The notes beneath the pieces are model-generated. The model saw only the letters and a list, made by a program, of their open reading frames with translations. It ran no database searches and was not told where the DNA came from. Position numbers and translations under genes: made by a program. A stretch of 64,000 nucleotides of DNA, from the NCBI GenBank assembly GCA_019912315.1, contig JAIOJA010000025.1, positions 100,541-164,540 on the forward strand. Direction: 5' to 3'. The first letter of the stretch is position 1; each line of letters opens with the position of its first letter. Of the stretch, positions 1 to 64,000 are shown one piece after another. The DNA comes from Planctomycetota bacterium. Lineage in GTDB: Bacteria > Planctomycetota > UBA8742 > UBA2392.

Positions 1-113
1 GAGCGCCGGCGATGCCAAACCTGGGTGATGTGTCCCAACGCTTCCAGCAGTAGCACAAGCGTGTTGCCCGCGCCCTTTACTGCATTGAGAACAGCGTTGT
101 TGCTAAGCTTCAT
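1..113 (-). CDS. N-terminus of an unidentified protein (runs off the window)
   Basis: Reading leftward from an ATG at 113 gives 37 codons without a stop (MKLSNNAVLNAVKGAG...), and the gene continues past position 1. The ATG overlaps the stop of the upstream lipoprotein gene as ATGA, so the two are probably translationally coupled. The segment has a hydrophobic stretch around residues 17-27 (NTLVLLLEALG) followed by a basic patch. It faintly recalls the start of MlaE-type ABC permeases, but there is too little sequence to name it. Confidence 0.6.
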   Translation of the reverse strand, partial: MKLSNNAVLNAVKGAGNTLVLLLEALGHITQVWHRRR

Positions 114-1666
114 TTGCGGATCTTGATGCCCCAGAACAGTTTGGTGTATCGATCGTCGGGCCCGTGATGGTATCCCAGCAACCCGTACAGCAGGTTGAAA
201 TCTTCAATATCGCCGGGCTGCGGGCCGTAAGCGTCTGGCAGGCGATCGCGGGGTTGCTTGACCACATGCCAGTCAAACAGGGGCGCGACACTTAAGTCGA
301 TGTGGTACGGGTCCTGCTCGTAGTTGAACATGCGGAACAACGCCTGCACCTTGGTTTCATCAGGACCGGCCTTCACGCTGAAGAACTTGAAGAACGGCCC
401 GTAAGTGTGGTCGAACTTCTCGTCGTTGAACGGGAAGATGCTGAGCATATCGAAGCTGACCGTGCCGTCGGGATCTTTCTGGTACTTCATCAGCGGCCAG
501 ACGCGCACAAGGTGCTTGGTGCGGATCGTCCCGTCCGGCTCGGGCAGGTACTTGCGGAAGTTGGCGAAGAAGATCGGAAAGAACTGGTAGCGTGTTTCCG
601 TGTACTCGGGAAACTCGTCCTCGAAGTACCAGAAGAAAGGCCACAGCACGTTGATGGCTGTGCTCTTGCCGCCGGGCGTGATGCGCTCGGAATAATCCCA
701 CAGGGGCCATACGCGATACTGCTTGAAGTTGTCCCCCTTGGCGTAGCGAAACACAGGCCAGAAGGCGTCAATGATCGTGGTGTCCGACAGGTCCGCGCGG
801 GTGTAACTGAACATCGGGTAATTCAGCACGAACAACATGCTGTAGTTCTTGGTGACGGCCGTGGTGGAATAGCCGAAAAGCGGGTACACCAGCAGCGATT
901 CGCGCGGGTACTTTTTGTCCAGACGGTCGCGGTCATAGCGGAAAATCGGCCACAGCACCGTCCAGCGGTCGGCCACTGGAAGCTTTTTGGTGCCCCCGGT
1001 GATTTCGTCCGGGACTTCCTTCCATACTTCAGTACGCGAAAACAGCGGCAGCACGCCGTATGTGCGGTAACCCGGGCCGTAGCCCCACTTCACGATCGGA
1101 AACGGGAGGTAGTAGGTGACTCGGCCCTGGCGGCGCAATTCGACATAGAGTGGGAACATCACGAAACGGACTTCGTCGTTTCCGAACATTCCCTTCAGGT
1201 TGCCGCCGAAGGGCGCGACGGCGAAGTGCGAGCCTTCAATCGTGCTCTCGCCGCCGAAGACCAGCGGAAAGAAGAAGTAGTCCAGTTCACGATGGCCGGG
1301 CGAGAAGCTGACGTCGTTCCACCAGACGAATGGCAGTGCATGAACGCGCGTTTCGCTGCGACCTTCCCAGCCGGGGCGATTGCGCTCGCGGTAGCGCGCC
1401 ATGGGATAGAAGAAGAGATGGTCCTCTTCGTAGGCGCTGGGGTTGTTCACGTATGTATAGAAGGGGCGGACGGTTGAGCGCACGTAGCCGTCGGCGCGTT
1501 CTTCCTGCTCCATGAACGGCCCGAGTCCGCGGACGTGGGAGCCATCGCGGGAGACGTCTTCCTGGAAGAACGGCCACGCATGAGTACGCGTAGGCGGCGC
1601 ACCCCCCCCGGCGACACAGCCGCCGAGCAGGGTGGAAAGCAGCACGATTCCCCAGATTGCGCGCAT
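110..1666 (-). CDS. Lipoprotein with about 18 W/F-P-hydrophobic-F repeats
   Basis: A 518-residue protein with a signal peptide ending in a lipobox (LLGGC, Cys17), so probably a lipidated envelope protein. The whole mature part repeats a short aromatic motif of the form [WFY]-P-[LIMVF]-[FW]-x-[YW], for example LWPIFRYD, VYPLFGYS, NYPMFSYT, FWPVFRYA, VWPLWDYS and LWPFFWYF. The units sit about 20-35 residues apart, separated by charged turns. The alternation suggests a repetitive beta-sheet fold such as a solenoid, propeller or barrel. I do not recognise a named family or function. Its stop overlaps the start of the next gene (ATGA), so the two likely act together. Confidence 0.85.
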   Translation of the reverse strand: MRAIWGIVLLSTLLGGCVAGGGAPPTRTHAWPFFQEDVSRDGSHVRGLGPFMEQEERADGYVRSTVRPFYTYVNNPSAYEEDHLFFYPMARYRERNRPGWEGRSETRVHALPFVWWNDVSFSPGHRELDYFFFPLVFGGESTIEGSHFAVAPFGGNLKGMFGNDEVRFVMFPLYVELRRQGRVTYYLPFPIVKWGYGPGYRTYGVLPLFSRTEVWKEVPDEITGGTKKLPVADRWTVLWPIFRYDRDRLDKKYPRESLLVYPLFGYSTTAVTKNYSMLFVLNYPMFSYTRADLSDTTIIDAFWPVFRYAKGDNFKQYRVWPLWDYSERITPGGKSTAINVLWPFFWYFEDEFPEYTETRYQFFPIFFANFRKYLPEPDGTIRTKHLVRVWPLMKYQKDPDGTVSFDMLSIFPFNDEKFDHTYGPFFKFFSVKAGPDETKVQALFRMFNYEQDPYHIDLSVAPLFDWHVVKQPRDRLPDAYGPQPGDIEDFNLLYGLLGYHHGPDDRYTKLFWGIKIRK

Positions 1667-1706
1667 GGGGCCTTTGTATGCGGTCAGGGGATAAATGGAA
1701 AGGGGT

Positions 1707-2741
1707 TCAGAACGTCACCGCCAACGCGGGGGCGCGTCGCCCGATGATCTCATGTTCCGGCACGCCCACGATGCTCTCGTAGTGGTCGGTGATTTCATCG
1801 AGCACTTCGTGGAACTCTTCACGCGACTCCACCTGCGTCATTCGGGCGCGGTACTGGGCGCTGCCGGGGATGTCCCGCACGTACCACGTCGCGTAGCGGC
1901 GCACTACCTGGCACGCATGACGCGCATCAAAGCCTTCGAGCAGCAGCGCGAAATGGTCGCGCAGGACGCCAAGGCGCTCGGTGGCATCCGGGGTGGGCGT
2001 GATTACGCGCCCGTAGCGGCGCAACTCGTCAATTTCACGAAACAGCCACGGGCGGCCCCAGACGCCGCGCCCCAGCATCACGCCGTCGCAGCCGGTCTCG
2101 CGCAGTATCTTCACCGCGTCCTCGGGCTCTTTCACGTCGCCGCTGGCAATCACGGGGATGTCCACGGCCGCTTTCAACTCGCCCGTTCGCGAGTGATCCG
2201 CGACGCCCTTGAAACTCTGCGCGCGGGTGCGTGGGTGGATCGTGATCGCCACCATGCCCGCTTCCTGGGCCATGCGGCCGATCTCAATGAAGTTCAGGCA
2301 GTTCTCATTCACGCCGGCGCGGATCTTCACCGTGACCGGAATCTTTACCGCGTTCACCATCGCGTCGAAGCACTTGCCGGCTTTTTCCGGGTACGCCATC
2401 AACGCGCTGCCCGCGCCGCACTTGCCGATCTTCGGCACGGGGCAGCCCATGTTCAGGTCAACGGTGTCGTAGCCCTCGTCCTCGGCCATCTTGCAGGCTT
2501 CGGCCAGCCACTGCGGGTTGTTGCCCGCGAACTGGATGCCAACGGGGCGCTCGTCTTCGCGGTAGTACTTCAGGGTCATCATCTTGCGGTTATGGTGCAG
2601 AAAACTCTCGACCTTCAGCATCTCAACGTACGTCAGCCCCGCGCCGTAGCGCTTGCACAGCACCCGGTATGCACGGTTGCTGATGCCGGCCAGTGGCGCC
2701 GCCACCAGGTTGTTTTTCAGTTGAAGACTGCCGTAGCGCAC
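1707..2741 (-). CDS. dusB: tRNA-dihydrouridine synthase (DusB-like)
   Basis: FMN-dependent reduction of uridine to dihydrouridine in the tRNA D-loop, cytoplasmic. The 344-residue protein has the Dus TIM-barrel signatures: an AAPLAGISNRAYR start, NMGCPVPKIG with the catalytic Cys100, GAGSALM, and IHPRTRAQSFKG with its substrate-contacting basic residues, then ASGDV and GCDGVMLGRG for phosphate binding. Length is usual for DusB. The start codon is GTG with CGGAG about 9 nt upstream. The subtype (DusB rather than A or C) is judged from the overall look only. Confidence 0.93.
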   Translation of the reverse strand: MRYGSLQLKNNLVAAPLAGISNRAYRVLCKRYGAGLTYVEMLKVESFLHHNRKMMTLKYYREDERPVGIQFAGNNPQWLAEACKMAEDEGYDTVDLNMGCPVPKIGKCGAGSALMAYPEKAGKCFDAMVNAVKIPVTVKIRAGVNENCLNFIEIGRMAQEAGMVAITIHPRTRAQSFKGVADHSRTGELKAAVDIPVIASGDVKEPEDAVKILRETGCDGVMLGRGVWGRPWLFREIDELRRYGRVITPTPDATERLGVLRDHFALLLEGFDARHACQVVRRYATWYVRDIPGSAQYRARMTQVESREEFHEVLDEITDHYESIVGVPEHEIIGRRAPALAVTF

Positions 2742-2906
2742 GGTCTAAACTCCGATTCCTGCAAGCTTTAGCCGCTTAGTATGATTGGTTGTCGCAGGTG
2801 GTCAATCGGGGGTAGCCTTACACGGTGTAGAATTTCGGAGCAGACCGTCAGTTCATGGCGTACAATGAATGATTGATATGGGCTGACGTATCGACGGAGA
2901 GGACAA

Positions 2907-4478
2907 ATGAAGATCTACGGTCTGATTCTTGCGGGGACGCTGGGGCTTACTCCCCTCTACGCACAGGACGGCGGCATCAAGGTGCGCAGCAGCAGCGGCA
3001 GCGTGGAAACCCACGGCGAGGCCGCCAAGGCCGCGCCGGGCGACGCCATGGGCGACGGTGCAACGCGCGGCGACGGCAAATCGATCCGGGATTTTACCAA
3101 AGCACTTGAAGATGCCCGCAACGTGAACTTCGCCGACGGCGACCTGACGCAGGACGAAATCAACAAACTCAACGACAAGGCCCGCGAAAAACTCAGCCGG
3201 GACCTTGAGAAGTTTCAGGAACGCGAACGGGAGGCCTCCCGCGAGAAGGATCCCGAAGACAAGGCCGAGATCAGCGCGGAAATCACCTTTGACCGCTACC
3301 GCGCAAGCCTGCGGGCCCTTGAGCGCGACCTGCTGTACACACTGGGCGCCATGCGCAAGGCCGGCGGCGACAACTACGAAGGCACCTTTGACGACCTTGA
3401 AGAGAAAATCAAAGACACCTTCGCCGACCTGCACGACCAGATCGACGATGGCTCCAGCGAAACCTGGGGCAAGACGCTGGATACCGGGCGGAAGTTCCAC
3501 GCCGAGTACCACAAGCAGCTCGACAAATGGGCCGAGAAGATCGGCGTAAACCCGGTCGTGCCGAACGCCAAAGAAGCGGTCGTCGGTTTCAAGAAGTCGC
3601 TGATTGGACGCATCAAACAGTTGCGCAAGATCTGCGGCGACAAGTACCAGGACCAGCTTGATGACGTTGAAGAGCGCATTTACGCGGCCTTTGAGGGCCA
3701 GGAAGAAAAGCTCGAGGACGCCGACCCAAAGGCCTGGCAGGGAATCGTTGGCGACGCGGAGAAGTTCTTTCACGACTTCAACAAGGAACTCGATGGCTGG
3801 GTCAGGAAGTTCGGCGTCGATGACACCCTTCCCAGCCCGATCGACCGCCTCAAAGAGCTGAACGAGGACCTCGACGGACAGGTGGACGATCTGCGGCGCA
3901 TCGGCGGTGACGAGTACGAGGACGTGATCGACGAAATCGCCGACAAGATCGACGACACCTTCGCCGACCTCAAGGACGCTATTCTTGACCAGTCCAAAGA
4001 GCAGTGGCCCGCGACGCTTGAGACCGCGGCCAAGTTTCACAAGGAATACAGCGAAGTCATTGATCTGTGGCAGCGCAAGATTCTCGGCGCCAACGAAAAG
4101 GTTGAACGCAAGTTCCCGGACGTGCCGACCCCGGGCATCGACGGCGCCAAGCCGGACTATCCGGAAAAGGACGTCGAGTTGCCCAAGGGCGAGCACATGG
4201 ACGTTGTTGACGGCGTGCGCGTTGCCCGACTGATGCCTCTTCCAAAGAAGCAGCTCGGGCTTACCCACGGGCTGTCCGTCAACGAAATCGTGGACGCGGA
4301 CAGCGCCCTGGCCCGCGCCGGCCTTGAGGTATATGACATCATCCTGCAGGTTGGCGACGCCAACGTGGACAGCCGCTCCGAGTTGCGCGACGCGGTCGCC
4401 GGGCTCAAGAAGGGCGACGAGTTCGAGATGACGGTCCTTCGCGACGGCGAGAAGCTGACCCTGAAGACCAAGAAGTAG
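2907..4478 (+). CDS. Secreted acidic protein: three helical repeats plus C-terminal PDZ domain
   Basis: A 523-residue protein with a signal peptide (cleavage near Ala19-Gln20) and a good GGAGAGG ribosome site. After a low-complexity region it carries three tandem helical modules of 70-80 residues at about 137-213, 232-303 and 323-393. Each has GGD-x-YE, or the related CGDKYQ, then an acidic D-x-x-E-E-x-I helix, an F-x-x-L-x-D segment, and a closing W-plus-basic helix. Residues about 430-520 form a PDZ domain (GLSVNEIVDADSALARAGL, then VYDIILQVGD). No protease domain is present. The next gene is an HtrA-type protease also ending in a PDZ domain, so this may be a periplasmic scaffold or adaptor for proteolysis; that is inference. 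Confidence 0.85.
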   Translation: MKIYGLILAGTLGLTPLYAQDGGIKVRSSSGSVETHGEAAKAAPGDAMGDGATRGDGKSIRDFTKALEDARNVNFADGDLTQDEINKLNDKAREKLSRDLEKFQEREREASREKDPEDKAEISAEITFDRYRASLRALERDLLYTLGAMRKAGGDNYEGTFDDLEEKIKDTFADLHDQIDDGSSETWGKTLDTGRKFHAEYHKQLDKWAEKIGVNPVVPNAKEAVVGFKKSLIGRIKQLRKICGDKYQDQLDDVEERIYAAFEGQEEKLEDADPKAWQGIVGDAEKFFHDFNKELDGWVRKFGVDDTLPSPIDRLKELNEDLDGQVDDLRRIGGDEYEDVIDEIADKIDDTFADLKDAILDQSKEQWPATLETAAKFHKEYSEVIDLWQRKILGANEKVERKFPDVPTPGIDGAKPDYPEKDVELPKGEHMDVVDGVRVARLMPLPKKQLGLTHGLSVNEIVDADSALARAGLEVYDIILQVGDANVDSRSELRDAVAGLKKGDEFEMTVLRDGEKLTLKTKK

Positions 4479-4500
4479 GCGCCCCGCACCAGCGCGGTGT

Positions 4501-4532
4501 ACGGGCCGGCAATGCGCCGGCCCGTTGTTTTT
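4501..4532 (+). terminator. Rho-independent terminator
   Basis: A 10-bp perfect stem (ACGGGCCGGC at 4501-4510 pairing with 4516-4525) and a 5-nt loop, followed by TGTTTTT. It lies just after the PDZ-repeat gene and separates it from the HtrA gene. Confidence 0.85.
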
Positions 4533-4579
4533 GGTGGCTCCCGGCGTTCCTGGCCCGTATCAGTAGCGTGGAGAAGAAC

Positions 4580-5770
4580 ATGAGCAACATTCGAAAGCTC
4601 GACCCGCAGGAGCCCGTGGAGGCCGCGTACTACGAGGGTTATCACCGGGGGCACCTGGACACCGCGAAAATGCTGGCGCGGCGCAGCCTGATGTATCTGG
4701 TGATCGGCGGATTTTTCGGCACCGTGCTGATGTTTCTCGTGTTCAGCACCGGCGCGCTGGATCGCCTGACTGCCGAGAAAGTGGTGGAAGACCCGGCCCT
4801 GTCGCAGGAAAAACCCAAGGACTACGTCAACGCCATCAACTGGGCCAAGCGCTACACGGTCGGCATTGTTGTCGATACGCCGGATCGCGTGGTGTCTACC
4901 TCCGGCGGCTACGGGCGCATCCCCGGCCAGAGCCACGTCGGCAGCGGGATTGTGCTGAATGACCAGGGCTACATCCTGACCAACGCGCACGTGATTCCCG
5001 GCGACGCGAGCCGCCTGAGTGTCGTGCTTGACGACAACATGTTCGAGGCGCGCTTCGTGGGCAAGCGCGAAGAATACGACCTGGCGGTCATCAAGATCGT
5101 CGCGGACGACCTCGTGCCTGCGAGTCTGGGCGACAGCGACAAGGTCGAGCAAGGCGACGTGGTTGTCGCCATCGGCAGCCCCTACGGACTGTTTCACACC
5201 GCGACGGAAGGCATCATCAGCTACGTCGGGCGCCGCAACGACAACGTCAGCACGGCCGTACGAAACTTTCTGCAGACCAGCGCCGCGATCAACCCCGGCA
5301 ACAGTGGGGGACCACTGGTGGACATGACCGGGCGCGTGGTCGGCATCAACACCTGGAAATTACGCGACCAGATGCAGGAGGGGACGGACGGCATCGGCTT
5401 CGCGATTCCGATCAACGTCGCGCGCAGGGTGTTTGACACGATCATCGCCGCCGATGACCCGACGCGCGACAACACCATCAGCTCTGTGCCGCGCGCGATT
5501 TCGACCGCGGTGCTGGGGGTCATCATCGACACCGATCTGCGCCCGGACGCGGAGCAAGGGGCGCTGATCCGCGAGGTCATCTTCGGAACCGCCGCCGACA
5601 AAGCCGGCCTGCGCCCTGGTGATCTGATCACGCGGGTTGAGGGCACCAACGTTGACGGGTTTGACGAGTTGCGAGCAGCCCTGACCAGCCATACCCCCGG
5701 CGAGCGCATCAAGCTGACCTACACACGCAACGGCGTCGCACACACAATTGAAGTCGTGCTCGGTGAGTAA
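4580..5770 (+). CDS. Membrane-anchored HtrA/DegP-type serine protease with PDZ domain
   Basis: A trypsin-like envelope protease. The start is placed at the ATG at 4580 because GGAGAAG sits just upstream; a GTG at 4568 would absorb that site. An N-terminal cytoplasmic tail is followed by one membrane segment (about 38-58), then the protease domain with its triad His137 (TNAHV), Asp167 (YDLAVIK) and Ser242 (NPGNSGGPL). One PDZ domain follows (about 310-395). The layout matches DegS-like sensors or small HtrA proteins (TM-protease-PDZ). It lies directly downstream of another PDZ protein, but a terminator separates them. Confidence 0.93.
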   Translation: MSNIRKLDPQEPVEAAYYEGYHRGHLDTAKMLARRSLMYLVIGGFFGTVLMFLVFSTGALDRLTAEKVVEDPALSQEKPKDYVNAINWAKRYTVGIVVDTPDRVVSTSGGYGRIPGQSHVGSGIVLNDQGYILTNAHVIPGDASRLSVVLDDNMFEARFVGKREEYDLAVIKIVADDLVPASLGDSDKVEQGDVVVAIGSPYGLFHTATEGIISYVGRRNDNVSTAVRNFLQTSAAINPGNSGGPLVDMTGRVVGINTWKLRDQMQEGTDGIGFAIPINVARRVFDTIIAADDPTRDNTISSVPRAISTAVLGVIIDTDLRPDAEQGALIREVIFGTAADKAGLRPGDLITRVEGTNVDGFDELRAALTSHTPGERIKLTYTRNGVAHTIEVVLGE

Positions 5771-5855
5771 GGCACAGAAGTGATAGCCCCGCCGCGGCGC
5801 TGCTTAGGCGCTGAAGTGTCTTCAGCCCGTCAACCAGCACGTGCCGGCACCCGGA

Positions 5856-6359
5856 CTATGCGGGTACCGGTTCTTGCCGCTGTTTCTCGGTCGGCGGGCT
5901 GGCTGCCGTTGCCGCGTACCTGGCGACTTCCTTGGCGGCGACGTGCCAGTCGAACTCAGCCTCGACTTCTTCAGGCGTCAATGCGGCTTCGTCGGGCGCG
6001 GATTCTCCCGGTGTCGCGGGCTGAATCTCGTTGGAAGTGCCGGCGGTTGCCATTTCCACCACCTCGGCCTCGGCTTCCGCAACCATCCCGTCACGCCGAT
6101 CGCGCAGCTTGCGCAGCATGGTCTGGGCGCGAAGTGCAACGCCGGGGGGAATTTGCCAGCGACCGTGTTCTTTGTCAGGCTCGTTGCGGCGCTTGCGCAG
6201 CTCATGGTGGTAGAGCTCAACGGTGTCCTCGAGCATGGAAATTTCCTGGCTGAGCTCCGTGAGCGCGCCATCCAGAAGCTCAACGGCTATGGCGCGGATC
6301 ATCGCCTCCTGCTCATTGCGAGGCTGACCGGGGCGCGAGCGATAACGTTTGTTCGACAT
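5856..6359 (-). CDS. Hypothetical charged helical protein
   Basis: The start is set at the ATG at 6359 (MSNKRYRSRPGQ), which has AGGAG seven bases upstream. The 167-residue product has a basic N-terminus, a helical, probably coiled-coil middle (residues about 18-90) and a low-complexity acidic Ala/Pro/Glu-rich tail. No signal peptide or membrane segment is seen. The family is not recognised. The ribosome site and clean boundaries argue that it is expressed. Confidence 0.6.
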   Translation of the reverse strand: MSNKRYRSRPGQPRNEQEAMIRAIAVELLDGALTELSQEISMLEDTVELYHHELRKRRNEPDKEHGRWQIPPGVALRAQTMLRKLRDRRDGMVAEAEAEVVEMATAGTSNEIQPATPGESAPDEAALTPEEVEAEFDWHVAAKEVARYAATAASPPTEKQRQEPVPA

Positions 6360-6544
6360 ATGCAGGCTCCTAAGCAATCACGCTCAAATCTACCCCATCG
6401 ACGCGACATGTTTTGGCACCTCAGGGTCTTTACGCGTCAAGCCGAATGCCCCGCAAAGGCCTGAACAACAGGCCTCAAGGCTTCAACAAAGTTTTCTGCA
6501 ACAATCTTCGGGAAGCGTCCCAAAACCCGCCACGCGGCAGTTAA

Positions 6545-6630
6545 GGCCCCAAAGGGGCCCTCTAAGATAGCCGGGGGTGTGAACCCCCGGAAACCAATGC
6601 CCCGAATTCGCGCGCCCGAAGGGCCGCCTA
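6545..6630. repeat. Left palindrome block of the RAYT locus
   Basis: Three elements in order: a GGCCCC-AAA-GGGGCC hairpin (6545-6559), a CCGGGGG/CCCCCGG hairpin (6571-6590), and a 27-nt arm (6604-6630, starting GAATTCGCGCGCCCGAAGGG). The last is the exact reverse complement of 7114-7140. The same three elements recur in mirror order on the other side of the transposase gene. Confidence 0.9.
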
Positions 6631-6648
6631 AAAGGCTACAATCCCGCC

Positions 6649-7116
6649 ATGGGCTCCACGTACCACAGCGTCCGCATCCATGCGGTCTTTGCCTGCAAGG
6701 ACCGCAAACCCTTGATCACCCCCGACATCAACCGCGAGCTCTTCAAGTACATCCACGGAGTCTGCGACAAACGCCAATGCAAGCTGATCGAGGGCGGGGG
6801 CACTGACGACCACGTGCACCTGCTGATCGGGCTGTCGATGACCAAGGCAATCGCCGACCTCATGCGCGACATCAAGACCAATACTTCGCGCTGGGTTCAT
6901 GAGAAATGGCCGAAGCAGGAGTTCGCCTGGCAGGACGGGTACGGCGTGTTTTCCGTCAGCGCGTCGCTGGTTGAGCGGACACGCGACTACATCCGCAATC
7001 AGGAAACGCATCACGCCGAGAAGACGTTCGACGAGGAACTCGACGAGATTCTCAAGATGCACGGCCTGAAGCGGAACCCGGATGGTTCGGTGTCTGCTGT
7101 TGTCGGCACGCTCTAG
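6649..7116 (+). CDS. REP-associated tyrosine transposase (IS200-like Y1/HUH family)
   Basis: A 155-residue single-strand transposase of the Y1 type. The HUH metal site is DDHVHLL (residues about 60-66) and the likely nucleophile is the Tyr of DYIRNQ (about 118). Length is complete for TnpA/RAYT proteins. It has no accessory TnpB. It is flanked on both sides by mirror-image palindromes, typical of domesticated RAYT genes that handle REP elements. The stop codon lies inside the right inverted-repeat arm. Confidence 0.93.
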   Translation: MGSTYHSVRIHAVFACKDRKPLITPDINRELFKYIHGVCDKRQCKLIEGGGTDDHVHLLIGLSMTKAIADLMRDIKTNTSRWVHEKWPKQEFAWQDGYGVFSVSASLVERTRDYIRNQETHHAEKTFDEELDEILKMHGLKRNPDGSVSAVVGTL

Positions 7117-7201
7117 GCGGCCCTTCGGGCGCGCGAATTCATGGCCATTGGGTAGCCGGGGGCTCACGCCCCCGGCTACCCAAGCGGGCCCCTTCGGGGC
7201 C
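7114..7201. repeat. Right palindrome block of the RAYT locus
   Basis: A mirror copy of the left block: a 27-nt arm (7114-7140) exactly complementary to 6604-6630, then a 14-bp perfect stem GGGTAGCCGGGGGC (7150-7163 with 7168-7181, loop TCAC), then GGCCCC-TTC-GGGGCC (7187-7201). The long hairpin may also terminate transcription of the transposase gene. Confidence 0.9.
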
Positions 7202-7240
7202 AGCTTCATCGGCAAACTCCGAACTTCGCTGCCTTGGGTT

Positions 7241-7588
7241 CTAGGGCAACCGAAACGCCTCGCCATCGTGATTGGTGACCCACACGGCGTGCCCATCCAT
7301 TGTCACAAGCAGCAGATCGGTTCCTTCACCCCGCGCTTGATCAATATGGTCTCTGACAAACGTGGCTGCTTCTGCAACAGAAGCGGCAGCCGACCAATTG
7401 TAGAAGTCGTGCACCGGGTGCCGGTAGCAAACGACGACCTCGTTGCCGGCAGTTGCCTCCAGTTCCGAAGCAAGGTCGTCTCCGACATTCAGCCAATCAG
7501 CGTGTGGGGTCGACCGAACCCTCATCTCAGCATTCGAGACAACTTCAGCATTCGCGTCGTGCCAATCGCTTGGCCTGGTCACCCGCAT
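7241..7588 (-). CDS. Hypothetical 115-residue protein downstream of hflX
   Basis: It begins six bases after the hflX stop on the same strand, with a purine-rich GGGTAGG stretch upstream, so it is probably the last gene of an hflX operon. The protein is soluble, mixed alpha/beta in appearance, with no motif I can name. It ends close to the right palindrome block of the transposase locus, so its 3' end may mark the border of that insertion. Confidence 0.55.
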   Translation of the reverse strand: MRVTRPSDWHDANAEVVSNAEMRVRSTPHADWLNVGDDLASELEATAGNEVVVCYRHPVHDFYNWSAAASVAEAATFVRDHIDQARGEGTDLLLVTMDGHAVWVTNHDGEAFRLP

Positions 7589-7594
7589 TGCTGC

Positions 7595-8869
7595 CTACCC
7601 GTCCTTCATGGCGGCGGCGGGGCCGTAGTAGCGGGGCTCGATTAGGGCCTTCACGTGGACCTGCGAATCCTCGTACTCAAGGTTCAGAATCTTGCCGTGC
7701 TGCTGCAGGTAGGCCAGCAGTTTTCCGTTGCCGGCGCTGAAGGTCCAGTCCAGGGCCGTTTCGCGTTCCTCAACCACCTCCTGCACTTTGTCCGCCAACT
7801 CGCGCAGGCCGACGCCGGTTCTGGCGCTGACATCCATGTGTTCCGGAAACAAATTGTGCAGGTGGGTCAAGGTCGGCTGGTCGCCGACGCGATCCACCTT
7901 GTTGAACACCATCAGCGTGCGGCGGTCTTCCGCACCAACTTCTTTCAGTACGCCGTTGACGGCCTCGACCATCTCGACGGCCGCGGGGTGGCTTGCATCC
8001 ACGACGTGCAGCAGCAGATCCGCGTGCAGAACTTCTTCCAGCGTCGCGTGGAAGCTGGCAACCAGCCTGTGGGGCAGGTCGCGGATGAAACCTACGGTGT
8101 CGCTCAGCAGCACCTTGTGGTCCGGCAGCTTCCAGACGCAGGTGCGCGTATCGAGCGTGGCGAACAGCTTGTCCTCTGTGAAGACGCCTTCGCCCGTCAA
8201 CGCGTTCATCAGGGTGCTTTTGCCGGCGTTGGTGTAGCCGACAATGCTGACCTGAAACAGCTCATGGCGCCGCTCAACCTCGATGACGCGCCGCTTGCCG
8301 ATCTCGAACAGTTCCTTCTTCAGCTTGGTGATGCGTTTGCGCAGCAGGCGGCGGTCAGTTTCAATCTGGCGCTCGCCGGCGCCGCCGACGGCACCCAGAC
8401 CACCGCGCTGGCGCTCAAGGTGGGTCCAGAGGTTTTTCAAACGGGGCAACTCGTACTCGGCCTGTGCGAGTTGCACCTGCACCTTCGCCTGGCGCGTCCG
8501 GACGTTCTGGTTGAAGATGGCAAGAATCAGCTCTGTGCGGTCGATGACGTTGGCCTTGATTTCATCCTCAAGGGCGTTCTGCTGGTTCGGGCGCAGTTCG
8601 TGGTCGAAGATCACCACGGCGGCCTCGGTTTCTTCAACCAGTCTGGCGACCTCACCGACTTTGCCCTTGCCGATATACGTGCGCGGGTTGATGTGCTCGA
8701 CGTTCTGGTAGGCCTTGCCGACGATGTACATGCCGGCGGATTCCGCCAGGGCCGCGAGTTCATCGAGGGGGTCGTCGCCAAAGGGCACGTCGTCGGGCAA
8801 AGTCGCGGAGACCAGTACAGCCGGCAACTCTTTGTACGAGAGCTGGTCAAGGATAGTGCGCTCAGTCAT
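7595..8869 (-). CDS. hflX: Ribosome-associated GTPase HflX
   Basis: A GTPase that binds and splits or rescues stalled 70S ribosomes. The 424-residue protein shows the HflX N-terminal domain, the glycine-rich linker (RGGLGAVGGAGERQIETDRR, about 155-174), then the G domain: G1 GYTNAGKST (211-219), G3 DTVGFI and G4 NKVD. Length is normal. AGGAAACA lies upstream of the ATG. It is the first gene of a two-gene leftward unit with the small ORF at 7241-7588. Confidence 0.96.
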   Translation of the reverse strand: MTERTILDQLSYKELPAVLVSATLPDDVPFGDDPLDELAALAESAGMYIVGKAYQNVEHINPRTYIGKGKVGEVARLVEETEAAVVIFDHELRPNQQNALEDEIKANVIDRTELILAIFNQNVRTRQAKVQVQLAQAEYELPRLKNLWTHLERQRGGLGAVGGAGERQIETDRRLLRKRITKLKKELFEIGKRRVIEVERRHELFQVSIVGYTNAGKSTLMNALTGEGVFTEDKLFATLDTRTCVWKLPDHKVLLSDTVGFIRDLPHRLVASFHATLEEVLHADLLLHVVDASHPAAVEMVEAVNGVLKEVGAEDRRTLMVFNKVDRVGDQPTLTHLHNLFPEHMDVSARTGVGLRELADKVQEVVEERETALDWTFSAGNGKLLAYLQQHGKILNLEYEDSQVHVKALIEPRYYGPAAAMKDG

Positions 8870-8944
8870 TGTTTCCTGGTTCTGTGGATCGTTCGTTCCA
8901 GCATAACGCGCGGGAGTTGCGGGTGGAATGGCGGGCGGATGTAA

Positions 8945-9024
8945 GGTCGACGGTTGACGGTCGACTGTTCACGGTCAAAGCGTTTGCGACAGTTACGGTT
9001 GACTGTAGACCCTTGACCGTAAAC
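8945..9024. repeat. Degenerate 7-bp tandem array (GGTTGAC type)
   Basis: The spacer between divergent hflX and the GspL-like gene (8870-9106) holds GGTCGAC GGTTGAC GGTCGAC TGTTCAC GGTCAAA in register from 8945. A second run, GGTTGAC TGTAGAC CCTTGAC CGTAAAC, starts at 8997 in another phase. GGTTGAC and CCTTGAC also make short palindromes. No gene fits here. Confidence 0.75.
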
Positions 9025-9106
9025 CTGTTCCAACCCTGAAAAAGACCCCAACTTTCGGCCCGATCCTTCGTAAAACCTGTGTGCACGAAACCGCGAGGTA
9101 ACCCAA

Positions 9107-11038
9107 TTGGCGATAGCATTTTATATCGAATACCCGCGCATCACGGCCGTTGAGGTCAGCGGCAGCGCGCGCAAGCCGAAACTCAAGCGCGTGGCCGTCG
9201 GCGATTTACCGGAGCCGCGCAATGAGGACGGCAGCCCGGTCGTGGACAAGCAGGGCTACCTGAACTCGCAGATCGCCGCGTTCATCAAAGAGCACAAACT
9301 CGCCGGCGGCAAGCACTACCTGCTGGCGGGCCCGGATGCCATGCGCTATCGCGACATGACGCTTTCATTCGCCGACAAGCGTCAGATTGACCGGGTGCTG
9401 CAGTTCCAGGTTGAAGGCGTGATTCCCAACATCCCGATCGAGAAGCTTGCGATTGGCTACAACATTCTTACCGCCACGCCTGATGGCGCGCGCATCCTGG
9501 TTCACGCCGCTGAACGCGAATACATCCGCGAGCGCCTGATCGCCCTTGAAGAAGGGGGCGCAAGTGTCGAGGCCGTGGACAGCCATATGTCCGGCACCCT
9601 GAATCTCGGGCTGCTGCACCCGGAACTTGCCAAAGACAAGGCGCCGACCCTGTGGATCGACTTCGCGGGCACGACGGCGACTGTCAGTGTTGTGAACGCG
9701 GGCGAAGTGCTTACCAGCCGCGTGTTCCTGAGCCCGTACCTGGCGGGCGCCACGGGCGTAACGGCCACGGCCGAGGATTCCAAGGAAGCGGCCCGCCACG
9801 CGCAGGCGGAAGCTGAAATGCACGCGCGCATGACGCAGGAGTACGTGCTGCTTGAGAAGGCCGAGCAGGAGGACGCGGACCTTGAGCATATGGCCGAGGC
9901 GACGCTGCCGAAAGCGGAGAGCGTGAACATCGGCGAGGCGCAGGTGGCGGACCGCATCAAGCACATGAGCCGCGACGACCTGTTGAAATTCATTCACCGG
10001 GTATCCATTGAGGCGCGGCGCACGCTGCTGATGACGAGCCTTGATGTCGAGCCCGAACGCCTTGTGGTCAGCGGGCTCGGTAACGCGGGCAAGGACATCA
10101 CGAGCCTGCTTGCCAACGAACTGCAGTTCGAAGACGCGGTGGCCATTGAGTTGATGGACGTGATGGTCACGCCGGGCAAAGACGACAGCATACCGGACAT
10201 TGGCGAGTTGTCCTACCTGACCGGCGTTGCGCTGAAGGGGCTGGGGCGCGACTACACAAAGATCGACTTTCGCTACGGCGACCTGGCGCCCGGCACGCTG
10301 TTTGATTACGCCAAGACGCCGCTGGCGTTTACGGCGACGCTGGTGCTGCTGTTCTGCGGCATTCTGTTTCTGATCAGCTTCACTCACGCACGGAACTACG
10401 AGCGCGATGTCGCCGCCCTGCGCGACCAGGAGCGCGGCCCGGAGTACTTCTTCAAGGCCGCGTTCTTTTATGCCAAAGAAGCGGACAAGATTTCCGAGCC
10501 GAACGCGGCGGACCTGAAGCTGCGCGAGTATCCGGAAATGCCGGAGGCGCCCGGCGACGAGATTCGACTGGCGCACAAGCGCCTGAAGGAAACGCAGGGA
10601 CGCCTGGAAGGCCAGGTTGACGAGAGTTACGCCGAGCCGCACCCCGCAGACCAGATTCTGGCCGAGGTTCTGAAGACGATTGAACGCGGTGTCCCCAGCT
10701 ATGACTTCACTCTGCTGAAGATCGACATTACGGAGTCGCTGGTGACTGTGGACTACCTGGTAAGCCTGACGGAGACGCAGCAGGAACGCAACCAGATCGG
10801 GGCGGGCGACATGAAGGAAGCGGAGCGCATGTTGGCCAGCTTCCGCACGCTCGCTGCGGAGGAAGGCAAGCCCGAAAAGGACAAGTGGTTCGACGGCAAC
10901 CCGGAGCAATCGCTGGGCGGGCGTCCGCGCACGGGCCCCGAAGGGCGCGAAGTTGACCAGATCACGATGAAGCTGAAGCTGCGCAAGATTGAGCAGCCCA
11001 AGAAAGCCAAGGCGCCAGCCAAGACAGGAGCCGAGTAA
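9107..11038 (+). CDS. GspL/PilM-PilN-like inner-membrane assembly protein
   Basis: A 643-residue protein starting at TTG with GAGGT upstream. Residues 1-400 look like the actin-like cytoplasmic domain of PilM/GspL (AIAFYIEYPRITAVEV start, LWIDFAGTTATVSVV phosphate-loop-like segment, LVVSGLGNAGKDI), with an acidic, probably coiled insertion at about 215-290. One transmembrane helix follows (407-425), then a periplasmic, helix-rich to ferredoxin-like part (430-643). This is the GspL architecture, equal to PilM fused to PilN. It overlaps the next gene (PilO/GspM-like) by one base (TAATG). Pilus or T2SS ATPase, pilin and full secretin genes are not in the window. Confidence 0.82.
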   Translation: MAIAFYIEYPRITAVEVSGSARKPKLKRVAVGDLPEPRNEDGSPVVDKQGYLNSQIAAFIKEHKLAGGKHYLLAGPDAMRYRDMTLSFADKRQIDRVLQFQVEGVIPNIPIEKLAIGYNILTATPDGARILVHAAEREYIRERLIALEEGGASVEAVDSHMSGTLNLGLLHPELAKDKAPTLWIDFAGTTATVSVVNAGEVLTSRVFLSPYLAGATGVTATAEDSKEAARHAQAEAEMHARMTQEYVLLEKAEQEDADLEHMAEATLPKAESVNIGEAQVADRIKHMSRDDLLKFIHRVSIEARRTLLMTSLDVEPERLVVSGLGNAGKDITSLLANELQFEDAVAIELMDVMVTPGKDDSIPDIGELSYLTGVALKGLGRDYTKIDFRYGDLAPGTLFDYAKTPLAFTATLVLLFCGILFLISFTHARNYERDVAALRDQERGPEYFFKAAFFYAKEADKISEPNAADLKLREYPEMPEAPGDEIRLAHKRLKETQGRLEGQVDESYAEPHPADQILAEVLKTIERGVPSYDFTLLKIDITESLVTVDYLVSLTETQQERNQIGAGDMKEAERMLASFRTLAAEEGKPEKDKWFDGNPEQSLGGRPRTGPEGREVDQITMKLKLRKIEQPKKAKAPAKTGAE

Positions 11039-11658
11039 TGAACGAAAACGAAGGCAGCAAGGCCATGACGATCTACATCGTTGCCTGCTTCGTACTCGCG
11101 ATGGTGGCGCTGATGGGCTACAAACTGAAGAACGACCAGCGCGAAGAGTTGTCCACGGAATATCTGGACCTGGCGGGGAAGTTCGCCGACATCAGCGCCG
11201 CGTACGCGCCGAACATCAACGATTATTACCGCAAGGTAAAAGACGGCGTGATCAAGCCGCCCGCCGACAAGAAGGTGCGCGACAACACCCACGTGCTGCT
11301 GGGCAACATCGCGAACAAGCTCGGCATCAATGAAGGCACCGGCGGTGACGATCGCCTGGACGTCGTGACGCGCCGCGAAAACCTGAAGTACAAGCAGTAC
11401 TGGGAGTACTCGGTTGACATTCGCCTCAAGAACGTGACCCAGACCGAGTGGGCGACGTTCCTGTCGCAGGCGCAGCACGCCACAAGAGAGTACGCCCACC
11501 TGGCCAGAATTAACGTCAGCCGCGTGGAGTCACGCTTCGAGCGTATGGCGATTGTTCAGCCGGCCGTCGGCGCCCGCAAGAACGCGAATGACCGGTCGCT
11601 CTGGAACGTCACCATCAACTTTGTCTGGTTCGGCCCCAAGAACGAAAACCCGACCTGA
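11038..11658 (+). CDS. PilO/GspM-like bitopic membrane protein
   Basis: A 206-residue protein with a short cytoplasmic N-terminus, one membrane helix (about 9-25) and a periplasmic domain with predicted helices then beta strands (about 90-205). This is the PilO/GspM plan. It is translationally coupled (TAATG) to the GspL/PilM-PilN-like gene, which is the usual partner of such proteins. Sequence similarity within this family is low, so the call rests on topology and context. Confidence 0.7.
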   Translation: MNENEGSKAMTIYIVACFVLAMVALMGYKLKNDQREELSTEYLDLAGKFADISAAYAPNINDYYRKVKDGVIKPPADKKVRDNTHVLLGNIANKLGINEGTGGDDRLDVVTRRENLKYKQYWEYSVDIRLKNVTQTEWATFLSQAQHATREYAHLARINVSRVESRFERMAIVQPAVGARKNANDRSLWNVTINFVWFGPKNENPT

Positions 11659-11659
11659 T

Positions 11660-13018
11660 CTATCTGGTCAGATCGCGCACACGAACTTTCTGCCCGTCGC
11701 GCAACAGGGATTGCCCGCGCACGACGATCAGCGCACCGTCTTTGACTTCCTGGTTCTTGGGGTCGTCCTTGCCCATCGGCAACAGCTCAAACGAGCCTTC
11801 GCTGCTGATCCCGCGGCGACGCGCGATGTCGACGCGGCGCGCCACGCCTGTGTCTTCGCCTTCCTTGCTGTCGATCACCCAGATCGTTTCGGAATCGCCC
11901 ACAATGGCGGCGCCCGGCACCAGCATCACGTCCCGCTTCACCTGGGTCGAAACACGCGCGTCCACCCACATGCCGGGGCGCAGAGCCAGTCGCGGGCCGT
12001 CCTTGGCCTGCTCCATGGTGCCGAGTACGGCCTTGCGGGCGTTCGGGTCAAGCTGGTCCAGAAGTGGCGCTACCGCGTCGGCGGTAAGGTCGCGGGGCTG
12101 GATGATGCGCACGGTTACAACAATCATGCCGCGGGCCTGGTCAACCGTCGGCGAGATACGATCGACGTAGCCGATAAATCGCGCGTTGGGAAACGCGGTG
12201 ACGGACATCAGCACGGACTGGGCGCTGTCCAGCAGCACCTTCTCGCGCAGGCCCATCAGGCTGACCGAAGGCACACGCATTGGCTCGCGCAGGTCCTGAA
12301 GGCTTGATTCCGGCACGTCCAGGCGTACTTCCAGAACCGACAGGTCCGCGATCTTGAACGCCAGCGAATTGGACTGGGCCAGCTCATTGCCACGAATGTT
12401 GCGCTCGGTGATCACGCCGTTGATGGGGGCCTTCAGCACCGTGTGGGCCAGCAGCAATTGGTTCGCTGCCAGCTCACCCTGAGCTTTGTCGAGGGCGAGG
12501 CGCGAAGTCTCCACCTGGTTCATGGCCTTGTCGTACTCGAGCTTGGCGGCTTCGTAGGCTTCTTTGCTGTACAGCAGCGACTTTTCAGGATTGTTCGGGT
12601 CGAAGTATTTCTGGATGCGGGCAAATTCGCTCTGGCGCTTTTCGGCGTCCAGCTCGTTCTTGCGGTGGGCGAGTTCGGCTTCCTGCACAGTGATCAGGGT
12701 GGACGCGACCGTGAGCTCCTGGCGCTCGCGGTTGAGGCGCGCGAGGGGCTGGCCGGCCTGCACATTGTCGCCGACGTCTACAAGCAACTCGGTGACGGTT
12801 TCGGTGATCTGCACGTAGACGTCCGCCACGATGCGCGCGTCAATGCGCCCGGTGCTGCGCTCAAACTGGGCGATGTTGTCGCGGCGCGTGGGTACAACCT
12901 CAACCAGCGGGTCCTTGCGCTCGGGCTCTTCGCCTGAGCCCCATTTGCCCTTGTCACCGCCCATGTCGCCGCAGGCGGCCAGCAGCAGGATCGGGATGCC
13001 CAGCAGGTAATATCTCAT
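11660..13018 (-). CDS. RND-efflux periplasmic adaptor (HlyD/MFP family) lipoprotein
   Basis: A 452-residue membrane-fusion protein with a lipobox (LLAAC, Cys16). It shows the biotinyl-lipoyl half motif (VQITETVTELLVDVGDNVQAGQPLARL), a long helical hairpin (about 90-195), the second lipoyl half (TVLKAPINGVITERNIRGNELAQ) and C-terminal beta-barrel and membrane-proximal domains (RPGMWVDARV). Such proteins link an inner-membrane RND pump to an outer-membrane channel. Neither partner gene is adjacent. Its ATG overlaps the pcp stop (ATGA). Confidence 0.9.
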   Translation of the reverse strand: MRYYLLGIPILLLAACGDMGGDKGKWGSGEEPERKDPLVEVVPTRRDNIAQFERSTGRIDARIVADVYVQITETVTELLVDVGDNVQAGQPLARLNRERQELTVASTLITVQEAELAHRKNELDAEKRQSEFARIQKYFDPNNPEKSLLYSKEAYEAAKLEYDKAMNQVETSRLALDKAQGELAANQLLLAHTVLKAPINGVITERNIRGNELAQSNSLAFKIADLSVLEVRLDVPESSLQDLREPMRVPSVSLMGLREKVLLDSAQSVLMSVTAFPNARFIGYVDRISPTVDQARGMIVVTVRIIQPRDLTADAVAPLLDQLDPNARKAVLGTMEQAKDGPRLALRPGMWVDARVSTQVKRDVMLVPGAAIVGDSETIWVIDSKEGEDTGVARRVDIARRRGISSEGSFELLPMGKDDPKNQEVKDGALIVVRGQSLLRDGQKVRVRDLTR

Positions 13019-13620
13019 GCGATGTATTCACCCAGTGTATGCGCCATGATTGCCATTGCGCGCCCAAGCTCTTCCAGTTTGTACACGCCGCCCATGCTGT
13101 CTACGGGCGGCACATGTACGAACCCGTAAGGAAAGCGTCCCTTGTACGCGTGCAGGGCCCTGTAAAACAGGTGATTGCACAGGTACGAACCCGCGTCATC
13201 GGACAGTTGAGCGTTGAAGCCCGCCTGTTGCAACGCCTCAAGCAGCGCATTCGCCGGGAAAGTCGCCGCCAGGCTTGCAGGCGCGTCGGCGATAATCGCC
13301 GCGGCGCCGCGTTGAACACCGGTGTTGTCGGGCTTGTTCGCGCCGTCACGGTTGCGGGCGGTCGTTTCTATGTAGATTGCGCCGGACTCACGCCCCTGCA
13401 GTCCGCCGTGCAGCCCGAAGCTGATAGCCGCTTCCGGCTTGACGGCATCGACGCTCGTCGCAAAGGCCTTGAAAGTTGCGTCATAGCTAACCGGCAGGCG
13501 TACGGTGTGTGCGTCGGCGGGCAGCAGCCCGGTATCGAAAGCGTGTTTCAGGGCATCCCAGCTCGGGTTCGTGGCGAAAGCACCGAATGGCTCGAAGCCG
13601 CTGAGAAGAATGCGCGTCAT
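13015..13620 (-). CDS. pcp: Pyrrolidone-carboxylate peptidase
   Basis: A peptidase of family C15 that removes N-terminal pyroglutamate. The 201-residue protein begins with ILLSGFEPFGAFATNPS. The likely catalytic residues are Glu78 (GRES), Cys148 (GSYLCNHLFY) and His169 (FVHVP). It overlaps both neighbours by 4 bp, so lipoprotein, pcp and the efflux adaptor form one leftward operon. Confidence 0.93.
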   Translation of the reverse strand: MTRILLSGFEPFGAFATNPSWDALKHAFDTGLLPADAHTVRLPVSYDATFKAFATSVDAVKPEAAISFGLHGGLQGRESGAIYIETTARNRDGANKPDNTGVQRGAAAIIADAPASLAATFPANALLEALQQAGFNAQLSDDAGSYLCNHLFYRALHAYKGRFPYGFVHVPPVDSMGGVYKLEELGRAMAIMAHTLGEYIA

Positions 13621-14024
13621 TGCTTCGGGCCTTCAATTTTGAATCCGATGATCAGCCAGTTGTCGTTTTCGCGCCGGAACGCGAAGTGGGCGACCCAACC
13701 CGCATGACCCTTGAACCTGGCCGGGGCGAGGCGCAGCTCAAAGATCCGCCCCTGGTCGTCCTTCTTCGACTGGGCCCCTTCGTCGTGCTCAAACCCCTGG
13801 AAGTCCTGCATGACGGGGTCGTATTCCGGGTTGTTGCCGATGGTTCGCAGGGTGTCGAGGCTTACGGCGTCGGCGTCGCAGAGCTCGAAGGCGCCGTTGA
13901 AGTCGCCGCGCGAGAGGCGCTCCATGAAGATATCCGCCTGACTCTGGACGTTCTTCACTTCGGCGCTTCCGCAAGCTGCCAGCAGAAGAAGCAGCAGGAC
14001 CGGGGCAGTCTTGAACAAACGCAT
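13617..14024 (-). CDS. Small lipoprotein of unknown function
   Basis: The true start is the ATG at 14024 (MRLFKTAPVLLLLLLAACGS), preceded by GGAAAG; a longer reading extends into hemD and looks non-coding. Lipobox LAAC gives a lipidated Cys of a 135-residue protein. The mature part looks like a small NTF2- or cystatin-like alpha+beta domain (helix MERLSRGDFNGAFELC, then strands ending NDNWLIIGFKIEG), similar in layout to DUF4019/DUF4878-type proteins. That resemblance is only by eye. Confidence 0.75.
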   Translation of the reverse strand: MRLFKTAPVLLLLLLAACGSAEVKNVQSQADIFMERLSRGDFNGAFELCDADAVSLDTLRTIGNNPEYDPVMQDFQGFEHDEGAQSKKDDQGRIFELRLAPARFKGHAGWVAHFAFRRENDNWLIIGFKIEGPKQ

Positions 14025-14066
14025 AACTCTTTCCCGCGCGATACCCCATGAGTTATAGCGGTCCCC

Positions 14067-14810
14067 ATGGGCGACGAAACCCCAGGCATACTGGACGGAC
14101 GCAGCATCGCGATTACCCGCGAGCAACCTGGCGAACTCGCGCGCCTGCTTTTCAATGAAGGCGCGCACGTGCTGCACTTCCCGCTGATTCGCGTTGTCGC
14201 GTCGAACGACCCGGACCTTGCTGCCGCCCTTATGCAGGACTTTGACTGGGTTGTGTTCACCAGTGTCAACGCCGTGTTGTTCACTGGCGAACTTCTGCGC
14301 AGCGGGAACCGAAAGCTGAGCGCCTCCGTCGCGTGTGTCGGCAGTACAACCGCCGCCGAGGCCGCGCGCCTGGGCCTGACTGTCGACATGGTGCCCGAGA
14401 AACAGCACGTGAAGGGTTTGATCGAAGCATTCGCGGCGCTGGACCGGCGTGGGGGGCGCGTGTTGTATCCACGCAGCGAACTGGCGGCGTCAACGCTGAA
14501 GGAAGGGCTTCAGGCGCTGGGCTTTGTGGTCGATGATCCCGTGGCGTACCGGACGCTTCCTGATGAAGAAGGCATGAAGGGGCTGCAACTTCAGTACGGC
14601 CTTGAAGCAATCGTGTTCGCGTCGCCCAGCGCCGTCAAGCACGCTGTCGCGGCGGTCGGAACGCGCCTTGCGACGCTGCGCCTTTACAGCATCGGGCCTA
14701 CCACGAGTGCCGCCATTCGTGCATGCGGGCTGCAGGTCGCAGGCGAAGCTCGCGAGCACAGCGCGGAGGGGCTGCTGGGCGCGATCATCAAGGGGGAAAC
14801 GACCCGATGA
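14067..14810 (+). CDS. hemD: Uroporphyrinogen-III synthase
   Basis: Cyclises hydroxymethylbilane to uroporphyrinogen III in heme, siroheme and B12 synthesis. The 247-residue protein has the two-lobed HemD pattern: an IAITREQ-PGELARLL start, FDWVVFTSVNAVLFTGELL, VACVGSTTAAEAARLGLTVDMVP, VLYPRSELAASTLKEGL and EAIVFASPSAVKHAV. Other hem genes are not nearby. The stop overlaps the next ATG (ATGA). Confidence 0.9.
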   Translation: MGDETPGILDGRSIAITREQPGELARLLFNEGAHVLHFPLIRVVASNDPDLAAALMQDFDWVVFTSVNAVLFTGELLRSGNRKLSASVACVGSTTAAEAARLGLTVDMVPEKQHVKGLIEAFAALDRRGGRVLYPRSELAASTLKEGLQALGFVVDDPVAYRTLPDEEGMKGLQLQYGLEAIVFASPSAVKHAVAAVGTRLATLRLYSIGPTTSAAIRACGLQVAGEAREHSAEGLLGAIIKGETTR

Positions 14811-15565
14811 GCAATGACGCCGACAGCGGTGAGACCCAGCACGCCGCGGCGACGGTCGCTTCTGCCGCGCCGCGCGGCGGGCTGATCGGCGCGCTGTTGT
14901 GGCCGATGCGGGTACTGAAGCGGCTGTACGCCTGGGTGGTAGGCTGGGCGGACACACGGTGGGGGACTCCCGCGCTGTTTGTGCTGAGCTTTGTGGAGTC
15001 GAGCTTTTTCCCGATTCCGCCGGACCCGTTGCTTGTGGCGCTGTGTCTTGGCAAGCGCCGCCGCAGCATGTGGTACGCGCTGGTGTGTACGGTGGCTTCG
15101 GTGCTGGGGGGAATAGCCGGCTGGTTCATAGGCCAGGCGCTGTTTGGTTTCGTGATTGATGTGATCTCCGCGCTTGGTGCACAGGCCAGCTGGTTCGGCA
15201 CGCCCACAAGCGGGGCCGGCGTCGCGGCGCCCGCAGGCGACCTGATGCTTTACCCGGACGGCTACTTTTACCAGGTACACGAGAAGTTCGAGCAGAACGC
15301 CCTCGTCGCGTACTTCAGCGCGGCCTTGAGCCCGATACCGTACAAGGTGTTCACCATTGCGGGGGGCGTGTTTGATGTCAGCCTTGCGATGCTGATTGTC
15401 GGCAGTGTGGCGGGGCGTGGGCTGCGCTTTTTCTCGCTGGGAACGCTGATCTATCTATTTGGCGACAAAGTCAAACCGATCCTCGAGAAGTATTTCGAGT
15501 GGATCACCGTGGGTATCGTTGTGCTGCTGGTACTGTTTTTCGTTGTGCTGAGGTACGCGCTGTAA
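14807..15565 (+). CDS. VTT/DedA-like membrane protein (YqaA type)
   Basis: The start is the ATG at 14807, overlapping the hemD stop and preceded by an AGGGGGAAAC ribosome site. The 252-residue protein has several membrane helices and the VTT-domain core: a re-entrant-loop-like SFVESSFFPIPPDPLLVAL (acidic Glu64 plus Pro residues), GGIAGWFIGQALFGF, and the SPIPYKVFTIAGGVF loop with basic residues. YqaA-type proteins are thought to move or flip phospholipids. The cargo is unknown. Confidence 0.85.
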   Translation: MSNDADSGETQHAAATVASAAPRGGLIGALLWPMRVLKRLYAWVVGWADTRWGTPALFVLSFVESSFFPIPPDPLLVALCLGKRRRSMWYALVCTVASVLGGIAGWFIGQALFGFVIDVISALGAQASWFGTPTSGAGVAAPAGDLMLYPDGYFYQVHEKFEQNALVAYFSAALSPIPYKVFTIAGGVFDVSLAMLIVGSVAGRGLRFFSLGTLIYLFGDKVKPILEKYFEWITVGIVVLLVLFFVVLRYAL

Positions 15566-15568
15566 ACG

Positions 15569-16711
15569 CTACGGCACCCACAGCGCCATCGGGCGTCCGG
15601 GATACAGGCGCAATTGCTCCTGCACTTCGGCGCGAAGTTCTGCTCCCATAGCCTGCTCCAGTTGCGGCTTGGCGTCTTCCGCGCTGAGCCCCAGCATGGC
15701 GCCGAGGCTCATGTCGCGCCCGTATTCGACGACCGACATGTCCGGCATACCGGCCAGTCTTTCTGCCTCTGCCTTGGCAGTCTCGAAGTAGCCGACCTCG
15801 TCAATCAGCCCGATTTTCATGGCCTGGGCGGCGCTCATGACGCGTCCGTCGGCGTATTGTTCCCAATCCGGCACAAGTTTCTCGCCTCGCCCGTCCTTCA
15901 CAATCTTCTTGAAATGCGTGTGCATTTCATCCACGAGTTCCTGCAACAGGGCGCGTCCCTGCTGGTACTCGTCACTGTCCGGGTCAGCGAACATGCTGCC
16001 CATGGCCTTGTTGCCGCCGGCCTTGATGGTTGCGTCTTCGCCTTTCACGACTTCGGTGAGCGTGCCGTGAAAGTTAAAACCCTGGATGATCACGCCGATG
16101 CTGCCGGTCAGGGTGGTCTGGTTGGCGACAATGTGGTCCGCGGGCGCGCTGACGTAGTAGCCGCCGCTGGCCGCCAGATCCTTCATGTAAACGACGACGG
16201 GCTTGCCTGTACGTTCCTTGAACTTGACGATTTCGTGGTGGATAAAATCGCTGGCGGTCACGCCGCCGCCGGGGCTGTTGACCTCAAGAATCACGGCGTG
16301 AACGTCCGGGTCGTTTTCCGCGCGACGCAGACTGTCTTTCACCAGCGCGACCGGATCGATGCCGCCGCCGAACAGCCCGCCGCCACCGCCTTCCATGATC
16401 ACGCCGTCGATCGGAATCACGGCGATCTTGCCCTGCGCGCCGGATTCGCGACCATACTCGACCACGCCGTGCGGATCTCCGCCGCCGCCGCCCAGCAAGG
16501 CACCCGCGCCGCCGATCATGACGAAGAACATCAGTATGTTGAACAGAATCACGCTCACGAAAACCATCACGCCGAAGGTCCGCCACATGCCGGTTTTCGG
16601 GCGTGAAAGGCGGTACGGGTACGGCTGCATCGGCGCCGCGGGCTGACCCGGCGGGGGTGGCGGGGCATGGCGCGACGGCTCAAAATCAGGTGGGTTCGGA
16701 GGATTCGTCAT
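15569..16711 (-). CDS. sppA: Signal peptide peptidase SppA (S49 family)
   Basis: Degrades cleaved signal peptides in the membrane. It has a Pro-rich cytoplasmic N-terminus, one membrane helix (about 45-70) and a single S49 domain of the short form (380 residues). The likely catalytic dyad is Ser182 (LAASGGYYVSAPAD) and Lys235 (IKAGGNKAMGSM); the TLTGSIGVI strand is also present. It ends two bases before the neighbouring B12-binding gene start, so they are co-transcribed leftward. Confidence 0.93.
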   Translation of the reverse strand: MTNPPNPPDFEPSRHAPPPPPGQPAAPMQPYPYRLSRPKTGMWRTFGVMVFVSVILFNILMFFVMIGGAGALLGGGGGDPHGVVEYGRESGAQGKIAVIPIDGVIMEGGGGGLFGGGIDPVALVKDSLRRAENDPDVHAVILEVNSPGGGVTASDFIHHEIVKFKERTGKPVVVYMKDLAASGGYYVSAPADHIVANQTTLTGSIGVIIQGFNFHGTLTEVVKGEDATIKAGGNKAMGSMFADPDSDEYQQGRALLQELVDEMHTHFKKIVKDGRGEKLVPDWEQYADGRVMSAAQAMKIGLIDEVGYFETAKAEAERLAGMPDMSVVEYGRDMSLGAMLGLSAEDAKPQLEQAMGAELRAEVQEQLRLYPGRPMALWVP

Positions 16712-16713
16712 GT

Positions 16714-17151
16714 TTACACCTCGTGTGCCTGTCTTCGTTTCGGGACTTCCTCGCGCAGGTACTTCGCGATTTCCCGTGTGTCCGTGCCCGGGCCAAACAG
16801 TCGCCCGACGCCGGCCTTTTCAAGATCCGCAGTGTCCTTTGCAGGAATAACGCCGCCGCCGAACAGCAGAATTCCCTCGGCGTGCTTTTCTTTCAGTAAC
16901 TCCAGCACGCGCGGGAACAGCGTCATGTGCGCGCCGGACAGGCTGCTAAGCCCGATTGCATCGGCATCTTCCTGGATCGCCGCGTGGACAATCATTTCCG
17001 GCGTCTGGCGCAGCCCTGTGTAGATCACTTCCATACCCGAGTCTCGCAGACTCGCCGCCACCACTTTCGCGCCGCGGTCGTGGCCATCCAGCCCGGCTTT
17101 TGCCACCAGCACGCGTATCGGCCTGTCGTTTGATGATTGTTCATCACTCAT
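16714..17151 (-). CDS. Stand-alone cobalamin-binding mutase subunit
   Basis: A 145-residue protein equal to the C-terminal B12-binding domain of methylmalonyl-CoA-type mutases: the DGHDRGA motif with axial-ligand His24, [11 protein letters not shown] and LFGGGVIP loops. The substrate-binding large subunit is not in the window, so it must be encoded elsewhere. It sits between lipA and sppA with gaps of only a few bases, which looks like co-transcription. Confidence 0.92.
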
Positions 17152-17159
17152 GGCATCTT

Positions 17160-18032
17160 TCAGGAAATCAGGAACTGCTCTTTCGCATTGTAGCTGCTGC
17201 GAACGAAGGGGGCGCTGGCGACCATGGGAAAACCAAGCGCGAGCGCTTCGTCACGGATTTCGTCAAACTCGCGCGGCTCGTAGTAGCGCGCGACATCCGC
17301 AAGCCCGGGCTCCGGCTTCAGGTACTGTCCGACAGTCAGCATGTCCACGCCTGCCGATCGAAGATCGCGCAGCACTTGTGTGATCTCGGCGCGGGTTTCG
17401 CCCAGGCCGACCATCAGCCCGCTCTTGGTCGTCATGCGCGGGGCCCGGGACTCGACGTATGCGAGGACTTTCAGGCTGCGCTCGTACACGCTGCCGGGCT
17501 GGATGCGGCGGTACAACGACGGAACTGTCTCGATGTTGTGGTTGTAAATCCGCGGTGCGGATTCGATCACCCTGTCGATCTGGTCTTCCTGTCCCTGGAA
17601 ATCGGGCGTCAAAACCTCGACGGTAGAATGCGGTAAGCCCGCGGCAACGGCCCTCACCACCGCGCTCCAGTGAGTACTCCCGCCATCGGGAAGATCATCG
17701 CGGTCAACGCTTGTTATGACCACGTGGGACAGCTTCATGGCCGCGGCTGTATCCGCCAGTCGGCGCGGCTCGTCGGGATCGGGCGGGTTGGGCGGACGCC
17801 CGGATTTCACCCCGCAGAACTGGCAGCGGCGCGTGCAGACATCGCCGAGAATCATGAACGTGGCGGTGCCGTGCGTGAAGCACTGGGCTTTGTTTGGGCA
17901 GGCGGCTTCTTCGCACACGGTGTGCAGTCGCTGTGCGCCAAGCATCTGATCGAGCCGCTTCTGCCCCTTGCTGCGGGGCAGGGGACGCTTCAGCCACGGG
18001 GGCAGACGGCGCTTTTCGGCACTTGTCGTCAT
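17160..18032 (-). CDS. lipA: Lipoyl synthase
   Basis: A radical-SAM enzyme inserting two sulfurs into protein-bound octanoate. The start is taken at 18032 ([17 protein letters not shown]), giving a 290-residue protein; an in-frame start at 18083 would add 17 untypical residues. The auxiliary cluster cysteines are C40, C45 and C51 ([12 protein letters not shown]), the radical-SAM cluster C66, C70 and C73 (CTRRCQFC), and the C-terminal RSSYNA serine loop is present. LipB is not nearby. Confidence 0.94.
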
Positions 18033-18134
18033 GTTCGAACTATAGCGGTTTCGGGGCGGTTGTTGCCAGACCCCCGTTTGCACTGTCGCGCCGTTTGACT
18101 ATCGTGTCCGCCCGTTACGCACTCAGGAGATACC

Positions 18135-19262
18135 ATGGACCTTAAAGGTCGCCTGCAGAACCTTGCCACGCTTGAATCCCAGTATCCTCACGTGCTTTCC
18201 GTTTACCTGCGCTGCCGCGAAGGCGGGCGTGATCGCCGCAAGGAGAACCTGATTTTCCTGAAGAACCGCGCCGCGGACATCCAAAGTGTTATGTCCGGCG
18301 ACAAGCGGGGGCTGGAGTTCCTGCGCCAGGGGCTCGAGCAAGTCGAGCTGATCCGCCGCCAGGACCTGAGCCCGAATGTAATCGGGCTGGCGTTGTTCCT
18401 GCAGGGCGACAAGGTGATTGAGCGTTTTGAAACTTCTATTCCGTTCGAGGACCAGCTCGCGTACCGCCGCTTTCCGTTTGTCAGCCAACTCGCGTACATC
18501 GGAGAGGAATTTGAGCCCTACGCGGTGGTTCACCTTGATAGCCGCAGCGCGCGAATTTTCGAGATCGCACTCGGCGAACTGGTGGACAGCAGCGACATCA
18601 AGAGCGAGGTGCATCGCCGCATTCATCGCGGCGGCTGGTCGCAAATGCGCTTTCAGCGCGGCATCGAAGGTGAAAAGCACGCGCACATCCAGGACGTTGC
18701 GGACGCCCTGGCCGACCTGGTTTCGCGTCACCGCTACAAGCGCATTGTTGTCATCGGCCCGGACAAGACCCGCAGCATCCTGCGCGACTGCCTGACCGCA
18801 GACGTTGCCCGTCGCATCATCGACGGCGAGCGCGTTGATTCGCGCTCGGCTGATCACGAACTTTTGCAGACGGCCGTTGATTACTTTCACAAGGCCGAAG
18901 AAGAAGAAGAAAGCAGCAAGATGGACCGGGTGATCCGTGAAATTCACTCGACGACGATGGGCGTCAGCGGGCTGGAGGACACGCTTAAGTATCTTTCGCG
19001 CGGGCAGGCGTACATGGTGCTGCTGCCGACAGACCTGAAGCAGCAGGGCTCCCAGTGCAACGCCTGCGGGATGATATTCAAAGATCAGGCCAGCAGTTGC
19101 CACGCCTGCGAAAGCACGGACATCAGCGGCGTCGACTTAAAGGAAGTTGTAACGCGCACGGCCGTGAAGTTTGGCAGCCAGCTTGAATTCGTGAAGAACA
19201 GCGAATTCCAGAAGAAGCTGGGTGGTGCGGCGGCCTTGCTGAGAAGCCCGCGGATACATTGA
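18135..19262 (+). CDS. Bacterial eRF1/Vms1-like protein with zinc ribbon
   Basis: A 375-residue protein resembling the bacterial branch of the eRF1/Pelota/Vms1 superfamily. Residues about 130-230 look like the central domain, with GGWSQ (166-170) followed by MRFQR where GGQ would lie in eRF1. A C-terminal domain carries a zinc ribbon (Cys308, 311, 322, 325). These enzymes are thought to hydrolyse peptidyl-tRNA in ribosome rescue, or a related step; the exact role in bacteria is poorly known. The family call is from motif and domain order. Confidence 0.78.
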   Translation: MDLKGRLQNLATLESQYPHVLSVYLRCREGGRDRRKENLIFLKNRAADIQSVMSGDKRGLEFLRQGLEQVELIRRQDLSPNVIGLALFLQGDKVIERFETSIPFEDQLAYRRFPFVSQLAYIGEEFEPYAVVHLDSRSARIFEIALGELVDSSDIKSEVHRRIHRGGWSQMRFQRGIEGEKHAHIQDVADALADLVSRHRYKRIVVIGPDKTRSILRDCLTADVARRIIDGERVDSRSADHELLQTAVDYFHKAEEEEESSKMDRVIREIHSTTMGVSGLEDTLKYLSRGQAYMVLLPTDLKQQGSQCNACGMIFKDQASSCHACESTDISGVDLKEVVTRTAVKFGSQLEFVKNSEFQKKLGGAAALLRSPRIH

Positions 19263-19266
19263 TGTT

Positions 19267-19280
19267 GGTTGTCGGTTGTC
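19267..19280. repeat. Two tandem GGTTGTC heptamers
   Basis: GGTTGTC occurs twice in a row directly after the eRF1-like gene, in the spacer 19263-19431. It resembles the heptamer array at 8945. The same spacer also holds GCCGGC and CCCCGG/CCGGGG inverted repeats that may act as terminators for the convergent genes. Confidence 0.6.
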
Positions 19281-19431
19281 AGAAGAGTCGCCGGCAAGCC
19301 GGCTCTGTTTGTTGCTTGCTCGCACACCCCCGGTTTTGCCTTGCTTCACCGGGGGCAATTGAACGAGACGCCGTCTTCGACGGCTGGCTGTGGACTGCCA
19401 TGTCCGCGACTGTGTCTTCTGAAACCGATAA

Positions 19432-20841
19432 CTACTCTTCGGGCGTGCCGATCAGCGCGCTGACTTCTTTGAACTTGGCCTGTACCTGCTCGCGGGAGCC
19501 GGCCTCAAGGTTCAGGCGCACCAATGGCTCCGTGTTGCTGGCGCGCAGGTTGAACCACCATTCGGGATAGCTGACGGTAATGCCGTCAAGCAAGTCGATG
19601 GCGGCGTCCTTGTAGGCCTCCTGCACCTTTGCAAACACGGCGTCCGTATTGGCGACCTTGAAATTCACTTCGCCGGTCTGGGCGTACTTACGCAGGGGCT
19701 TGATCAGCTCGGATAACGGCTCGCCGCTGAGTCCCATCGCATTAAGCACTTCGATCACAGCGATGATCGCGCTGTCCGCGTAGAAGTTGTCCTTGAAGTA
19801 GTAGTGCCCGGCCAACTCGCCGCCGAAGACGCAGCCGACCTTGCGCATGGTGGCCTTCATGTAGCTGTGCCCGACGCGCTCTCGTAGCGGGCGTCCGCCG
19901 GCGGCTTCGATGGCGTCACTGACAGCGCGGCTGGAACGCAGGTCGTACAGCACCGCGGCACCTTTGTGGCGCTTCAGCAGTTCGACACCGAGCAAGGCCG
20001 TGATCATGTCCTGACCGACCGGGGTGCCCGTTTCATCGATAAACACGGCCCGGTCCGCGTCGCCGTCAATGGCGATGCCAAGCGCGCATTTCTGGTCGCG
20101 GACGAGGCTGCACAAGGGTTTCAGGTTGTCGAGTCTGCTGGGGTTCGCTTCGTGGTTCGGAAAGCTGCCGTCAAAGTCGGTGTTGATGGCGTGCAGCTCA
20201 AGACCCAGCGAGCGCAGAAAACCCAGATAGACTCCGCCCATGCCGTTGGCAGGGTCGATCGCGACCTTGAGCTTGTCCGGCGTACGCTTCACGAAGCGTC
20301 GAAGGTGCTGCACGTATCCGTCAAAGACGGTCGGATTCAGCCCGAACGGCGCGGCGACGGGACTGTCGCCAACGTCCGCGGGCGGACGCAACGAAACGAC
20401 CGGATCCGCAGCCCATGATTTTGGCGGCTCCGGCGCGCTGCCGGCCAACTCTTCGATTTCAGACAGCCCCGTGTCGTAGGCGATCGGAATGGCGTCTTCG
20501 CGGCAGAACTTGATGCCGTTGTATTTTGCCGGGTTGTGGCTTGCGGTGATCATCGCACCGCCCTGCGCGCCGGGCGCGCGCCCCGCGGCGGCCCAGTACA
20601 ACATGGGGGTGCTGCACGGTCCGATGAAGTCCGCCTTAGCGCCGCCGGTGGCCAGCCCGTCCATAAATGCCGAGGCCAGCAACGGGCCGGTGGGGCGGGC
20701 GTCGATGCCGACCACGACGGTCGGGTCGTCCGAGTCCTGGCCAAGCAGCTTGGCAAACCCGTAGCCTATGCGGAACGCAATGGGCGCATTCAACTGGTCC
20801 GGGAAGACACCCCGGACGTCGTAGGCTTTGAACAGCCCCAT
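19432..20841 (-). CDS. Phosphomannomutase/phosphoglucomutase
   Basis: An alpha-D-phosphohexomutase that interconverts hexose 1- and 6-phosphates for envelope sugar synthesis. The 469-residue protein has the phosphoserine loop ITASHNP (Ser101), the metal loop DGDADR (259-264), the sugar loop GGELAGHYYFKD and the phosphate loop RASNTEPLVRLNLEA. AGGAG lies upstream of the start. It is of the AlgC/ManB type; substrate choice cannot be fixed from sequence alone. Confidence 0.93.
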   Translation of the reverse strand: MGLFKAYDVRGVFPDQLNAPIAFRIGYGFAKLLGQDSDDPTVVVGIDARPTGPLLASAFMDGLATGGAKADFIGPCSTPMLYWAAAGRAPGAQGGAMITASHNPAKYNGIKFCREDAIPIAYDTGLSEIEELAGSAPEPPKSWAADPVVSLRPPADVGDSPVAAPFGLNPTVFDGYVQHLRRFVKRTPDKLKVAIDPANGMGGVYLGFLRSLGLELHAINTDFDGSFPNHEANPSRLDNLKPLCSLVRDQKCALGIAIDGDADRAVFIDETGTPVGQDMITALLGVELLKRHKGAAVLYDLRSSRAVSDAIEAAGGRPLRERVGHSYMKATMRKVGCVFGGELAGHYYFKDNFYADSAIIAVIEVLNAMGLSGEPLSELIKPLRKYAQTGEVNFKVANTDAVFAKVQEAYKDAAIDLLDGITVSYPEWWFNLRASNTEPLVRLNLEAGSREQVQAKFKEVSALIGTPEE

Positions 20842-20987
20842 GAAAATCTCCTGGACGCTTTCGCGGGCGGCGCACCGCGTGCCCGCGAAGCCACAGCATA
20901 AGTCCGTGTGCGGGGCACGCTACAGTCTGCGTCTTTACATTCAACGTGCGGGGTGCATGATTCGCCGGATACGCCGGAGGCACTTTG

Positions 20988-22007
20988 ATGAGCGACATTC
21001 GCGGGCGCGATTTTCTGAAACTCGCCGACTTCGAGACGGGCGAGATTGACGATATTCTGAACCTCGCCTTTGAGATGAAGCGCGAACAGCGCCAGTGGAG
21101 CCTGAAGGGCAAGACCATCATCATGCTGTTCTTCAACAGCAGCCTTCGCACGCGTACCAGCTTTGAAATCGGCGCGACCCAACTTGGCGCCCAACCTGTC
21201 GTGCTCAACGTCGGGCAGGATGCCTGGAACCTCGAGTGGGAAGAGGGCACGGTGATGAACGCCAACTCACCGGAGCACATCAAGGACGCCGCGAAAGTGC
21301 TTTCGCGCTACGGTGACGCGCTGGCCGTGCGCAGTTTCCCGCGCATGCAGAACTATGCGCAGGATCGTGTGGACCCGATCCTGTCCTCTTTCAGCAAGTA
21401 TGCATCCGCGCCGCTGATCAACCTGGAGAGCGCCGTTGAACACCCCTGCCAGGGGCTGGCCGACCTGATGACGCTGCGCGAGGTCTTTAACCACAACACG
21501 AAGGGCAAGAAAGTCGTCCTGAGCTGGGCGCCGCACGTGAAGGCGCTGCCGCTGGCCGTGCCGCACAGTTTCCTGCTGGCCGCGGCCATGGGCGGCTGTG
21601 ACATCACGGTCGCGCATCCGCCGCAGTTCGAGCTTGAGGAGTCGGTGAGAACACAGGCGGAGCTGGTCGCCAATTTGAACGGCGGCAAGGTTCGCGTAAC
21701 GCACGATCAACAAGAGGCCTTCAAAGGCGCCGAAGTCGTGTACGCAAAGTCGTGGCTTAGTTTGCCGTTCTACGGCAAGCCCGAAGAAGAAATGGCGTAC
21801 CGGGCGACTCTGCCTAGCTGGACGATCGACGAAGACAAAATGGCCCTGACAAGCCGTGCCCGCTTCATGCACTGCCTGCCGATTCGCCGCAATCTTGTCG
21901 CGACCGACGGTGTGCTCGACCATGACGACTGCGTCATCTACCAGCAGGCCGAGAACCGCCTGCACGCCCAGAAGGCGCTGATGGTCAAGATGCTGGGCGA
22001 AAGCTGA
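20988..22007 (+). CDS. argF': N-acetylornithine carbamoyltransferase
   Basis: The start is the ATG at 20988, with GGAGG seven bases upstream. The 339-residue protein has the carbamoyl-phosphate loop SLRTRT (52-57), HPCQGLAD (152-159) and HCLPIRRN. The segment QDAWNLEWEEGTVMN, and HCLPIRRN in place of the OTC-type HCLP-x-x, match the acetylornithine (or succinylornithine) transcarbamylase branch rather than classical ArgF. This implies arginine synthesis through N-acetylcitrulline. No other arg genes lie nearby. Confidence 0.87.
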   Translation: MSDIRGRDFLKLADFETGEIDDILNLAFEMKREQRQWSLKGKTIIMLFFNSSLRTRTSFEIGATQLGAQPVVLNVGQDAWNLEWEEGTVMNANSPEHIKDAAKVLSRYGDALAVRSFPRMQNYAQDRVDPILSSFSKYASAPLINLESAVEHPCQGLADLMTLREVFNHNTKGKKVVLSWAPHVKALPLAVPHSFLLAAAMGGCDITVAHPPQFELEESVRTQAELVANLNGGKVRVTHDQQEAFKGAEVVYAKSWLSLPFYGKPEEEMAYRATLPSWTIDEDKMALTSRARFMHCLPIRRNLVATDGVLDHDDCVIYQQAENRLHAQKALMVKMLGES

Positions 22008-22008
22008 G

Positions 22009-22905
22009 CTACTTCTTCGGCGGGCGCACCAGGTACACCGGGCATTTGGCCCGGCGTACTACTTTGTCGGCCACACTGCCGATCAGCGCGCGCTCAATGC
22101 CGCCACGCCCGTGGGTACCCATTACGATCAGGTCGCAGTGGTGCGTTTCGGCGTAGGCGGCGATGGCCTTGCCGGGCTCGCCGCGCTTGACCGCGCCGAT
22201 GGTCTCAAAGTTTTCAAGCAGTTGCGCCGGAAGCTGGTTCTTGAGTTCTTCCAGGGCGTGCTTGCGCAGCTCTTTCAATATGATCGTGCGTTCTTCTTCC
22301 ACGTGGGTGCTGATCAGGCTGTCGTCCACGACGTGCAGCACGAACAACTCGGCATCCATGTCTTCCGTGAACGCCACGGCCTGGTCGAGGGCGCGCTTGC
22401 TGGTGTCACTGAAATCCGAGGGGAACAGAATACGCGTGAACGGTTTGGTCTGCTTCTTGGGGTGCTTGATCTTGCCCTTGGGCTGCTTGGTCACGATCAC
22501 CGGGCAGTCCGATTCGTGAACAACGCGGTCGGCCACGCTGCCGAGAAAGAACCGCGCGACCGCGCCGTGCCCGTGGGTGCCGATTACGATCAGGTCGGCC
22601 TTGTGGCGTTTGGCGTGATCGGCAATTTCGCGCGCAGGCGAGCCGCTGAGCAGATAGCGGTTGAGCTTCCCGTTGGTCAGGGTCAACTTGACTTTGTTGA
22701 GGGCTTCCTCGGCACCGGACATGAGCTCTTTGGATAGCGACGCGAACGGATAGCCCGCATAGGCGTAGACAGTGGCATCCACGACGTTCACAAGATCGAG
22801 GGTGCAGGCGTAATGGTCGGCCAGCTGGCTCGCGAGCTTGATGGCCGTTTCCGCCGTGTCGCTGAAGTCGGTTGGTACAACGATGCGCTTGAATTTCGAG
22901 ATCAT
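22009..22905 (-). CDS. Tandem universal stress protein (two UspA domains)
   Basis: A 298-residue protein with two Usp domains, about 1-145 and 155-298. Each ends in the ATP-binding motif G-x2-G-x9-GS (GTHGHGAVARFFLGS and GTHGRGGIERALIGS) followed by VADRVV or VADKVV and CPV. These are ATP-binding stress proteins. It ends one base after the convergent argF' stop. Confidence 0.93.
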   Translation of the reverse strand: MISKFKRIVVPTDFSDTAETAIKLASQLADHYACTLDLVNVVDATVYAYAGYPFASLSKELMSGAEEALNKVKLTLTNGKLNRYLLSGSPAREIADHAKRHKADLIVIGTHGHGAVARFFLGSVADRVVHESDCPVIVTKQPKGKIKHPKKQTKPFTRILFPSDFSDTSKRALDQAVAFTEDMDAELFVLHVVDDSLISTHVEEERTIILKELRKHALEELKNQLPAQLLENFETIGAVKRGEPGKAIAAYAETHHCDLIVMGTHGRGGIERALIGSVADKVVRRAKCPVYLVRPPKK

Positions 22906-22995
22906 GGTCAGCCCCTGTTTATACGCGAAACTCTACAAGCGGCGTTGCGCCGTACAACCTTTCACAGTACGCCGCGTGCCGATAGCATCAGCGTC

Positions 22996-23499
22996 ATGAC
23001 TAGTCGCGCCATTCCGTTGCTGATTGCGCTTGCGGTTTTGCTTCCGGGCTGCGTGGAGCGCCGTATCTATATTCGCTCCGAGCCCGCGGGTGCGGACGTG
23101 TACATCGACGGTGAGTACGTTGGTCGCACCCGCGCCGAAGACCACGTGGACGGGCCCCTGTACGCCAATTTCGTGTTTTACGGCACGCGCGAGTACACCA
23201 TCCGCAAGCCGGGCTATGAGACGGCCAGCGGCGTCGTGAAACTTGAGACTCCCTGGTACGAGTACCCGCCGCTCGACTTTTTTGCCGAGGTGCTGGTGCC
23301 GTACCCCATTGTTGACGAGCATTTCGTTGAAGTGACGATGGAAAAAGCCGAGTCCGCGGACGTGGATGCGCTGTATGCCAGGGCCCGCAGATACCGATAC
23401 AACTCCAGGCCTGAGGACCGCTACGAATACGCGTTCCTGCGCATGCCCTTCGGAGACAGGAAGCTGCCAAAGCCCTACAAGATGAAGCCCAATGAGTAG
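22996..23499 (+). CDS. PEGA-domain lipoprotein
   Basis: The start is the ATG at 22996 (MTSRAIPLLIALAVLLPGC), giving a 167-residue lipoprotein (lipobox LPGC). The PEGA domain is clear: RSEPAGADVYIDGEYVGRT and then a TREYTIRKPGYET strand. PEGA domains are surface or cell-wall-associated beta domains. The stop lies within the start of murD (ATGAGTAG), so the two are coupled. Confidence 0.88.
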   Translation: MTSRAIPLLIALAVLLPGCVERRIYIRSEPAGADVYIDGEYVGRTRAEDHVDGPLYANFVFYGTREYTIRKPGYETASGVVKLETPWYEYPPLDFFAEVLVPYPIVDEHFVEVTMEKAESADVDALYARARRYRYNSRPEDRYEYAFLRMPFGDRKLPKPYKMKPNE

Positions 23500-25042
23500 C
23501 TTTGAACGTTTTCGCGGCAGGCGCGGGCTCGTTATGGGGCTGGGTGTTTTCGGCGGCGGAGTTGAATCCGCAAAATTCCTTAGCAAGTACTGCTCTCACC
23601 TGCTGGTAACAGACCTGCGCGACGAGAACGTGCTGGCCGAAAGCATTGCGGCACTCGAAGGCTTGCCCATCGAGTACCGTCTGGCAGAGCACCGCAAGCA
23701 GGACTTCGAGCAGGCCGACGTCGTGATCCACAGCCCGGCCGTGCGCTCGGACAACCCGCTGCTGCAGGCCGCAAGGAACGCGGGCGCCGAAGTCACGATG
23801 GAGATGAGCCTGTTTATAGAGGCCTGCCCGGCAAAGACCGTCGGCATCACCGGCAGCAACGGGAAAACGACAACGGCGCTGCTGGCCTACGAAATGCTCT
23901 GCGAGGTCATGCAGCGCGCCCAGCCCGAGCTGGAGGGCAAGTGGGCGGAGCCGGCAGGGGCGACGCCGGACACAAAGCGAAGAGTATGGCTGGGCGGCAA
24001 CTGCGGCGAGCCCTTAATCAACCACGTTGAGGACATGACCAAGGACGACGTCGTCGTCCTCGAACTCTCAAGTTTCCAGCTCCAAGACTGGCACCGCATC
24101 AAGAAGTCCTGCGACATCAGCGTCATCACCAACATCACGCCCAACCACCTCGACTGGCACCGCGACATGGACGAGTACGTTTGGGCCAAGAGTGCGATCT
24201 ATCGATACTCTGCGACAGAAGGAGCTGTCTTCAACGACGATGGCGGAGGCTTAGAAGGATTGATAGGAGAACGCGCGAACGCAGGTAGCAGTTGCTGGTT
24301 CGCAACGTCGAAGGATGTGCATGATTTCGTGTGGCGTGGACCTGCCACCAGCTATGCGCTAGTCGCGACGCAGGACGGCCAACCGGTCCTGTGTCGACCG
24401 ATGCAATGGGGGAGTGAGGTAAACGCGCCTATTCCCTTTGGAGAGATCGACCTAGCTTTGCCGGGAACTTTCAATTGGCAGAACTTCCTGTGCGCAACAG
24501 CGCTGGTCTACTCCGTGTTCGAACAAAACACGAACCAGACGCTAATGACCATGGCCGGAGCGCGGCGTTTTCGCGGTGTCGAACATCGACTTGAGTACTG
24601 CGGCGAAGTGAACGGGGCCCGTTGCTACAACGACAGTATCGCGACGACGCCCGAGAGTACGATTGCTGGGCTGAGCGCGTTTGATTCAGGCGTGCACCTG
24701 CTGCTTGGCGGCAGCGAAAAGGGACTGAGCTACGATGCGCTGGCCGACACGATCGCGAAGCACGCCGGCATCAAAGGTGTCTACCTTCAAGGCGCCAACG
24801 CTGACGCAATCGGTGACGCACTCGAACGGGCTGGAATAAGTTCTTCGCTTAGACGGTTCGGTACCTTTGACGAAGCATGCGACGCGGCGATTGCCGCGCT
24901 TGAGCCCGGCGACGTGTTTCTGATGTCGCCGTCATCCGCCAGCTTCTATGAATATGCGCCGAACAAGCGTTTCACAAACTTCGAACACCGTGGACGTTAC
25001 TTCAAGCACTTAGTACAAGCGCAGGCTTCAAAGACTGGCTGA
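23492..25042 (+). CDS. murD: UDP-N-acetylmuramoyl-L-alanine:D-glutamate ligase
   Basis: Adds D-Glu to UDP-MurNAc-L-Ala in peptidoglycan synthesis. It shows the N-terminal Rossmann glycines (GLGVFGGG, 16-23), the ATP loop GITGSNGKTTT (118-128), the SSFQL and NITPNHLDWH motifs, and a C-terminal domain with NDSIATTPESTIAGL and HLLLGGSEKGLSYDAL. At 516 residues it is about 60 longer than usual. An insertion in the central domain (about residues 130-165 and 235-300) explains this, and part of it (24.2-24.6 kb) has lower GC than its surroundings. No other mur genes are adjacent. Confidence 0.93.
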   Translation: MSSFERFRGRRGLVMGLGVFGGGVESAKFLSKYCSHLLVTDLRDENVLAESIAALEGLPIEYRLAEHRKQDFEQADVVIHSPAVRSDNPLLQAARNAGAEVTMEMSLFIEACPAKTVGITGSNGKTTTALLAYEMLCEVMQRAQPELEGKWAEPAGATPDTKRRVWLGGNCGEPLINHVEDMTKDDVVVLELSSFQLQDWHRIKKSCDISVITNITPNHLDWHRDMDEYVWAKSAIYRYSATEGAVFNDDGGGLEGLIGERANAGSSCWFATSKDVHDFVWRGPATSYALVATQDGQPVLCRPMQWGSEVNAPIPFGEIDLALPGTFNWQNFLCATALVYSVFEQNTNQTLMTMAGARRFRGVEHRLEYCGEVNGARCYNDSIATTPESTIAGLSAFDSGVHLLLGGSEKGLSYDALADTIAKHAGIKGVYLQGANADAIGDALERAGISSSLRRFGTFDEACDAAIAALEPGDVFLMSPSSASFYEYAPNKRFTNFEHRGRYFKHLVQAQASKTG

Positions 25043-25051
25043 AGTTGTCGC

Positions 25052-25519
25052 ATGACGACCAAAATTCTGGCCCCGCACTACCTGCGCATTGAGCGCGAAA
25101 TGGAAGCCGACCTGGCTTCCGTGTGGCGCGCACTGACCGACTTGCATGAGTTGCGCGCCTGGTGGGCCGTGCCGGTGGTCGATTTCAAGGGTGACCTCGG
25201 CGGCGGCTTTAAGCTGCGCTACATTGGTCGCGATCGCGAAGACGCCTTCGAATACACCACCTGGGACACCAACTGGCGCGTCGGCGGCCGCTGGACCTAC
25301 AACTGGCTCGACGGCGCGGTTGAGGAAATGCTCAGCATCGTCGAAGCAAAGATTGGCGTGCGGGTGACCGTTGAGCACGCCAAGTTCGACAGCTTCGGCG
25401 CCGACGCCGCCAAGATCTTCGGCTATCACAAGAGTGAAACACGCGCGCGCCTGGAGCGCCTGCAACAGTGGGTCGAGCAACGCATCCCGGCCAATATGGC
25501 GCAGATGCCGGTTGTCTGA
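25052..25519 (+). CDS. SRPBCC (START/AHSA1-like) domain protein
   Basis: A 155-residue single-domain protein with the helix-grip pattern: RIEREMEADLASVWRALTDLHELRAWW at the start, a run of strands, and a long C-terminal helix (ETRARLERLQQWVEQRI). Such proteins bind hydrophobic ligands or chaperones; the ligand is unknown. It follows murD by nine bases and ends immediately next to the convergent ESCRT-like cluster. Confidence 0.8.
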   Translation: MTTKILAPHYLRIEREMEADLASVWRALTDLHELRAWWAVPVVDFKGDLGGGFKLRYIGRDREDAFEYTTWDTNWRVGGRWTYNWLDGAVEEMLSIVEAKIGVRVTVEHAKFDSFGADAAKIFGYHKSETRARLERLQQWVEQRIPANMAQMPVV

Positions 25520-26125
25520 TTACTTCGCTTCATCCTTCTCGACATCTTCGCCGAGCTCCCGCGCGATCTCGCGGTCGAGTTCTTCGCGGGTGAGCTTTTT
25601 GCGATCGTCGGTGCTGACGCCGATCATCTGGTCGATCTCTTCGTCCGTGACCAGCTGCTCGCCAGCGACGCTGTCCGTCTCGAACAGGCTGTCCTTGCTC
25701 ATGTCCAGGAACAGGTCCATGCGCTGACTCATGGTGTCGGCCTGCATCATGGCATGCTCGAAGTTCTTCTGCGTCGCCTCGAGGTCGGTGGTCTTGTAGA
25801 CCTCGTTGATGCTCTTGCTGACCACGCCCATGGATTCGGCGAAGATGGCGAAGCTTTCCGCCTGGTTCTTCATCTGGAAGGCAGCTTCGATGGTAAGCAG
25901 CTGGCGCTCCAGCATGCGGCGCTGAAACGTTGTGGCCTTCAGTGACTTGCGCACGAAGGCGAGCTGGTCGTTGGCGCCCATGCGCGCGGCCTTGCGGGCC
26001 TTTTCAAGCCAGTCCTCTTCGCTTTTCTGGAGCTCTTTCATCTGGCGCCGGATGCGCTGGATGCCCTTCTTGATCTCCATGTCGCGCGCGATGCGCCGCT
26101 CTTCTTTACTCTTGAATATGCCCAT
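25520..26125 (-). CDS. Snf7/ESCRT-III-like coiled-coil protein A
   Basis: A 201-residue all-helical protein with the layout of ESCRT-III subunits. It has a short N-terminus MGIFKSKEERR, a strongly basic first helix (about 8-48), a turn RMGAND (48-53), a second basic helix (54-105), a Met-rich segment (98-142, MGVVSKSINEVY and then EHAMMQADTMSQRMDLFLDM) and an acidic C-terminal tail (146-201). Length, charge reversal and the Met-rich middle match CHMP2/Vps2-type proteins better than generic coiled coils; the comparison is from memory, not a search. It is the last gene of the cluster containing a Vps4-like ATPase. The C-terminal helix (LTREELDREIAREL) could be an MIT-binding motif. Confidence 0.75.
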   Translation of the reverse strand: MGIFKSKEERRIARDMEIKKGIQRIRRQMKELQKSEEDWLEKARKAARMGANDQLAFVRKSLKATTFQRRMLERQLLTIEAAFQMKNQAESFAIFAESMGVVSKSINEVYKTTDLEATQKNFEHAMMQADTMSQRMDLFLDMSKDSLFETDSVAGEQLVTDEEIDQMIGVSTDDRKKLTREELDREIARELGEDVEKDEAK

Positions 26126-26186
26126 TCTTCAACCTCTGGAACGTGCCGCCAGTGTACCTGTTTTTGCGCGATTGGTCCGCAGGGTT

Positions 26187-27005
26187 TCACTCAACGACAT
26201 GGTAGTTCGCTTCACCCTCGGCAACTCGTTTTCGCGTGTGGGCCGTCATTCTGTCGGCCTTTCGTATCACGGCCTCGATCAATGAACGTCGATCGCGCAG
26301 ATGCCCGCCGAAGTAGGCCTTGGCGAATCTGGCCTTGTCCGTTGCGGTAACGATCGAATGAGGCGCCGAGTGCAGCAGCGCCGCCAGGTCCTTGATCCGC
26401 CAGCGCCGCGTGACGCGCTTGCGAATGTCGGCCCGGTTCAGGTCGGTCACGTACAGTCTGTCACCGCTGCCCACGCGGATATGCACCATGTAGAAATCGC
26501 GGTGGTTCACGCCGCCCTCATGCATGATTTTCAGTATGCGGGCGAGTTCAAGGGTGATGTCCCGGCGGCGCATGGGCTGAGGGTACTCGTTGAATTCCTT
26601 GAGCAGCAACTCCTGAAGACTTGCGGGGGCGTTCAGCCCGACAGTCAACAACGCGGCCTTTGTGACGTTGCCGCCCTCGACTTCTTCGAGACAGGCGGCC
26701 GCGTGCATGGTGGGGATTCCCAGTTCATGCAGGCGCTTCAGGACGTGCCACTCGCGAGACGCCGGGGAATCGAAGCTGCGTGCGAACAGGCGAAAGAAGC
26801 GGGATTCCGGCTGAACGGTGCGATACAGCTTGAGGAACAGGGTTCGCCCTCGGGTTGTTTCCAGCCTGTAGGTCTGGCGTGATTCGAGACGGGCCTTCAC
26901 CACTTGCAGGTCGTCGCGGGATGCAAGCGCGTCCAGATCGAGCAACCCGTCCGCTTCGAGTTCACTCTTCAAATGTGGTGCAACTATTGCTCGGATTTCC
27001 TTCAT
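26187..27005 (-). CDS. Kdo-kinase/InaA-like lipopolysaccharide kinase
   Basis: A 272-residue protein-kinase-like fold of the RfaP/KdkA/InaA group. It has Lys59 (LFLKLY), Glu85 (SREWHVLKRL), the catalytic loop NHRDFYMVHI (167-176) and the metal-binding DLNRA (188-192) in place of DFG. Such enzymes phosphorylate LPS inner-core sugars at the inner membrane. Its start overlaps the stop of the small membrane gene upstream (ATGA), tying it to the ESCRT-like cluster and suggesting an envelope role for that system. Confidence 0.85.
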   Translation of the reverse strand: MKEIRAIVAPHLKSELEADGLLDLDALASRDDLQVVKARLESRQTYRLETTRGRTLFLKLYRTVQPESRFFRLFARSFDSPASREWHVLKRLHELGIPTMHAAACLEEVEGGNVTKAALLTVGLNAPASLQELLLKEFNEYPQPMRRRDITLELARILKIMHEGGVNHRDFYMVHIRVGSGDRLYVTDLNRADIRKRVTRRWRIKDLAALLHSAPHSIVTATDKARFAKAYFGGHLRDRRSLIEAVIRKADRMTAHTRKRVAEGEANYHVVE

Positions 27006-27334
27006 GAAGCTTTCACGGGCCTTGCGACTCGTTTACGGCGAAGGACTAGAGCGACGGTCAAGGGTAGTCCCACGACGGCAGAAACAACCAGGATAGACAG
27101 CATCCCGCGAACGACGCGACTTGGCGCACCCTCGATATTCGGCAGAGTACTGGGAAGCAATGCCCCTACTGATGCAAATGGCTGGAAGGCGAACGAAGCG
27201 TCGTACCCAAGGCCCATAATCGGCAGGGCGACAAAAAGACTCATTACAGGTAGTCCAACACACAGAAATGCGGACAGCGAAGTCCAATCGACAATGAACT
27301 GCAACGGCAAAGGGTAACTCCGACTTCTCGTCAC
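27002..27334 (-). CDS. Small membrane protein in the ESCRT-like cluster
   Basis: A 110-residue protein with two to three predicted membrane segments (about 13-45 and 80-100) and a basic C-terminus (LRRKRVARPVKAS). It begins ten bases after the AAA-ATPase stop and overlaps the kinase start by 4 bp. No family is recognised. Its place in the operon makes it a candidate membrane anchor or receptor for the coiled-coil proteins; that is inference. Confidence 0.65.
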   Translation of the reverse strand: MTRSRSYPLPLQFIVDWTSLSAFLCVGLPVMSLFVALPIMGLGYDASFAFQPFASVGALLPSTLPNIEGAPSRVVRGMLSILVVSAVVGLPLTVALVLRRKRVARPVKAS

Positions 27335-27344
27335 GGTTCGCCCC

Positions 27345-28583
27345 TTAGTCTTCCTCGACGGACCAATCCAGATACCGCTGCATCTCGGCGGGGCTGGTGC
27401 CGGGGCGGATATAGGTCTTGGCGCGCACGAAGTCGGCCAGTGTCAGCGGGCGCACCTTGACCTGGTAGTTGCGAGTGGCCGCGAGCCCCTTGTCAATCAA
27501 CGCCGGCAGATCATCGTTCAAATCTCCGATCATCTGTGACGTGGCCTGCTTGCACAGGCGCTCGATCTCGCGACCGGAGTAGCCTTCCGTGTCGTCGATC
27601 AGTTCATGCAGGTCGAAATCGAGCTCATAGCCCTTCTTCAGCAGGTGAATTTCCAGTATCGCCTTGCGTGTGTCTTCATCCGGCAGCGGGATCAGGATCT
27701 GCTTTTCAAAGCGCGACATCACGGCCGCGTCGATCTCCCAGGGGCGATTTGTCGCGGCGATGGTCAACACGAAAATGTCGCTGCGCCCCTTCTCGGCGAG
27801 ACCGTCAAGCTCGGCCAGGATGGTGGACAGAATGCGGCGTTCGGCGCCGGTCTGTTCCCCGCCGTCGCGGTTGCTGGTGAGAGATTCAAACTCGTCCAGA
27901 AACACGACACTGGGCGAGTTGTCACGCGCGGCGCCGTAGATTTCGCTGATGATCTTGCTGCTTTCGCCAAAGTACTTCGAAAGCACGCCGCTGACTTTCA
28001 CGTTGAAGAACAACGCCTGGCCTTCGGTGGTTACCTTCAGGCTGTTGGACGTCGCCGCGGCAAGCAATGTCTTGCCCGTGCCCGGCGGGCCGTAGAACAG
28101 CATGTTCCGGAAGGTCGTGATCCTTACGCCCTCGGGCGGCTTGGCCAGTGACAGTGCCAGCGTGTACTTGATGTCGCGTTTGGTTTCCTCAAGCCCGCCG
28201 ATGTCATCCCAGGTGATCGTGCTGGTGTGAACGAGCGCGGAGACGGCTTCGCTGATGTTGCTTTCAGGCTCGCCGTCGGCGGTTTCGTGGCGCTGGTCTT
28301 CATCTACGCTGCTGCTGGGTGGCGATGGCAGCTTGGTTTTGCCGTTAGCCTTTTCGTTGCCGACTTCGCGCAGGCGGCGGGCGAAGTCGCGGTATTCAAT
28401 CGCCTTGCGTTTTCGCGCGTACTCCATGCTGCGTGACTGGGCGTACTCGGCGTACTTGAACATGGTCTTGCTGGCGGATTCAAAGTTGCCCGCGGCCGTC
28501 TCAGAGTCACCGGCCTTCCAGGCCATCTTGGCCTTGTGCAGTGCGTCGTCGCACGCGCGTTTTAGTTTAGGTCCAAGGTCCAT
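27345..28583 (-). CDS. Vps4-like AAA ATPase with MIT-like N-terminus
   Basis: A 412-residue protein. Residues about 5-74 form a three-helix MIT-like domain (ACDDALHKAKMAWKAGDSE and following), then a flexible linker (75-120). The AAA core starts at TWDDIGGLEETK and has Walker A GPPGTGKT (165-172), pore loop LSKYFGES (201-208), Walker B VVFLDE (226-231), sensor-1 ATNRPWEID (277-285) and arginine finger Arg291 in SRFEKQILIPLPD. The C-terminal segment PLTLADFVRAKTYIRPGTSP followed by a YLDW helix matches the Vps4 C-terminal helix. This order (MIT-linker-AAA-Vps4_C) is that of Vps4, the ESCRT-III disassembly ATPase. Its neighbours are three Snf7/PspA-like proteins. Confidence 0.88.
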   Translation of the reverse strand: MDLGPKLKRACDDALHKAKMAWKAGDSETAAGNFESASKTMFKYAEYAQSRSMEYARKRKAIEYRDFARRLREVGNEKANGKTKLPSPPSSSVDEDQRHETADGEPESNISEAVSALVHTSTITWDDIGGLEETKRDIKYTLALSLAKPPEGVRITTFRNMLFYGPPGTGKTLLAAATSNSLKVTTEGQALFFNVKVSGVLSKYFGESSKIISEIYGAARDNSPSVVFLDEFESLTSNRDGGEQTGAERRILSTILAELDGLAEKGRSDIFVLTIAATNRPWEIDAAVMSRFEKQILIPLPDEDTRKAILEIHLLKKGYELDFDLHELIDDTEGYSGREIERLCKQATSQMIGDLNDDLPALIDKGLAATRNYQVKVRPLTLADFVRAKTYIRPGTSPAEMQRYLDWSVEED

Positions 28584-28587
28584 AACT

Positions 28588-28662
28588 CAGGTTTCAGGGA
28601 ACAGGTGTCAGGTTTCAACTCTTCTGCCATGGCCCCTGACACCTGGAACCTGGCACCTGCAA
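28588..28662. repeat. Inverted pair of 7-bp tandem arrays inside the operon
   Basis: CAGGTTT CAGGGAA CAGGTGT CAGGTTT (28588-28615), a short spacer, then CCTGACA CCTGGAA CCTGGCA CCTGCAA (28635-28662). The two arrays are opposite in strand sense and could fold into a long imperfect hairpin. They fill the gap between the coiled-coil B gene and the AAA gene. The unit CCTGACA/CCTGAAA also occurs between groES and groEL. Confidence 0.8.
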
Positions 28663-28669
28663 CCCGCCT

Positions 28670-29287
28670 TCAGATTGCCCCCTCTTCGGATTCGAGTTTG
28701 CTGCGCAACTCTGCCTCGGTCTTCAGCGCGGCGTCGAAGTCGCCGCCTTCTTCGGCTTCGTTGATGGTGTCGATCTCGGAGAGGAAGCGGGCTTTTTCCG
28801 GGTCGCTCTCGTCGAGGTCGCCTTCCACTTCCAGGCCCAGGTCGTCAAGCGTCGCGTTCAGCTCATCGAGGTAGGACTCTTCGTCGATCTGCTGCAACGC
28901 CAGCTTGGCGTCGAGCCCGCTGCTGCGAATGCGCTGCAGCAACTTGTTGACGCCTTCCTTGTCTTTGCGCTTTTCCAGGCGCTCAAGCCCGCGGATGTAC
29001 TTCTTTAAAGCGATGCCTTCGAGGTTGCTGACCTTGGCCGCGCGCCGGTTGAAAGCGAAGTCGTGCTTGATGTCTTTGAGTTCTTCCCAGACGTAATCGA
29101 CCTCGATGCTGTTGCCCTCGCGGCGCGCGCGTTTGATCTGCTCGATCAGTGACGCCTGGCGCGTACTGAGCTTGCGCAACTCCATGAAGTATTTACGGCG
29201 TTCGCGCTCGACTTCGCGCAGCTTGACCTTCAGCTTGCGTAGGTCGACCCTGGTGCCGAACAGACTTGCAAAGAAGTTTGCAACCAT
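28670..29287 (-). CDS. Snf7/PspA-like coiled-coil protein B
   Basis: A 205-residue helical protein with an AGGTGGAG ribosome site. It starts with an amphipathic segment (MVANFFASLFG), then a very basic helix (14-57), a turn (REGNS), a second helix (61-105), shorter helices, and an acidic C-terminal half (135-205) ending in a helix EAELRSKLESEEG that could bind an MIT domain. The charge pattern and helix order again match the ESCRT-III/PspA plan. It lies four bases from coiled-coil C and directly before the Vps4-like ATPase. Confidence 0.7.
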   Translation of the reverse strand: MVANFFASLFGTRVDLRKLKVKLREVERERRKYFMELRKLSTRQASLIEQIKRARREGNSIEVDYVWEELKDIKHDFAFNRRAAKVSNLEGIALKKYIRGLERLEKRKDKEGVNKLLQRIRSSGLDAKLALQQIDEESYLDELNATLDDLGLEVEGDLDESDPEKARFLSEIDTINEAEEGGDFDAALKTEAELRSKLESEEGAI

Positions 29288-29290
29288 CGA

Positions 29291-29977
29291 TTACTCCACC
29301 TGCGCTTCAGGCTCTTCTTTGGATTTCTTTGGGGACTTCTCAGGCGACTTCTCAGGCTTGCTTTCCTGCTCGCGGGCCATGATTTCCGCTTCGATTTCGC
29401 GAAGGTCGGCGTCCATGACGCGCTGCCTGGTCTCTTCGCCCATGATTTCCTTTTCCAGCTTTCGCAGGTCTTCCTTGTCTTTGCTGGTCAGCACGTCGTC
29501 GCGGCTCTGGACTACGCCCTCGCCGGTTTCTACCGAGTCGCGGAACTTTTCCATGCCTTCTTCGAAATCGAGCATCACGCGTTCCACCACGCTCTGTTCG
29601 ATGCCCCGCAAGTCCATCGCCTCCATGGCCTGGATCTTGCCGACCAGGTTCATGTGAAGCTCGATGTTCTTGTTCAGGATGTCGGCCTTGAGCTTCAGGT
29701 TCCCCATCTGCGTGCGCGTGCGTTTGATCTGCAGCAGCACGAATTCTTTTTCGCGATCGCCAACGCGCCCTGACTTGATGTTTTCAATGCTCGCGCGCTC
29801 GGACAGCTCAAGGCGGGCCAGCTCCTGTCGCGTCTTGCGCAGCTCCACTTCGTTGCGGGTGATCAACTCATCGAGATGCTCCAGCATCTCGCGGGTGGAG
29901 TGCGCGTCCTTGATCACCTGCTCAGCTTCGCCGGAGGTGCCCTGGATCATCTGTTTTATGCGCTCTAGCAGGTTCAT
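29291..29977 (-). CDS. PspA/ESCRT-III-like coiled-coil protein C
   Basis: A 228-residue helical protein. The N-terminal MNLLERIKQMIQGT is amphipathic, as in PspA/Vipp1. A helical hairpin follows (about 17-66 and 76-121, with a turn at KSGRVGD), then helices to about 203, and a Lys/Pro/Glu tail (205-228, SPEKSPKKSKEEP) that resembles the Pro-containing type of MIT-binding motif. Its ATG overlaps the preceding stop by one base (TAATG), so it is in the same operon. The assignment to the superfamily is by pattern only. Confidence 0.68.
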   Translation of the reverse strand: MNLLERIKQMIQGTSGEAEQVIKDAHSTREMLEHLDELITRNEVELRKTRQELARLELSERASIENIKSGRVGDREKEFVLLQIKRTRTQMGNLKLKADILNKNIELHMNLVGKIQAMEAMDLRGIEQSVVERVMLDFEEGMEKFRDSVETGEGVVQSRDDVLTSKDKEDLRKLEKEIMGEETRQRVMDADLREIEAEIMAREQESKPEKSPEKSPKKSKEEPEAQVE

Positions 29978-30753
29978 TACGCCCTTACGCTTTCAAAACG
30001 GTCACGCTGGATGATCAGGTCCCCGCCCACGCTCTTTACGTCAATGCCGGGTGTGCGTTCGGCGTATAGCATCGCGCGGTCCGTGACTAGGTCTTTGCCG
30101 ACGGCCGTCCGACTTGCCAGGTCTTCGATCAGCATGAACCCCCCCGGCTCTTTCAACTCTATCGCGCTGGCCAGTGCGGAATCAACCCGCGCGATCTTCT
30201 GATCAACGGGCTCCGGGTCAAACAGGTTCTCGAACAACGCCGGAAGAATTGCGCCATCGCCGGGGGGCGTGACGGCCCAGCCCGGATCGGCGTATTCAAT
30301 CAGTGTCGCGCGCCAGTTTGTGCCTCCGCTGAGGGCGCGCATGACTTCATCTGAGTGCCCGAGGCCGTCATCGTCGCGAACGCCTGCGATTCCCATGATG
30401 AAGTAAATGTCCGGACGTAAAGGCGCCAAGGACCAGCGCACAGTTTCATGGATGGCTTCCGGGGTGAACCGGTGTTTACGGAAGGCGAAGTCAAGCACGA
30501 CACAGATCTTCACAGCGGTCAGCCCCAGCATTGGTTTGTGCAGCAACCCTACGGATTCGCGGCGTGCGAAGTCACCCTTGCCGCTGGGGGAAAGATCGCC
30601 GCTGCGATAACTGCGGCGACTGACGCGATTGGGGTCAAAGTCGTAAAGTGAGCCCTCGCCGGGATGCGGCAGCATCCGCTGGCGGATAATGCGGCTCTCA
30701 AGCCCTGAAAACAGGCTTTGCATGGCGGATAGTGAATTCGAGCGGTCGGCCAT
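29977..30753 (-). CDS. Unknown first gene of the ESCRT-like cluster, possible C-terminal winged helix
   Basis: The ORF is open up to 30969, but that upstream part crosses a repeat, so I place the start at 30753 (MADRSNSLSAMQS, 258 residues). The middle (about 78-175) looks alpha/beta with hydrophobic strands KICVVLDFAF and DIYFIMGIAG. Residues about 188-250 look like a winged helix: helices DSALASAIEL, LIEDLASRTAV and DLVTDRAMLYAE, then a beta wing DVKSVGGDLIIQRD. Winged helices occur in ESCRT-II and as ESCRT recruiters in archaea, but the link here is speculation. It overlaps coiled-coil C by one base. Confidence 0.6.
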   Translation of the reverse strand: MADRSNSLSAMQSLFSGLESRIIRQRMLPHPGEGSLYDFDPNRVSRRSYRSGDLSPSGKGDFARRESVGLLHKPMLGLTAVKICVVLDFAFRKHRFTPEAIHETVRWSLAPLRPDIYFIMGIAGVRDDDGLGHSDEVMRALSGGTNWRATLIEYADPGWAVTPPGDGAILPALFENLFDPEPVDQKIARVDSALASAIELKEPGGFMLIEDLASRTAVGKDLVTDRAMLYAERTPGIDVKSVGGDLIIQRDRFESVRA

Positions 30754-30776
30754 TCTGTATCTACTGTGTCCTGAAG

Positions 30777-30854
30777 GGGGACAGGCACCTTTTTCGCCTT
30801 TGGCGCTTGCCTTGCATTCTGACGGTCCAACAGGCGAAAAAGGAGCCAGTCCCC
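30777..30854. repeat. Inverted repeat, GGGGACAGGCACC family (copy 1)
   Basis: Two 22-nt arms (30777-30798 and 30833-30854) pair with only two mismatches around a 34-nt loop. The left arm reads AGGCACC where the right arm's complement reads TGGCTCC. The same two-position asymmetry occurs in the copy at 59607-59637. It lies upstream of the ESCRT-like cluster and the divergent ABC exporter. Confidence 0.85.
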
Positions 30855-30951
30855 TGTGAGTATAGCTAATTTCATCGCCGGTACAGACCCGGTGAGTTGC
30901 AACCCCGCCTCCCGCGCCTAACGTGGGGCTAGACCTGGAAGGCTGCTGCTC

Positions 30952-32784
30952 TTGGCGCAAACGTATCACGATGACGACGAGTTCCTTGGCAAGGCGTACG
31001 ACGCCAGGCTGATCAAACGCCTGATTCCGTACGCCCGGCCTTATCTTGGCCTGGTCTTCTGGGGCACTGCTTTCATGCTGCTGGCCGCGGCATGTGAGCT
31101 GGTGATCCCGTTGATTGTTAGGGATACGGTCAACGGTCCTTTCATTGTGCTGGGCGACCAGGCCTCAACGCCTGCGGCGAAGAATGGCGCGTGGGCAACG
31201 CTGGGGTGGTTCGCGTTCGGCTTTGTGGGGCTGGTCGCCGTGCAATTCGTCGCGAGGTTCGGCAATACCTATCTGTTCCAGAAGCTCGGGCAAAAGGCAG
31301 TGCTGGATCTGCGGCAGGACGCCTATGCGCACATCCAGCGCCTGCCGCTGCGCTTTTTTGATCGTAACCCGGTAGGTCGGCTGGTTACCCGCGTAACCAG
31401 CGACGTTGAGGCCATTGGTGAAGTGTTTGCCAGCGGGCTGGTACAGCTGGCCGGCGACGCGATCATTGTGGTTGGCGCCCTTACGCTGATGATGTTCCTG
31501 AGCTGGCAGCTTGCGCTGTTTGTTGTGGCCGGCATTCCGGTAATGGCGCTGCTGACGTGGGTGTTCCGAGGGCGGGCACGCGGCGCGTTTCGAGAAATGC
31601 GAGTGAAGCTGGCGGTCGTGAACAGCTTTCTCAACGAGACGATCCAGGGCTGGCGCATTACCCGCATTTTCGGCACCGAGAAACAGATGGCCGACAAGTT
31701 CGACTGCCGCAGCGCCGACTATCGTGACGCGACGTACCGCACGGTTTTCAACTTCAGCCTGTTCTTCCCGATCGTTGAAATAGCCGGCACGGGCACAGTG
31801 CTGCTGGTCGTGTGGTGGGGGACGCGCAGCATTTTCGGCGGGTCGCTCGACTACGGCACGTTCTTCGCTTTCTTTCTGTACACGCCCATGATGTTCCGGC
31901 CGATCCGGGAAATGAGCGAAAAGTACAACGTGCTGCAAAGCGCGATGGCAAGCGCTGAGCGGCTGTTTCGAATTCTGGACACCAAGAACGATGTCGAGAA
32001 TCCAGCCGAGCCCAAGGCACCGTCCATCACCGGCGAGATCGAGTTCCGCAACGTCTGGTTCGCCTATAATGATGAAGAGTGGGTGCTGAAGGACGTCAGC
32101 TTCAAGGTAGCGGCGGGAAGTTCGGTCGCGCTGGTGGGGGCAACTGGCAGCGGCAAGACTACGATCATCAGTCTGCTGATGCGTTTTTACGATATCCAGC
32201 GGGGAAGCATCCTGATTGATGGCGTGGACATTCGCGAAATGAACAAAGACCACCTGCGCACGGCTTTCAGCCTGGTGTTGCAGGACGTGTTCCTGTTTGC
32301 GGGGACGGTGCTGGATAACATCAGACTGGGCAACAAGGACATCTCGCGCGAGCAGGTGGAGGCCGCGGCCAAGGTTGTTCATGCGCACGAATTCATCGAA
32401 AGCCTGAACGGCAGCTACGATGCCATTGTCGCTGAGCGCGGCGCGACCTTCAGCGCGGGGCAGCGTCAGTTGCTCGCGTTCGCGCGCGCACTGGCCTACG
32501 ACCCGAAGATTCTCGTGCTCGACGAAGCAACGTCGAACATCGACAGCGAGACCGAAGCCCTGATCCAGGATGCGCTGGCGCAACTCATGCAGGGGCGCAC
32601 GGCCGTAGTCGTCGCGCACCGGTTAAGCACAATTACACACAGCGACAACATCCTCGTCCTGCACAAGGGCGAAGTCGTCGAGCAAGGAACACACAACCAG
32701 CTACTGCAACAGGGCGGGCGCTACGCCAAGCTCTACCAGCTCCAATTCAGCAACGGAGCGAATGCCGAAACCAAAGCCGGGTGA
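30952..32784 (+). CDS. MsbA-like ABC exporter (permease-ATPase fusion)
   Basis: A 610-residue half-transporter starting at TTG with GGAAGG upstream. The membrane domain has six predicted helices (about 28-320). The ATPase domain has Walker A GATGSGKT (396-403), Q-loop VLQD, signature SAGQR (501-505, a variant of SGGQ), Walker B ILVLDE (520-525) and the H-loop AHRLST. The sequence resembles YheH/MsbA-type lipid or drug exporters acting as dimers in the inner membrane. Substrate unknown. It is divergent from the ESCRT-like cluster. Confidence 0.93.
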   Translation: MAQTYHDDDEFLGKAYDARLIKRLIPYARPYLGLVFWGTAFMLLAAACELVIPLIVRDTVNGPFIVLGDQASTPAAKNGAWATLGWFAFGFVGLVAVQFVARFGNTYLFQKLGQKAVLDLRQDAYAHIQRLPLRFFDRNPVGRLVTRVTSDVEAIGEVFASGLVQLAGDAIIVVGALTLMMFLSWQLALFVVAGIPVMALLTWVFRGRARGAFREMRVKLAVVNSFLNETIQGWRITRIFGTEKQMADKFDCRSADYRDATYRTVFNFSLFFPIVEIAGTGTVLLVVWWGTRSIFGGSLDYGTFFAFFLYTPMMFRPIREMSEKYNVLQSAMASAERLFRILDTKNDVENPAEPKAPSITGEIEFRNVWFAYNDEEWVLKDVSFKVAAGSSVALVGATGSGKTTIISLLMRFYDIQRGSILIDGVDIREMNKDHLRTAFSLVLQDVFLFAGTVLDNIRLGNKDISREQVEAAAKVVHAHEFIESLNGSYDAIVAERGATFSAGQRQLLAFARALAYDPKILVLDEATSNIDSETEALIQDALAQLMQGRTAVVVAHRLSTITHSDNILVLHKGEVVEQGTHNQLLQQGGRYAKLYQLQFSNGANAETKAG

Positions 32785-33094
32785 TACACTTGAGGCTATG
32801 CCTCCTCTGCCGACTCCCGTGGAGCACGATGACCCTGTTGGGCGATCCGCCCTGAGTTTGATGTTAGCTTGTCCGGGTGTACTGATCGTTGGCGTCCTGT
32901 TTGTCTGCTCGTTGTTCCTGAATGCGGGTCGTTGGGAACCGATCATGTACGATCTGTTATTCGTCATTCTGTTTTGCCTCGCCATCGCACCGGTAGGGGC
33001 GATCATCGCAAGGGGCAAGGTCCGCTGGATAGCCATCCCCAGTGCCGTTGTGTCGGTCGTTCTGCTTGGATGGTTTATCGTGATCTCGACCTAG
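32762..33094 (+). CDS. Small membrane protein after the ABC exporter
   Basis: A 110-residue protein with about three membrane segments (about 30-52, 60-80 and 87-108). The ATG at 32762 overlaps the end of the ABC gene by 23 bp; an alternative ATG at 32798 gives MPPLPTPVEHDD and avoids the overlap. Family not recognised. Confidence 0.6.
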   Translation: MPKPKPGDTLEAMPPLPTPVEHDDPVGRSALSLMLACPGVLIVGVLFVCSLFLNAGRWEPIMYDLLFVILFCLAIAPVGAIIARGKVRWIAIPSAVVSVVLLGWFIVIST

Positions 33095-33176
33095 CACCAG
33101 CCAACCGCATCTGGACACCCGACTGGAATTCCCTCGTTGCGCCGCGTGTTTATAGGTCTCGAATGAGAGGCCAGCC

Positions 33177-33326
33177 ATGAAGACCGACTGCTTCCTAACA
33201 CCCTGCACGACACCGGAAGATTGGGTCAGCGAGACGTCAACTAAGGCTAAGCGTGAGCTTCGCATCGTCTTGGCACTGGTCTACATCGCCGCCGCCGCTG
33301 GATTGGCATTCGCACTACTGGCCTAA
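33177..33326 (+). CDS. 49-residue single-span membrane peptide
   Basis: An ATG at 33177 with GAGAGG six bases upstream opens a 49-codon frame ending at TAA 33324-33326. The N-terminal half is polar (MKTDCFLTPCTTPEDW), the C-terminal half one membrane helix (about 27-48, LRIVLALVYIAAAAGLAFAL). It is not homologous to anything I recognise; the ribosome site and hydrophobic profile support it. Confidence 0.5.
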   Translation: MKTDCFLTPCTTPEDWVSETSTKAKRELRIVLALVYIAAAAGLAFALLA

Positions 33327-33329
33327 AAC

Positions 33330-34337
33330 TCAGCCTATGAGCTTTGAGTACGCAGCCTTCGCGCGTCCGATGTCGTCGGTGCCGTGGACCAGGGCGCGAC
33401 CGTCTCGATAGAGCGTGAGTGTTAGGCCTTCGTGGTTGGCGCGCAGCAGGAAATCATTTTCGGTGGCGAGTGCCGCCGCGCCGCGGATGCGTTCACGCGC
33501 GGCGCTGTAGTCGAACTCGCCACCTGGTGTGATCTGCACGCTGTCTCGACCGCACATGACGGCATGCTTAGTTGCGCGTTTTCCTTCAAGCCAAGGGTAT
33601 TCATGCTTGCTGCAGCTGGGGCAGTCGGGCTGTGGCTTTGATGCGTCCACACCGGTACGTTCACCGGTCCACAGATCAACCTTCAGCATCTTGCAGAACA
33701 GGGCGTCCGCGTTTCCGCTGAGAATCTTCAACGCCACCACGCTGGCCCAAGCCACGGCCTGCAACACGGCGGGCATGATGATGCCGGTGGTGTCGCACGT
33801 TTCGCCTCCGGTGTCGGGCTGGTCTTCGAGCAGGCAGGTCAGACAGGCGGTCTTGCCCGGCATGACCGGCATACACACGGCGCGCGAGCCAACGCAGCCT
33901 GAATACACCCAGGGGACGCCATGTTTGACGGCCACGTCGTTGATCAGGAAGCGGGTTTCGAAATTGTCCGTGGCGTCGAGAATCAGTGTCGCACCGTTGG
34001 CCAGTTTCTCGGCATTGCGGTAACTGAAGTCGGCGACTTCCGCACGGACGGCTACGTCGCTGTTCACTTCAACCAGGCGGCGTCGGGCGGCTTCGGCCTT
34101 GGGCATGGCTTCGCGCACGTCGTGCTCGGTGAACAGGGACTGCCGCTGCAGGTTGGATTCTTCGACAATATCGCGGTCGACAATCACAAGCTCGCCGACG
34201 CCGGTGCGAACACAGAACTCGGCGAGGTGCGTGCCCAGCGCGCCGCAGCCGACCAGTAGCACTCGCGACTCGCGAACGCGCCTTTGCCCGTCGAGCCCGA
34301 TGGGCGAAAACAACTCCTGGCGTGAGTAGCGGGACAT
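33330..34337 (-). CDS. E1-like adenylyltransferase (ThiF/MoeB/HesA family)
   Basis: It adenylates the C-terminal glycine of a ubiquitin-fold sulfur carrier. The start at 34337 (MSRYSRQELF) gives 335 residues. Motifs: nucleotide loop GCGALGT (30-36), Asp54, NLQRQ (62-66), DATDNFETR, Cys pairs ACLTC (165, 168) and CPSC for structural zinc, and CDTTGI with a candidate catalytic Cys181. The C-terminal region (about 255-335) is not a rhodanese domain. No ThiS/MoaD-like gene is adjacent, so the partner is unknown. Confidence 0.88.
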   Translation of the reverse strand: MSRYSRQELFSPIGLDGQRRVRESRVLLVGCGALGTHLAEFCVRTGVGELVIVDRDIVEESNLQRQSLFTEHDVREAMPKAEAARRRLVEVNSDVAVRAEVADFSYRNAEKLANGATLILDATDNFETRFLINDVAVKHGVPWVYSGCVGSRAVCMPVMPGKTACLTCLLEDQPDTGGETCDTTGIIMPAVLQAVAWASVVALKILSGNADALFCKMLKVDLWTGERTGVDASKPQPDCPSCSKHEYPWLEGKRATKHAVMCGRDSVQITPGGEFDYSAARERIRGAAALATENDFLLRANHEGLTLTLYRDGRALVHGTDDIGRAKAAYSKLIG

Positions 34338-34341
34338 GACG

Positions 34342-34947
34342 CTAGTCTTGCGCCTTCCTGGCATCCCGCAAGGCCCCGAAGTAGGGGATGATGCTCAGCA
34401 CGCTTACCGCGCCGGTAATGCCGATCAGTACCATGTTCAGCGGCATCGTCCAGCTTGCTATCCAGGGCCAGTAGTGAGTGAAAAACACCAGCCAGCAGAT
34501 CGTGATCAACACCAGCGTCTGCACCAGTGTTTTCAGTTTGCCCCAGAAATTCGCAGCCAGCACAACTCCGCGCGACATGGCCGTCGGACGAATGTACACA
34601 TGCTGCACAAATTCGCGCGCAATGAACGGCAATGCGAACCACACCGGGTACGCGCCGGCCAGCCCGAAGGCCGTCCAGACGATCACAAAAAAGACAGCGT
34701 CGGCCAACGGGTCAAAGATCTTGCCCAGGTCGGAAACCTTCTTTTGCCGCCGCGCGAAGTAGCCGTCGCAGAAATCCGTGAACATGGCCAGCCCACCGAG
34801 CCACCCGCCGACCCATACGCCCCAGTATGTTTCCGTCAGGAAGAAATAAGCGCAGACCGGCGCAAACGCGAACCGCGCGAAGGTGAACACGTTCGCCAAC
34901 GTCCAGAAGTGAAAGCTCGGAGGGTGCTTTGCGGCGACATCGTTCAT
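34342..34947 (-). CDS. CDP-alcohol phosphatidyltransferase
   Basis: A 201-residue membrane enzyme with a perfect signature D-x2-DG-x2-AR-x8-G-x3-D-x3-D (Asp58 to Asp83). It makes a phospholipid from a CDP-diacylglycerol-type donor; the acceptor (glycerol phosphate, inositol or other) cannot be told. It ends four bases before the ThiF-like start on the same strand. Confidence 0.9.
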   Translation of the reverse strand: MNDVAAKHPPSFHFWTLANVFTFARFAFAPVCAYFFLTETYWGVWVGGWLGGLAMFTDFCDGYFARRQKKVSDLGKIFDPLADAVFFVIVWTAFGLAGAYPVWFALPFIAREFVQHVYIRPTAMSRGVVLAANFWGKLKTLVQTLVLITICWLVFFTHYWPWIASWTMPLNMVLIGITGAVSVLSIIPYFGALRDARKAQD

Positions 34948-34959
34948 GCCCGGAGCATC

Positions 34960-35271
34960 CTAAGACGGCGTGCGCGCATCAAGCACCCAGATCTTGCCAT
35001 CGCCCTGGCGCCCGGTGCGGCACCCGAGCATGACGGCGTCGATCGCCCGTTTCAGCCCGTCAGGCGGAACCGCGAACTCAACGCGAATACGCGGTAGAAA
35101 CGCGACCGCAAACCGGTCGTTTCGATAGTCCGTAAGATGATCCTTCTGGCGCCCATAACCGCGGGCCTCGGAATGCGTAACGCCGCCAATGCCGGCGTCC
35201 GCCAGCGCTCGCAAACAGGCGTTGAGCTTGAAGGGTTTGATAACCGCCACAACCTGACGCATGGCTGCCAT
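34960..35271 (-). CDS. Truncated P-II-like protein
   Basis: The start is set at 35271 (MAAMRQVVAVIKPFKLNACL), after a G-rich stretch; longer starts up to 35343 have no P-II similarity. The 103-residue protein follows GlnB closely: VIKPFKL, T-loop GYGRQKDHLTDYRNDRF, FLPRIRVEFAVP, TGRQGDGKIWVLD. The T-loop Tyr51 of GlnB is replaced by Phe and the C-terminal RTGE segment is missing. It may be a nitrogen or carbon sensor without uridylylation, or a P-II-like relative. No amtB or glnA is nearby. Confidence 0.82.
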   Translation of the reverse strand: MAAMRQVVAVIKPFKLNACLRALADAGIGGVTHSEARGYGRQKDHLTDYRNDRFAVAFLPRIRVEFAVPPDGLKRAIDAVMLGCRTGRQGDGKIWVLDARTPS

Positions 35272-35363
35272 CGTGGCACCCCCGGTTCCCATGACCAAAT
35301 CGACTGTCATAGCGACAGCGACTTGTACCACGCGGTTGCACACCAGTCAACGTAAGTGGCATT

Positions 35364-35380
35364 GTGTAAATGTGTTACAC
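35364..35380. promoter_or_regulatory. Inverted repeat GTGTAA-N5-TTACAC, possible operator
   Basis: A perfect 6-bp inverted repeat with a 5-nt spacer in the divergent promoter region between the P-II-like gene and the response-regulator gene, 25 bases upstream of the sigma-54 site. The spacing fits a dimeric regulator, but no regulator is identified. Confidence 0.4.
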
Positions 35381-35404
35381 GGCTTAGCCAGAGTTGGTGG
35401 TGAC

Positions 35405-35420
35405 TGGCACCGGCTTTGCA
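35405..35420 (+). promoter_or_regulatory. Sigma-54 promoter (TGGCAC-N5-TTGCA)
   Basis: TGGCAC at 35405-35410, five bases, then TTGCA at 35416-35420. This is an exact match to the -24/-12 consensus. The predicted start of transcription is near 35431, just before the GAGGT ribosome site and the ATG at 35446. It would drive the response regulator and possibly the gene at 35822, groES and groEL. Confidence 0.75.
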
Positions 35421-35445
35421 CATACACGGCGTCTGAGGTCTAACC

Positions 35446-35820
35446 ATGGCGCCTGTACTGCAACGATCTGTCTTGCTCGTAGATGACAACGTCGGGCTAC
35501 GCGAAGGTCTTGCAACGGTGCTGCAGGATGAGGGCATTGAAACCCACGAGGCTGAGCGCGGCGAAGAAGCCATCCGCCTGGTGCGCGAGGTCAGGTTCGA
35601 CCTGCTGGTGCTTGACCTGAACCTGCCGGATATGACTGGTGTGCGGGTGTACAGCTCGGTAAGTGTGGAAGTGCCCAGCAATCGCTGCATTTTCATGACA
35701 GCGGAAGCAAGCGAAGCGTTGATTGAAGAGGCCTTGCGTCTGGACCCGCTGCGCCTGTTGCGCAAGCCATTTGAAGTACAACTGTTCCGTGACCTGGTGA
35801 GGCGCGGCATAGCGAACTGA
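35446..35820 (+). CDS. Single-domain response regulator
   Basis: A 124-residue receiver domain with no output domain. It has the acidic pocket Asp13/Asp14, phosphoacceptor Asp57 (LLVLDLNLPD), Thr85 (IFMTAE) and Lys107 (LLRKPFE). GAGGT lies upstream. No histidine kinase is nearby. It is the first gene behind the sigma-54 site and ends one base before the next gene. Confidence 0.9.
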   Translation: MAPVLQRSVLLVDDNVGLREGLATVLQDEGIETHEAERGEEAIRLVREVRFDLLVLDLNLPDMTGVRVYSSVSVEVPSNRCIFMTAEASEALIEEALRLDPLRLLRKPFEVQLFRDLVRRGIAN

Positions 35821-35821
35821 C

Positions 35822-36238
35822 ATGACGAATCGCCTTCCCGAACCGAATGACCAGCCCGCGATCAAGAAGATCGTCGTTGTGCATACCCCCCTCGGCATCC
35901 TGCAGGTGGCCTTGCCCGAGTTGCCGAGTACAGGCGGGGAGGACCCGTTGAAGATTGCCATGGATGAGTTCCAGAGTGCGGTCGACGCCGGCGAGGCTGA
36001 CCCCTTGCAGGCCACCCTGCTGAAGCTGAAGGACATGGCGGACGCCGGTGTGACGCACCCGCTGGTAGTAGGGCTGGCCATCCTGAAGCAGATGTCCGAC
36101 AACGGCATGTTGCCGCCCATGGACGAGTTGATGGAAGGCACGGGCATTGACCCGAATCAACTGTTGAAGACCGGACAATCGCCTGCGCCGGGAAACACCG
36201 GCGTGATCGACAAACTTGACCAGACCAATCTGAACTAG
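35822..36238 (+). CDS. Hypothetical protein between a response regulator and groES
   Basis: A 138-residue soluble acidic protein. It starts one base after the receiver gene and ends 19 bases before groES, so it belongs to the same transcript. It is mostly helical (about 45-110), with a VVVHTPLGILQVALPEL strand near the N-terminus. No family is recognised. Confidence 0.65.
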   Translation: MTNRLPEPNDQPAIKKIVVVHTPLGILQVALPELPSTGGEDPLKIAMDEFQSAVDAGEADPLQATLLKLKDMADAGVTHPLVVGLAILKQMSDNGMLPPMDELMEGTGIDPNQLLKTGQSPAPGNTGVIDKLDQTNLN

Positions 36239-36257
36239 ATCCGCGGAGAGCTAAGCA

Positions 36258-36551
36258 ATGGCAACAAACGTTCGTCCACTGAATGACAAGGTCCTCATTG
36301 AGCGCGCCAAGGCCGAGGACAAGACCAAGGGTGGCATCATCCTGCCCGACAGCAGCAAGGAGAAGCCAAAGGAAGGCAAGATCGTGGCCGTAGGCCAGGG
36401 TCGAATCAACGACAAGGGCGAGCGCCTGCCGTTCCAGGTCAAGAAGGGCGACAAGGTTCTGTTCAAGAGCTACGCCGGGACTGACGTGAAGATCGACGGC
36501 AAGGACTACATCCTCATGAGCGAAGAAGAGATCCTTGCTGTGATCGAGTAG
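36258..36551 (+). CDS. groES: Co-chaperonin GroES
   Basis: The 97-residue heptameric lid of GroEL. Typical motifs: [32 protein letters not shown], the mobile loop, [43 protein letters not shown] upstream. No CIRCE element is seen; upstream genes and the sigma-54 site suggest other control. Confidence 0.97.
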
Positions 36552-36555
36552 GTAG

Positions 36556-36577
36556 GGGCGGCCCTATGTGGCCGCCC
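36556..36577. promoter_or_regulatory. Hairpin between groES and groEL
   Basis: A perfect 8-bp stem GGGCGGCC / GGCCGCCC with a 6-nt loop (CTATGT), with no T-run after it. It is more likely an mRNA processing or stability element setting the GroES:GroEL ratio than a terminator. Confidence 0.55.
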
Positions 36578-36579
36578 AA

Positions 36580-36613
36580 CTGACACTTGAAACTGAAACC
36601 TGACACCTGAAGG
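36580..36613. repeat. 7-bp tandem repeat CTGACAC/CTGAAAC
   Basis: CTGACAC TTGAAA CTGAAAC CTGACAC CTGAAGG between groES and groEL, the same unit as the array at 28588-28662. The last unit supplies an AAGGA ribosome site for groEL. Confidence 0.75.
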
Positions 36614-36623
36614 AACCCGACTC

Positions 36624-38306
<1,683 letters not shown>

Positions 38307-38310
38307 GTGG

Positions 38311-38358
38311 TGCGGGCATCCTGCCCGCATAGCGCGCCCCGGCAATTGCCGGGGCGCG
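38311..38358 (+). terminator. Double hairpin after groEL
   Basis: TGCGGGCA/TGCCCGCA (38311-38329), then a perfect 26-bp palindrome CGCGCCCCGGCAATTGCCGG... (38333-38358). Weak T content follows (ATCATTTGT), so termination is likely but may not be purely intrinsic. Confidence 0.65.
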
Positions 38359-38399
38359 ATCATTTGTAAGCTGACGCTTCGCCCCGCCACTTACCCGTA

Positions 38400-39257
38400 A
38401 TGGCCATCGTGAGCCTACCCTGGTACGACCTGCCCGAGATCCGTCATGCTACGGATGCGTTCTGGGGTGCTGTCTCCGCCCAGCTTCGCGAACAGGGCAT
38501 CGACTTCGCGCCCGAACGCCTGGAACGCGAGATCGACCACCGCGAACAATGGGTGCATCCTTCGTTGTTGTTCACCCAGGCCTGTGGCTACGACGTAGCC
38601 GTAGACCACGCTGTGCATCTGCGCGTGGTGGCCGCGCCCTGTTTTGTGCTGCCGGGCTGTGAGGCGCACTACTATTCCAGCTTTGTGCTGGTGCGCGATG
38701 ACGCCGACTGCGAAGAACTGGCCGACCTGCGCGACACACGTTGCGCGATCAACAACCACACTTCGCACTCCGGTACAAACGCCTTGCGCGCGATGATTGC
38801 CCCGGTCGCCCGTGACGGGCGATTCTTCAAGCTTATCCAAACCAGCGGCAGCCATGCGAACAGCCTCGATCTTCTGCGCGCCGGCGGTGTCGATGTCATC
38901 TGTATCGACGCCATCACTCACGGGCTGCTGTCGCGCTATCGGCCGAAGAGCGTAAAGGGCACGCGCGTTCTGGCGCAGACGCCATTCGCGCCGGCGCCGC
39001 CGTTCGTGACAAGCATGCGCTACGGTAAAGTCTTTACCCGCAAGCTGCAGAATGCGCTGGTGCGCGCCATGAACGACCCGGCGACGCAAGACACTCGCAA
39101 GGACCTCTGCCTCGGCGGCATCGCCCTGGTGGATAACTCGATCTACAAGAAGGTTTTGGATTTCGAGAGCGTAGCCATCGAGCACGGCTATTTTGAGCTG
39201 CCCGCGCCGGACAAATCCGAGCTCACCAAGCTGCGTATGCGCGCTGCGCGGGCCTGA
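38400..39257 (+). CDS. PhnD-like substrate-binding fold protein, no signal peptide
   Basis: A 285-residue protein of the phosphate/phosphonate-binding (PhnD/transferrin-like) family: VSLPWYDLPEIRHATDAFW start, SLLFTQACGYD, RDTRCAINNHTSHSGTNALRAMI, and DVICIDAITHGLLSRY. It lacks a signal peptide or lipobox, so it may be cytosolic and not an uptake protein. No ABC permease is adjacent. Confidence 0.78.
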   Translation: MAIVSLPWYDLPEIRHATDAFWGAVSAQLREQGIDFAPERLEREIDHREQWVHPSLLFTQACGYDVAVDHAVHLRVVAAPCFVLPGCEAHYYSSFVLVRDDADCEELADLRDTRCAINNHTSHSGTNALRAMIAPVARDGRFFKLIQTSGSHANSLDLLRAGGVDVICIDAITHGLLSRYRPKSVKGTRVLAQTPFAPAPPFVTSMRYGKVFTRKLQNALVRAMNDPATQDTRKDLCLGGIALVDNSIYKKVLDFESVAIEHGYFELPAPDKSELTKLRMRAARA

Positions 39258-39422
39258 CTATTCGCCCTCGCGCGGGTCTTTCTTTTCGGCGTCCACCTGG
39301 TGGCGACGCCCTTCCTGCCGCGACGCGTAAACCCAGACCGCCGCGAACAGCAGGAACAGAACCACCCCGCCTGTGATGGCAACGCCCCAGTGGCTCAAGA
39401 AATCGATGATTCTCTGGCTCAT
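39258..39422 (-). CDS. 54-residue membrane peptide coupled to threonine aldolase
   Basis: Reading left from the ATG at 39422 gives [20 protein letters not shown]..., one membrane helix (about 13-34) and a charged C-terminus (EGRRHQVDAEKKDPREGE). Its ATG overlaps the ltaE stop as ATGA, so it is coupled. Function unknown. Confidence 0.6.
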   Translation of the reverse strand: MSQRIIDFLSHWGVAITGGVVLFLLFAAVWVYASRQEGRRHQVDAEKKDPREGE

Positions 39423-40450
39423 GCCAGGATCTCCTTCCAGGCCGCCAAAGCGCGCTGTACGTCGTCAGCGTCCACATCATTGTGGGTAACCATGCGCCAA
39501 CGCGTGCCCAGATACATGGCTAACACCCGCCTTTCCCTTAAGCGTCCCAGCCACGCGTCAAATTCATGTTCGCGCCCCGGTACGTCGAAGTAGACGATGT
39601 TGGTGTGAACCGTTTCGAGGTCGACTTTTGCGGCGCCCAGCTTGCTCAGCCCCTCTGCCAGTGTTCGAGCGTTTGTGTGGTCGTCTTTAAGGCGATCGAT
39701 CATCTTCGTGATGCTGACGATGCCGCAGGCTGCGAGAATGCCTGACTGCCGCATGCCGCCGCCGAGCTGCTTGCGCATGTAGCGCCCGCGTTCAACATCT
39801 TCGCGACTGCCGGCCATCATGCTGCCGACGGGCGACGCCAGGCCCTTGCTGAGGCAGACGCTGATCGTGTCAAAGGGCGCGCACATTTCCTTCAAGGGCA
39901 TGCCCGTTGCCGCGTGCGCGTTCCAGAGGCGCGCCCCGTCCAGGTGATATTTCAGTCCGCGACGCCTGGCGATCTCTGCCAGGGCGAGCACGTTGTCGTG
40001 CGGGATGATCGTTCCGCCCGCTGCGTTGTGGGTGTTCTCGACGGTGATCAATGCCGTGCGGGGGTTGTGGATGTTGTTCGGGCGAATCAGGCTCTCTACT
40101 TCCTTGGGGTCCATCACGCCCATGCGCCCGTGAATCGGCCGGACCTGGGCCTGTGCCAGCCGGGCCAGGGCCCCGCTTTCGTTGTTGTAGGTATGTGCGC
40201 CGAATTCGCAGATCAGCTCATCGCCGGGCTTGCAGTGCAGCGCGATCGCAATCTGGTTGCCCATGGTCCCGCTGGGAACAAACAGAGCGGCCTCTTTGCC
40301 CAGCAGGTCCGCCGTCATGGCCTCGAGCTTGTTGACCGTGGGCTCGGTGCCGAGCACGTCATCGCCCAACTCGGCGTTCGCCATCGCCTCGCGCATTTCG
40401 GGCGTGGGCAGGGTCACGGTGTCGGAGCGAAAGTCAGATAGGTCGTGCAT
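39419..40450 (-). CDS. ltaE: Low-specificity L-threonine aldolase
   Basis: A PLP enzyme splitting threonine to glycine and acetaldehyde. The start is the ATG at 40450 ([19 protein letters not shown]), with GCGAG seven bases upstream; 40456 is an alternative. Motifs: [33 protein letters not shown] (Asp171) and the PLP lysine Lys202 in [12 protein letters not shown]. The 343-residue length is normal. Longer in-frame starts up to 40768 read through the antisense of the asparaginase gene. Confidence 0.93.
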
Positions 40451-40493
40451 GGGCATCTCGCATTGAATCCTCGCGCAATCTACATTCACAGGC

Positions 40494-41468
40494 ATGAGCG
40501 CGAAGCCACGAATCAAACTGATCTTTACAGGCGGTACAATCAGCATGCGCGATGACGCCGGCAAAGGCGCCGTGCCTGTGCTGAGCGGCGCAGATCTGCT
40601 GAAAGATGTACCCGGGCTGGAAGAGTTCTGCGAAGTTGATGTGCACGACTTCGGGCAGCTTCCCGGGCCGCACATGACGCCGGATAGAATGTTCGACCTG
40701 TCGAAGCTGGCGGATGCATCAATCAAGGAGGGCTTCGATGCCGTGCTGCTGACCCACGGCACGGACACGCTTGAAGAAACCGCCTACCTGATGGACCTGC
40801 GGCACACGGCTGAATCGCCAATTACCTTCGTCGGGGCCATGCGCACCAGCAGCCAACTTTCCTGGGACGGCCCGATCAACCTGTTTGAGGCCTGCCGCGT
40901 CGCTGCCGACCCACGTGCGCGTGGTCGCGGTGTGATGGTCGTGATGAACTCAACCGTGTTCGCCGCCAGCGAAGTCACCAAGACTTACACCGAGGCGCTG
41001 GACACTTTCCAGTCACCGGACATCGGCCCGATCGGGACTTTCGATGGCAAAGAGCTGCTCTGGTTGCGTGAGCCGAAACGCAAACAGTTGGTGGGGGACT
41101 CGCTGGAGTACGGAGTCGGGCTAGTGGTAGCCAGCGCCGGTGATGACGGCAGCTTGATCGATCACTGTGTCCAGCGCGGCGACAAAGGAGTCGTGATTGA
41201 GGCCCTTGGACGCGGCAATCTTCCGCCGCCCATGGCCGCCGCCGCCAAACGCGCCGTGGACGCAGGCGTGCTGGTGGTTCTGACTTCTCGTTGCTGGGGT
41301 GGTCGAGTCAGCGGCACTTACGGCTATGAAGGTGGCGGCGCGCGCTTGAAAGAGCTCGGCCTAGTGTTTGCACCCGGCATCCCCGGTCACAAGGCGCGCA
41401 TGCTGGCCATGGCTGCCCTCGGCGCCGGCTACGACGCGGAAAGGCTGCGATCATGGCTGGCGGAATAA
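40494..41468 (+). CDS. ansA: L-asparaginase (type I-like)
   Basis: Hydrolyses asparagine to aspartate. The 324-residue protein has the two catalytic Thr motifs: IFTGGTISM (Thr12/Thr15) and LTHGTDTLEETAY (87-92). No signal peptide, so cytosolic. Overlaps the next gene by 16 bp. Confidence 0.92.
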   Translation: MSAKPRIKLIFTGGTISMRDDAGKGAVPVLSGADLLKDVPGLEEFCEVDVHDFGQLPGPHMTPDRMFDLSKLADASIKEGFDAVLLTHGTDTLEETAYLMDLRHTAESPITFVGAMRTSSQLSWDGPINLFEACRVAADPRARGRGVMVVMNSTVFAASEVTKTYTEALDTFQSPDIGPIGTFDGKELLWLREPKRKQLVGDSLEYGVGLVVASAGDDGSLIDHCVQRGDKGVVIEALGRGNLPPPMAAAAKRAVDAGVLVVLTSRCWGGRVSGTYGYEGGGARLKELGLVFAPGIPGHKARMLAMAALGAGYDAERLRSWLAE

Positions 41469-42142
41469 ACGGTGCCGAAGTGCTGATCACGGCCGGCCCG
41501 ACCTACGAGTTCCTGGATGACGTGCGCTACCTGGGCAACCCGAGCACCGGGCGCATGGGGATCGAATTGGCCGAGGCTGCTCGAGCCAAAGGCGCCATCG
41601 TTACCCTGGTGATCGGCCCGACCCACCTGATGCCGCCGCCGGGCATTGCCTGGGTTCCGGTCGTCAGCGCGAGGGACATGTTGCAGGCCGTCAAGGAACG
41701 GTTTGAGGAATGCCAGGTGTTTATCTCAAGCGCCGCGGTCAGCGATTACCGGCCGGCTGTTCGCATGAAAGGTAAGGAAAAGAAGGGGCCAAAGACCAAG
41801 ACGATCGAACTGGTGAAGAACCCGGACATCCTCAAGACCGTTACGAAGAACCGCCGCAGCGATCAGGTGATCGTCGGCTTCAGCCTTGAGTCCGCCAATC
41901 TGCTCAACAACGCCCGCAAAAAGATGAAGGCCAAACGCTGCGACCTGATGGTTGTGAACACACCAGGTCACTTCGGTGACCGGCGCGAGCACGTATGGGT
42001 CATCAACAAGCACGGCGTACTCAAAGAGCTGCCACCTTCAAACAAGCAGACCGTGGCAAGGGAAATCATTGCGCTGACCGATGCCACCATGCGCCGCGAA
42101 TTGCTGCCGTTGATGCAGCGCTTTGAGGACAAGACCAGATGA
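41453..42142 (+). CDS. coaB: Stand-alone CoaB (phosphopantothenoylcysteine synthetase domain)
   Basis: A 229-residue protein equal to the C-terminal half of Dfp: VLITAGPTYEFLDDVRYLGN, STGRMGIELAEAA, SSAAVSDYRP, the lysine-rich loop and VGFSLES, and KRCDLMVVNTP. The N-terminal CoaC (decarboxylase flavoprotein) half is absent, so CoaC must be separate. Overlapping stops and starts link ansA, coaB and the FAH gene. Confidence 0.9.
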   Translation: MAGGINGAEVLITAGPTYEFLDDVRYLGNPSTGRMGIELAEAARAKGAIVTLVIGPTHLMPPPGIAWVPVVSARDMLQAVKERFEECQVFISSAAVSDYRPAVRMKGKEKKGPKTKTIELVKNPDILKTVTKNRRSDQVIVGFSLESANLLNNARKKMKAKRCDLMVVNTPGHFGDRREHVWVINKHGVLKELPPSNKQTVAREIIALTDATMRRELLPLMQRFEDKTR

Positions 42143-42999
42143 TGCGCTTCTTTTCATTTGAGCATGACGGTGAACTTCACCTTGGCGTCGAGCGCGGTGA
42201 CGCGCGGCATGACATCACGCGCGGAGCCGTGCGTGACTTCGGCAAGCGGGCGCTGGTTGAATTCCTGGCAAACGACCAGCTTGACAAGTTGATCGAGAGC
42301 ATTGAAGGCGAGACACTGTTGCTCGAAGAAATGCCAACAGTATTCACCTGGCTGTCGCCGATTCCGCGCCCGGGCAAAATTCTTGCGATGGTGCAGAACT
42401 ACCGCAAACACGCGGCCGAATTCGGCAACGAAGCGCCGCCCAAGCCTGTCTGGTTCGGCAAGCTTGCCAGTTCGCTGACCGGGCATGAAACCGCGATCAA
42501 AGTTCCTAGTTGGGTGGACGGTCGGGTGGACCACGAGGTCGAGCTTGGCGCCGTGATCGGCACTTACGCCAAGGAAGTACCTGAAGACAGCGCGCTCGAA
42601 TGCGTGGCCGGCTACACAATCGTGAACGATATGAGCGCGCGGCGCATCCAGAAAGATGACCGCGAGAACAAACACCCCTGGCTGCGCTGCAAGAACTTCG
42701 ACACCTTCACGCCCATGGGACCGTACTTCGTGCCGGCACGGTACATCCCGGACCCACAAGCCCTGCGGATCACCTGCCGCGTGAACGGAGAGGCGCGCCA
42801 AGATGCGACAACCGCCGACATGGTACACCCGGTGCGAAAAGTGATTTCCGAGATGTCTCGCTGGATGACCCTGCAGCCTGGAGACGTTATAGCCACAGGC
42901 ACGCCCGAGGGCGTCTACAACCTGCGCGACGGTGATGTCTGCGAGTGCGAAATCGAACACCTGGGCACGCTGCGCAATCCTGTCGAAAGACCTTCGTGA
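42139..42999 (+). CDS. Fumarylacetoacetate-hydrolase-family protein
   Basis: A 286-residue protein with the FAH core: ILAMVQNYRKHAAEFG, PVWFGKLASSLTG, VDHEVELGAVIG metal ligands (E-x-E), IVNDMSARRIQ, TFTPMGPYFV, IATGTPEGV. These act on diketo or oxaloacetate-type substrates; the substrate is open. Start ATG overlaps the coaB stop (ATGATG). Confidence 0.9.
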   Translation: MMRFFSFEHDGELHLGVERGDARHDITRGAVRDFGKRALVEFLANDQLDKLIESIEGETLLLEEMPTVFTWLSPIPRPGKILAMVQNYRKHAAEFGNEAPPKPVWFGKLASSLTGHETAIKVPSWVDGRVDHEVELGAVIGTYAKEVPEDSALECVAGYTIVNDMSARRIQKDDRENKHPWLRCKNFDTFTPMGPYFVPARYIPDPQALRITCRVNGEARQDATTADMVHPVRKVISEMSRWMTLQPGDVIATGTPEGVYNLRDGDVCECEIEHLGTLRNPVERPS

Positions 43000-43008
43000 A
43001 GGCTCTTT

Positions 43009-44037
43009 GTGATTGACACCGGCTTCCGAGATTACGCAAAAGCCGCTGAGTTGCTGGACACGGGCGAGTGCTTTGTACTCGGCGGACACCCGACGATGGA
43101 CGGTGACGCGATCGGCAGCCTGTACGCGCTGTACTACGCACTGACAGCGGCGGGGAAGCAGTGCCTCGCGGTCACACAGGACGCAGGCCTCGGCAAGTAC
43201 GAATATCTTGCCGGGTCAATAGCTCTCAAGCCCCTGAGCCACCTGCCGGACCCGTTGGACGGATATGACACGGCCGTCGTCGTCGACTGTGGCGCACAAA
43301 GCCGTGCCCGCGCAATACTCGACAGACTGGCGCCGGGTACAAAGGTCATCAACCTGGACCATCACATCGACAATCCCGGTTTCGGGGATGCGGCCGTCGT
43401 GATACCCGATGCCAGCAGCAGCGGCGAGGTCGTGTACAACGCGCTGAAAATGGCCGGCATCGCGTTGACAAAGCGCGCCGCCGAGGCGCTGTTTACCGCG
43501 ATCGTGACCGACACCGGCCGTTTCATGTTCAGCAACAGCACACCCGACAGCTACCGCATTATTGCGCAGTTGATTGAGGAGTTCGAGCTGGATGTGGCCA
43601 CACTTACCGGCCTGATCTATCGCGTGAAAACGCCGCAGCGTCTGAAACTGGAAGCCATGGTCGCGCAGACAATCGAGGGGTACCTCGATGGCAAAGTTGT
43701 TGTTGCCCGCGTATCCCGTGAGATGCTCGACGCCACGGGCTGCACCGAAGCCGAAGCGAACGAGATGATCGTGATTCCGAAGTCGCTCAAGGGCTGCATG
43801 GTCTGCATCCTGTTCCGTGAGATGGGCGCGCACGACCTGAAAGTAAGCCTGCGCAGCGAAGGGCACATGCCGGTCAACGAGATCGCCGCGAAGTTCCGTG
43901 GTGGGGGGCACCTGCGCGCCGCAGGCTGCCAGGTACGAGGACGTCCGGTAGCTGAATCGGAAGCCGAGATCGTGCAGGCGGTTGTCGAAGAGCTGCAGGC
44001 CACGCTTGATCGTACGGGTGGGAAGGTCATCTGCTGA
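43009..44037 (+). CDS. DHH/DHHA1 phosphoesterase (NrnA-like)
   Basis: A GTG-start protein of 342 residues with GAAGG upstream. Motifs: GGHPTMDGDAIGS (His27, Asp31, Asp33), VVDCGA (Asp93), LDHHID (DHH at 117-119) and the DHHA1 GGGH near residue 298. NrnA-like proteins degrade short oligoribonucleotides and pAp, or cyclic dinucleotides. It is the fourth gene of the ansA-coaB-FAH run. Confidence 0.92.
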   Translation: MIDTGFRDYAKAAELLDTGECFVLGGHPTMDGDAIGSLYALYYALTAAGKQCLAVTQDAGLGKYEYLAGSIALKPLSHLPDPLDGYDTAVVVDCGAQSRARAILDRLAPGTKVINLDHHIDNPGFGDAAVVIPDASSSGEVVYNALKMAGIALTKRAAEALFTAIVTDTGRFMFSNSTPDSYRIIAQLIEEFELDVATLTGLIYRVKTPQRLKLEAMVAQTIEGYLDGKVVVARVSREMLDATGCTEAEANEMIVIPKSLKGCMVCILFREMGAHDLKVSLRSEGHMPVNEIAAKFRGGGHLRAAGCQVRGRPVAESEAEIVQAVVEELQATLDRTGGKVIC

Positions 44038-44154
44038 TCTGGAATGGCGGTCCACCGATTCCAGAGAGGGTCTGTCGAACGCTTTCCTGAAAATCTGGAT
44101 GGTGGTTTGTTTCCACACACCTTGCGCGTCGCGGCAGCACGCTAGACTCAGCAC

Positions 44155-44973
44155 ATGTCGATCTCCCGCTCACAGCTTGCGCGTCAGCTTCGTGGCCATG
44201 TGGAACTTCTCGCCGGCGGTGGGATGCGCGAAATCGGACTCAGCCCGGATGCACGCATGGCGAAGAAGAAACAACCCGCGGCGAAGACACCCGCCACCAA
44301 GACCGCACCATCGGCACGGGCCAGGAGCCCTGTCGACTTGAAACCTGTTATCGTGCCGTCCGTGGCGCTTCAGGAATTGAAGGGGTTCGATTCGCAGCAG
44401 GCACGCGGACTGGAGCCGATTGCTGACAAGGTCCGAGTCTGCGCCAGCTGCAAGCTGTGCGAGTCACGCACCCAGACCGTGTTTGGTACCGGCGACCCGC
44501 GCTCGCCATTGATGGTCATTGGCGAAGCCCCCGGCGGCGACGAAGACGTGAAGGGCGTACCCTTCGTCGGGCGGGCAGGCAAACTGCTGACCGACATCAT
44601 CGAAAAGGGCATGAAGTACAAGCGCGAGCACGTTTACATCGCCAACGTGCTGAAGTGCCGTCCGCCGCACAACCGCAACCCGGAGCCGGCCGAGATCGAG
44701 GCCTGCCGAGGCTATCTGGAAAAACAGATCGAGATCATTAACCCGAAAGTGATTCTCGCGGTCGGTCTATTTCCGGCCCAGTGGATGACGGGACAGAAAA
44801 AACCGATCGGCAAGCTGCGTGGCGAGGTGCACGAAGTCAATGGGCGCAAAGTGATCTGCACCTATCACCCGGCCTACGTGCTACGCAACTACACGGTGGA
44901 CACGCGCAAAAAAGTGCATGAAGACGTGTTGCTCGCGGTGGGCATCCTGGGCGAGCCGCCGCTGCTGAAATAG
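44155..44973 (+). CDS. Type-4 uracil-DNA glycosylase with basic N-terminal extension
   Basis: Iron-sulfur uracil-DNA glycosylase for base excision repair. It has cluster cysteines C99, C102, C168 and C184, motif 1 GEAPGGDED (123-131) and motif HPAYVLRN (238-245). The catalytic part (about 88-272) is normal; residues 1-85 are an extra, partly Lys/Ala/Pro-rich segment (KKKQPAAKTPATK). Confidence 0.92.
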   Translation: MSISRSQLARQLRGHVELLAGGGMREIGLSPDARMAKKKQPAAKTPATKTAPSARARSPVDLKPVIVPSVALQELKGFDSQQARGLEPIADKVRVCASCKLCESRTQTVFGTGDPRSPLMVIGEAPGGDEDVKGVPFVGRAGKLLTDIIEKGMKYKREHVYIANVLKCRPPHNRNPEPAEIEACRGYLEKQIEIINPKVILAVGLFPAQWMTGQKKPIGKLRGEVHEVNGRKVICTYHPAYVLRNYTVDTRKKVHEDVLLAVGILGEPPLLK

Positions 44974-45070
44974 CCAACGCGGTATGGCGTCGCGCGTTAC
45001 ACAACAAGTGCAACTTGATCGGCGAACGCGTCAGTCCGATCCGAACATCAACCAACTCCAGAGGTGTAAC

Positions 45071-45880
45071 ATGTCGTATGCAAAGCGGCTGATAGTGGCG
45101 ACTTTAATGCTGGCAGTGTGTGTGAGCGTAGCGGCGAGCGCGCAGGAAGAGGGCGGGTCCGTACAAGCGATCGAGCCGACCCAGGTTGTCCGGGGGCGCC
45201 TCGACAAAGTCAGCCTCGACGAACTCATCACCATGTACACCGCCGAAACGAATCGCACGGTCGTCTACGATCCCAAGAGGCTGTCAGGCGAAGTGACGTT
45301 CCGCAGTTCGTTACGGGGCGCCGGCACCACGGCCGACGCCATGTTGCGTGCGGCGCTGCTCGAGTTTCGGATGACGATCAGTTCCAGGGGCGGGTTTGAC
45401 ACGATCGTCCCGATGGCTGAAGCCATCACAAGTTGCAGAAGTGTTTCTCTCGCGGAGTTGGAAAAGCTGCCCGGGCTCCACTTCGTGAGAATCGTCTATC
45501 ACCTCAAAAACAACGAGCCCAACGCGGTACGGGGCGCGTTGCAGAATCTCACAAGTCGGCAGGGCGGGGTTGTGAACCCGATTGTTTCCCGCAAAGACCA
45601 AGGCGCCAACACGCTGGTGATCTGCGACCTGGCCGAGAACCTGCGCGAGATCGTGAAGACTCTGGACGACATAGACAGCAAGACCTCCATCGTCAGCAAG
45701 GTGATAGCCCTCAAGAACGTCAAGGCGTCGCAAATCAGAATGGCCGTGAACTCGGCCGCGCTCGAAGACGTGTCCGTCGGTGTGCCGGAGAGCGACAGGA
45801 CCATCGTACTGACCGGCTTCCAGAACAACGTGGATCGCGTCGCAGCGGTGGTAGCGGCGCTTGATGTCGGCAACGAATAG
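45071..45880 (+). CDS. Secreted protein of secretin N-domains without the channel
   Basis: The start at 45071 (MSYAKRLIVATLMLAVCV) has GAGGTG upstream and a signal peptide (cleavage near ASA-QEE). The 269-residue mature part has an N0-like domain (about 38-110) and two N1-type domains (YHLKNNEPNAVRGALQNL and IALKNVKASQIRMAVNSA, each followed by an NTLVICDL or DRTIVLTG strand). The outer-membrane channel of secretins (about 250 further residues) is missing and no remnant follows. It may be a periplasmic partner of a secretin elsewhere. Confidence 0.78.
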   Translation: MSYAKRLIVATLMLAVCVSVAASAQEEGGSVQAIEPTQVVRGRLDKVSLDELITMYTAETNRTVVYDPKRLSGEVTFRSSLRGAGTTADAMLRAALLEFRMTISSRGGFDTIVPMAEAITSCRSVSLAELEKLPGLHFVRIVYHLKNNEPNAVRGALQNLTSRQGGVVNPIVSRKDQGANTLVICDLAENLREIVKTLDDIDSKTSIVSKVIALKNVKASQIRMAVNSAALEDVSVGVPESDRTIVLTGFQNNVDRVAAVVAALDVGNE

Positions 45881-45919
45881 CGCATTGCGCTGGCGGGGGC
45901 ATGGTCTACAACCTAGGCC

Positions 45920-46057
45920 ATGCCCCTGTACCAGATCATCTTCCTGATCATCGCGTTCCTGCTCGGGATCGGCATCCTCATCTTCGTCATCACCTTCATC
46001 AACAAGGTGGCAACGGAAGAAGAGGCCGCTGCTACTCGCGAAAAACCTGGGCCGTGA
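45920..46057 (+). CDS. 45-residue single-span membrane peptide
   Basis: The ATG at 45920 opens MPLYQIIFLIIAFLLGIGIL with one membrane helix, then an acidic Ala/Glu tail. The ribosome site is weak. It overlaps the 3' end of the convergent AMMECR1 gene by 26 bp. Plausible but not certain. Confidence 0.45.
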   Translation: MPLYQIIFLIIAFLLGIGILIFVITFINKVATEEEAAATREKPGP

Positions 46058-46592
46058 AGGTCATGATCTGTGTGTCTGGATCGCGCCAGGCGTCACCGGG
46101 CAGCCCTGCTTTGTGACAGGTCTGTTCCAGAAATGCCTCGCGGTCCCACTTCCATTCAACGGCTACTTGCGGCAGCAGCACTCCTGAGATCTGCCCGCGC
46201 CGGATGTACAGCCCGTGAACGCCGGGAATGACGGCATCAGCCGTGGCAGCCCGCATTGGTGACAGCACGCTGATTTCGTACACCAGATCATCAAGTTCCG
46301 CGGCGGTAACCGGCGCGAAACGCGGGTCGCGTGTGCCTGCGGATACACCGAGTTCAATCAGCAACTCATACAACGGACCATCGCCAATCATGTGCCCGAT
46401 ACATCCGCGCAATGCGCCGTCTAAGGTGTGCAGGCTTACGAATGCCCCACAAGGAAGCTGCAAACCACCCGTAGGCTTCGCTTCAAGTTTCAAGCGTTTC
46501 CCGGTGCGCACGAAGTGTTCAAGGCTGCGGCGGGCCAGATTCAAGGCTTCGCGCCCTTCGGCTGAGTTGAGTGTTGTCTGTGTTTCCGTCAT
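46032..46592 (-). CDS. amrA: AMMECR1-domain protein (AmmeMemoRadiSam system protein A)
   Basis: A 186-residue AMMECR1 protein: the conserved LRGCIGH motif, the RDPRFAPVTAAELDDLVYEISVLSP segment and VLLPQVAVEWKWDREAFLEQTCHKAGLP. Related proteins come with Memo-like and radical-SAM partners; neither is adjacent. Function unknown. Confidence 0.9.
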   Translation of the reverse strand: MTETQTTLNSAEGREALNLARRSLEHFVRTGKRLKLEAKPTGGLQLPCGAFVSLHTLDGALRGCIGHMIGDGPLYELLIELGVSAGTRDPRFAPVTAAELDDLVYEISVLSPMRAATADAVIPGVHGLYIRRGQISGVLLPQVAVEWKWDREAFLEQTCHKAGLPGDAWRDPDTQIMTFTAQVFRE

Positions 46593-46697
46593 CGACTACG
46601 TCCTTGCCGTTTGTTGTCAGGCGAATATGCTCCGGGCCTTCGCATCACGGACCTTCGGTGTCAGCGCCCGAATCAGCCTTCAGCCAGCGAGGAAGAC

Positions 46698-47447
46698 ATG
46701 GACATTATTGTATGCATCAGACGCGCGCCCACCACCGACGCGCGTATTAAGCCAGGCGCCGACGGCAAGACGTACGACCAGGCCGGCGTCAACTACGACA
46801 TCAGCGAATACGACAAGTTCGCGATTGAGGCCGGGATCACCCTGAAGGAAAAACACGGGGGCACGGTCACGATCGTCAGCATGGGCCCGCAGGCCGCAAC
46901 CAAGGAAATCCGCACGGCGATTGCCATGGGCTGCGACGCGGCGCACCTGCTGGTGGATGACGCGCAGCACGACTCTTGGTCAACGGCGCAGGCCCTGGCA
47001 AGCAAGGTCAAGGAGATGCCGCACGACGTGATCCTGTTCGGCTGGAACAGCGTGGACAACCAGTCGTCCGCCACGGGGCAGATGGTCGCCGAGATTCTTG
47101 GTCTGCCGAGCGTCAGCGTCGTGGTCGGACTTGAGATTGCCGATGGCAAAGCGGGCGTTGAGCGCCTCGCCGCCAAGGGCAACCGTGAGAAGTACAGCGT
47201 GAACCTGCCGGCTGTGTTCACTTGTCAGAAGGGGCTGAACAAGCCCCGCAGTGCGAACATGAAGGGCATCATGCAGGCGAAGAAAACACAGGTTCCCGAA
47301 ACGCCGGGTAACGCGCCGGCTGACGGGCTGACGGTGGTCGGTCTGGAATCGCCGCCGCCGCGGGCCGAGGGTCAGATTGTCGGCAAGGGCGCGGAAGCTG
47401 TGGCGGATCTCGTGCGACTGTTGCGCGAGGAAGCAAAGGTCATCTGA
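46698..47447 (+). CDS. etfB: Electron transfer flavoprotein beta subunit
   Basis: The start is the ATG at 46698 with GAGGAAG upstream (249 residues). It shows MDIIVCIRRAPTTDARIKPG, VNYDISEYDKFAIEAGI, and LPAVFTCQKGLNKPRSANMKGIMQAKK (the EtfB signature). It carries electrons from acyl-CoA dehydrogenases to the quinone pool as a dimer with EtfA. Confidence 0.95.
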   Translation: MDIIVCIRRAPTTDARIKPGADGKTYDQAGVNYDISEYDKFAIEAGITLKEKHGGTVTIVSMGPQAATKEIRTAIAMGCDAAHLLVDDAQHDSWSTAQALASKVKEMPHDVILFGWNSVDNQSSATGQMVAEILGLPSVSVVVGLEIADGKAGVERLAAKGNREKYSVNLPAVFTCQKGLNKPRSANMKGIMQAKKTQVPETPGNAPADGLTVVGLESPPPRAEGQIVGKGAEAVADLVRLLREEAKVI

Positions 47448-47466
47448 ACAGGCTTGAGGTACACCG

Positions 47467-48447
47467 ATGTCAAACGTGCTGGTATTCGTCGAATTCAATG
47501 AAGGCAAGCCGTCAAAAGCGGGGTTGCAGGCGCTGGGCGCCGCCCACACGCTGGCCAAACAACTTGGCGGTAGCACGACAGCCATTGTCATTGGCGAAGG
47601 CGAGCCTGGTGATCTTGGCAAGAGCGGCGCTGACAAGGTAATCGCCGTCGGCGGTGACGCGGTCGCGCATTACAGCCCTGACGGCTTTGCGCGCATTGTT
47701 GCCACACACGCGGAAGCCGTGGACGCGAACGTGGTCTTGGCAAGTGCTACGCCGATGGGCAAGGATTTCATGGCGCGTGGTGCGGCCATTGCGAAGTGCG
47801 GACTAGCGGCGGACTGCACGGAATTGGCGGTAGCGGACGGCAAGGTACGTGCGATCCGTCCCGTGTACGCGGGCAAGGCCCTTCAGACGGTTGAGGCGAC
47901 CGGAAAACTGTGGGCGACACTTCGTCCCAACGTGTTTGCCGAAGTCAGCGGCAACGGCAGCGCGGCGCCCGAAAGGGCTGACGCGCCGTTCGGTGCGGGT
48001 GATCTGAAGGCTGTTGTGCAGGAAATCGTTGCCGGCGTGAAGGGCAAGCTGGACGTCGCGGAGTCCGAGATCGTGGTAAGCGGCGGACGAGGACTGAAAG
48101 ATCCCGACGGTGAGGGCAAGCAGAACTGGAACAATCTCAACGCGCTTGCCGACGTGCTGGGCGCAGCGACGGGTGCATCGCGGGCGGTGGTTGATGCGGG
48201 CTGGCGTCCGCACGGTGACCAGGTTGGGCAGACGGGCAAGACGGTCAGCCCGAAGCTGTATATCGCGTGCGGTATCAGCGGGGCGATCCAGCACCTTGCG
48301 GGCATGACCGGCAGCAAGGTGATCGTCGCGATCAACAAGGATGAGAACGCGCCGATCTTCAAGGTTGCGGACTACGGAATCGTGGGCATGGTGGAAGACG
48401 TTGTGCCCGCGCTGACGACAGCGCTAAAAGAAGCGCTTGGTTCGTAG
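47467..48447 (+). CDS. etfA: Electron transfer flavoprotein alpha subunit
   Basis: A 326-residue protein. It has the FAD domain near the C-terminus: VVSGGRGL, SRAVVDAGWRPHGDQVGQTGKTVSPKLYIACGISGAIQHLAGM, and VIVAINKDENAPIFKVADYGIVG. It lies 19 bp after etfB. Confidence 0.96.
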   Translation: MSNVLVFVEFNEGKPSKAGLQALGAAHTLAKQLGGSTTAIVIGEGEPGDLGKSGADKVIAVGGDAVAHYSPDGFARIVATHAEAVDANVVLASATPMGKDFMARGAAIAKCGLAADCTELAVADGKVRAIRPVYAGKALQTVEATGKLWATLRPNVFAEVSGNGSAAPERADAPFGAGDLKAVVQEIVAGVKGKLDVAESEIVVSGGRGLKDPDGEGKQNWNNLNALADVLGAATGASRAVVDAGWRPHGDQVGQTGKTVSPKLYIACGISGAIQHLAGMTGSKVIVAINKDENAPIFKVADYGIVGMVEDVVPALTTALKEALGS

Positions 48448-48870
48448 TTTCCCAAAGTTAACTTGAGTCGCATTGAGCCCTTGTTTTATGGGCCGCGGGG
48501 CCATTGCCCACCACTTGTCCACAATTTGGAATGTGGTGGGCGCTGCTTGACGCCGGAGTATCGCGCACGTGTACACAACGCAAAATACAAACCGTCCTTT
48601 ACACGTCCGGTAGTAACCAACACACCCTAAACCACGTTCTATTTGTAAGTTAGCTCCAGGTGAGTGCCCACCCGCAAAGTCCGAGAGACAATAGTCTCTG
48701 TTCGGTGCGAATGCTCCTCGGGGTCGCCACTTGGTGCGTACAGGGCTTGACTGACACTTTCTCCACATTCTCTGTGGGAAGTTCGTACCCAGTATCTGAC
48801 ACACCTCGTTTCACCTTGTGCGGGGCTACCGGCACGATAACCTTAGCCGCCGGTGGCGAGGGACGGATCC
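48448..48870. other. Intergenic stretch without a supported gene
   Basis: A 420-bp gap between etfA and the acyl-CoA-synthetase-like gene, clearly lower in GC than its surroundings. It holds a partial inverted repeat CCCACCAC/GTGGTGGG (48508-48541). A 126-codon minus frame across 48424-48804 overlaps etfA and has no gene-like composition. It probably carries the promoter of the downstream gene. Confidence 0.5.
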
Positions 48871-51051
48871 ATGGCGCGCGCGGGAAAAAAGATCAAGGGA
48901 GCACGCCCGGCCGATAAACGCCGTTCAGCTACCCGCATGAAGAAGAACTCTCCTGCGTCAAAAAAGCCGGCGTCGAAAAAGACAGCGAAAAAGCCGGCAC
49001 CCGCCAAGCGCAAGAAAGTAGCGCCAAAGAAGAATGCTTCGGCGAAGCCGGCGGGCAAAGCCAAACGAAAACCGGCCGCGGTCAAACCCGCGCCATCACG
49101 CGGTAAGTCACAATCCAGGATCACGCGAAAAACGAAACCGGCAGCGCCCCCGGCGCGCCGAACGACAGGCGCGCTGCCGGTTCGCGCGCGTTTCACTGAG
49201 CCCTTGCGACGCTTCAGCCCGTACGAAAACCTGCGTGACCTCGTGCGCGCCCAAAGTGAGTTGCACGGCGATCGCACGTTTCTGTTTCACGAAGACGATG
49301 GACGCGAGTACAGCTTTCGTACTCTGGACACGCGCACAACGCAGGTCGCGAACGTGCTCCATGAGCTGGGCTGCAAGAAGGGCGCCCGTATTGCCCTGTT
49401 GCTCGACAATTCGCCCGACTTCGTTTTTGCGTTTCTCGGCGTCATGAAGGGCGGCTTCATTGCTGTGCCGATGAACATTGAACTGGCACCCGAGCAACTC
49501 CGATTCCAGCTCGAGGATTGCGGGGCGAGCGCGGTGGTTACCAGTGCCGATCATTGGGATGGTGTGTCGCCGCTGCTGTCCGGACTACCCGGGCTCGCGT
49601 CTGTGCTGGTAACCGGCAAGTCCGCCCGCCTGGTGGAGCTTGGTGCCGAGGGAAGCCACATTGTTGACGTCGATGACAATGGTGCGGACTACCGTATCCT
49701 CGATTTCACGGGGTGCCTGAATGCCACCGACGGTGAGAAGCTCAAGACCAGCGAGATAAGCTGGTGGGACGAAGCGCAGATCGTTTACACCGGGCACCAC
49801 CTTCACCAGCCCCGCGGCGCGATTCTGCAACACCGGCAGTTCATGACATCAGCGCGCTGGCTTAGCATATGGCTTGGCCTGGACCAAAAGCAGCGATTCA
49901 TGAGCGTCCTGCCCCTGTTCCACGCTAACACCCAAGTCGTCACGCTGTTCACGCCCTTGCAACTCGGGGCCAGTGTCGTCCTGTCGCGCGAGTTCAGCGC
50001 CTCCCGCGTATGGAAGGCCGTTGAACGCTACAAGGTGACGACGCTGTCCGCCGTGCCCGCCATGCTTGGTATTCTTGCGGATCGCGAACGTGCTGAGGCC
50101 CGCGGCGCAAGGGCGCCCAGGGAAGCATCGTGGCCGGCGGCCCACGAAAGCCCTGGGACCCTCGCGCAGCGCGACGACGCCGAAGCCCGCGAGCAGGGGC
50201 TGGCTCGGGCCCATGACATCAGCAGCCTTGAGCGCGTGCTTTGCGGCGCCGCGCCATTGCCGACGGCCGTCCAGAAAACATTCGAGCAGGTGTTCCTGGT
50301 GCCTGTCATTGAGGGGTACAGCATGGCGGAGACGACCTGCTTTGCGACGCTGAACCCGGGGAACGGGTCCAGGCGCCTTGGGTCCGTCGGCGTGGCTGTC
50401 GGCAACAAGGCGGCCGTCCTTGGCAGCGGCGTGGGTGTGAAGCCCCTGAAAGACGACTGGGGGCCCATGAGCCTGTCGCGCATGAACCCGGCGGTGTTTC
50501 CCACGGCCGAGATCGGCGAACCCGGAGAAATCTGTGTCTGGGGCGAGAACGTGCTGAAAGAGTACTACCATCGTCCCAAGGTTAACCCGCAGGCCTTTGC
50601 CGGCGGATGGTTCCACACGGGTGACGTCGGCTATCAGGACGCGGACGGCTTTTTCTACGTCGGTGGACCCAAAGAGGAAGAAATCCAGCGCGGGGGTGTA
50701 AAGTTCATGCCGCGTGAGGTTGACGAGGTTCTTTTTCATCACCAGCAGGTCGAACAGGCCGCGACAATCGGGCTCGCGGATTCGCGCGGCGGCTCGATGG
50801 TTACGACCTGGATCGTCATGCGAAAGGGGACTTTTCCGGGCGGCCCTGACGAAGGACGCCTTCCGCAAAGTGACGCCGACATGTCCAGTAAGAAGGAAGA
50901 GATTCTGGCGTTCTTGTCCCAGCACCTATCCGAGAAGAAGCGTCCTACAAGCCTGATGTTCGCAAGGTCGTTGCCAAGTGACCGGACTGGAAAGACCCGC
51001 ATCATTGAGCTGCGACGATTGTCCGGCACGCCCACGAACGAAGAAGAGTAG
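48871..51051 (+). CDS. Acyl-CoA synthetase-like protein with histone-H1-like N-terminal tail
   Basis: The start is the ATG at 48871 with GAGGGA upstream (726 residues). Residues 1-100 are a Lys/Ala/Pro-rich tail (KKPASKKTAKKPAPAKRKK) like histone H1 C-termini. The adenylate-forming domain follows: EGYSMAETTCFATLNP, WFHTGDVGYQDADGFF, and Lys in PSDRTGKTRI. The AMP-binding P-loop, usually YTSGTTGxPKG, reads VYTGHHLHQPRGAI (305-318), so its activity is doubtful or altered. A 45-residue insertion (405-450) is encoded by a palindromic DNA stretch. It follows etfBA, which suggests fatty-acid metabolism. Confidence 0.82.
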   Translation: MARAGKKIKGARPADKRRSATRMKKNSPASKKPASKKTAKKPAPAKRKKVAPKKNASAKPAGKAKRKPAAVKPAPSRGKSQSRITRKTKPAAPPARRTTGALPVRARFTEPLRRFSPYENLRDLVRAQSELHGDRTFLFHEDDGREYSFRTLDTRTTQVANVLHELGCKKGARIALLLDNSPDFVFAFLGVMKGGFIAVPMNIELAPEQLRFQLEDCGASAVVTSADHWDGVSPLLSGLPGLASVLVTGKSARLVELGAEGSHIVDVDDNGADYRILDFTGCLNATDGEKLKTSEISWWDEAQIVYTGHHLHQPRGAILQHRQFMTSARWLSIWLGLDQKQRFMSVLPLFHANTQVVTLFTPLQLGASVVLSREFSASRVWKAVERYKVTTLSAVPAMLGILADRERAEARGARAPREASWPAAHESPGTLAQRDDAEAREQGLARAHDISSLERVLCGAAPLPTAVQKTFEQVFLVPVIEGYSMAETTCFATLNPGNGSRRLGSVGVAVGNKAAVLGSGVGVKPLKDDWGPMSLSRMNPAVFPTAEIGEPGEICVWGENVLKEYYHRPKVNPQAFAGGWFHTGDVGYQDADGFFYVGGPKEEEIQRGGVKFMPREVDEVLFHHQQVEQAATIGLADSRGGSMVTTWIVMRKGTFPGGPDEGRLPQSDADMSSKKEEILAFLSQHLSEKKRPTSLMFARSLPSDRTGKTRIIELRRLSGTPTNEEE
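50116..50157. repeat. Imperfect palindrome inside the synthetase gene
   Basis: CCCAGGG (50116-50122) pairs with CCCTGGG (50151-50157), and CGTGGCC (50129-50135) with GGCCCACG (50139-50146) allowing one bulged base. It encodes the extra segment of the synthetase (residues about 415-430). Possibly a small palindromic element inserted in frame. Confidence 0.5.
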
Positions 51052-51054
51052 CCA

Positions 51055-51092
51055 AAACAAGAGCCGGCAGCGGAAGCTGCCGGCTCTTGTTT
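51055..51092. terminator. Bidirectional terminator
   Basis: A perfect 16-bp stem (51055-51070 with 51077-51092, AAACAAGAGCCGGCAG...) with a 6-nt loop. It lies between the convergent synthetase and SpoIID genes, with A and T ends serving both directions. Confidence 0.85.
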
Positions 51093-51101
51093 GCAATCCG
51101 C

Positions 51102-52316
51102 TTAGTAGAGGCTCTTGAGTTCGCTGCCGGGGTACATGGTTTTGAGGATTCTATCGGATTCCCAGCCTGCTTTGGCCATACCCCGCGCGCTCCACTGGCA
51201 CATGCCGCATCCGTGCCCGTAGCCCTTGCCCGCAAACACCCACTCGTCGCCGTTCTTTTCGGCCGTGAACCGCGTGCTGTACAGCCCCAACGCCTGGCGT
51301 ATCGCTACGGCACTGACGAGCCTGTGGTGCCCGGTGCGGTCGTACAGTTTCACGGTGATGGCGTGTCCGCTTTCCCCGGCCTCGGCAACTTCCATGCGGA
51401 TCACATCGGAAGGGACGACGCCGCGTTCAATCATGCGCGCTTTCACTTCGCCGCCGGGCAAGCGAATCTCCCAGCTTGCCTTGGGGCTGTCTTTGTCGAA
51501 GTCACCGAGATCGACCCCTTTCAGGGGCTCGATCACGTCATCAACCAGCAAGGCCGTGGCGGGGTCGGTTGTCGCGCCGCCGCTCGTGCTGTGAAAGTAC
51601 GCCCGGAATCCTTTGCCGTTGTACGTGAGCACCATGCCCGATGTCGCCTGCCGCGCTTCAAGCACATTGGCCGTTTCGCGCCAGTGCTTGGGGTTGTCGG
51701 CCGGACCGACGCCGCCGTAGACCTGAAACTGTGTTGTGTCGTCCAGGTCCCAGTTGTCACCGCTGGCGCGCCTGCGCTCCATTTCAAATAGCGCATAGGT
51801 GCGCGATGCAACCGCCTGTGCCTTTAAGGCCTCGACGGGCCAGCTTGCGATCATTTCCCAACCGATGACTCCGGCGACGTATTGCTCAAGGTCAATTACG
51901 TTGACTACGTCCCATGCGCCTTCTTTGGCGATTACACGCAGCTTGCCGCGGTATATGCGTCCTTCAACGTCAAAAAATGCTGGCCTGCCCAAAGGAGCGA
52001 TTTCGATGCTGGTAGCACGTCCGTAACCGCCCGCGTCTACAGCGCCTTCCGTAAGGGTAAGCTTGATCTCGCCGGCTACATCCATGCGGCGACCGTCCAG
52101 CGTCAGGGTTGCCTTGTCAGACTTGATCGTGACAGCGGACATATCGCTGGGCTTTGCGAGCTTGACGCGAATCAGCGGCGCCGCACCATAGGCGGGGATC
52201 GGCGACAGCAATTCGCTGCCGTCCTTTGCGCGCTCCGTTTGTGCGCAGGATGCCAGCATTACCACCGCAAGAATTGAGCTGATTGTGAGCAGCTTGACGA
52301 TCGTTCGCGTTAACAT
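51102..52316 (-). CDS. SpoIID/LytB-domain lipoprotein
   Basis: A 404-residue protein with lipobox LASC (Cys24). The SpoIID domain shows YRGKLRVIAKEGAWDVVNVIDLEQYVAGVIGWEM, WPVEALKAQAVASRTYAL, a YHSTSGG-like FHSTSGGATTD and a GYGHGCGMCQWSARGMAKAGW end. SpoIID proteins are lytic transglycosylases acting on glycans without stem peptides; in non-sporulating bacteria the role is probably wall remodelling. Confidence 0.9.
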   Translation of the reverse strand: MLTRTIVKLLTISSILAVVMLASCAQTERAKDGSELLSPIPAYGAAPLIRVKLAKPSDMSAVTIKSDKATLTLDGRRMDVAGEIKLTLTEGAVDAGGYGRATSIEIAPLGRPAFFDVEGRIYRGKLRVIAKEGAWDVVNVIDLEQYVAGVIGWEMIASWPVEALKAQAVASRTYALFEMERRRASGDNWDLDDTTQFQVYGGVGPADNPKHWRETANVLEARQATSGMVLTYNGKGFRAYFHSTSGGATTDPATALLVDDVIEPLKGVDLGDFDKDSPKASWEIRLPGGEVKARMIERGVVPSDVIRMEVAEAGESGHAITVKLYDRTGHHRLVSAVAIRQALGLYSTRFTAEKNGDEWVFAGKGYGHGCGMCQWSARGMAKAGWESDRILKTMYPGSELKSLY

Positions 52317-52407
52317 GCATCTCTCCGAGCCTGGTTAATAACCCAAGGGCCGCGGTTGCGGCATTCCTTGTGATTATCGGGCTGAAAGGCGGCTGATCTT
52401 TAGCGAT

Positions 52408-54771
52408 ATGGGACTCGACTTCATGCAGCCGTGGCTTGTGTTCGCCGCTGTCGCGCTTGCTCTCGGCGCGGTGGGCGTCGCCGTATGGACTAGACGCCCC
52501 GCGCCCGTGCTTTTCGCGCTGGGGGCGGCCGCCTTCTTCGCAAGCGGCGCTCGTCCGCGCGTGACGCAATCGGATACGCCGGTTGTTCACGCTCTGGTAG
52601 TGGACGTAAGCGCCTCCATGCGCTCGCGTGGAATCGACGCGTTCGTACGCGCAATAGAGGAAAGCGAGCTGCCGGCAAGTCACAGTTTCCGTCGCTTCGA
52701 GTTGTCGGACGCCCTGCGCGCGCCGGGCGGCGTGCGCGGACGGGATACCGCGTACGCGCGCCTTGGCGACATGGTTGGCGCCTCCAGCATCAATGGCGAA
52801 GTTCTACTGATCACGGACGGGCAAGGACAACTCGACGAGTTGCAGACCGCGGTTTCGCCGGCCCGTCTGATCCTGATTCGCCCACCAGCGCCCGAGTACC
52901 CGGATGCCGCCGTATTGAGCGTCGAGGCGCCGACCACGTTGCCCGCGGGCACGGACTTTTCAATTTCGGCAACAATTGCCTGTGATCGGGCGGCGGACAT
53001 CCCGTGGACCCTGCTGCGCGACGGAAAGGAAGCGGCGTCCGGTACCGCGAGTGCCCGTGCCGGCGCGCCCCGTACAATCGTGTACGCCATGGAAGGTACG
53101 GAAGCGTCGATGCTGACCGTGACTTTGCGCCTTGACCTGCCCGATGACCGCGAGCCGGGCAACGATGAAGGCACGACCCGCATCTTTGTGGGCGGCAAGC
53201 GGCGTATCGAATACTGCGTGCCAGACGGGTTTCCTCGCGAAGCTGACGCCATGTTGCAGATGTTGCTTGCGGATGAACGCAACGACGTGCAGGTGCGACA
53301 TGATCTGCCGCGTGGAAAAGCGTCATTTCGGGGTACAGGCGCGATGTTCATCAACAATCTGTCGTTGTCGGACTCCGGTGCGACTGGCGATGATCTGCGC
53401 GAGTTAGGCGACTGGGTGAAAGACGGCGGAAGCGTCGTGATGCTCGGTACGCACGGCGCGTTCGGGCCCGGCGGCTACCGTGGCACCCCGCTGGAAGACG
53501 TGATGCCGGTGCGCTTCCGCCCGGATGACGCACCCCCCCGCCGCACGCTGCTGCTGCTGGATGTATCACAGAGCATGGGCGACGCTCTGCCCGGCGGTGA
53601 AACCAGGCTGCAGCGCCTCAAGAGCGCCGCACGGCAATTCATTGCTGCACTGGGCGACGACGACTTGGGCGCCGTCGTCGGCTTTCGTGAGGCCCTGACA
53701 GGACCAGTCGAGTTTCACGCTGCTGGTGGCGATGTGCTGACGGACGCCGTGCAATCGTTGTGGGCTGACGGCTCCACGCATATCGGCAGCAGCCTGAGTG
53801 CCGCCCTGCAAGCGGTGCCGCCCGAGACACGCATTCTGATGATCACCGATGGCGACGATGTCGAAGGCGCCGGCGACGACGTGTTCCGGGTCATTGCGGA
53901 CCGCGCGCAGTCATCAAAGGTACAGCTCGACATCGTGCTTACCGCCGAAGCGGACAAACCCTGGTTGAGCGCGCTGATGGGCCACGGCGGAGACAGCGTG
54001 CGCAAATGGCATGTCGGCGCGGACGGGTTTGACGCGCTGCTCGAAACGCTGGATCGCGCATTGGCCGGCGCCGACCGGGAGTGGATCCTGGACAGTCCCA
54101 TGGAAGTTGCGGGCGTTGAATCTCCGCTGCCGCGTCTGGTGCGAACAAGCCAGCGCGACGAACGATCCGTCGCGGTGCCGTACCGGGTTGCCGGTGAAGG
54201 AAATTATCCGGTGGTCGCAAAACGCGGCATTGTCGGACGCAGCCTCGCAATCTGCACCGACTCGTGGGGCGACGAAGCCATGGTGCGGTTCTGGCAGGAT
54301 CTGCAATTCGCCCTGCAATCGGAGATCGACTGGGTGCTCGAGAATGCGAACGCAGTCAAAGTGGTGTTGAACAGGATTGACGAAGGGGCGGAGCTGATCT
54401 GGACGGGCGAAGGCGATGCGCCCCTTGGCGACCTGGCGACCGACGCGGGGGTCGCCCGACTGGATGAGCCGGGGCGCTGGCTGCTGGAGGAGTTCCCGGG
54501 CGGTGAATCTTTGCGCGTCTATTTCAGTGACCGCCTGCTACAGAATATTCCGTTGCCGAGCCCCGTAGCGCGCGAACTGCGGTACACCGGCGATGATGCC
54601 GCCTTTTTCGCGCAGGCCGAAAGCGCAGGCATCCGCGTGTTTTCCGGGTTGGCCGCCTGGGCTCCCCGGCGGTTCGAAACAGCCCGGTCAGAGCCGTTGG
54701 ACGTTACCTGGGTGCCCGCCTTGCTGGCGGTGCTGCTGCTGCTGCTGGGATTCGCGCTGCGGCGGCGCTGA
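52408..54771 (+). CDS. Membrane protein with two von Willebrand A domains
   Basis: A 787-residue protein. Two N-terminal membrane segments (8-27, 33-48), then a vWA domain with MIDAS DVSAS (66-70), a glutamine-amidotransferase-like central region (about 265-370, KDGGSVVMLGTHGAFGPGG), a second vWA domain with MIDAS DVSQS (385-389) plus LLMITDGDD-type acidic strands, and one C-terminal membrane helix (about 766-783) with basic tail. It resembles planctomycete BatA-like proteins; the ligand is unknown. Confidence 0.88.
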   Translation: MGLDFMQPWLVFAAVALALGAVGVAVWTRRPAPVLFALGAAAFFASGARPRVTQSDTPVVHALVVDVSASMRSRGIDAFVRAIEESELPASHSFRRFELSDALRAPGGVRGRDTAYARLGDMVGASSINGEVLLITDGQGQLDELQTAVSPARLILIRPPAPEYPDAAVLSVEAPTTLPAGTDFSISATIACDRAADIPWTLLRDGKEAASGTASARAGAPRTIVYAMEGTEASMLTVTLRLDLPDDREPGNDEGTTRIFVGGKRRIEYCVPDGFPREADAMLQMLLADERNDVQVRHDLPRGKASFRGTGAMFINNLSLSDSGATGDDLRELGDWVKDGGSVVMLGTHGAFGPGGYRGTPLEDVMPVRFRPDDAPPRRTLLLLDVSQSMGDALPGGETRLQRLKSAARQFIAALGDDDLGAVVGFREALTGPVEFHAAGGDVLTDAVQSLWADGSTHIGSSLSAALQAVPPETRILMITDGDDVEGAGDDVFRVIADRAQSSKVQLDIVLTAEADKPWLSALMGHGGDSVRKWHVGADGFDALLETLDRALAGADREWILDSPMEVAGVESPLPRLVRTSQRDERSVAVPYRVAGEGNYPVVAKRGIVGRSLAICTDSWGDEAMVRFWQDLQFALQSEIDWVLENANAVKVVLNRIDEGAELIWTGEGDAPLGDLATDAGVARLDEPGRWLLEEFPGGESLRVYFSDRLLQNIPLPSPVARELRYTGDDAAFFAQAESAGIRVFSGLAAWAPRRFETARSEPLDVTWVPALLAVLLLLLGFALRRR

Positions 54772-54774
54772 CTT

Positions 54775-54984
54775 CTACAACTCGTCAACAATGCACTCGA
54801 TGATGTCGCGTCCAAGCTGGCGAAAGGCCTTGCTGAGCTCGCCGTGCAGGTCGCCGGTGCCGTGGCGAATCTGGCTGCGGATTACGTGGGTCACGAGTTT
54901 GATGCCGCTGCTGTATTCGTCCCAGCGGACGTTGAATTCACCGATGGCCCGGGTTTTGATGCCGGCCTTGTCGCGGATAGGCAT
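54775..54984 (-). CDS. Small 69-residue hypothetical protein
   Basis: A perfect AAGGAGA ribosome site lies upstream of the ATG. The protein (MPIRDKAGIKTRAIGEFNVR...) is a mixed alpha/beta soluble chain. Family not recognised. Confidence 0.7.
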   Translation of the reverse strand: MPIRDKAGIKTRAIGEFNVRWDEYSSGIKLVTHVIRSQIRHGTGDLHGELSKAFRQLGRDIIECIVDEL

Positions 54985-55015
54985 GGCTGTCTCCTTGGGT
55001 GTTCGCGCGTGTTAA

Positions 55016-55046
55016 AACGAACGGGTCGGCGTATCGCCGACCCGTT
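55016..55046 (-). terminator. Terminator of the PQQ-propeller gene
   Basis: An 11-bp perfect stem ACGGGTCGGCG / CGCCGACCCGT (55021-55045) with a 3-nt loop. On the minus strand it is followed by TCGTTTTAAC. It lies 17 bases after the stop at 55063. Confidence 0.75.
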
Positions 55047-55062
55047 GTGAGTTTGTGGGTGC

Positions 55063-56583
55063 CTATCCCCCGCCGGCGGACCGCTTGTTGTCGCCGTAAA
55101 CCTTGAAAACATAGCCATCCTTGGTGGCGAGGTAAATCGCGCGATCGCGCTCCTGCATACTGCCGCGCACGTAGGCGAAGTCCATCAGGTTCAGGTTCCA
55201 CTCCGGGCGCGCAAGGAACCCCGTGTCGAGGTCCAGTACCCGCAACTGGCGGCGAACGGTGCGAAGTTCATCGGATTTCCGGACCAGGCGCCCCTCGTCG
55301 CGTAACTTGGCTTTCTCGCGCTCGTTGAGGAACTCTTCGTTCTCCTCGTACAGTACGAACGCACGGTCATTGTGAAGCATCATCACTTCTTGCCCGACAT
55401 CGGGCTCGCTCCAGATCGGGTCGATCTTCCATGATGTGGAAGGGTCGCCGTCAACCAGGCTGTAAACCGGGCGGTCGTTTTCAACGTCAATGATTTCGTA
55501 CCGGAAGGCCGAGAACATGCCCGGACGCGTGGTTGTGCGTTTGACCTTGGTCTTGCCGTCGTCCGACACAACCTCTTCGTCGTAAACCTCGAGGGTATGA
55601 ACGAATACCCAGCGATCCTCAACAAAGATCCTGCCGTATGGAAGCCCGTCAACGGTCAGGGCCCAGGCGGCCTCACCGGATTTCTGCCAGGCGAAAACCT
55701 GTCCGATGTCGCTACCGACAAACACAAGGTCATCCTTGATCAGCGGCGGCGTGCGGGAGTGCGCGTCGAGGTACGGGTTGGCACGGAACTCGCCGCTTTG
55801 GGCGTCTACCATGTAGAGGCGGCGGTTGTTGTTCACGAAGGCGACTGTTTCGCGATCGGCGGCGGGCGACATGGTGATCTGCATAAACTGTTCCACTACG
55901 CCTTCGCCGACCTGTGGGAACACCCATGTTTCGGCGCCTTCGCCGCGGGCGTTGGTAATCATGGAACGCCCGAGAATGGAGTTGCTATTCGTGGCCGGCA
56001 CGAACAGGTGGGTGTCGTTGCTTGCCGGCGGGGCGCTTGGAAAAACGTCCCCCTGGAAGCGTCCCTTAGCGACAAGGCGCGACTCGCCTTCGCGCGGACT
56101 GGACAGGCGATCGTAGCCCTGATACTCGCCATCGCTGTTCATGAGGTGAATGAACTTGCGGGTCGGCAACGGGTCAAAATCGACGCGCTTGTCGATGACC
56201 GTTTTCCAGTGCAGCGTGAAGTCGTAGGCGTCCAGGCTCCACAGGTGGTTCTGCCCGCCGTCGGAATCGACCACCAGAATCTCGTCGCGCACGTCGTCAT
56301 GCACCACGTGCAACTCGCGCACCACGATCGGTGTGCGCCGCATGTTGCCCGTCAGGTCGTACGACTTGATGCGCAACGGCAACTCCGCCAGTTGAGCTTC
56401 ATAGTAGCTGACCGGCTGGCTGGACGAGGGGTCCGGCGCCAACGGGTTCCGATCCGCGGGTCGGGCCTGCGGCGGAATCGAACAAGCGGCAATTGTGACT
56501 AGCAGGATAACCAGTGCGAGGGGGAGGTTGCATCGCAACGTCCGCGCGGGCGCGGAAGTCATCAAACGTGGCCAAAACTTCAC
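55063..56583 (-). CDS. PQQ-like beta-propeller lipoprotein
   Basis: A 506-residue protein with a lipobox-like IAAC (Cys34) after a longer N-terminal segment. Strands repeat with the propeller look: LWSLDAYDFTLHWKTVIDKR, RLYMVDAQSGEF, LVFVGSDIGQVFAWQKSGEAAWAL, RQLRVLDLDTGFLARPEWNL and AIYLATKDGYVFKVYGDNK. This is the BamB-like PQQ repeat type. It has no cofactor-binding motif, so probably a scaffold or sensor. It overlaps the small gene upstream by 4 bp. Confidence 0.82.
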   Translation of the reverse strand: MKFWPRLMTSAPARTLRCNLPLALVILLVTIAACSIPPQARPADRNPLAPDPSSSQPVSYYEAQLAELPLRIKSYDLTGNMRRTPIVVRELHVVHDDVRDEILVVDSDGGQNHLWSLDAYDFTLHWKTVIDKRVDFDPLPTRKFIHLMNSDGEYQGYDRLSSPREGESRLVAKGRFQGDVFPSAPPASNDTHLFVPATNSNSILGRSMITNARGEGAETWVFPQVGEGVVEQFMQITMSPAADRETVAFVNNNRRLYMVDAQSGEFRANPYLDAHSRTPPLIKDDLVFVGSDIGQVFAWQKSGEAAWALTVDGLPYGRIFVEDRWVFVHTLEVYDEEVVSDDGKTKVKRTTTRPGMFSAFRYEIIDVENDRPVYSLVDGDPSTSWKIDPIWSEPDVGQEVMMLHNDRAFVLYEENEEFLNEREKAKLRDEGRLVRKSDELRTVRRQLRVLDLDTGFLARPEWNLNLMDFAYVRGSMQERDRAIYLATKDGYVFKVYGDNKRSAGGG

Positions 56584-56840
56584 GACGCTTCTCCTTTGTC
56601 GTGGTCGCGGAGGTTTATCTTGTGCTTCTCCTCGTATGCGCGGAGTTTCTGTATGCGCTCGAGGTCTTCTTCAATGCGGTTTACCAGCTTGAAGATGTAC
56701 GGGCGACCCTTGAGGCGGTTCCTCAGGTCGTCCTCCATCTTGTCCCACGAGTCCATGTAAAGCTCGTCTCGCAGGACCAGCAACATCTTTTCCTCTTCAG
56801 AGAGGGAGTCATAGTACGATTGATGCGTGTCTGGAGCCAT
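56580..56840 (-). CDS. Small helical protein coupled to the PQQ-propeller gene
   Basis: The start is the ATG at 56840 (MAPDTHQSYYDSLSEEEKML), with CGGGGA upstream (86 residues). It is mainly helical and charged, with a coiled-coil C-terminal half (about 38-80). The stop overlaps the next ATG (ATGA). Family not recognised. Confidence 0.7.
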   Translation of the reverse strand: MAPDTHQSYYDSLSEEEKMLLVLRDELYMDSWDKMEDDLRNRLKGRPYIFKLVNRIEEDLERIQKLRAYEEKHKINLRDHDKGEAS

Positions 56841-56879
56841 GGGTCCCCGTGTAATGGATTGTCCACGAAACGCGCGTCT

Positions 56880-56908
56880 TTGACGGACTGTAACTGACAC
56901 TCTATAGC
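56880..56908 (+). promoter_or_regulatory. Sigma-70-type promoter
   Basis: TTGACG (56880-56885), 17 bases, then TATAGC (56903-56908); a second TATACT follows at 56914. It would start transcription near 56915 for the membrane protein gene at 56981. It lies divergent from the propeller operon. Confidence 0.6.
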
Positions 56909-56980
56909 TTGTATATACTGCGCGTCAAACGCCACATTCCAAGCTAAACTGGCACCGGACAATCCGACCGGAGTCACCCA

Positions 56981-57850
56981 ATGGCAGGTACAGCGAACCA
57001 GCAACCCTACGGTCAGCAGAAACAGACCGTTCCACAGTACGCACCGCCGATGGCGAAGCGTCCGGGCAGTACGGCCACCAAGGTTTGGGGGATCATCCTG
57101 CTTGTCATTGGCATCCTCGCGGCCATGAACTGGCTGCTGGGGCTGGCTTCGCTGTTCAGCGGTTTCACGGGCACCGAGTTCTCGCCGACGCTGTCGCAAG
57201 AGGCCAAGGACGAAATCGATCGCATGTCGAGGCAGATGATCGACGCAATGACGGGGCGCTGGACGTTCTGGGTCAGCCAGGTCGTCAGCCTTGTCGCCGT
57301 GGTGCTTTCGGTTGTGGCCGGGTTCCTGCTTGCCTTCAAGCCCAAACCTGTCGGGCGCAAACTGGCCCTGTCGCGGGCGCTGTTTGTGCTGCTGCTGATG
57401 CCGCTTACAGGCTACGAAGACATGAAGGCCATCGATCACGCCATGGGTATGCAGTCCCGCGCCATGGAAGTCTCCATGGATGCCGAGATGAAAAAGCAGG
57501 AGGCCGCAAACCCCAAAATGGACGAAGCCACGAAACAGCGCAAACGCGAGCAAGCCAGGGAAATCACGGAAGGCATGGCGCCGATCATGAAGGGCGTTAC
57601 CTACGGCATGGCCGTGGTGACGGTCATGATGTCCCTGGTCTTTAATGGGCTGCTGCTGTTCTTCATGACGCGCCCAAGCGTCAAAGAGTACTTGGAGGGT
57701 GTGGCTGCGGACGGTGAGGAGCAGATCCCGGGTTACGACCCGTCGATGGGGCTGATGTCGGGGCCGCCGCCGGGACCGCCACATTCGGCGCAGCCCTCGC
57801 CGGGCAATCAGCCGCCCGTGCCGCCGGAGCAGCAGATACCCCCTGTGTAG
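56981..57850 (+). CDS. Membrane protein with Pro-rich ends
   Basis: A 289-residue protein with a Gln/Pro N-terminus, about four membrane segments (about 36-55, 92-118, 125-140, 205-228), a charged Met-rich helix between (about 150-200) and a Pro/Gly-rich C-terminus. No named family is recognised. Confidence 0.7.
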   Translation: MAGTANQQPYGQQKQTVPQYAPPMAKRPGSTATKVWGIILLVIGILAAMNWLLGLASLFSGFTGTEFSPTLSQEAKDEIDRMSRQMIDAMTGRWTFWVSQVVSLVAVVLSVVAGFLLAFKPKPVGRKLALSRALFVLLLMPLTGYEDMKAIDHAMGMQSRAMEVSMDAEMKKQEAANPKMDEATKQRKREQAREITEGMAPIMKGVTYGMAVVTVMMSLVFNGLLLFFMTRPSVKEYLEGVAADGEEQIPGYDPSMGLMSGPPPGPPHSAQPSPGNQPPVPPEQQIPPV

Positions 57851-57921
57851 ACCCGCACAATCAGTTATAAGCCCGCATCACGCGCCCTGGTCAAGGGTGT
57901 ACCGACCATTGAAAGGATGAG

Positions 57922-59193
57922 ATGACAACGACTCAGCTAAAGGGCGACCTCAAGGACCCCAGCCTCAAGGACATGGGCATCCAGCGCATCGAGTGGGCCG
58001 AAGCCGACATGCCGGTTCTGCGCGCGGTGAAAGAGAAGTTCACCAAGGAACAGCCGCTTAAGGGCATTCGCATGGGCTGCTGCCTGCATGTCACGACCGA
58101 GACAGCAAACCTGGTTCGCACCCTCAAGGCCGGCGGCGCGGAAGTGTTCCTGTGCGCGTCAAACCCGCTCAGCACCCAGGACGACGTGGCCGCGGCCCTG
58201 ACCCTGGAATACGGCATCGAAACCTTCGCCATCAAGGGTGAAGACAACGACACCTACTACAAGCACATGACGTCCGTGCTGGACTCAAAGCCGAACGTCA
58301 CCATGGACGACGGCGCTGACCTGGTCACGATGATCCTCACCAAGCGGCCTGAGCTGAAAGAGCACGTGGTCGCTTCCATGGAAGAGACCACCACGGGCAT
58401 CATTCGCCTGCGCGCCATGGAAAAGGAAGGCGTTCTGAAATTCCCGGTGATCGCCGTGAACGACGCCGACTGCAAACACCTGTTTGATAACCGCTACGGC
58501 ACAGGCCAGAGCACCGTGGACGGGATTATTCGCGCAACGAATCGTCTCTTTGCCGGACGCGTCGTCGTCACCGTCGGCTACGGCTGGTGCGGACGCGGCT
58601 TCGCCATGCGCTCACGCGGCATGGGCGCTCGCGTGATCGTCACCGAGATCGACCCGGTCAAGGCGCTCGAGGCAGTCATGGACGGCTTCGAAGTTATGCC
58701 AATGGTCGAGGCCGCCAAGATTGGCGATATCTTCTGCACGCTTACGGGCAACAAGCACGTCATCGACGTGGAACACTTCAAGGCCATGAAGCCGGGCGCG
58801 ATTTCATGCAACAGCGGCCACTTCGACAACGAGCTGAACCTTGCCGGTCTTGCCAAGGCGGCCAAGAAGATCGGCACGCCGAAGCCGTTTGTTGACGAGT
58901 GGGAACTGCCGAACGGCAACCGCATCTACACACTCGCCGAAGGCCGTCTGGTAAACCTTGCTGCCGCCGAAGGCCACCCAGCCAACGTGATGGACATGAG
59001 CTTCGCCGTGCAGGCACTCGCCAGCGAGTACGCCGTCAAGAACCAGAAGACTCTGGATCACCGCGTCCACAACCTGCCACGCGAAGTGGACGAGTGGGTT
59101 GCAACCCTCAAGCTCGAAACCATGGGCGTCGGCATCGACAAGCTGACCCCGGAGCAAACCAAGTACCTCGCCAGCTGGCAGGAAGGCACCTGA
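57922..59193 (+). CDS. ahcY: S-adenosyl-L-homocysteine hydrolase
   Basis: A 423-residue NAD-dependent enzyme that recycles S-adenosylhomocysteine. Motifs: [93 protein letters not shown] (NAD), and a C-terminal dimer segment. AAAGGATGAG upstream. It has its own terminator downstream. No SAH riboswitch is seen upstream. Confidence 0.97.
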
Positions 59194-59213
59194 TTGCTGC
59201 CGCTGCTTGATCG

Positions 59214-59247
59214 ACGGGCGCGGGCTGTTGTCCGCGCCCGTTCATTT
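59214..59247 (+). terminator. Terminator after ahcY
   Basis: A 10-bp perfect stem ACGGGCGCGG / CCGCGCCCGT (59214-59223 and 59232-59241) and an 8-nt loop, followed by TCATTT. Confidence 0.75.
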
Positions 59248-59284
59248 GCCGCCAGCGGTCGAGTTCAATAATCGTTCCAAGCAT

Positions 59285-59440
59285 ATGGATGACTGGGCGC
59301 TGACGGAAGACGACAAGCCCGCGCCGCGTTGGTTGGTGTACCTGCTGGCCCTGGCGGCTTCGATCGCGTTGATTTCGCTGGTTCTGATGGGGCTATGGGT
59401 TGCCGCCATGTACCTTGTCCCGCGCACCTGGCTCCCCTGA
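59285..59440 (+). CDS. 51-residue membrane peptide
   Basis: From ATG 59285: a polar N-terminus (MDDWALTEDDKPAPRW) and one hydrophobic helix (about 18-45). The ribosome site is weak. Between ahcY and asd, with terminators on both sides, it would be an independent unit. Confidence 0.5.
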   Translation: MDDWALTEDDKPAPRWLVYLLALAASIALISLVLMGLWVAAMYLVPRTWLP

Positions 59441-59563
59441 GCGCTAGCCCCCTAGTGACAGCCTGCGCTGGGCCTGTTAAGTTTGCCGTCATGATCAGCC
59501 CGCAAGTGTCGATGACGAACAAGCAGCAAACCGCTTAGATCGCGGACTGGCCAGATATTGATG

Positions 59564-59590
59564 CCGCCGCGAAGAGACGCGGCGGTTTTT
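59564..59590 (+). terminator. Rho-independent terminator
   Basis: An 8-bp stem CCGCCGCG / CGCGGCGG (59564-59571 and 59578-59585) and loop AAGAGA, followed by TTTTT. It lies 17 bases upstream of the second copy of the GGGG-type inverted repeat. Confidence 0.85.
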
Positions 59591-59606
59591 GTATGAGGCC
59601 CGGAAT

Positions 59607-59637
59607 GGGGTCTGGCTCCTGCAAGGTGCCTGACCCC
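59607..59637. repeat. Inverted repeat, GGGG-AGGCACC family (copy 2)
   Basis: GGGGTCTGGCTCCT (59607-59620) pairs with AGGTGCCTGACCCC (59624-59637) with two mismatches and a 3-nt loop. The mismatched positions are the same T/A swaps (TGGCTCC against AGGCACC) as in copy 1 at 30777-30854. Confidence 0.85.
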
Positions 59638-59660
59638 TTTTCGGGCGGGAGCAAGAGAAC

Positions 59661-60677
<1,017 letters not shown>

Positions 60678-60684
60678 GCTGCAG

Positions 60685-61164
60685 CTAGTGCATGTCCATG
60701 TGGGCCGCATTCGCGCCGTTGTTGTGCAGGAGCACGAGCCATAGCGCGGAATGATCGACTTTGACGGTGATTTCAAACTCCTGCCCGTCAACGATGATGG
60801 ATGGAGTCAGCCCCTTCACCTTGATTGCGACCATTCTGGTTGCCGCGCTGGCCTCGGCTTCCGTTGGCTCCCCCAACGGATCGACATGCTCTGTTATCCG
60901 CTCGCTTTTCCAAATGGTTCGGCTGCCGTTTTCGTCTTCCACAACTAGCGTAAACGACGTTGACTTGCTCCGAGTGTTCATCACGCTGACGAGAATTTCG
61001 TACTCGCCTGAGCCCGGTGATGTCTCCTCCACACCACCCTTGAATCGGTCGTACCGTTTCGACTCCTCGGCAGTGGCGGCGTCCAGGTATTCGACTCCCG
61101 GCGGCGGAGTGGTAGTGCACCCGGCGATCAAGATCAGTATCACACCAACAAGCAGGATTCTCAT
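60685..61164 (-). CDS. Lipoprotein, paralogue 1
   Basis: A 159-residue protein with lipobox IAGC (Cys16). After a short linker the mature part is a beta-sandwich-like domain: EYEILVSVMNTRSKSTSFTLVVED, RTIWKSERITEHVD, RMVAIKVKGLTPSIIVDGQEFEI and ALWLVLLHNN. The neighbour at 61256 has the same pattern. Family not recognised. On the minus strand the two genes are in tandem. Confidence 0.75.
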   Translation of the reverse strand: MRILLVGVILILIAGCTTTPPPGVEYLDAATAEESKRYDRFKGGVEETSPGSGEYEILVSVMNTRSKSTSFTLVVEDENGSRTIWKSERITEHVDPLGEPTEAEASAATRMVAIKVKGLTPSIIVDGQEFEITVKVDHSALWLVLLHNNGANAAHMDMH

Positions 61165-61255
61165 GCTTCTCCTTCAGGTTGTCCTGGTCGGTCAGGAGCC
61201 CGGCGCATTCGGCGCGGCGGGACTTGAATAAGAGCCGCAATCGGCGGGCCGGTGT

Positions 61256-61759
61256 TCAGTGCAGCTCAAACAATTCCACCGAAGTGTGATCCCCAAGCAG
61301 CGCGATCATCCAGGTGTCGACGCGCGCGCGGCCGGTCGGTACGAGCGAATGCTCTTCGCCGTTCACGATAACCGTCGCGGATTCACCTTTCACTCGAACA
61401 ACGCACATGCGCGTAGCCCTGGACCAGCCGTCCCTATCCGGCTCGTGGTCGATATCTATGGATTCGGACAGTCTTTCGCCGCGCCAGATTTCGCGGGTGG
61501 TCGCGTCATCCCTCAGTTTCAGCGTGAAACTCGCGGAGCTCCCGGACACGTTCAACACCCACAAGGCAAGATCGTACTCGCCTTCATCGGGAATCGTGTT
61601 GTCCAGGCCCGTTGTGACGGGCTGGTCGTCATCCTCGTCAATGCGTGTGTTCGTGGAGTCGAGTTTCGACGTGTCGATGTAGCGCACATCTTCAGGAGCG
61701 GGCGTGGAGGCGCATCCTGTCAACACAACTGCCAGCGTTACGGTAAGTAGCAACTTCAT
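61256..61759 (-). CDS. Lipoprotein, paralogue 2
   Basis: A 167-residue protein with lipobox LTGC (Cys16). It shares order and words with its neighbour: VRYIDTSKL, EYDLALWVLNVSGSSASFTLKLRDD, REIWRGERLSESIDIDHEP, ATRMCVVRVKGESATVIVNGEEH, WMIALLGDH. The two likely arose by tandem duplication, with about 40 per cent identity by eye in the core. Confidence 0.75.
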   Translation of the reverse strand: MKLLLTVTLAVVLTGCASTPAPEDVRYIDTSKLDSTNTRIDEDDDQPVTTGLDNTIPDEGEYDLALWVLNVSGSSASFTLKLRDDATTREIWRGERLSESIDIDHEPDRDGWSRATRMCVVRVKGESATVIVNGEEHSLVPTGRARVDTWMIALLGDHTSVELFELH

Positions 61760-61815
61760 TTGCGCCCCTGATTGTTGTCGCGGATCAACCCGTCGCTGGC
61801 GCCCGGTCTAAACTG

Positions 61816-62181
61816 TCACCCATCTGCCCGGTTCAACATTCCCAACGTCCAGACCCCCTTTTTTGCGCTGGCAAACGTGCCATCAATGAAGGCTTCGGTG
61901 ACGTCGATGCCGCCGCGTTCGAACAGGTCTTCGGCCAGTGCGTGGAGGATCTGTTTGAAGACGCCTTGCTCTGTCCAATCCTGGAACCAGCGGTGGCAAG
62001 TCTGGTACGGCGGGTACCGGCTCGGCATGTCTTTTCAGCGAGCGCCCGTTTGAAGCACCCAGAGGATGCCGTTGAGCACTTGTCGCGGCGGAAGCGACGG
62101 ACGGCCTTTGCCGTCGGCGCGTCGAGGTTTAACCGGTATCAACGGCTCCAAAAGAGCCCACTGTTCGTTTGTAAGTTCCAT
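61816..62181 (-). pseudogene. IS5-type transposase remnant with in-frame stop
   Basis: From ATG 62181 the minus frame reads MELTNEQWALLEPLIPVKPR, then ILWVLQTGAR, a TGA stop (near 62034), then KDMPSRYPPYQTCHRWFQDW, and ends at 61816 with GVWTLGMLNRADG. This is the N-terminal DUF4096-type part of IS5 transposases; the stop falls where they carry Trp (TGG to TGA). The DDE catalytic part (about 150 further residues) is missing. Dead element. Confidence 0.85.
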
Positions 62182-62243
62182 GCCAACTGAATCGGCACTC
62201 GCTAAGTCCCTACTTCAAGGTTTTCGGGACTGCTTCTAGTTGG

Positions 62244-63752
62244 TCACTTGGATTCATTGGTGGCTTCCTCTTCGGGCATATCGAACGGCTGGATGCCTGC
62301 CTTGGCGCAGGCGTCGCGCATGGTCGCAATCTTGGATTTCATCGCGGCAGCATCGTTGAGGTCGCGCAGGATTACGACACCCTCAATCCACATGGGACCA
62401 GCCAAGTCCACGCGGCCGGACCTGAGGTGATGGATCGCGAAGTCGCATTGCTGAACGCCCAAAAACCGACGATTATCAACTTCGCGAGTGATCTCAAGGG
62501 CCAACTGATAGTGCTGGTCGGCCAATACAATATTGCCTAGGTCACTGAGAACATTTGCGATGTAGCCCAGCGTAACGCCCTCCGCGCGTGTCTCTTGAAT
62601 CTCTCGGATCAGCTGCAGCGCCTCTTCTAAGATCGACAGTGCTTGATCGAACTGATGGGTATCGTGAAACAAGGTCGCAAGACTCGACAGTGTGTGGGCT
62701 TCGAAATGACGGTGCCCAATCTTTCGGGCGATCTGGATGGCCTGTGCGTAGGCTTGCTTGGCCTCTTCAACTCTTCCGGTGTCAGCATACAGGTTCCCAA
62801 GATTCCCCAGTTCGATTGCCTCGAACGGCAGATTTCCAACGGTTCGGTGCATTGCGAGGGCTCGCTCATAGACCTGTTCCGCAAGCGCTATACGGCCAGT
62901 AACGATGTACACGTTTGCCAGACTCCCTAGCGTCATCGCCTCTTCGCGCAGAGTGTTGCTCTCGCGAGAAACCGCCAAGAGGTTCTCCAGTATCTTTTCA
63001 GCCTGGGAATAGCGGCCCCTCTGGTTGTTCAGGATTGCCAGGTGCCGCTGCGTTCGCTGTTCCAGGTCCCGGTCACTGAGTTCGTGAGCGATGTCCAATA
63101 CGTGCCTATACATCTCTTCAGCCAGATCTACACGTCCGCTGGACTGATAAATACTAGCCAATGTCCCAAGCGACCGGCCTTCAAGGTGCCTGTTACCCGT
63201 CTCGCGAAGGACTGACAGACCTTCCTTTAGAACCGACTCCGCGACTTGTGACTTCCCTAAAAGACGCAACGAATTGGCCACCCTTTGCAAGGCTCTTCCA
63301 CGGGATGCCCCTGTAACCAGCTTCGCTAGAGAAGCCCACATCGACGCTGCGCTGTCTTCCTGAAACGTCTGCTCTGCGTGCTCGGCCGCTCTGCGCAGAT
63401 ATAGACGGAGCAGACCAACAGGGAAGGCATCTCCGACCGAAGTCTTCGAAGCTTGCGCGTCTCCTGGCACCTGAACGATGTCTGCGATTCCTTTGAAAAC
63501 AACACTATCTGCCAGAGCCAAGCGCGCATGTTCAGCCAACTCTGCCGCCACGCCATCCGTCGAATGCGGCTCAAATTTCGGCGATTCGACGGCATCCAGC
63601 GGCGGCGGCTCTGGTGGGCGTCCACCGAATGCTTCTTCAATTAGATAAAACGCCAACTCATGCAGCTTCGCCCGATCACCCGGCATCTGCATCTGATACG
63701 CCGCATCACGCAACAGGGCGTGGCGAAAGAGGTAGGCGGTCTCGGCGTGCAT
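62244..63752 (-). CDS. TPR-repeat protein, probably 5'-truncated
   Basis: A 502-residue protein with a run of about eight TPR units (about 170-480). The start, MHAETAYLFRHALLRDAAYQ, matches the segment that in AAA/cyclase or PknK-type ATPases lies after the ATPase domain and before the TPRs, so the N-terminal half is missing. An in-frame TAA stands four codons upstream of the ATG. The start of a transposase lies 177 bases beyond. The gene is thus likely a remnant, though still open. Confidence 0.75.
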   Translation of the reverse strand: MHAETAYLFRHALLRDAAYQMQMPGDRAKLHELAFYLIEEAFGGRPPEPPPLDAVESPKFEPHSTDGVAAELAEHARLALADSVVFKGIADIVQVPGDAQASKTSVGDAFPVGLLRLYLRRAAEHAEQTFQEDSAASMWASLAKLVTGASRGRALQRVANSLRLLGKSQVAESVLKEGLSVLRETGNRHLEGRSLGTLASIYQSSGRVDLAEEMYRHVLDIAHELSDRDLEQRTQRHLAILNNQRGRYSQAEKILENLLAVSRESNTLREEAMTLGSLANVYIVTGRIALAEQVYERALAMHRTVGNLPFEAIELGNLGNLYADTGRVEEAKQAYAQAIQIARKIGHRHFEAHTLSSLATLFHDTHQFDQALSILEEALQLIREIQETRAEGVTLGYIANVLSDLGNIVLADQHYQLALEITREVDNRRFLGVQQCDFAIHHLRSGRVDLAGPMWIEGVVILRDLNDAAAMKSKIATMRDACAKAGIQPFDMPEEEATNESK

Positions 63753-63928
63753 AGGGGCATGTTAGCATTGAGTGATTGTCGTGCCTTTTCGTTCGCTGAT
63801 TCGTCAAGAGCTGTGCAAGAGATTGCGTCAGCACCGCGCACCCACGGAGGCTGCTGGCGAGTACAGCGTCAGGCAACTTTCTCGACATGATTTGCCGATG
63901 CATGGGTACGTCTCTTTGGAGCCTGCCC

Positions 63929-64000
63929 ATGCCTGGTCCTGCACCTGAAGTTCCCATTGTACTTTCCGACGCCGAACGTGCCGAGCTTGAGAAGTTGCGC
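63929..64000 (+). CDS. Start of an IS630-type transposase (runs off the window)
   Basis: 24 codons from ATG 63929: MPGPAPEVPIVLSDAERAEL. This is the typical beginning of IS630/Tc1-like transposases. Catalytic residues lie beyond the window. The IS630 left end is probably within 63753-63928, next to the truncated TPR gene. Confidence 0.65.
   Translation, partial: MPGPAPEVPIVLSDAERAELEKLR

What the first reader, a model, noticed from the sequence alone, without database searches (positions are those of the whole stretch)
25520..30753. Bacterial operon with a Vps4-like ATPase and three ESCRT-III/PspA-like proteins
Seven minus-strand genes lie in a tight row (gaps of -4 to 86 bp): possible winged-helix protein, coiled-coil C, coiled-coil B, MIT-AAA ATPase, small membrane protein, Kdo-kinase-like protein, coiled-coil A. 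The ATPase has Vps4 order: MIT-like bundle (5-74), linker, AAA core with Walker A GPPGTGKT, aromatic pore loop, ATNRPWEID/SRFEK motifs and a Vps4-like C-terminal helix. The three helical proteins (201, 205, 228 aa) have basic N-terminal hairpins and acidic C-termini with possible MIT-binding helices, as in ESCRT-III. Known: bacterial PspA/Vipp1 belong to the ESCRT-III superfamily but act without Vps4. Inference: this is a self-contained membrane-remodelling machine in a bacterium, tied to LPS or envelope modification by the kinase and membrane gene. I cannot exclude that it has already been described.
Basis: partly seen in the sequence, partly recalled or inferred. Interest (0 to 1): 0.95.

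Follow-up and report, generated by a model that had tools for sequence, protein, structure and literature searches.

The report
Bacterial ESCRT operon with Vps4 ATPase
A planctomycete bacterium carries an operon that pairs a Vps4-type ATPase with three small, predicted helical proteins, one of them a relative of the ESCRT-III filament proteins of archaea and eukaryotes, and these are predicted to work together as an ATP-driven membrane-remodelling machine of a kind that published surveys have said bacteria lack.

Summary
The operon is real. Its ATPase has a VPS4-like MIT domain and lies on the Vps4 side of an unrooted tree, apart from Cdc48 and FtsH. One of three coiled-coil neighbours (CCA) is a divergent Snf7/ESCRT-III protein: a profile of CCA sequences hits, among 503 ORFs of 22 archaeal vps4-type loci, 12 ORFs, all beside vps4; the four tested score as Snf7. 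The other two (CCB, CCC) are predicted to have an N-terminal helix and a long ESCRT-III-like hairpin, but their sequence link is weak. In 294 sampled genomes of the phylum, 42 of 44 with the ATPase have CCA, 38 of them within 1.5 kb; some genomes keep CCC-CCB-CCA without it. Distant relatives occur in Chloroflexota, Desulfobacter latus and Opitutales. A sister genus encodes a tandem-MIT protein, like the Vps4 cofactor Vta1, inside the operon. The kinase was found only in one family and the membrane ORF in no relative, so the LPS link is not supported. Best reading: a bacterial ESCRT-III/Vps4 system. Earlier work reported Vps4-like ATPases in bacteria with Snf7 displaced; other papers say bacteria lack such a system. 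Its cellular job is untested.

The parts
29977..30753 (-).
   Evidence: family found in 14 of 25 related regions, two of them weakly; 11-row alignment; no Pfam or PDB match that stands out
29291..29977 (-). CCC (228 aa): predicted N-terminal helix 3-11, hairpin 28-68/74-124, helix 129-156, acidic low-confidence tail; ESCRT-III/PspA-like by architecture
   Evidence: model pLDDT 73.6; hhalign to PspA E 3.2e-4 over 79 columns (0.0072 with the shallower profiles) against control coiled coils 0.11-0.27; no Pfam match
28670..29287 (-). CCB (205 aa): predicted N-terminal helix 5-10, hairpin 16-56/60-106, short helices, acidic tail; ESCRT-III-like by architecture
27345..28583 (-). Vps4-type ATPase (412 aa): MIT domain, AAA cassette, C-terminal helix
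   Evidence: PDB phmmer to VPS4B residues 4-352; Pfam AAA 4.3e-33, AAA_lid_3 7.9e-7, Vps4_C 0.015; tree with a 91% identical relative in its place
28362..28571 (-). MIT domain of the ATPase (residues 5-74)
   Evidence: profile of 15 N-termini to VPS4B/SKD1 MIT, E 1.2e-4 to 4.7e-4
27684..28103 (-). AAA core (residues 161-300)
   Evidence: Pfam PF00004; motifs
27360..27464 (-). Vps4_C-like C-terminal helix (residues 374-408)
   Evidence: Pfam PF09336 0.015 in the window protein; 14 of 18 members at E 0.1 or better, best 4.8e-5
27002..27334 (-). Small hydrophobic ORF (110 aa, GTG start); probably not part of the core system
   Evidence: present in the window, no match in 25 related regions including the same genus; no Pfam match
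26187..27005 (-). WaaP/Kdo-type kinase (272 aa); family-specific passenger or accessory gene
   Evidence: Pfam Kdo 5.4e-28, RfaP model 6.2e-39 under its cut-off; in 10 of 25 regions, all of the window's family
25520..26125 (-). CCA (201 aa): Snf7/ESCRT-III protein
   Evidence: Pfam Snf7 4.1e-5 (23.8 bits, cut-off 27.3); 19 of 22 members match Snf7 at E 0.1 or better; deep CCA profile finds Asgard ESCRT-III
25553..25576 (-). Candidate MIT-binding helix at the CCA C-terminus (D184-x-x-I187-x-x-x-L191, residues at least 90% conserved)
   Evidence: alignment A1; resemblance to the MIM1 spacing is recalled, binding untested

Best explanation
The operon encodes a Vps4-type ATPase and a Snf7/ESCRT-III protein together with two further coiled-coil proteins of ESCRT-III-like predicted shape, which likely co-assemble as a filament on the inner face of a bacterial membrane and would be pulled apart by the ATPase. 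Proposed steps: (1) CCA, CCB and CCC fold as an N-terminal helix plus long hairpin (predicted for CCB and CCC, inferred by homology for CCA) and co-polymerise on membrane (inferred from their conserved grouping, which persists in some genomes without the ATPase). (2) Their acidic C-terminal helices would bind the MIT domain of the ATPase (inferred). (3) A hexamer would thread subunits through its aromatic pore loop (inferred from Vps4 homology), so the polymer constricts and bends, seals or cuts membrane. (4) In a sister genus a tandem-MIT protein probably acts like Vta1/LIP5 as a cofactor (inferred). The most likely cellular job is envelope membrane remodelling or repair, not replacement of FtsZ (inferred).
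For: ATPase: aligned to VPS4B from MIT to AAA; MIT profile; in an unrooted 93-row tree it lies with archaeal Vps4 on one side of a 100/95 branch and Cdc48, FtsH and a second AAA on the other; bacterial clade 100/98. ESCRT-III: 19 of 22 CCA members match Snf7 at E 0.1 or better, best 1.3e-5; PF03357 precomputed on 11 of 120 listed CCA homologues; top three of five PDB profile hits are CHMP3, CHMP3, CHMP2A (E 0.006, 0.013, 0.25); a deep CCA profile without rows from archaeal loci hits 12 of 503 ORFs of 22 archaeal loci, E 3e-5 to 5.6e-3, all beside vps4, and the 4 of those 12 tested are Snf7 over cut-off. Linkage: of 294 genomes 44 have the ATPase, 53 CCA, 42 both (Fisher p 4e-38, no correction for kinship); 39 of 42 on one contig, 38 within 1.5 kb. 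Of 49 bacterial loci (58 less 9 proteobacterial ones) 41 have CCA, 36 CCB, 39 CCC, 31 all three. Trio without the Vps4-type ATPase: L225-L228, L231, L232. Tandem MIT protein. Predicted folds.
Confidence: 0.72

Rival explanations
1. Only CCA is an ESCRT-III protein; CCB and CCC are unrelated coiled-coil adaptors (cargo or targeting factors, comparable in role to CdvA or ESCRT-I/II stalks) that recruit a CCA homopolymer.
For: Sequence homology is secure only for CCA; CCB and CCC profiles find nothing in the archaeal loci; fold matches for CCC favour other helical hairpins.
Against: Both are predicted to have an N-terminal helix and a long hairpin; CCB's best PDB matches are CdvB, though not significant; CCB also has a basic first part and an acidic remainder; CCC-PspA and CCB-Asgard hhalign values lie under reversed nulls and control coiled coils.
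Confidence: 0.22
2. The machine is a Cdv-like cytokinesis apparatus that does final membrane scission in FtsZ-less planctomycetes.
For: None of 60 genomes (the window's and 59 relatives) reaches the FtsZ cut-off, 2 of 60 have weak matches; Planctomycetes lack FtsZ and their division driver is unknown (PMC6952346, passages); archaeal ESCRT-III/Vps4 divides cells (PMC7615534, passages).
Against: Only 44 of 294 genomes of the phylum have the ATPase, and in the 60 genomes checked FtsZ is under cut-off whether or not the ATPase is present; five of five non-planctomycete ATPase carriers searched have FtsZ matches, four over cut-off.
Confidence: 0.15
3. A generic AAA chaperone operon: the ATPase is a Cdc48/FtsH-like unfoldase with a TPR-like N-terminal bundle acting on soluble coiled-coil substrates, unrelated to membranes.
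For: The N-terminal profile also scores on designed TPR proteins, best 1.5e-8 summed over repeats; phmmer ranks Cdc48 above VPS4 because of the AAA core; Vps4-type ATPases without CCA, CCB or CCC matches exist in Proteobacteria.
Against: The strongest single-stretch, near full-length matches of the N-terminus are VPS4 MIT domains; tree; tight linkage to a Snf7-family gene.
Confidence: 0.1

Closest known systems
Archaeal ESCRT/Cdv systems (Asgard ESCRT-III and Vps4; crenarchaeal CdvB and CdvC)
   Same: MIT-AAA ATPase on the Vps4 side of the tree next to a Snf7-family gene.
   Different: In bacteria; three-protein set CCC-CCB-CCA with two members not matched in archaeal loci; the bacterial ATPases form their own clade. 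ESCRT-I/II and CdvA genes were not searched for.
Bacterial PspA/Vipp1 (PF04012)
   Same: Possibly same superfamily: CCC profile reaches PspA at hhalign E 3.2e-4, CCA at 4.4e-4.
   Different: None of the three window proteins matches PF04012; no PspA over cut-off in 16 genomes of the window's family, 11 of 60 genomes in all; [quoted passage not shown]
Vps4-like ATPases reported in bacteria by Ravi et al. 2024 (PMC11237479, passages)
   Same: Vps4-like ATPase in bacteria, taken there as transferred from archaea; bacterial PspA/Snf7 with AAA+ genes also noted there (e.g. OGG56892.1).
   Different: There Snf7 is said to be displaced by a TPR/6TM protein where the Vps4-like gene was transferred; here a Snf7-family gene and two companions sit beside it. 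The main text has no 'Planctomycet'; its supplementary tables were not readable here.
Vta1/LIP5, the tandem-MIT cofactor of Vps4
   Same: Protein with two MIT-like domains encoded between CCB and the ATPase in one genus (L063, L064, L065); VTA1 has tandem MIT domains (PMC7618577, passages).
   Different: Homology to Vta1 beyond the MIT domains not shown; absent from the window's own operon.

Membership tests
Vps4 ATPases | N-terminal MIT domain | tested here: met
   Profile of 15 N-termini matches SKD1/VPS4B MIT over positions 4-73 of 83, E 1.2e-4; window protein aligned from residue 4 to VPS4B. Pfam's PF04212 itself gives no match, while it does on a Lokiarchaeal Vps4.
Vps4 ATPases | Single AAA cassette with Walker A/B, aromatic pore loop and SRF motif | tested here: met
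   Pfam AAA 4.3e-33; motifs located.
Vps4 ATPases | Vps4_C-type C-terminal helix | tested here: inconclusive
   14 of 18 members match PF09336 at E 0.1 or better, best 4.8e-5; window protein 0.015, under the curated cut-off.
Vps4 ATPases | Phylogenetic place with Vps4 rather than Cdc48/FtsH | tested here: met
   93-row unrooted tree: Cdc48, FtsH and second AAA split off by a branch with 100/95. The window's protein is represented by L067 (91% identical); no eukaryotic Vps4, katanin or spastin rows; some rows have long branches.
Vps4 ATPases | ATP-driven disassembly of ESCRT-III | not testable with these tools
   needs biochemistry
ESCRT-III superfamily (CCA) | Snf7-type core detectable by sequence | tested here: met
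   19 of 22 members match Snf7 at E 0.1 or better, best 1.3e-5, window 4.1e-5 under cut-off; 11 of 120 listed homologues carry PF03357; deep profile finds Asgard ESCRT-III.
ESCRT-III superfamily (CCB, CCC) | Snf7- or PspA-type core detectable by sequence | tested here: inconclusive
   No telling Pfam/PDB match; hhalign CCB-Asgard 0.0019, CCC-PspA 3.2e-4 with unrelated background down to 0.009.
ESCRT-III superfamily (CCB, CCC) | N-terminal helix plus long alpha1-alpha2 hairpin | tested here: met
   Predicted helices 5-10, 16-56, 60-106 and 3-11, 28-68, 74-124; models pLDDT 76.7 and 73.6, fold matches not significant.
ESCRT-III superfamily (all three) | Basic core and acidic C-terminal part | tested here: inconclusive
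   Met by CCA 22 of 22 and CCB 19 of 19; CCC acidic part 17 of 17, first 100 residues positive in 8 of 17.
ESCRT-III superfamily (all three) | MIT-interacting motif | tested here: inconclusive
   Conserved D184, I187, L191 in CCA and L171, L174, E175, E177 in CCC; MIM1 consensus recalled; no binding test.
ESCRT-III superfamily (all three) | Membrane-bound polymer | not testable with these tools
   needs biochemistry
PspA/Vipp1 (PF04012) | Match to the PspA_IM30 model | tested here: not met
   No match for CCA, CCB or CCC of the window at E 1.
Cdv cell-division machinery | Drives division in cells without FtsZ | tested here: inconclusive
   FtsZ under cut-off in 60 of 60 genomes but matched in 5 of 5 non-planctomycete ATPase carriers.
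Cdv cell-division machinery | CdvA partner | not tested
   no CdvA search was run

The most novel reading that the evidence does not exclude
Bacteria own a full third branch of ESCRT: a three-subunit composite filament, its Vps4 motor and, in one genus, a Vta1-like tandem-MIT cofactor; in the FtsZ-less Planctomycetota that keep it, it cuts the membrane neck at division or budding.
Probability: 0.15. Interest if true: 0.97.

Novelty: new variant of a known kind. Interest (0 to 1): 0.87.

Why it matters
[quoted passage not shown] A linked Vps4-type and Snf7-family operon in many Planctomycetota, with ATPase and CCA side by side also in a Chloroflexota MAG and in Desulfobacter latus, breaks that rule, bears on whether ESCRT was transferred or is older than the archaeal-bacterial split, and gives a concrete candidate for membrane remodelling in bacteria known for elaborate membranes and for division without FtsZ. 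Desulfobacter latus is a named strain (AcRS2; that it is in culture is recalled), which makes it testable.

Tried and rejected
Pfam MIT in the window's genome: 0 matches; the MIT claim rests on the family profile instead. Winged helix in the first gene: not supported. LPS link: rejected as general, because the kinase was found only in one family and the membrane ORF in no relative. PspA identity: rejected. FtsZ replacement as the general job: weakened. Structure libraries for CCC gave UvsY, bMERB and BAR-like folds first; ESCRT-III/PspA/Vipp1 entries make 15 of the 50 Foldseek rows shown for CCB and 9 of 50 for CCC (my count by title), none significant. A first set of control coiled coils held ORFs in wrong frames; it was replaced by a cleaned set, which raised the background and lowered my trust in CCB.

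Rows left out: A1 used 21 of 22 relatives plus the window, A2 18 of 21, A3 16 of 17, A4 17 of 23 (near-identical or truncated rows dropped; refs). The tree used 93 of 116 rows and not the window's own ATPase but a 91% identical one. Two PspA rows were dropped. Nine proteobacterial loci were set aside in the 49-locus count; none of them has a CCA, CCB or CCC match. The deep profiles include rows from most of the loci they were then run on, and I added the L113 CCA row by hand, so the E-values are partly by construction; values from the shallower profiles are (L113: CCC 3e-9, CCA 2e-4; L096 CCA 4e-27; L112 CCB 2e-5).
Full report
What is there. On the minus strand at 25520-30753 seven ORFs follow one another with gaps of -1, 3, 86, 10, -4 and 61 bp: a 258-aa protein of unknown fold, CCC (228 aa), CCB (205 aa), an AAA ATPase (412 aa), a 110-aa hydrophobic ORF, a WaaP/Kdo-type kinase (272 aa) and CCA (201 aa). 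A plus-strand ABC exporter (ABC_membrane and ABC_tran) starts about 0.2 kb upstream of the first gene. The window lies in a 4.0-Mb draft genome of 87 contigs; the named relatives with 71-92% ATPase identity (L056-L067, L094) are all titled Planctomycetota.

The ATPase is of the Vps4 type. phmmer against the PDB ranks Cdc48 first because of the AAA core, but among the 60 of 275 rows shown VPS4B is the only one aligned from the N-terminus on (query 4-352 to chain 7-355 in 7l9x). A profile of 15 N-termini (83 positions) matches VPS4B/SKD1 MIT domains in one stretch (E 1.2e-4, 1.8e-4, 2.5e-4, 4.7e-4). Against this, designed TPR proteins score higher in sum over repeats (best 1.5e-8), and weaker single hits include a designed helical repeat (0.011) and ribosomal protein bS20 (0.02). 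In a set of about a dozen proteins the same profile finds the start of a Lokiarchaeal Vps4 (E 1.6e-8 for that small set). Pfam's own MIT model does not ring on the family. Vps4_C matches 14 of 18 members at E 0.1 or better. In a 93-row unrooted tree, with a 91% identical relative standing for the window, the bacterial ATPases form one clade (100/98), joined by two Acidilobaceae proteins on a long branch (99/91) and five DPANN single-AAA rows (100/99); Asgard and Bathyarchaeal Vps4 come next, and Cdc48, FtsH and a second AAA family of the same operons lie beyond a 100/95 branch. If the root is among the latter, the bacterial proteins belong to the Vps4 group. No eukaryotic rows were available.

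CCA is an ESCRT-III protein. The window protein matches Snf7 at E 4.1e-5 (23.8 bits, cut-off 27.3). Of 22 members, 19 match Snf7 at E 0.1 or better (best 1.3e-5), no other family being hit by more than 3. A genome search with Snf7 rings in 21 of 60 genomes at E 0.01, none over cut-off; two of the 21 (G034, G035) have no CCA, so those hits are something else; the positive control Sulfolobus is also under cut-off there. A profile search of the PDB gives CHMP3, CHMP3 and CHMP2A as the top three of five (E 0.006, 0.013, 0.25). Eleven of the 120 CCA homologues listed (of 2001 found) carry PF03357 in precomputed annotation; readable source names there are 'hypothetical protein'. The cleanest test: a profile of 159 CCA sequences, none from an archaeal locus, run over 3,824 ORFs of 80 loci, of which 503 are in 22 archaeal loci, hits 12 archaeal ORFs at E 0.05 (3e-5 to 5.6e-3), each the gene beside vps4 in Loki- or Hermodarchaea; the other 10 archaeal loci give none. 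Four of these 12 were checked and score as Snf7 over cut-off. The shallower 22-row profile found none of them. The most distant bacterial CCA are weak: Snf7 0.0016 in L099, 0.028 in L113, no match in L096.

The genes stay together. In 25 fetched regions of relatives, 17 show CCC-CCB-ATPase-CCA (my count). In 58 bacterial ATPase loci from named contigs, leaving out nine proteobacterial ones, 41 of 49 have CCA, 36 CCB, 39 CCC, 31 all three and 4 none; two of these four (L098, L100) end within 100 bases of the gene on one side. Outside Planctomycetota, Chloroflexota (L096), Desulfobacter latus (L113) and Opitutales (L112) have at least part of the set. In an even sample of 294 genomes of the phylum, the window's included, 44 have the ATPase, 53 CCA, 42 both, 239 neither (Fisher p 4e-38, kinship not corrected); 39 of the 42 have both on one contig and 38 within 1.5 kb. 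Eleven have CCA without the ATPase. Of nine of these fetched, three keep CCC, CCB and CCA with no AAA ORF seen (L226, L227, L231), three keep the trio with another AAA ORF downstream (L225, L228, L232), and three have CCA with another AAA but no recognised CCB or CCC (L229, L230, L233). The three coiled-coil proteins are thus a unit in their own right.

Accessory parts. In one sister genus a protein of about 363-394 aa between CCB and the ATPase carries two MIT-like domains (L064: 8.5e-12 and 2.2e-8, for a small set; also L063, L065) and shows no AAA match (L038 copy), the layout of the Vps4 cofactor VTA1/LIP5, which has tandem MIT domains (PMC7618577, passages). A second AAA ATPase follows CCA in many distant operons but belongs to another AAA branch; of those seen one (L233) and a partial one (L234) have a MIT-like start, L225 and L229 show none. 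The kinase occurs in 10 of 25 regions, all of the window's family; the hydrophobic ORF in none.

How it likely works. By homology the ATPase would be a hexamer that grips filament tails through its MIT domain and threads subunits through its aromatic pore loop; CCA, CCB and CCC would form a composite filament on a membrane. Tail binding is inferred: CCA ends in a stretch with D184, I187 and L191 at least 90% conserved, the 0/+3/+7 spacing that I recall for MIM1, and Asgard MIM1-like motifs also swap some leucines for isoleucine (PMC7240154, passages). Cellular role: PspA is not found over cut-off in any of the 16 genomes of the window's family, so a repair role is open. Division is possible but less likely: FtsZ is under cut-off in 60 of 60 genomes with or without the system, only 44 of 294 have the ATPase, and five of five non-planctomycete ATPase carriers have FtsZ matches, four over cut-off.

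Relation to the literature. Ravi et al. 2024 (PMC11237479; passages) report Vps4-like ATPases transferred to bacteria with Snf7 displaced, and PspA or Snf7 with AAA+ genes in some bacterial operons. Makarova et al. 2024 (PMC10936438; [quoted passage not shown] a 2023 review (PMC7615534; passages) that bacteria lack a clear Vps4 homologue. Searches, whose listings are capped, showed no paper that I recognised as describing this operon; preprint servers are not held, supplementary tables were not readable, and most subscription papers are missing, so an earlier description cannot be excluded.

Verdict. It is a bacterial variant of the ESCRT-III/Vps4 kind.

Noticed in passing
L101, L104-L111 (Alphaproteobacteria, one labelled Gammaproteobacteria): Vps4-type MIT-AAA ATPases (38-40% identical) with no CCA, CCB or CCC match nearby; in L101, L104 and L110 a gene whose product contains MP(Q/T)GSISSS and looks amidase-like by eye lies upstream.
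   Followed up: partly
L063 4745-5929, L064 4847-5998, L065 4860-5951: Tandem-MIT protein without ATPase between CCB and the Vps4-type gene, Vta1/LIP5-like layout.
   Followed up: partly
downstream of CCA in L071-L075, L077, L079, L084, L089, L090, L092, L093, L103: Second AAA ATPase, on a separate AAA branch from the Vps4-type one; L233 and a partial ORF in L234 have a MIT-like N-terminus.
   Followed up: partly
L225-L228, L231, L232: CCC-CCB-CCA trios without the Vps4-type ATPase, three of them with another AAA ORF downstream; in L226 a 200-aa lipoprotein-like ORF lies between CCB and CCA.
   Followed up: partly
window 30952-32784: ABC exporter divergent from the operon, found next to it in 12 of the 14 regions of the window's family (not in L034 and L055, both near contig ends).
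   Followed up: no
window 27002-27334: Hydrophobic 110-aa ORF in the operon with no match in 25 related regions; possibly a recent insertion or not a gene.
   Followed up: partly
L115, L116, L119, L134 (Aenigmatarchaeota, Microcaldota): Single-AAA proteins of DPANN archaea that group with the bacterial Vps4-type clade.
   Followed up: no
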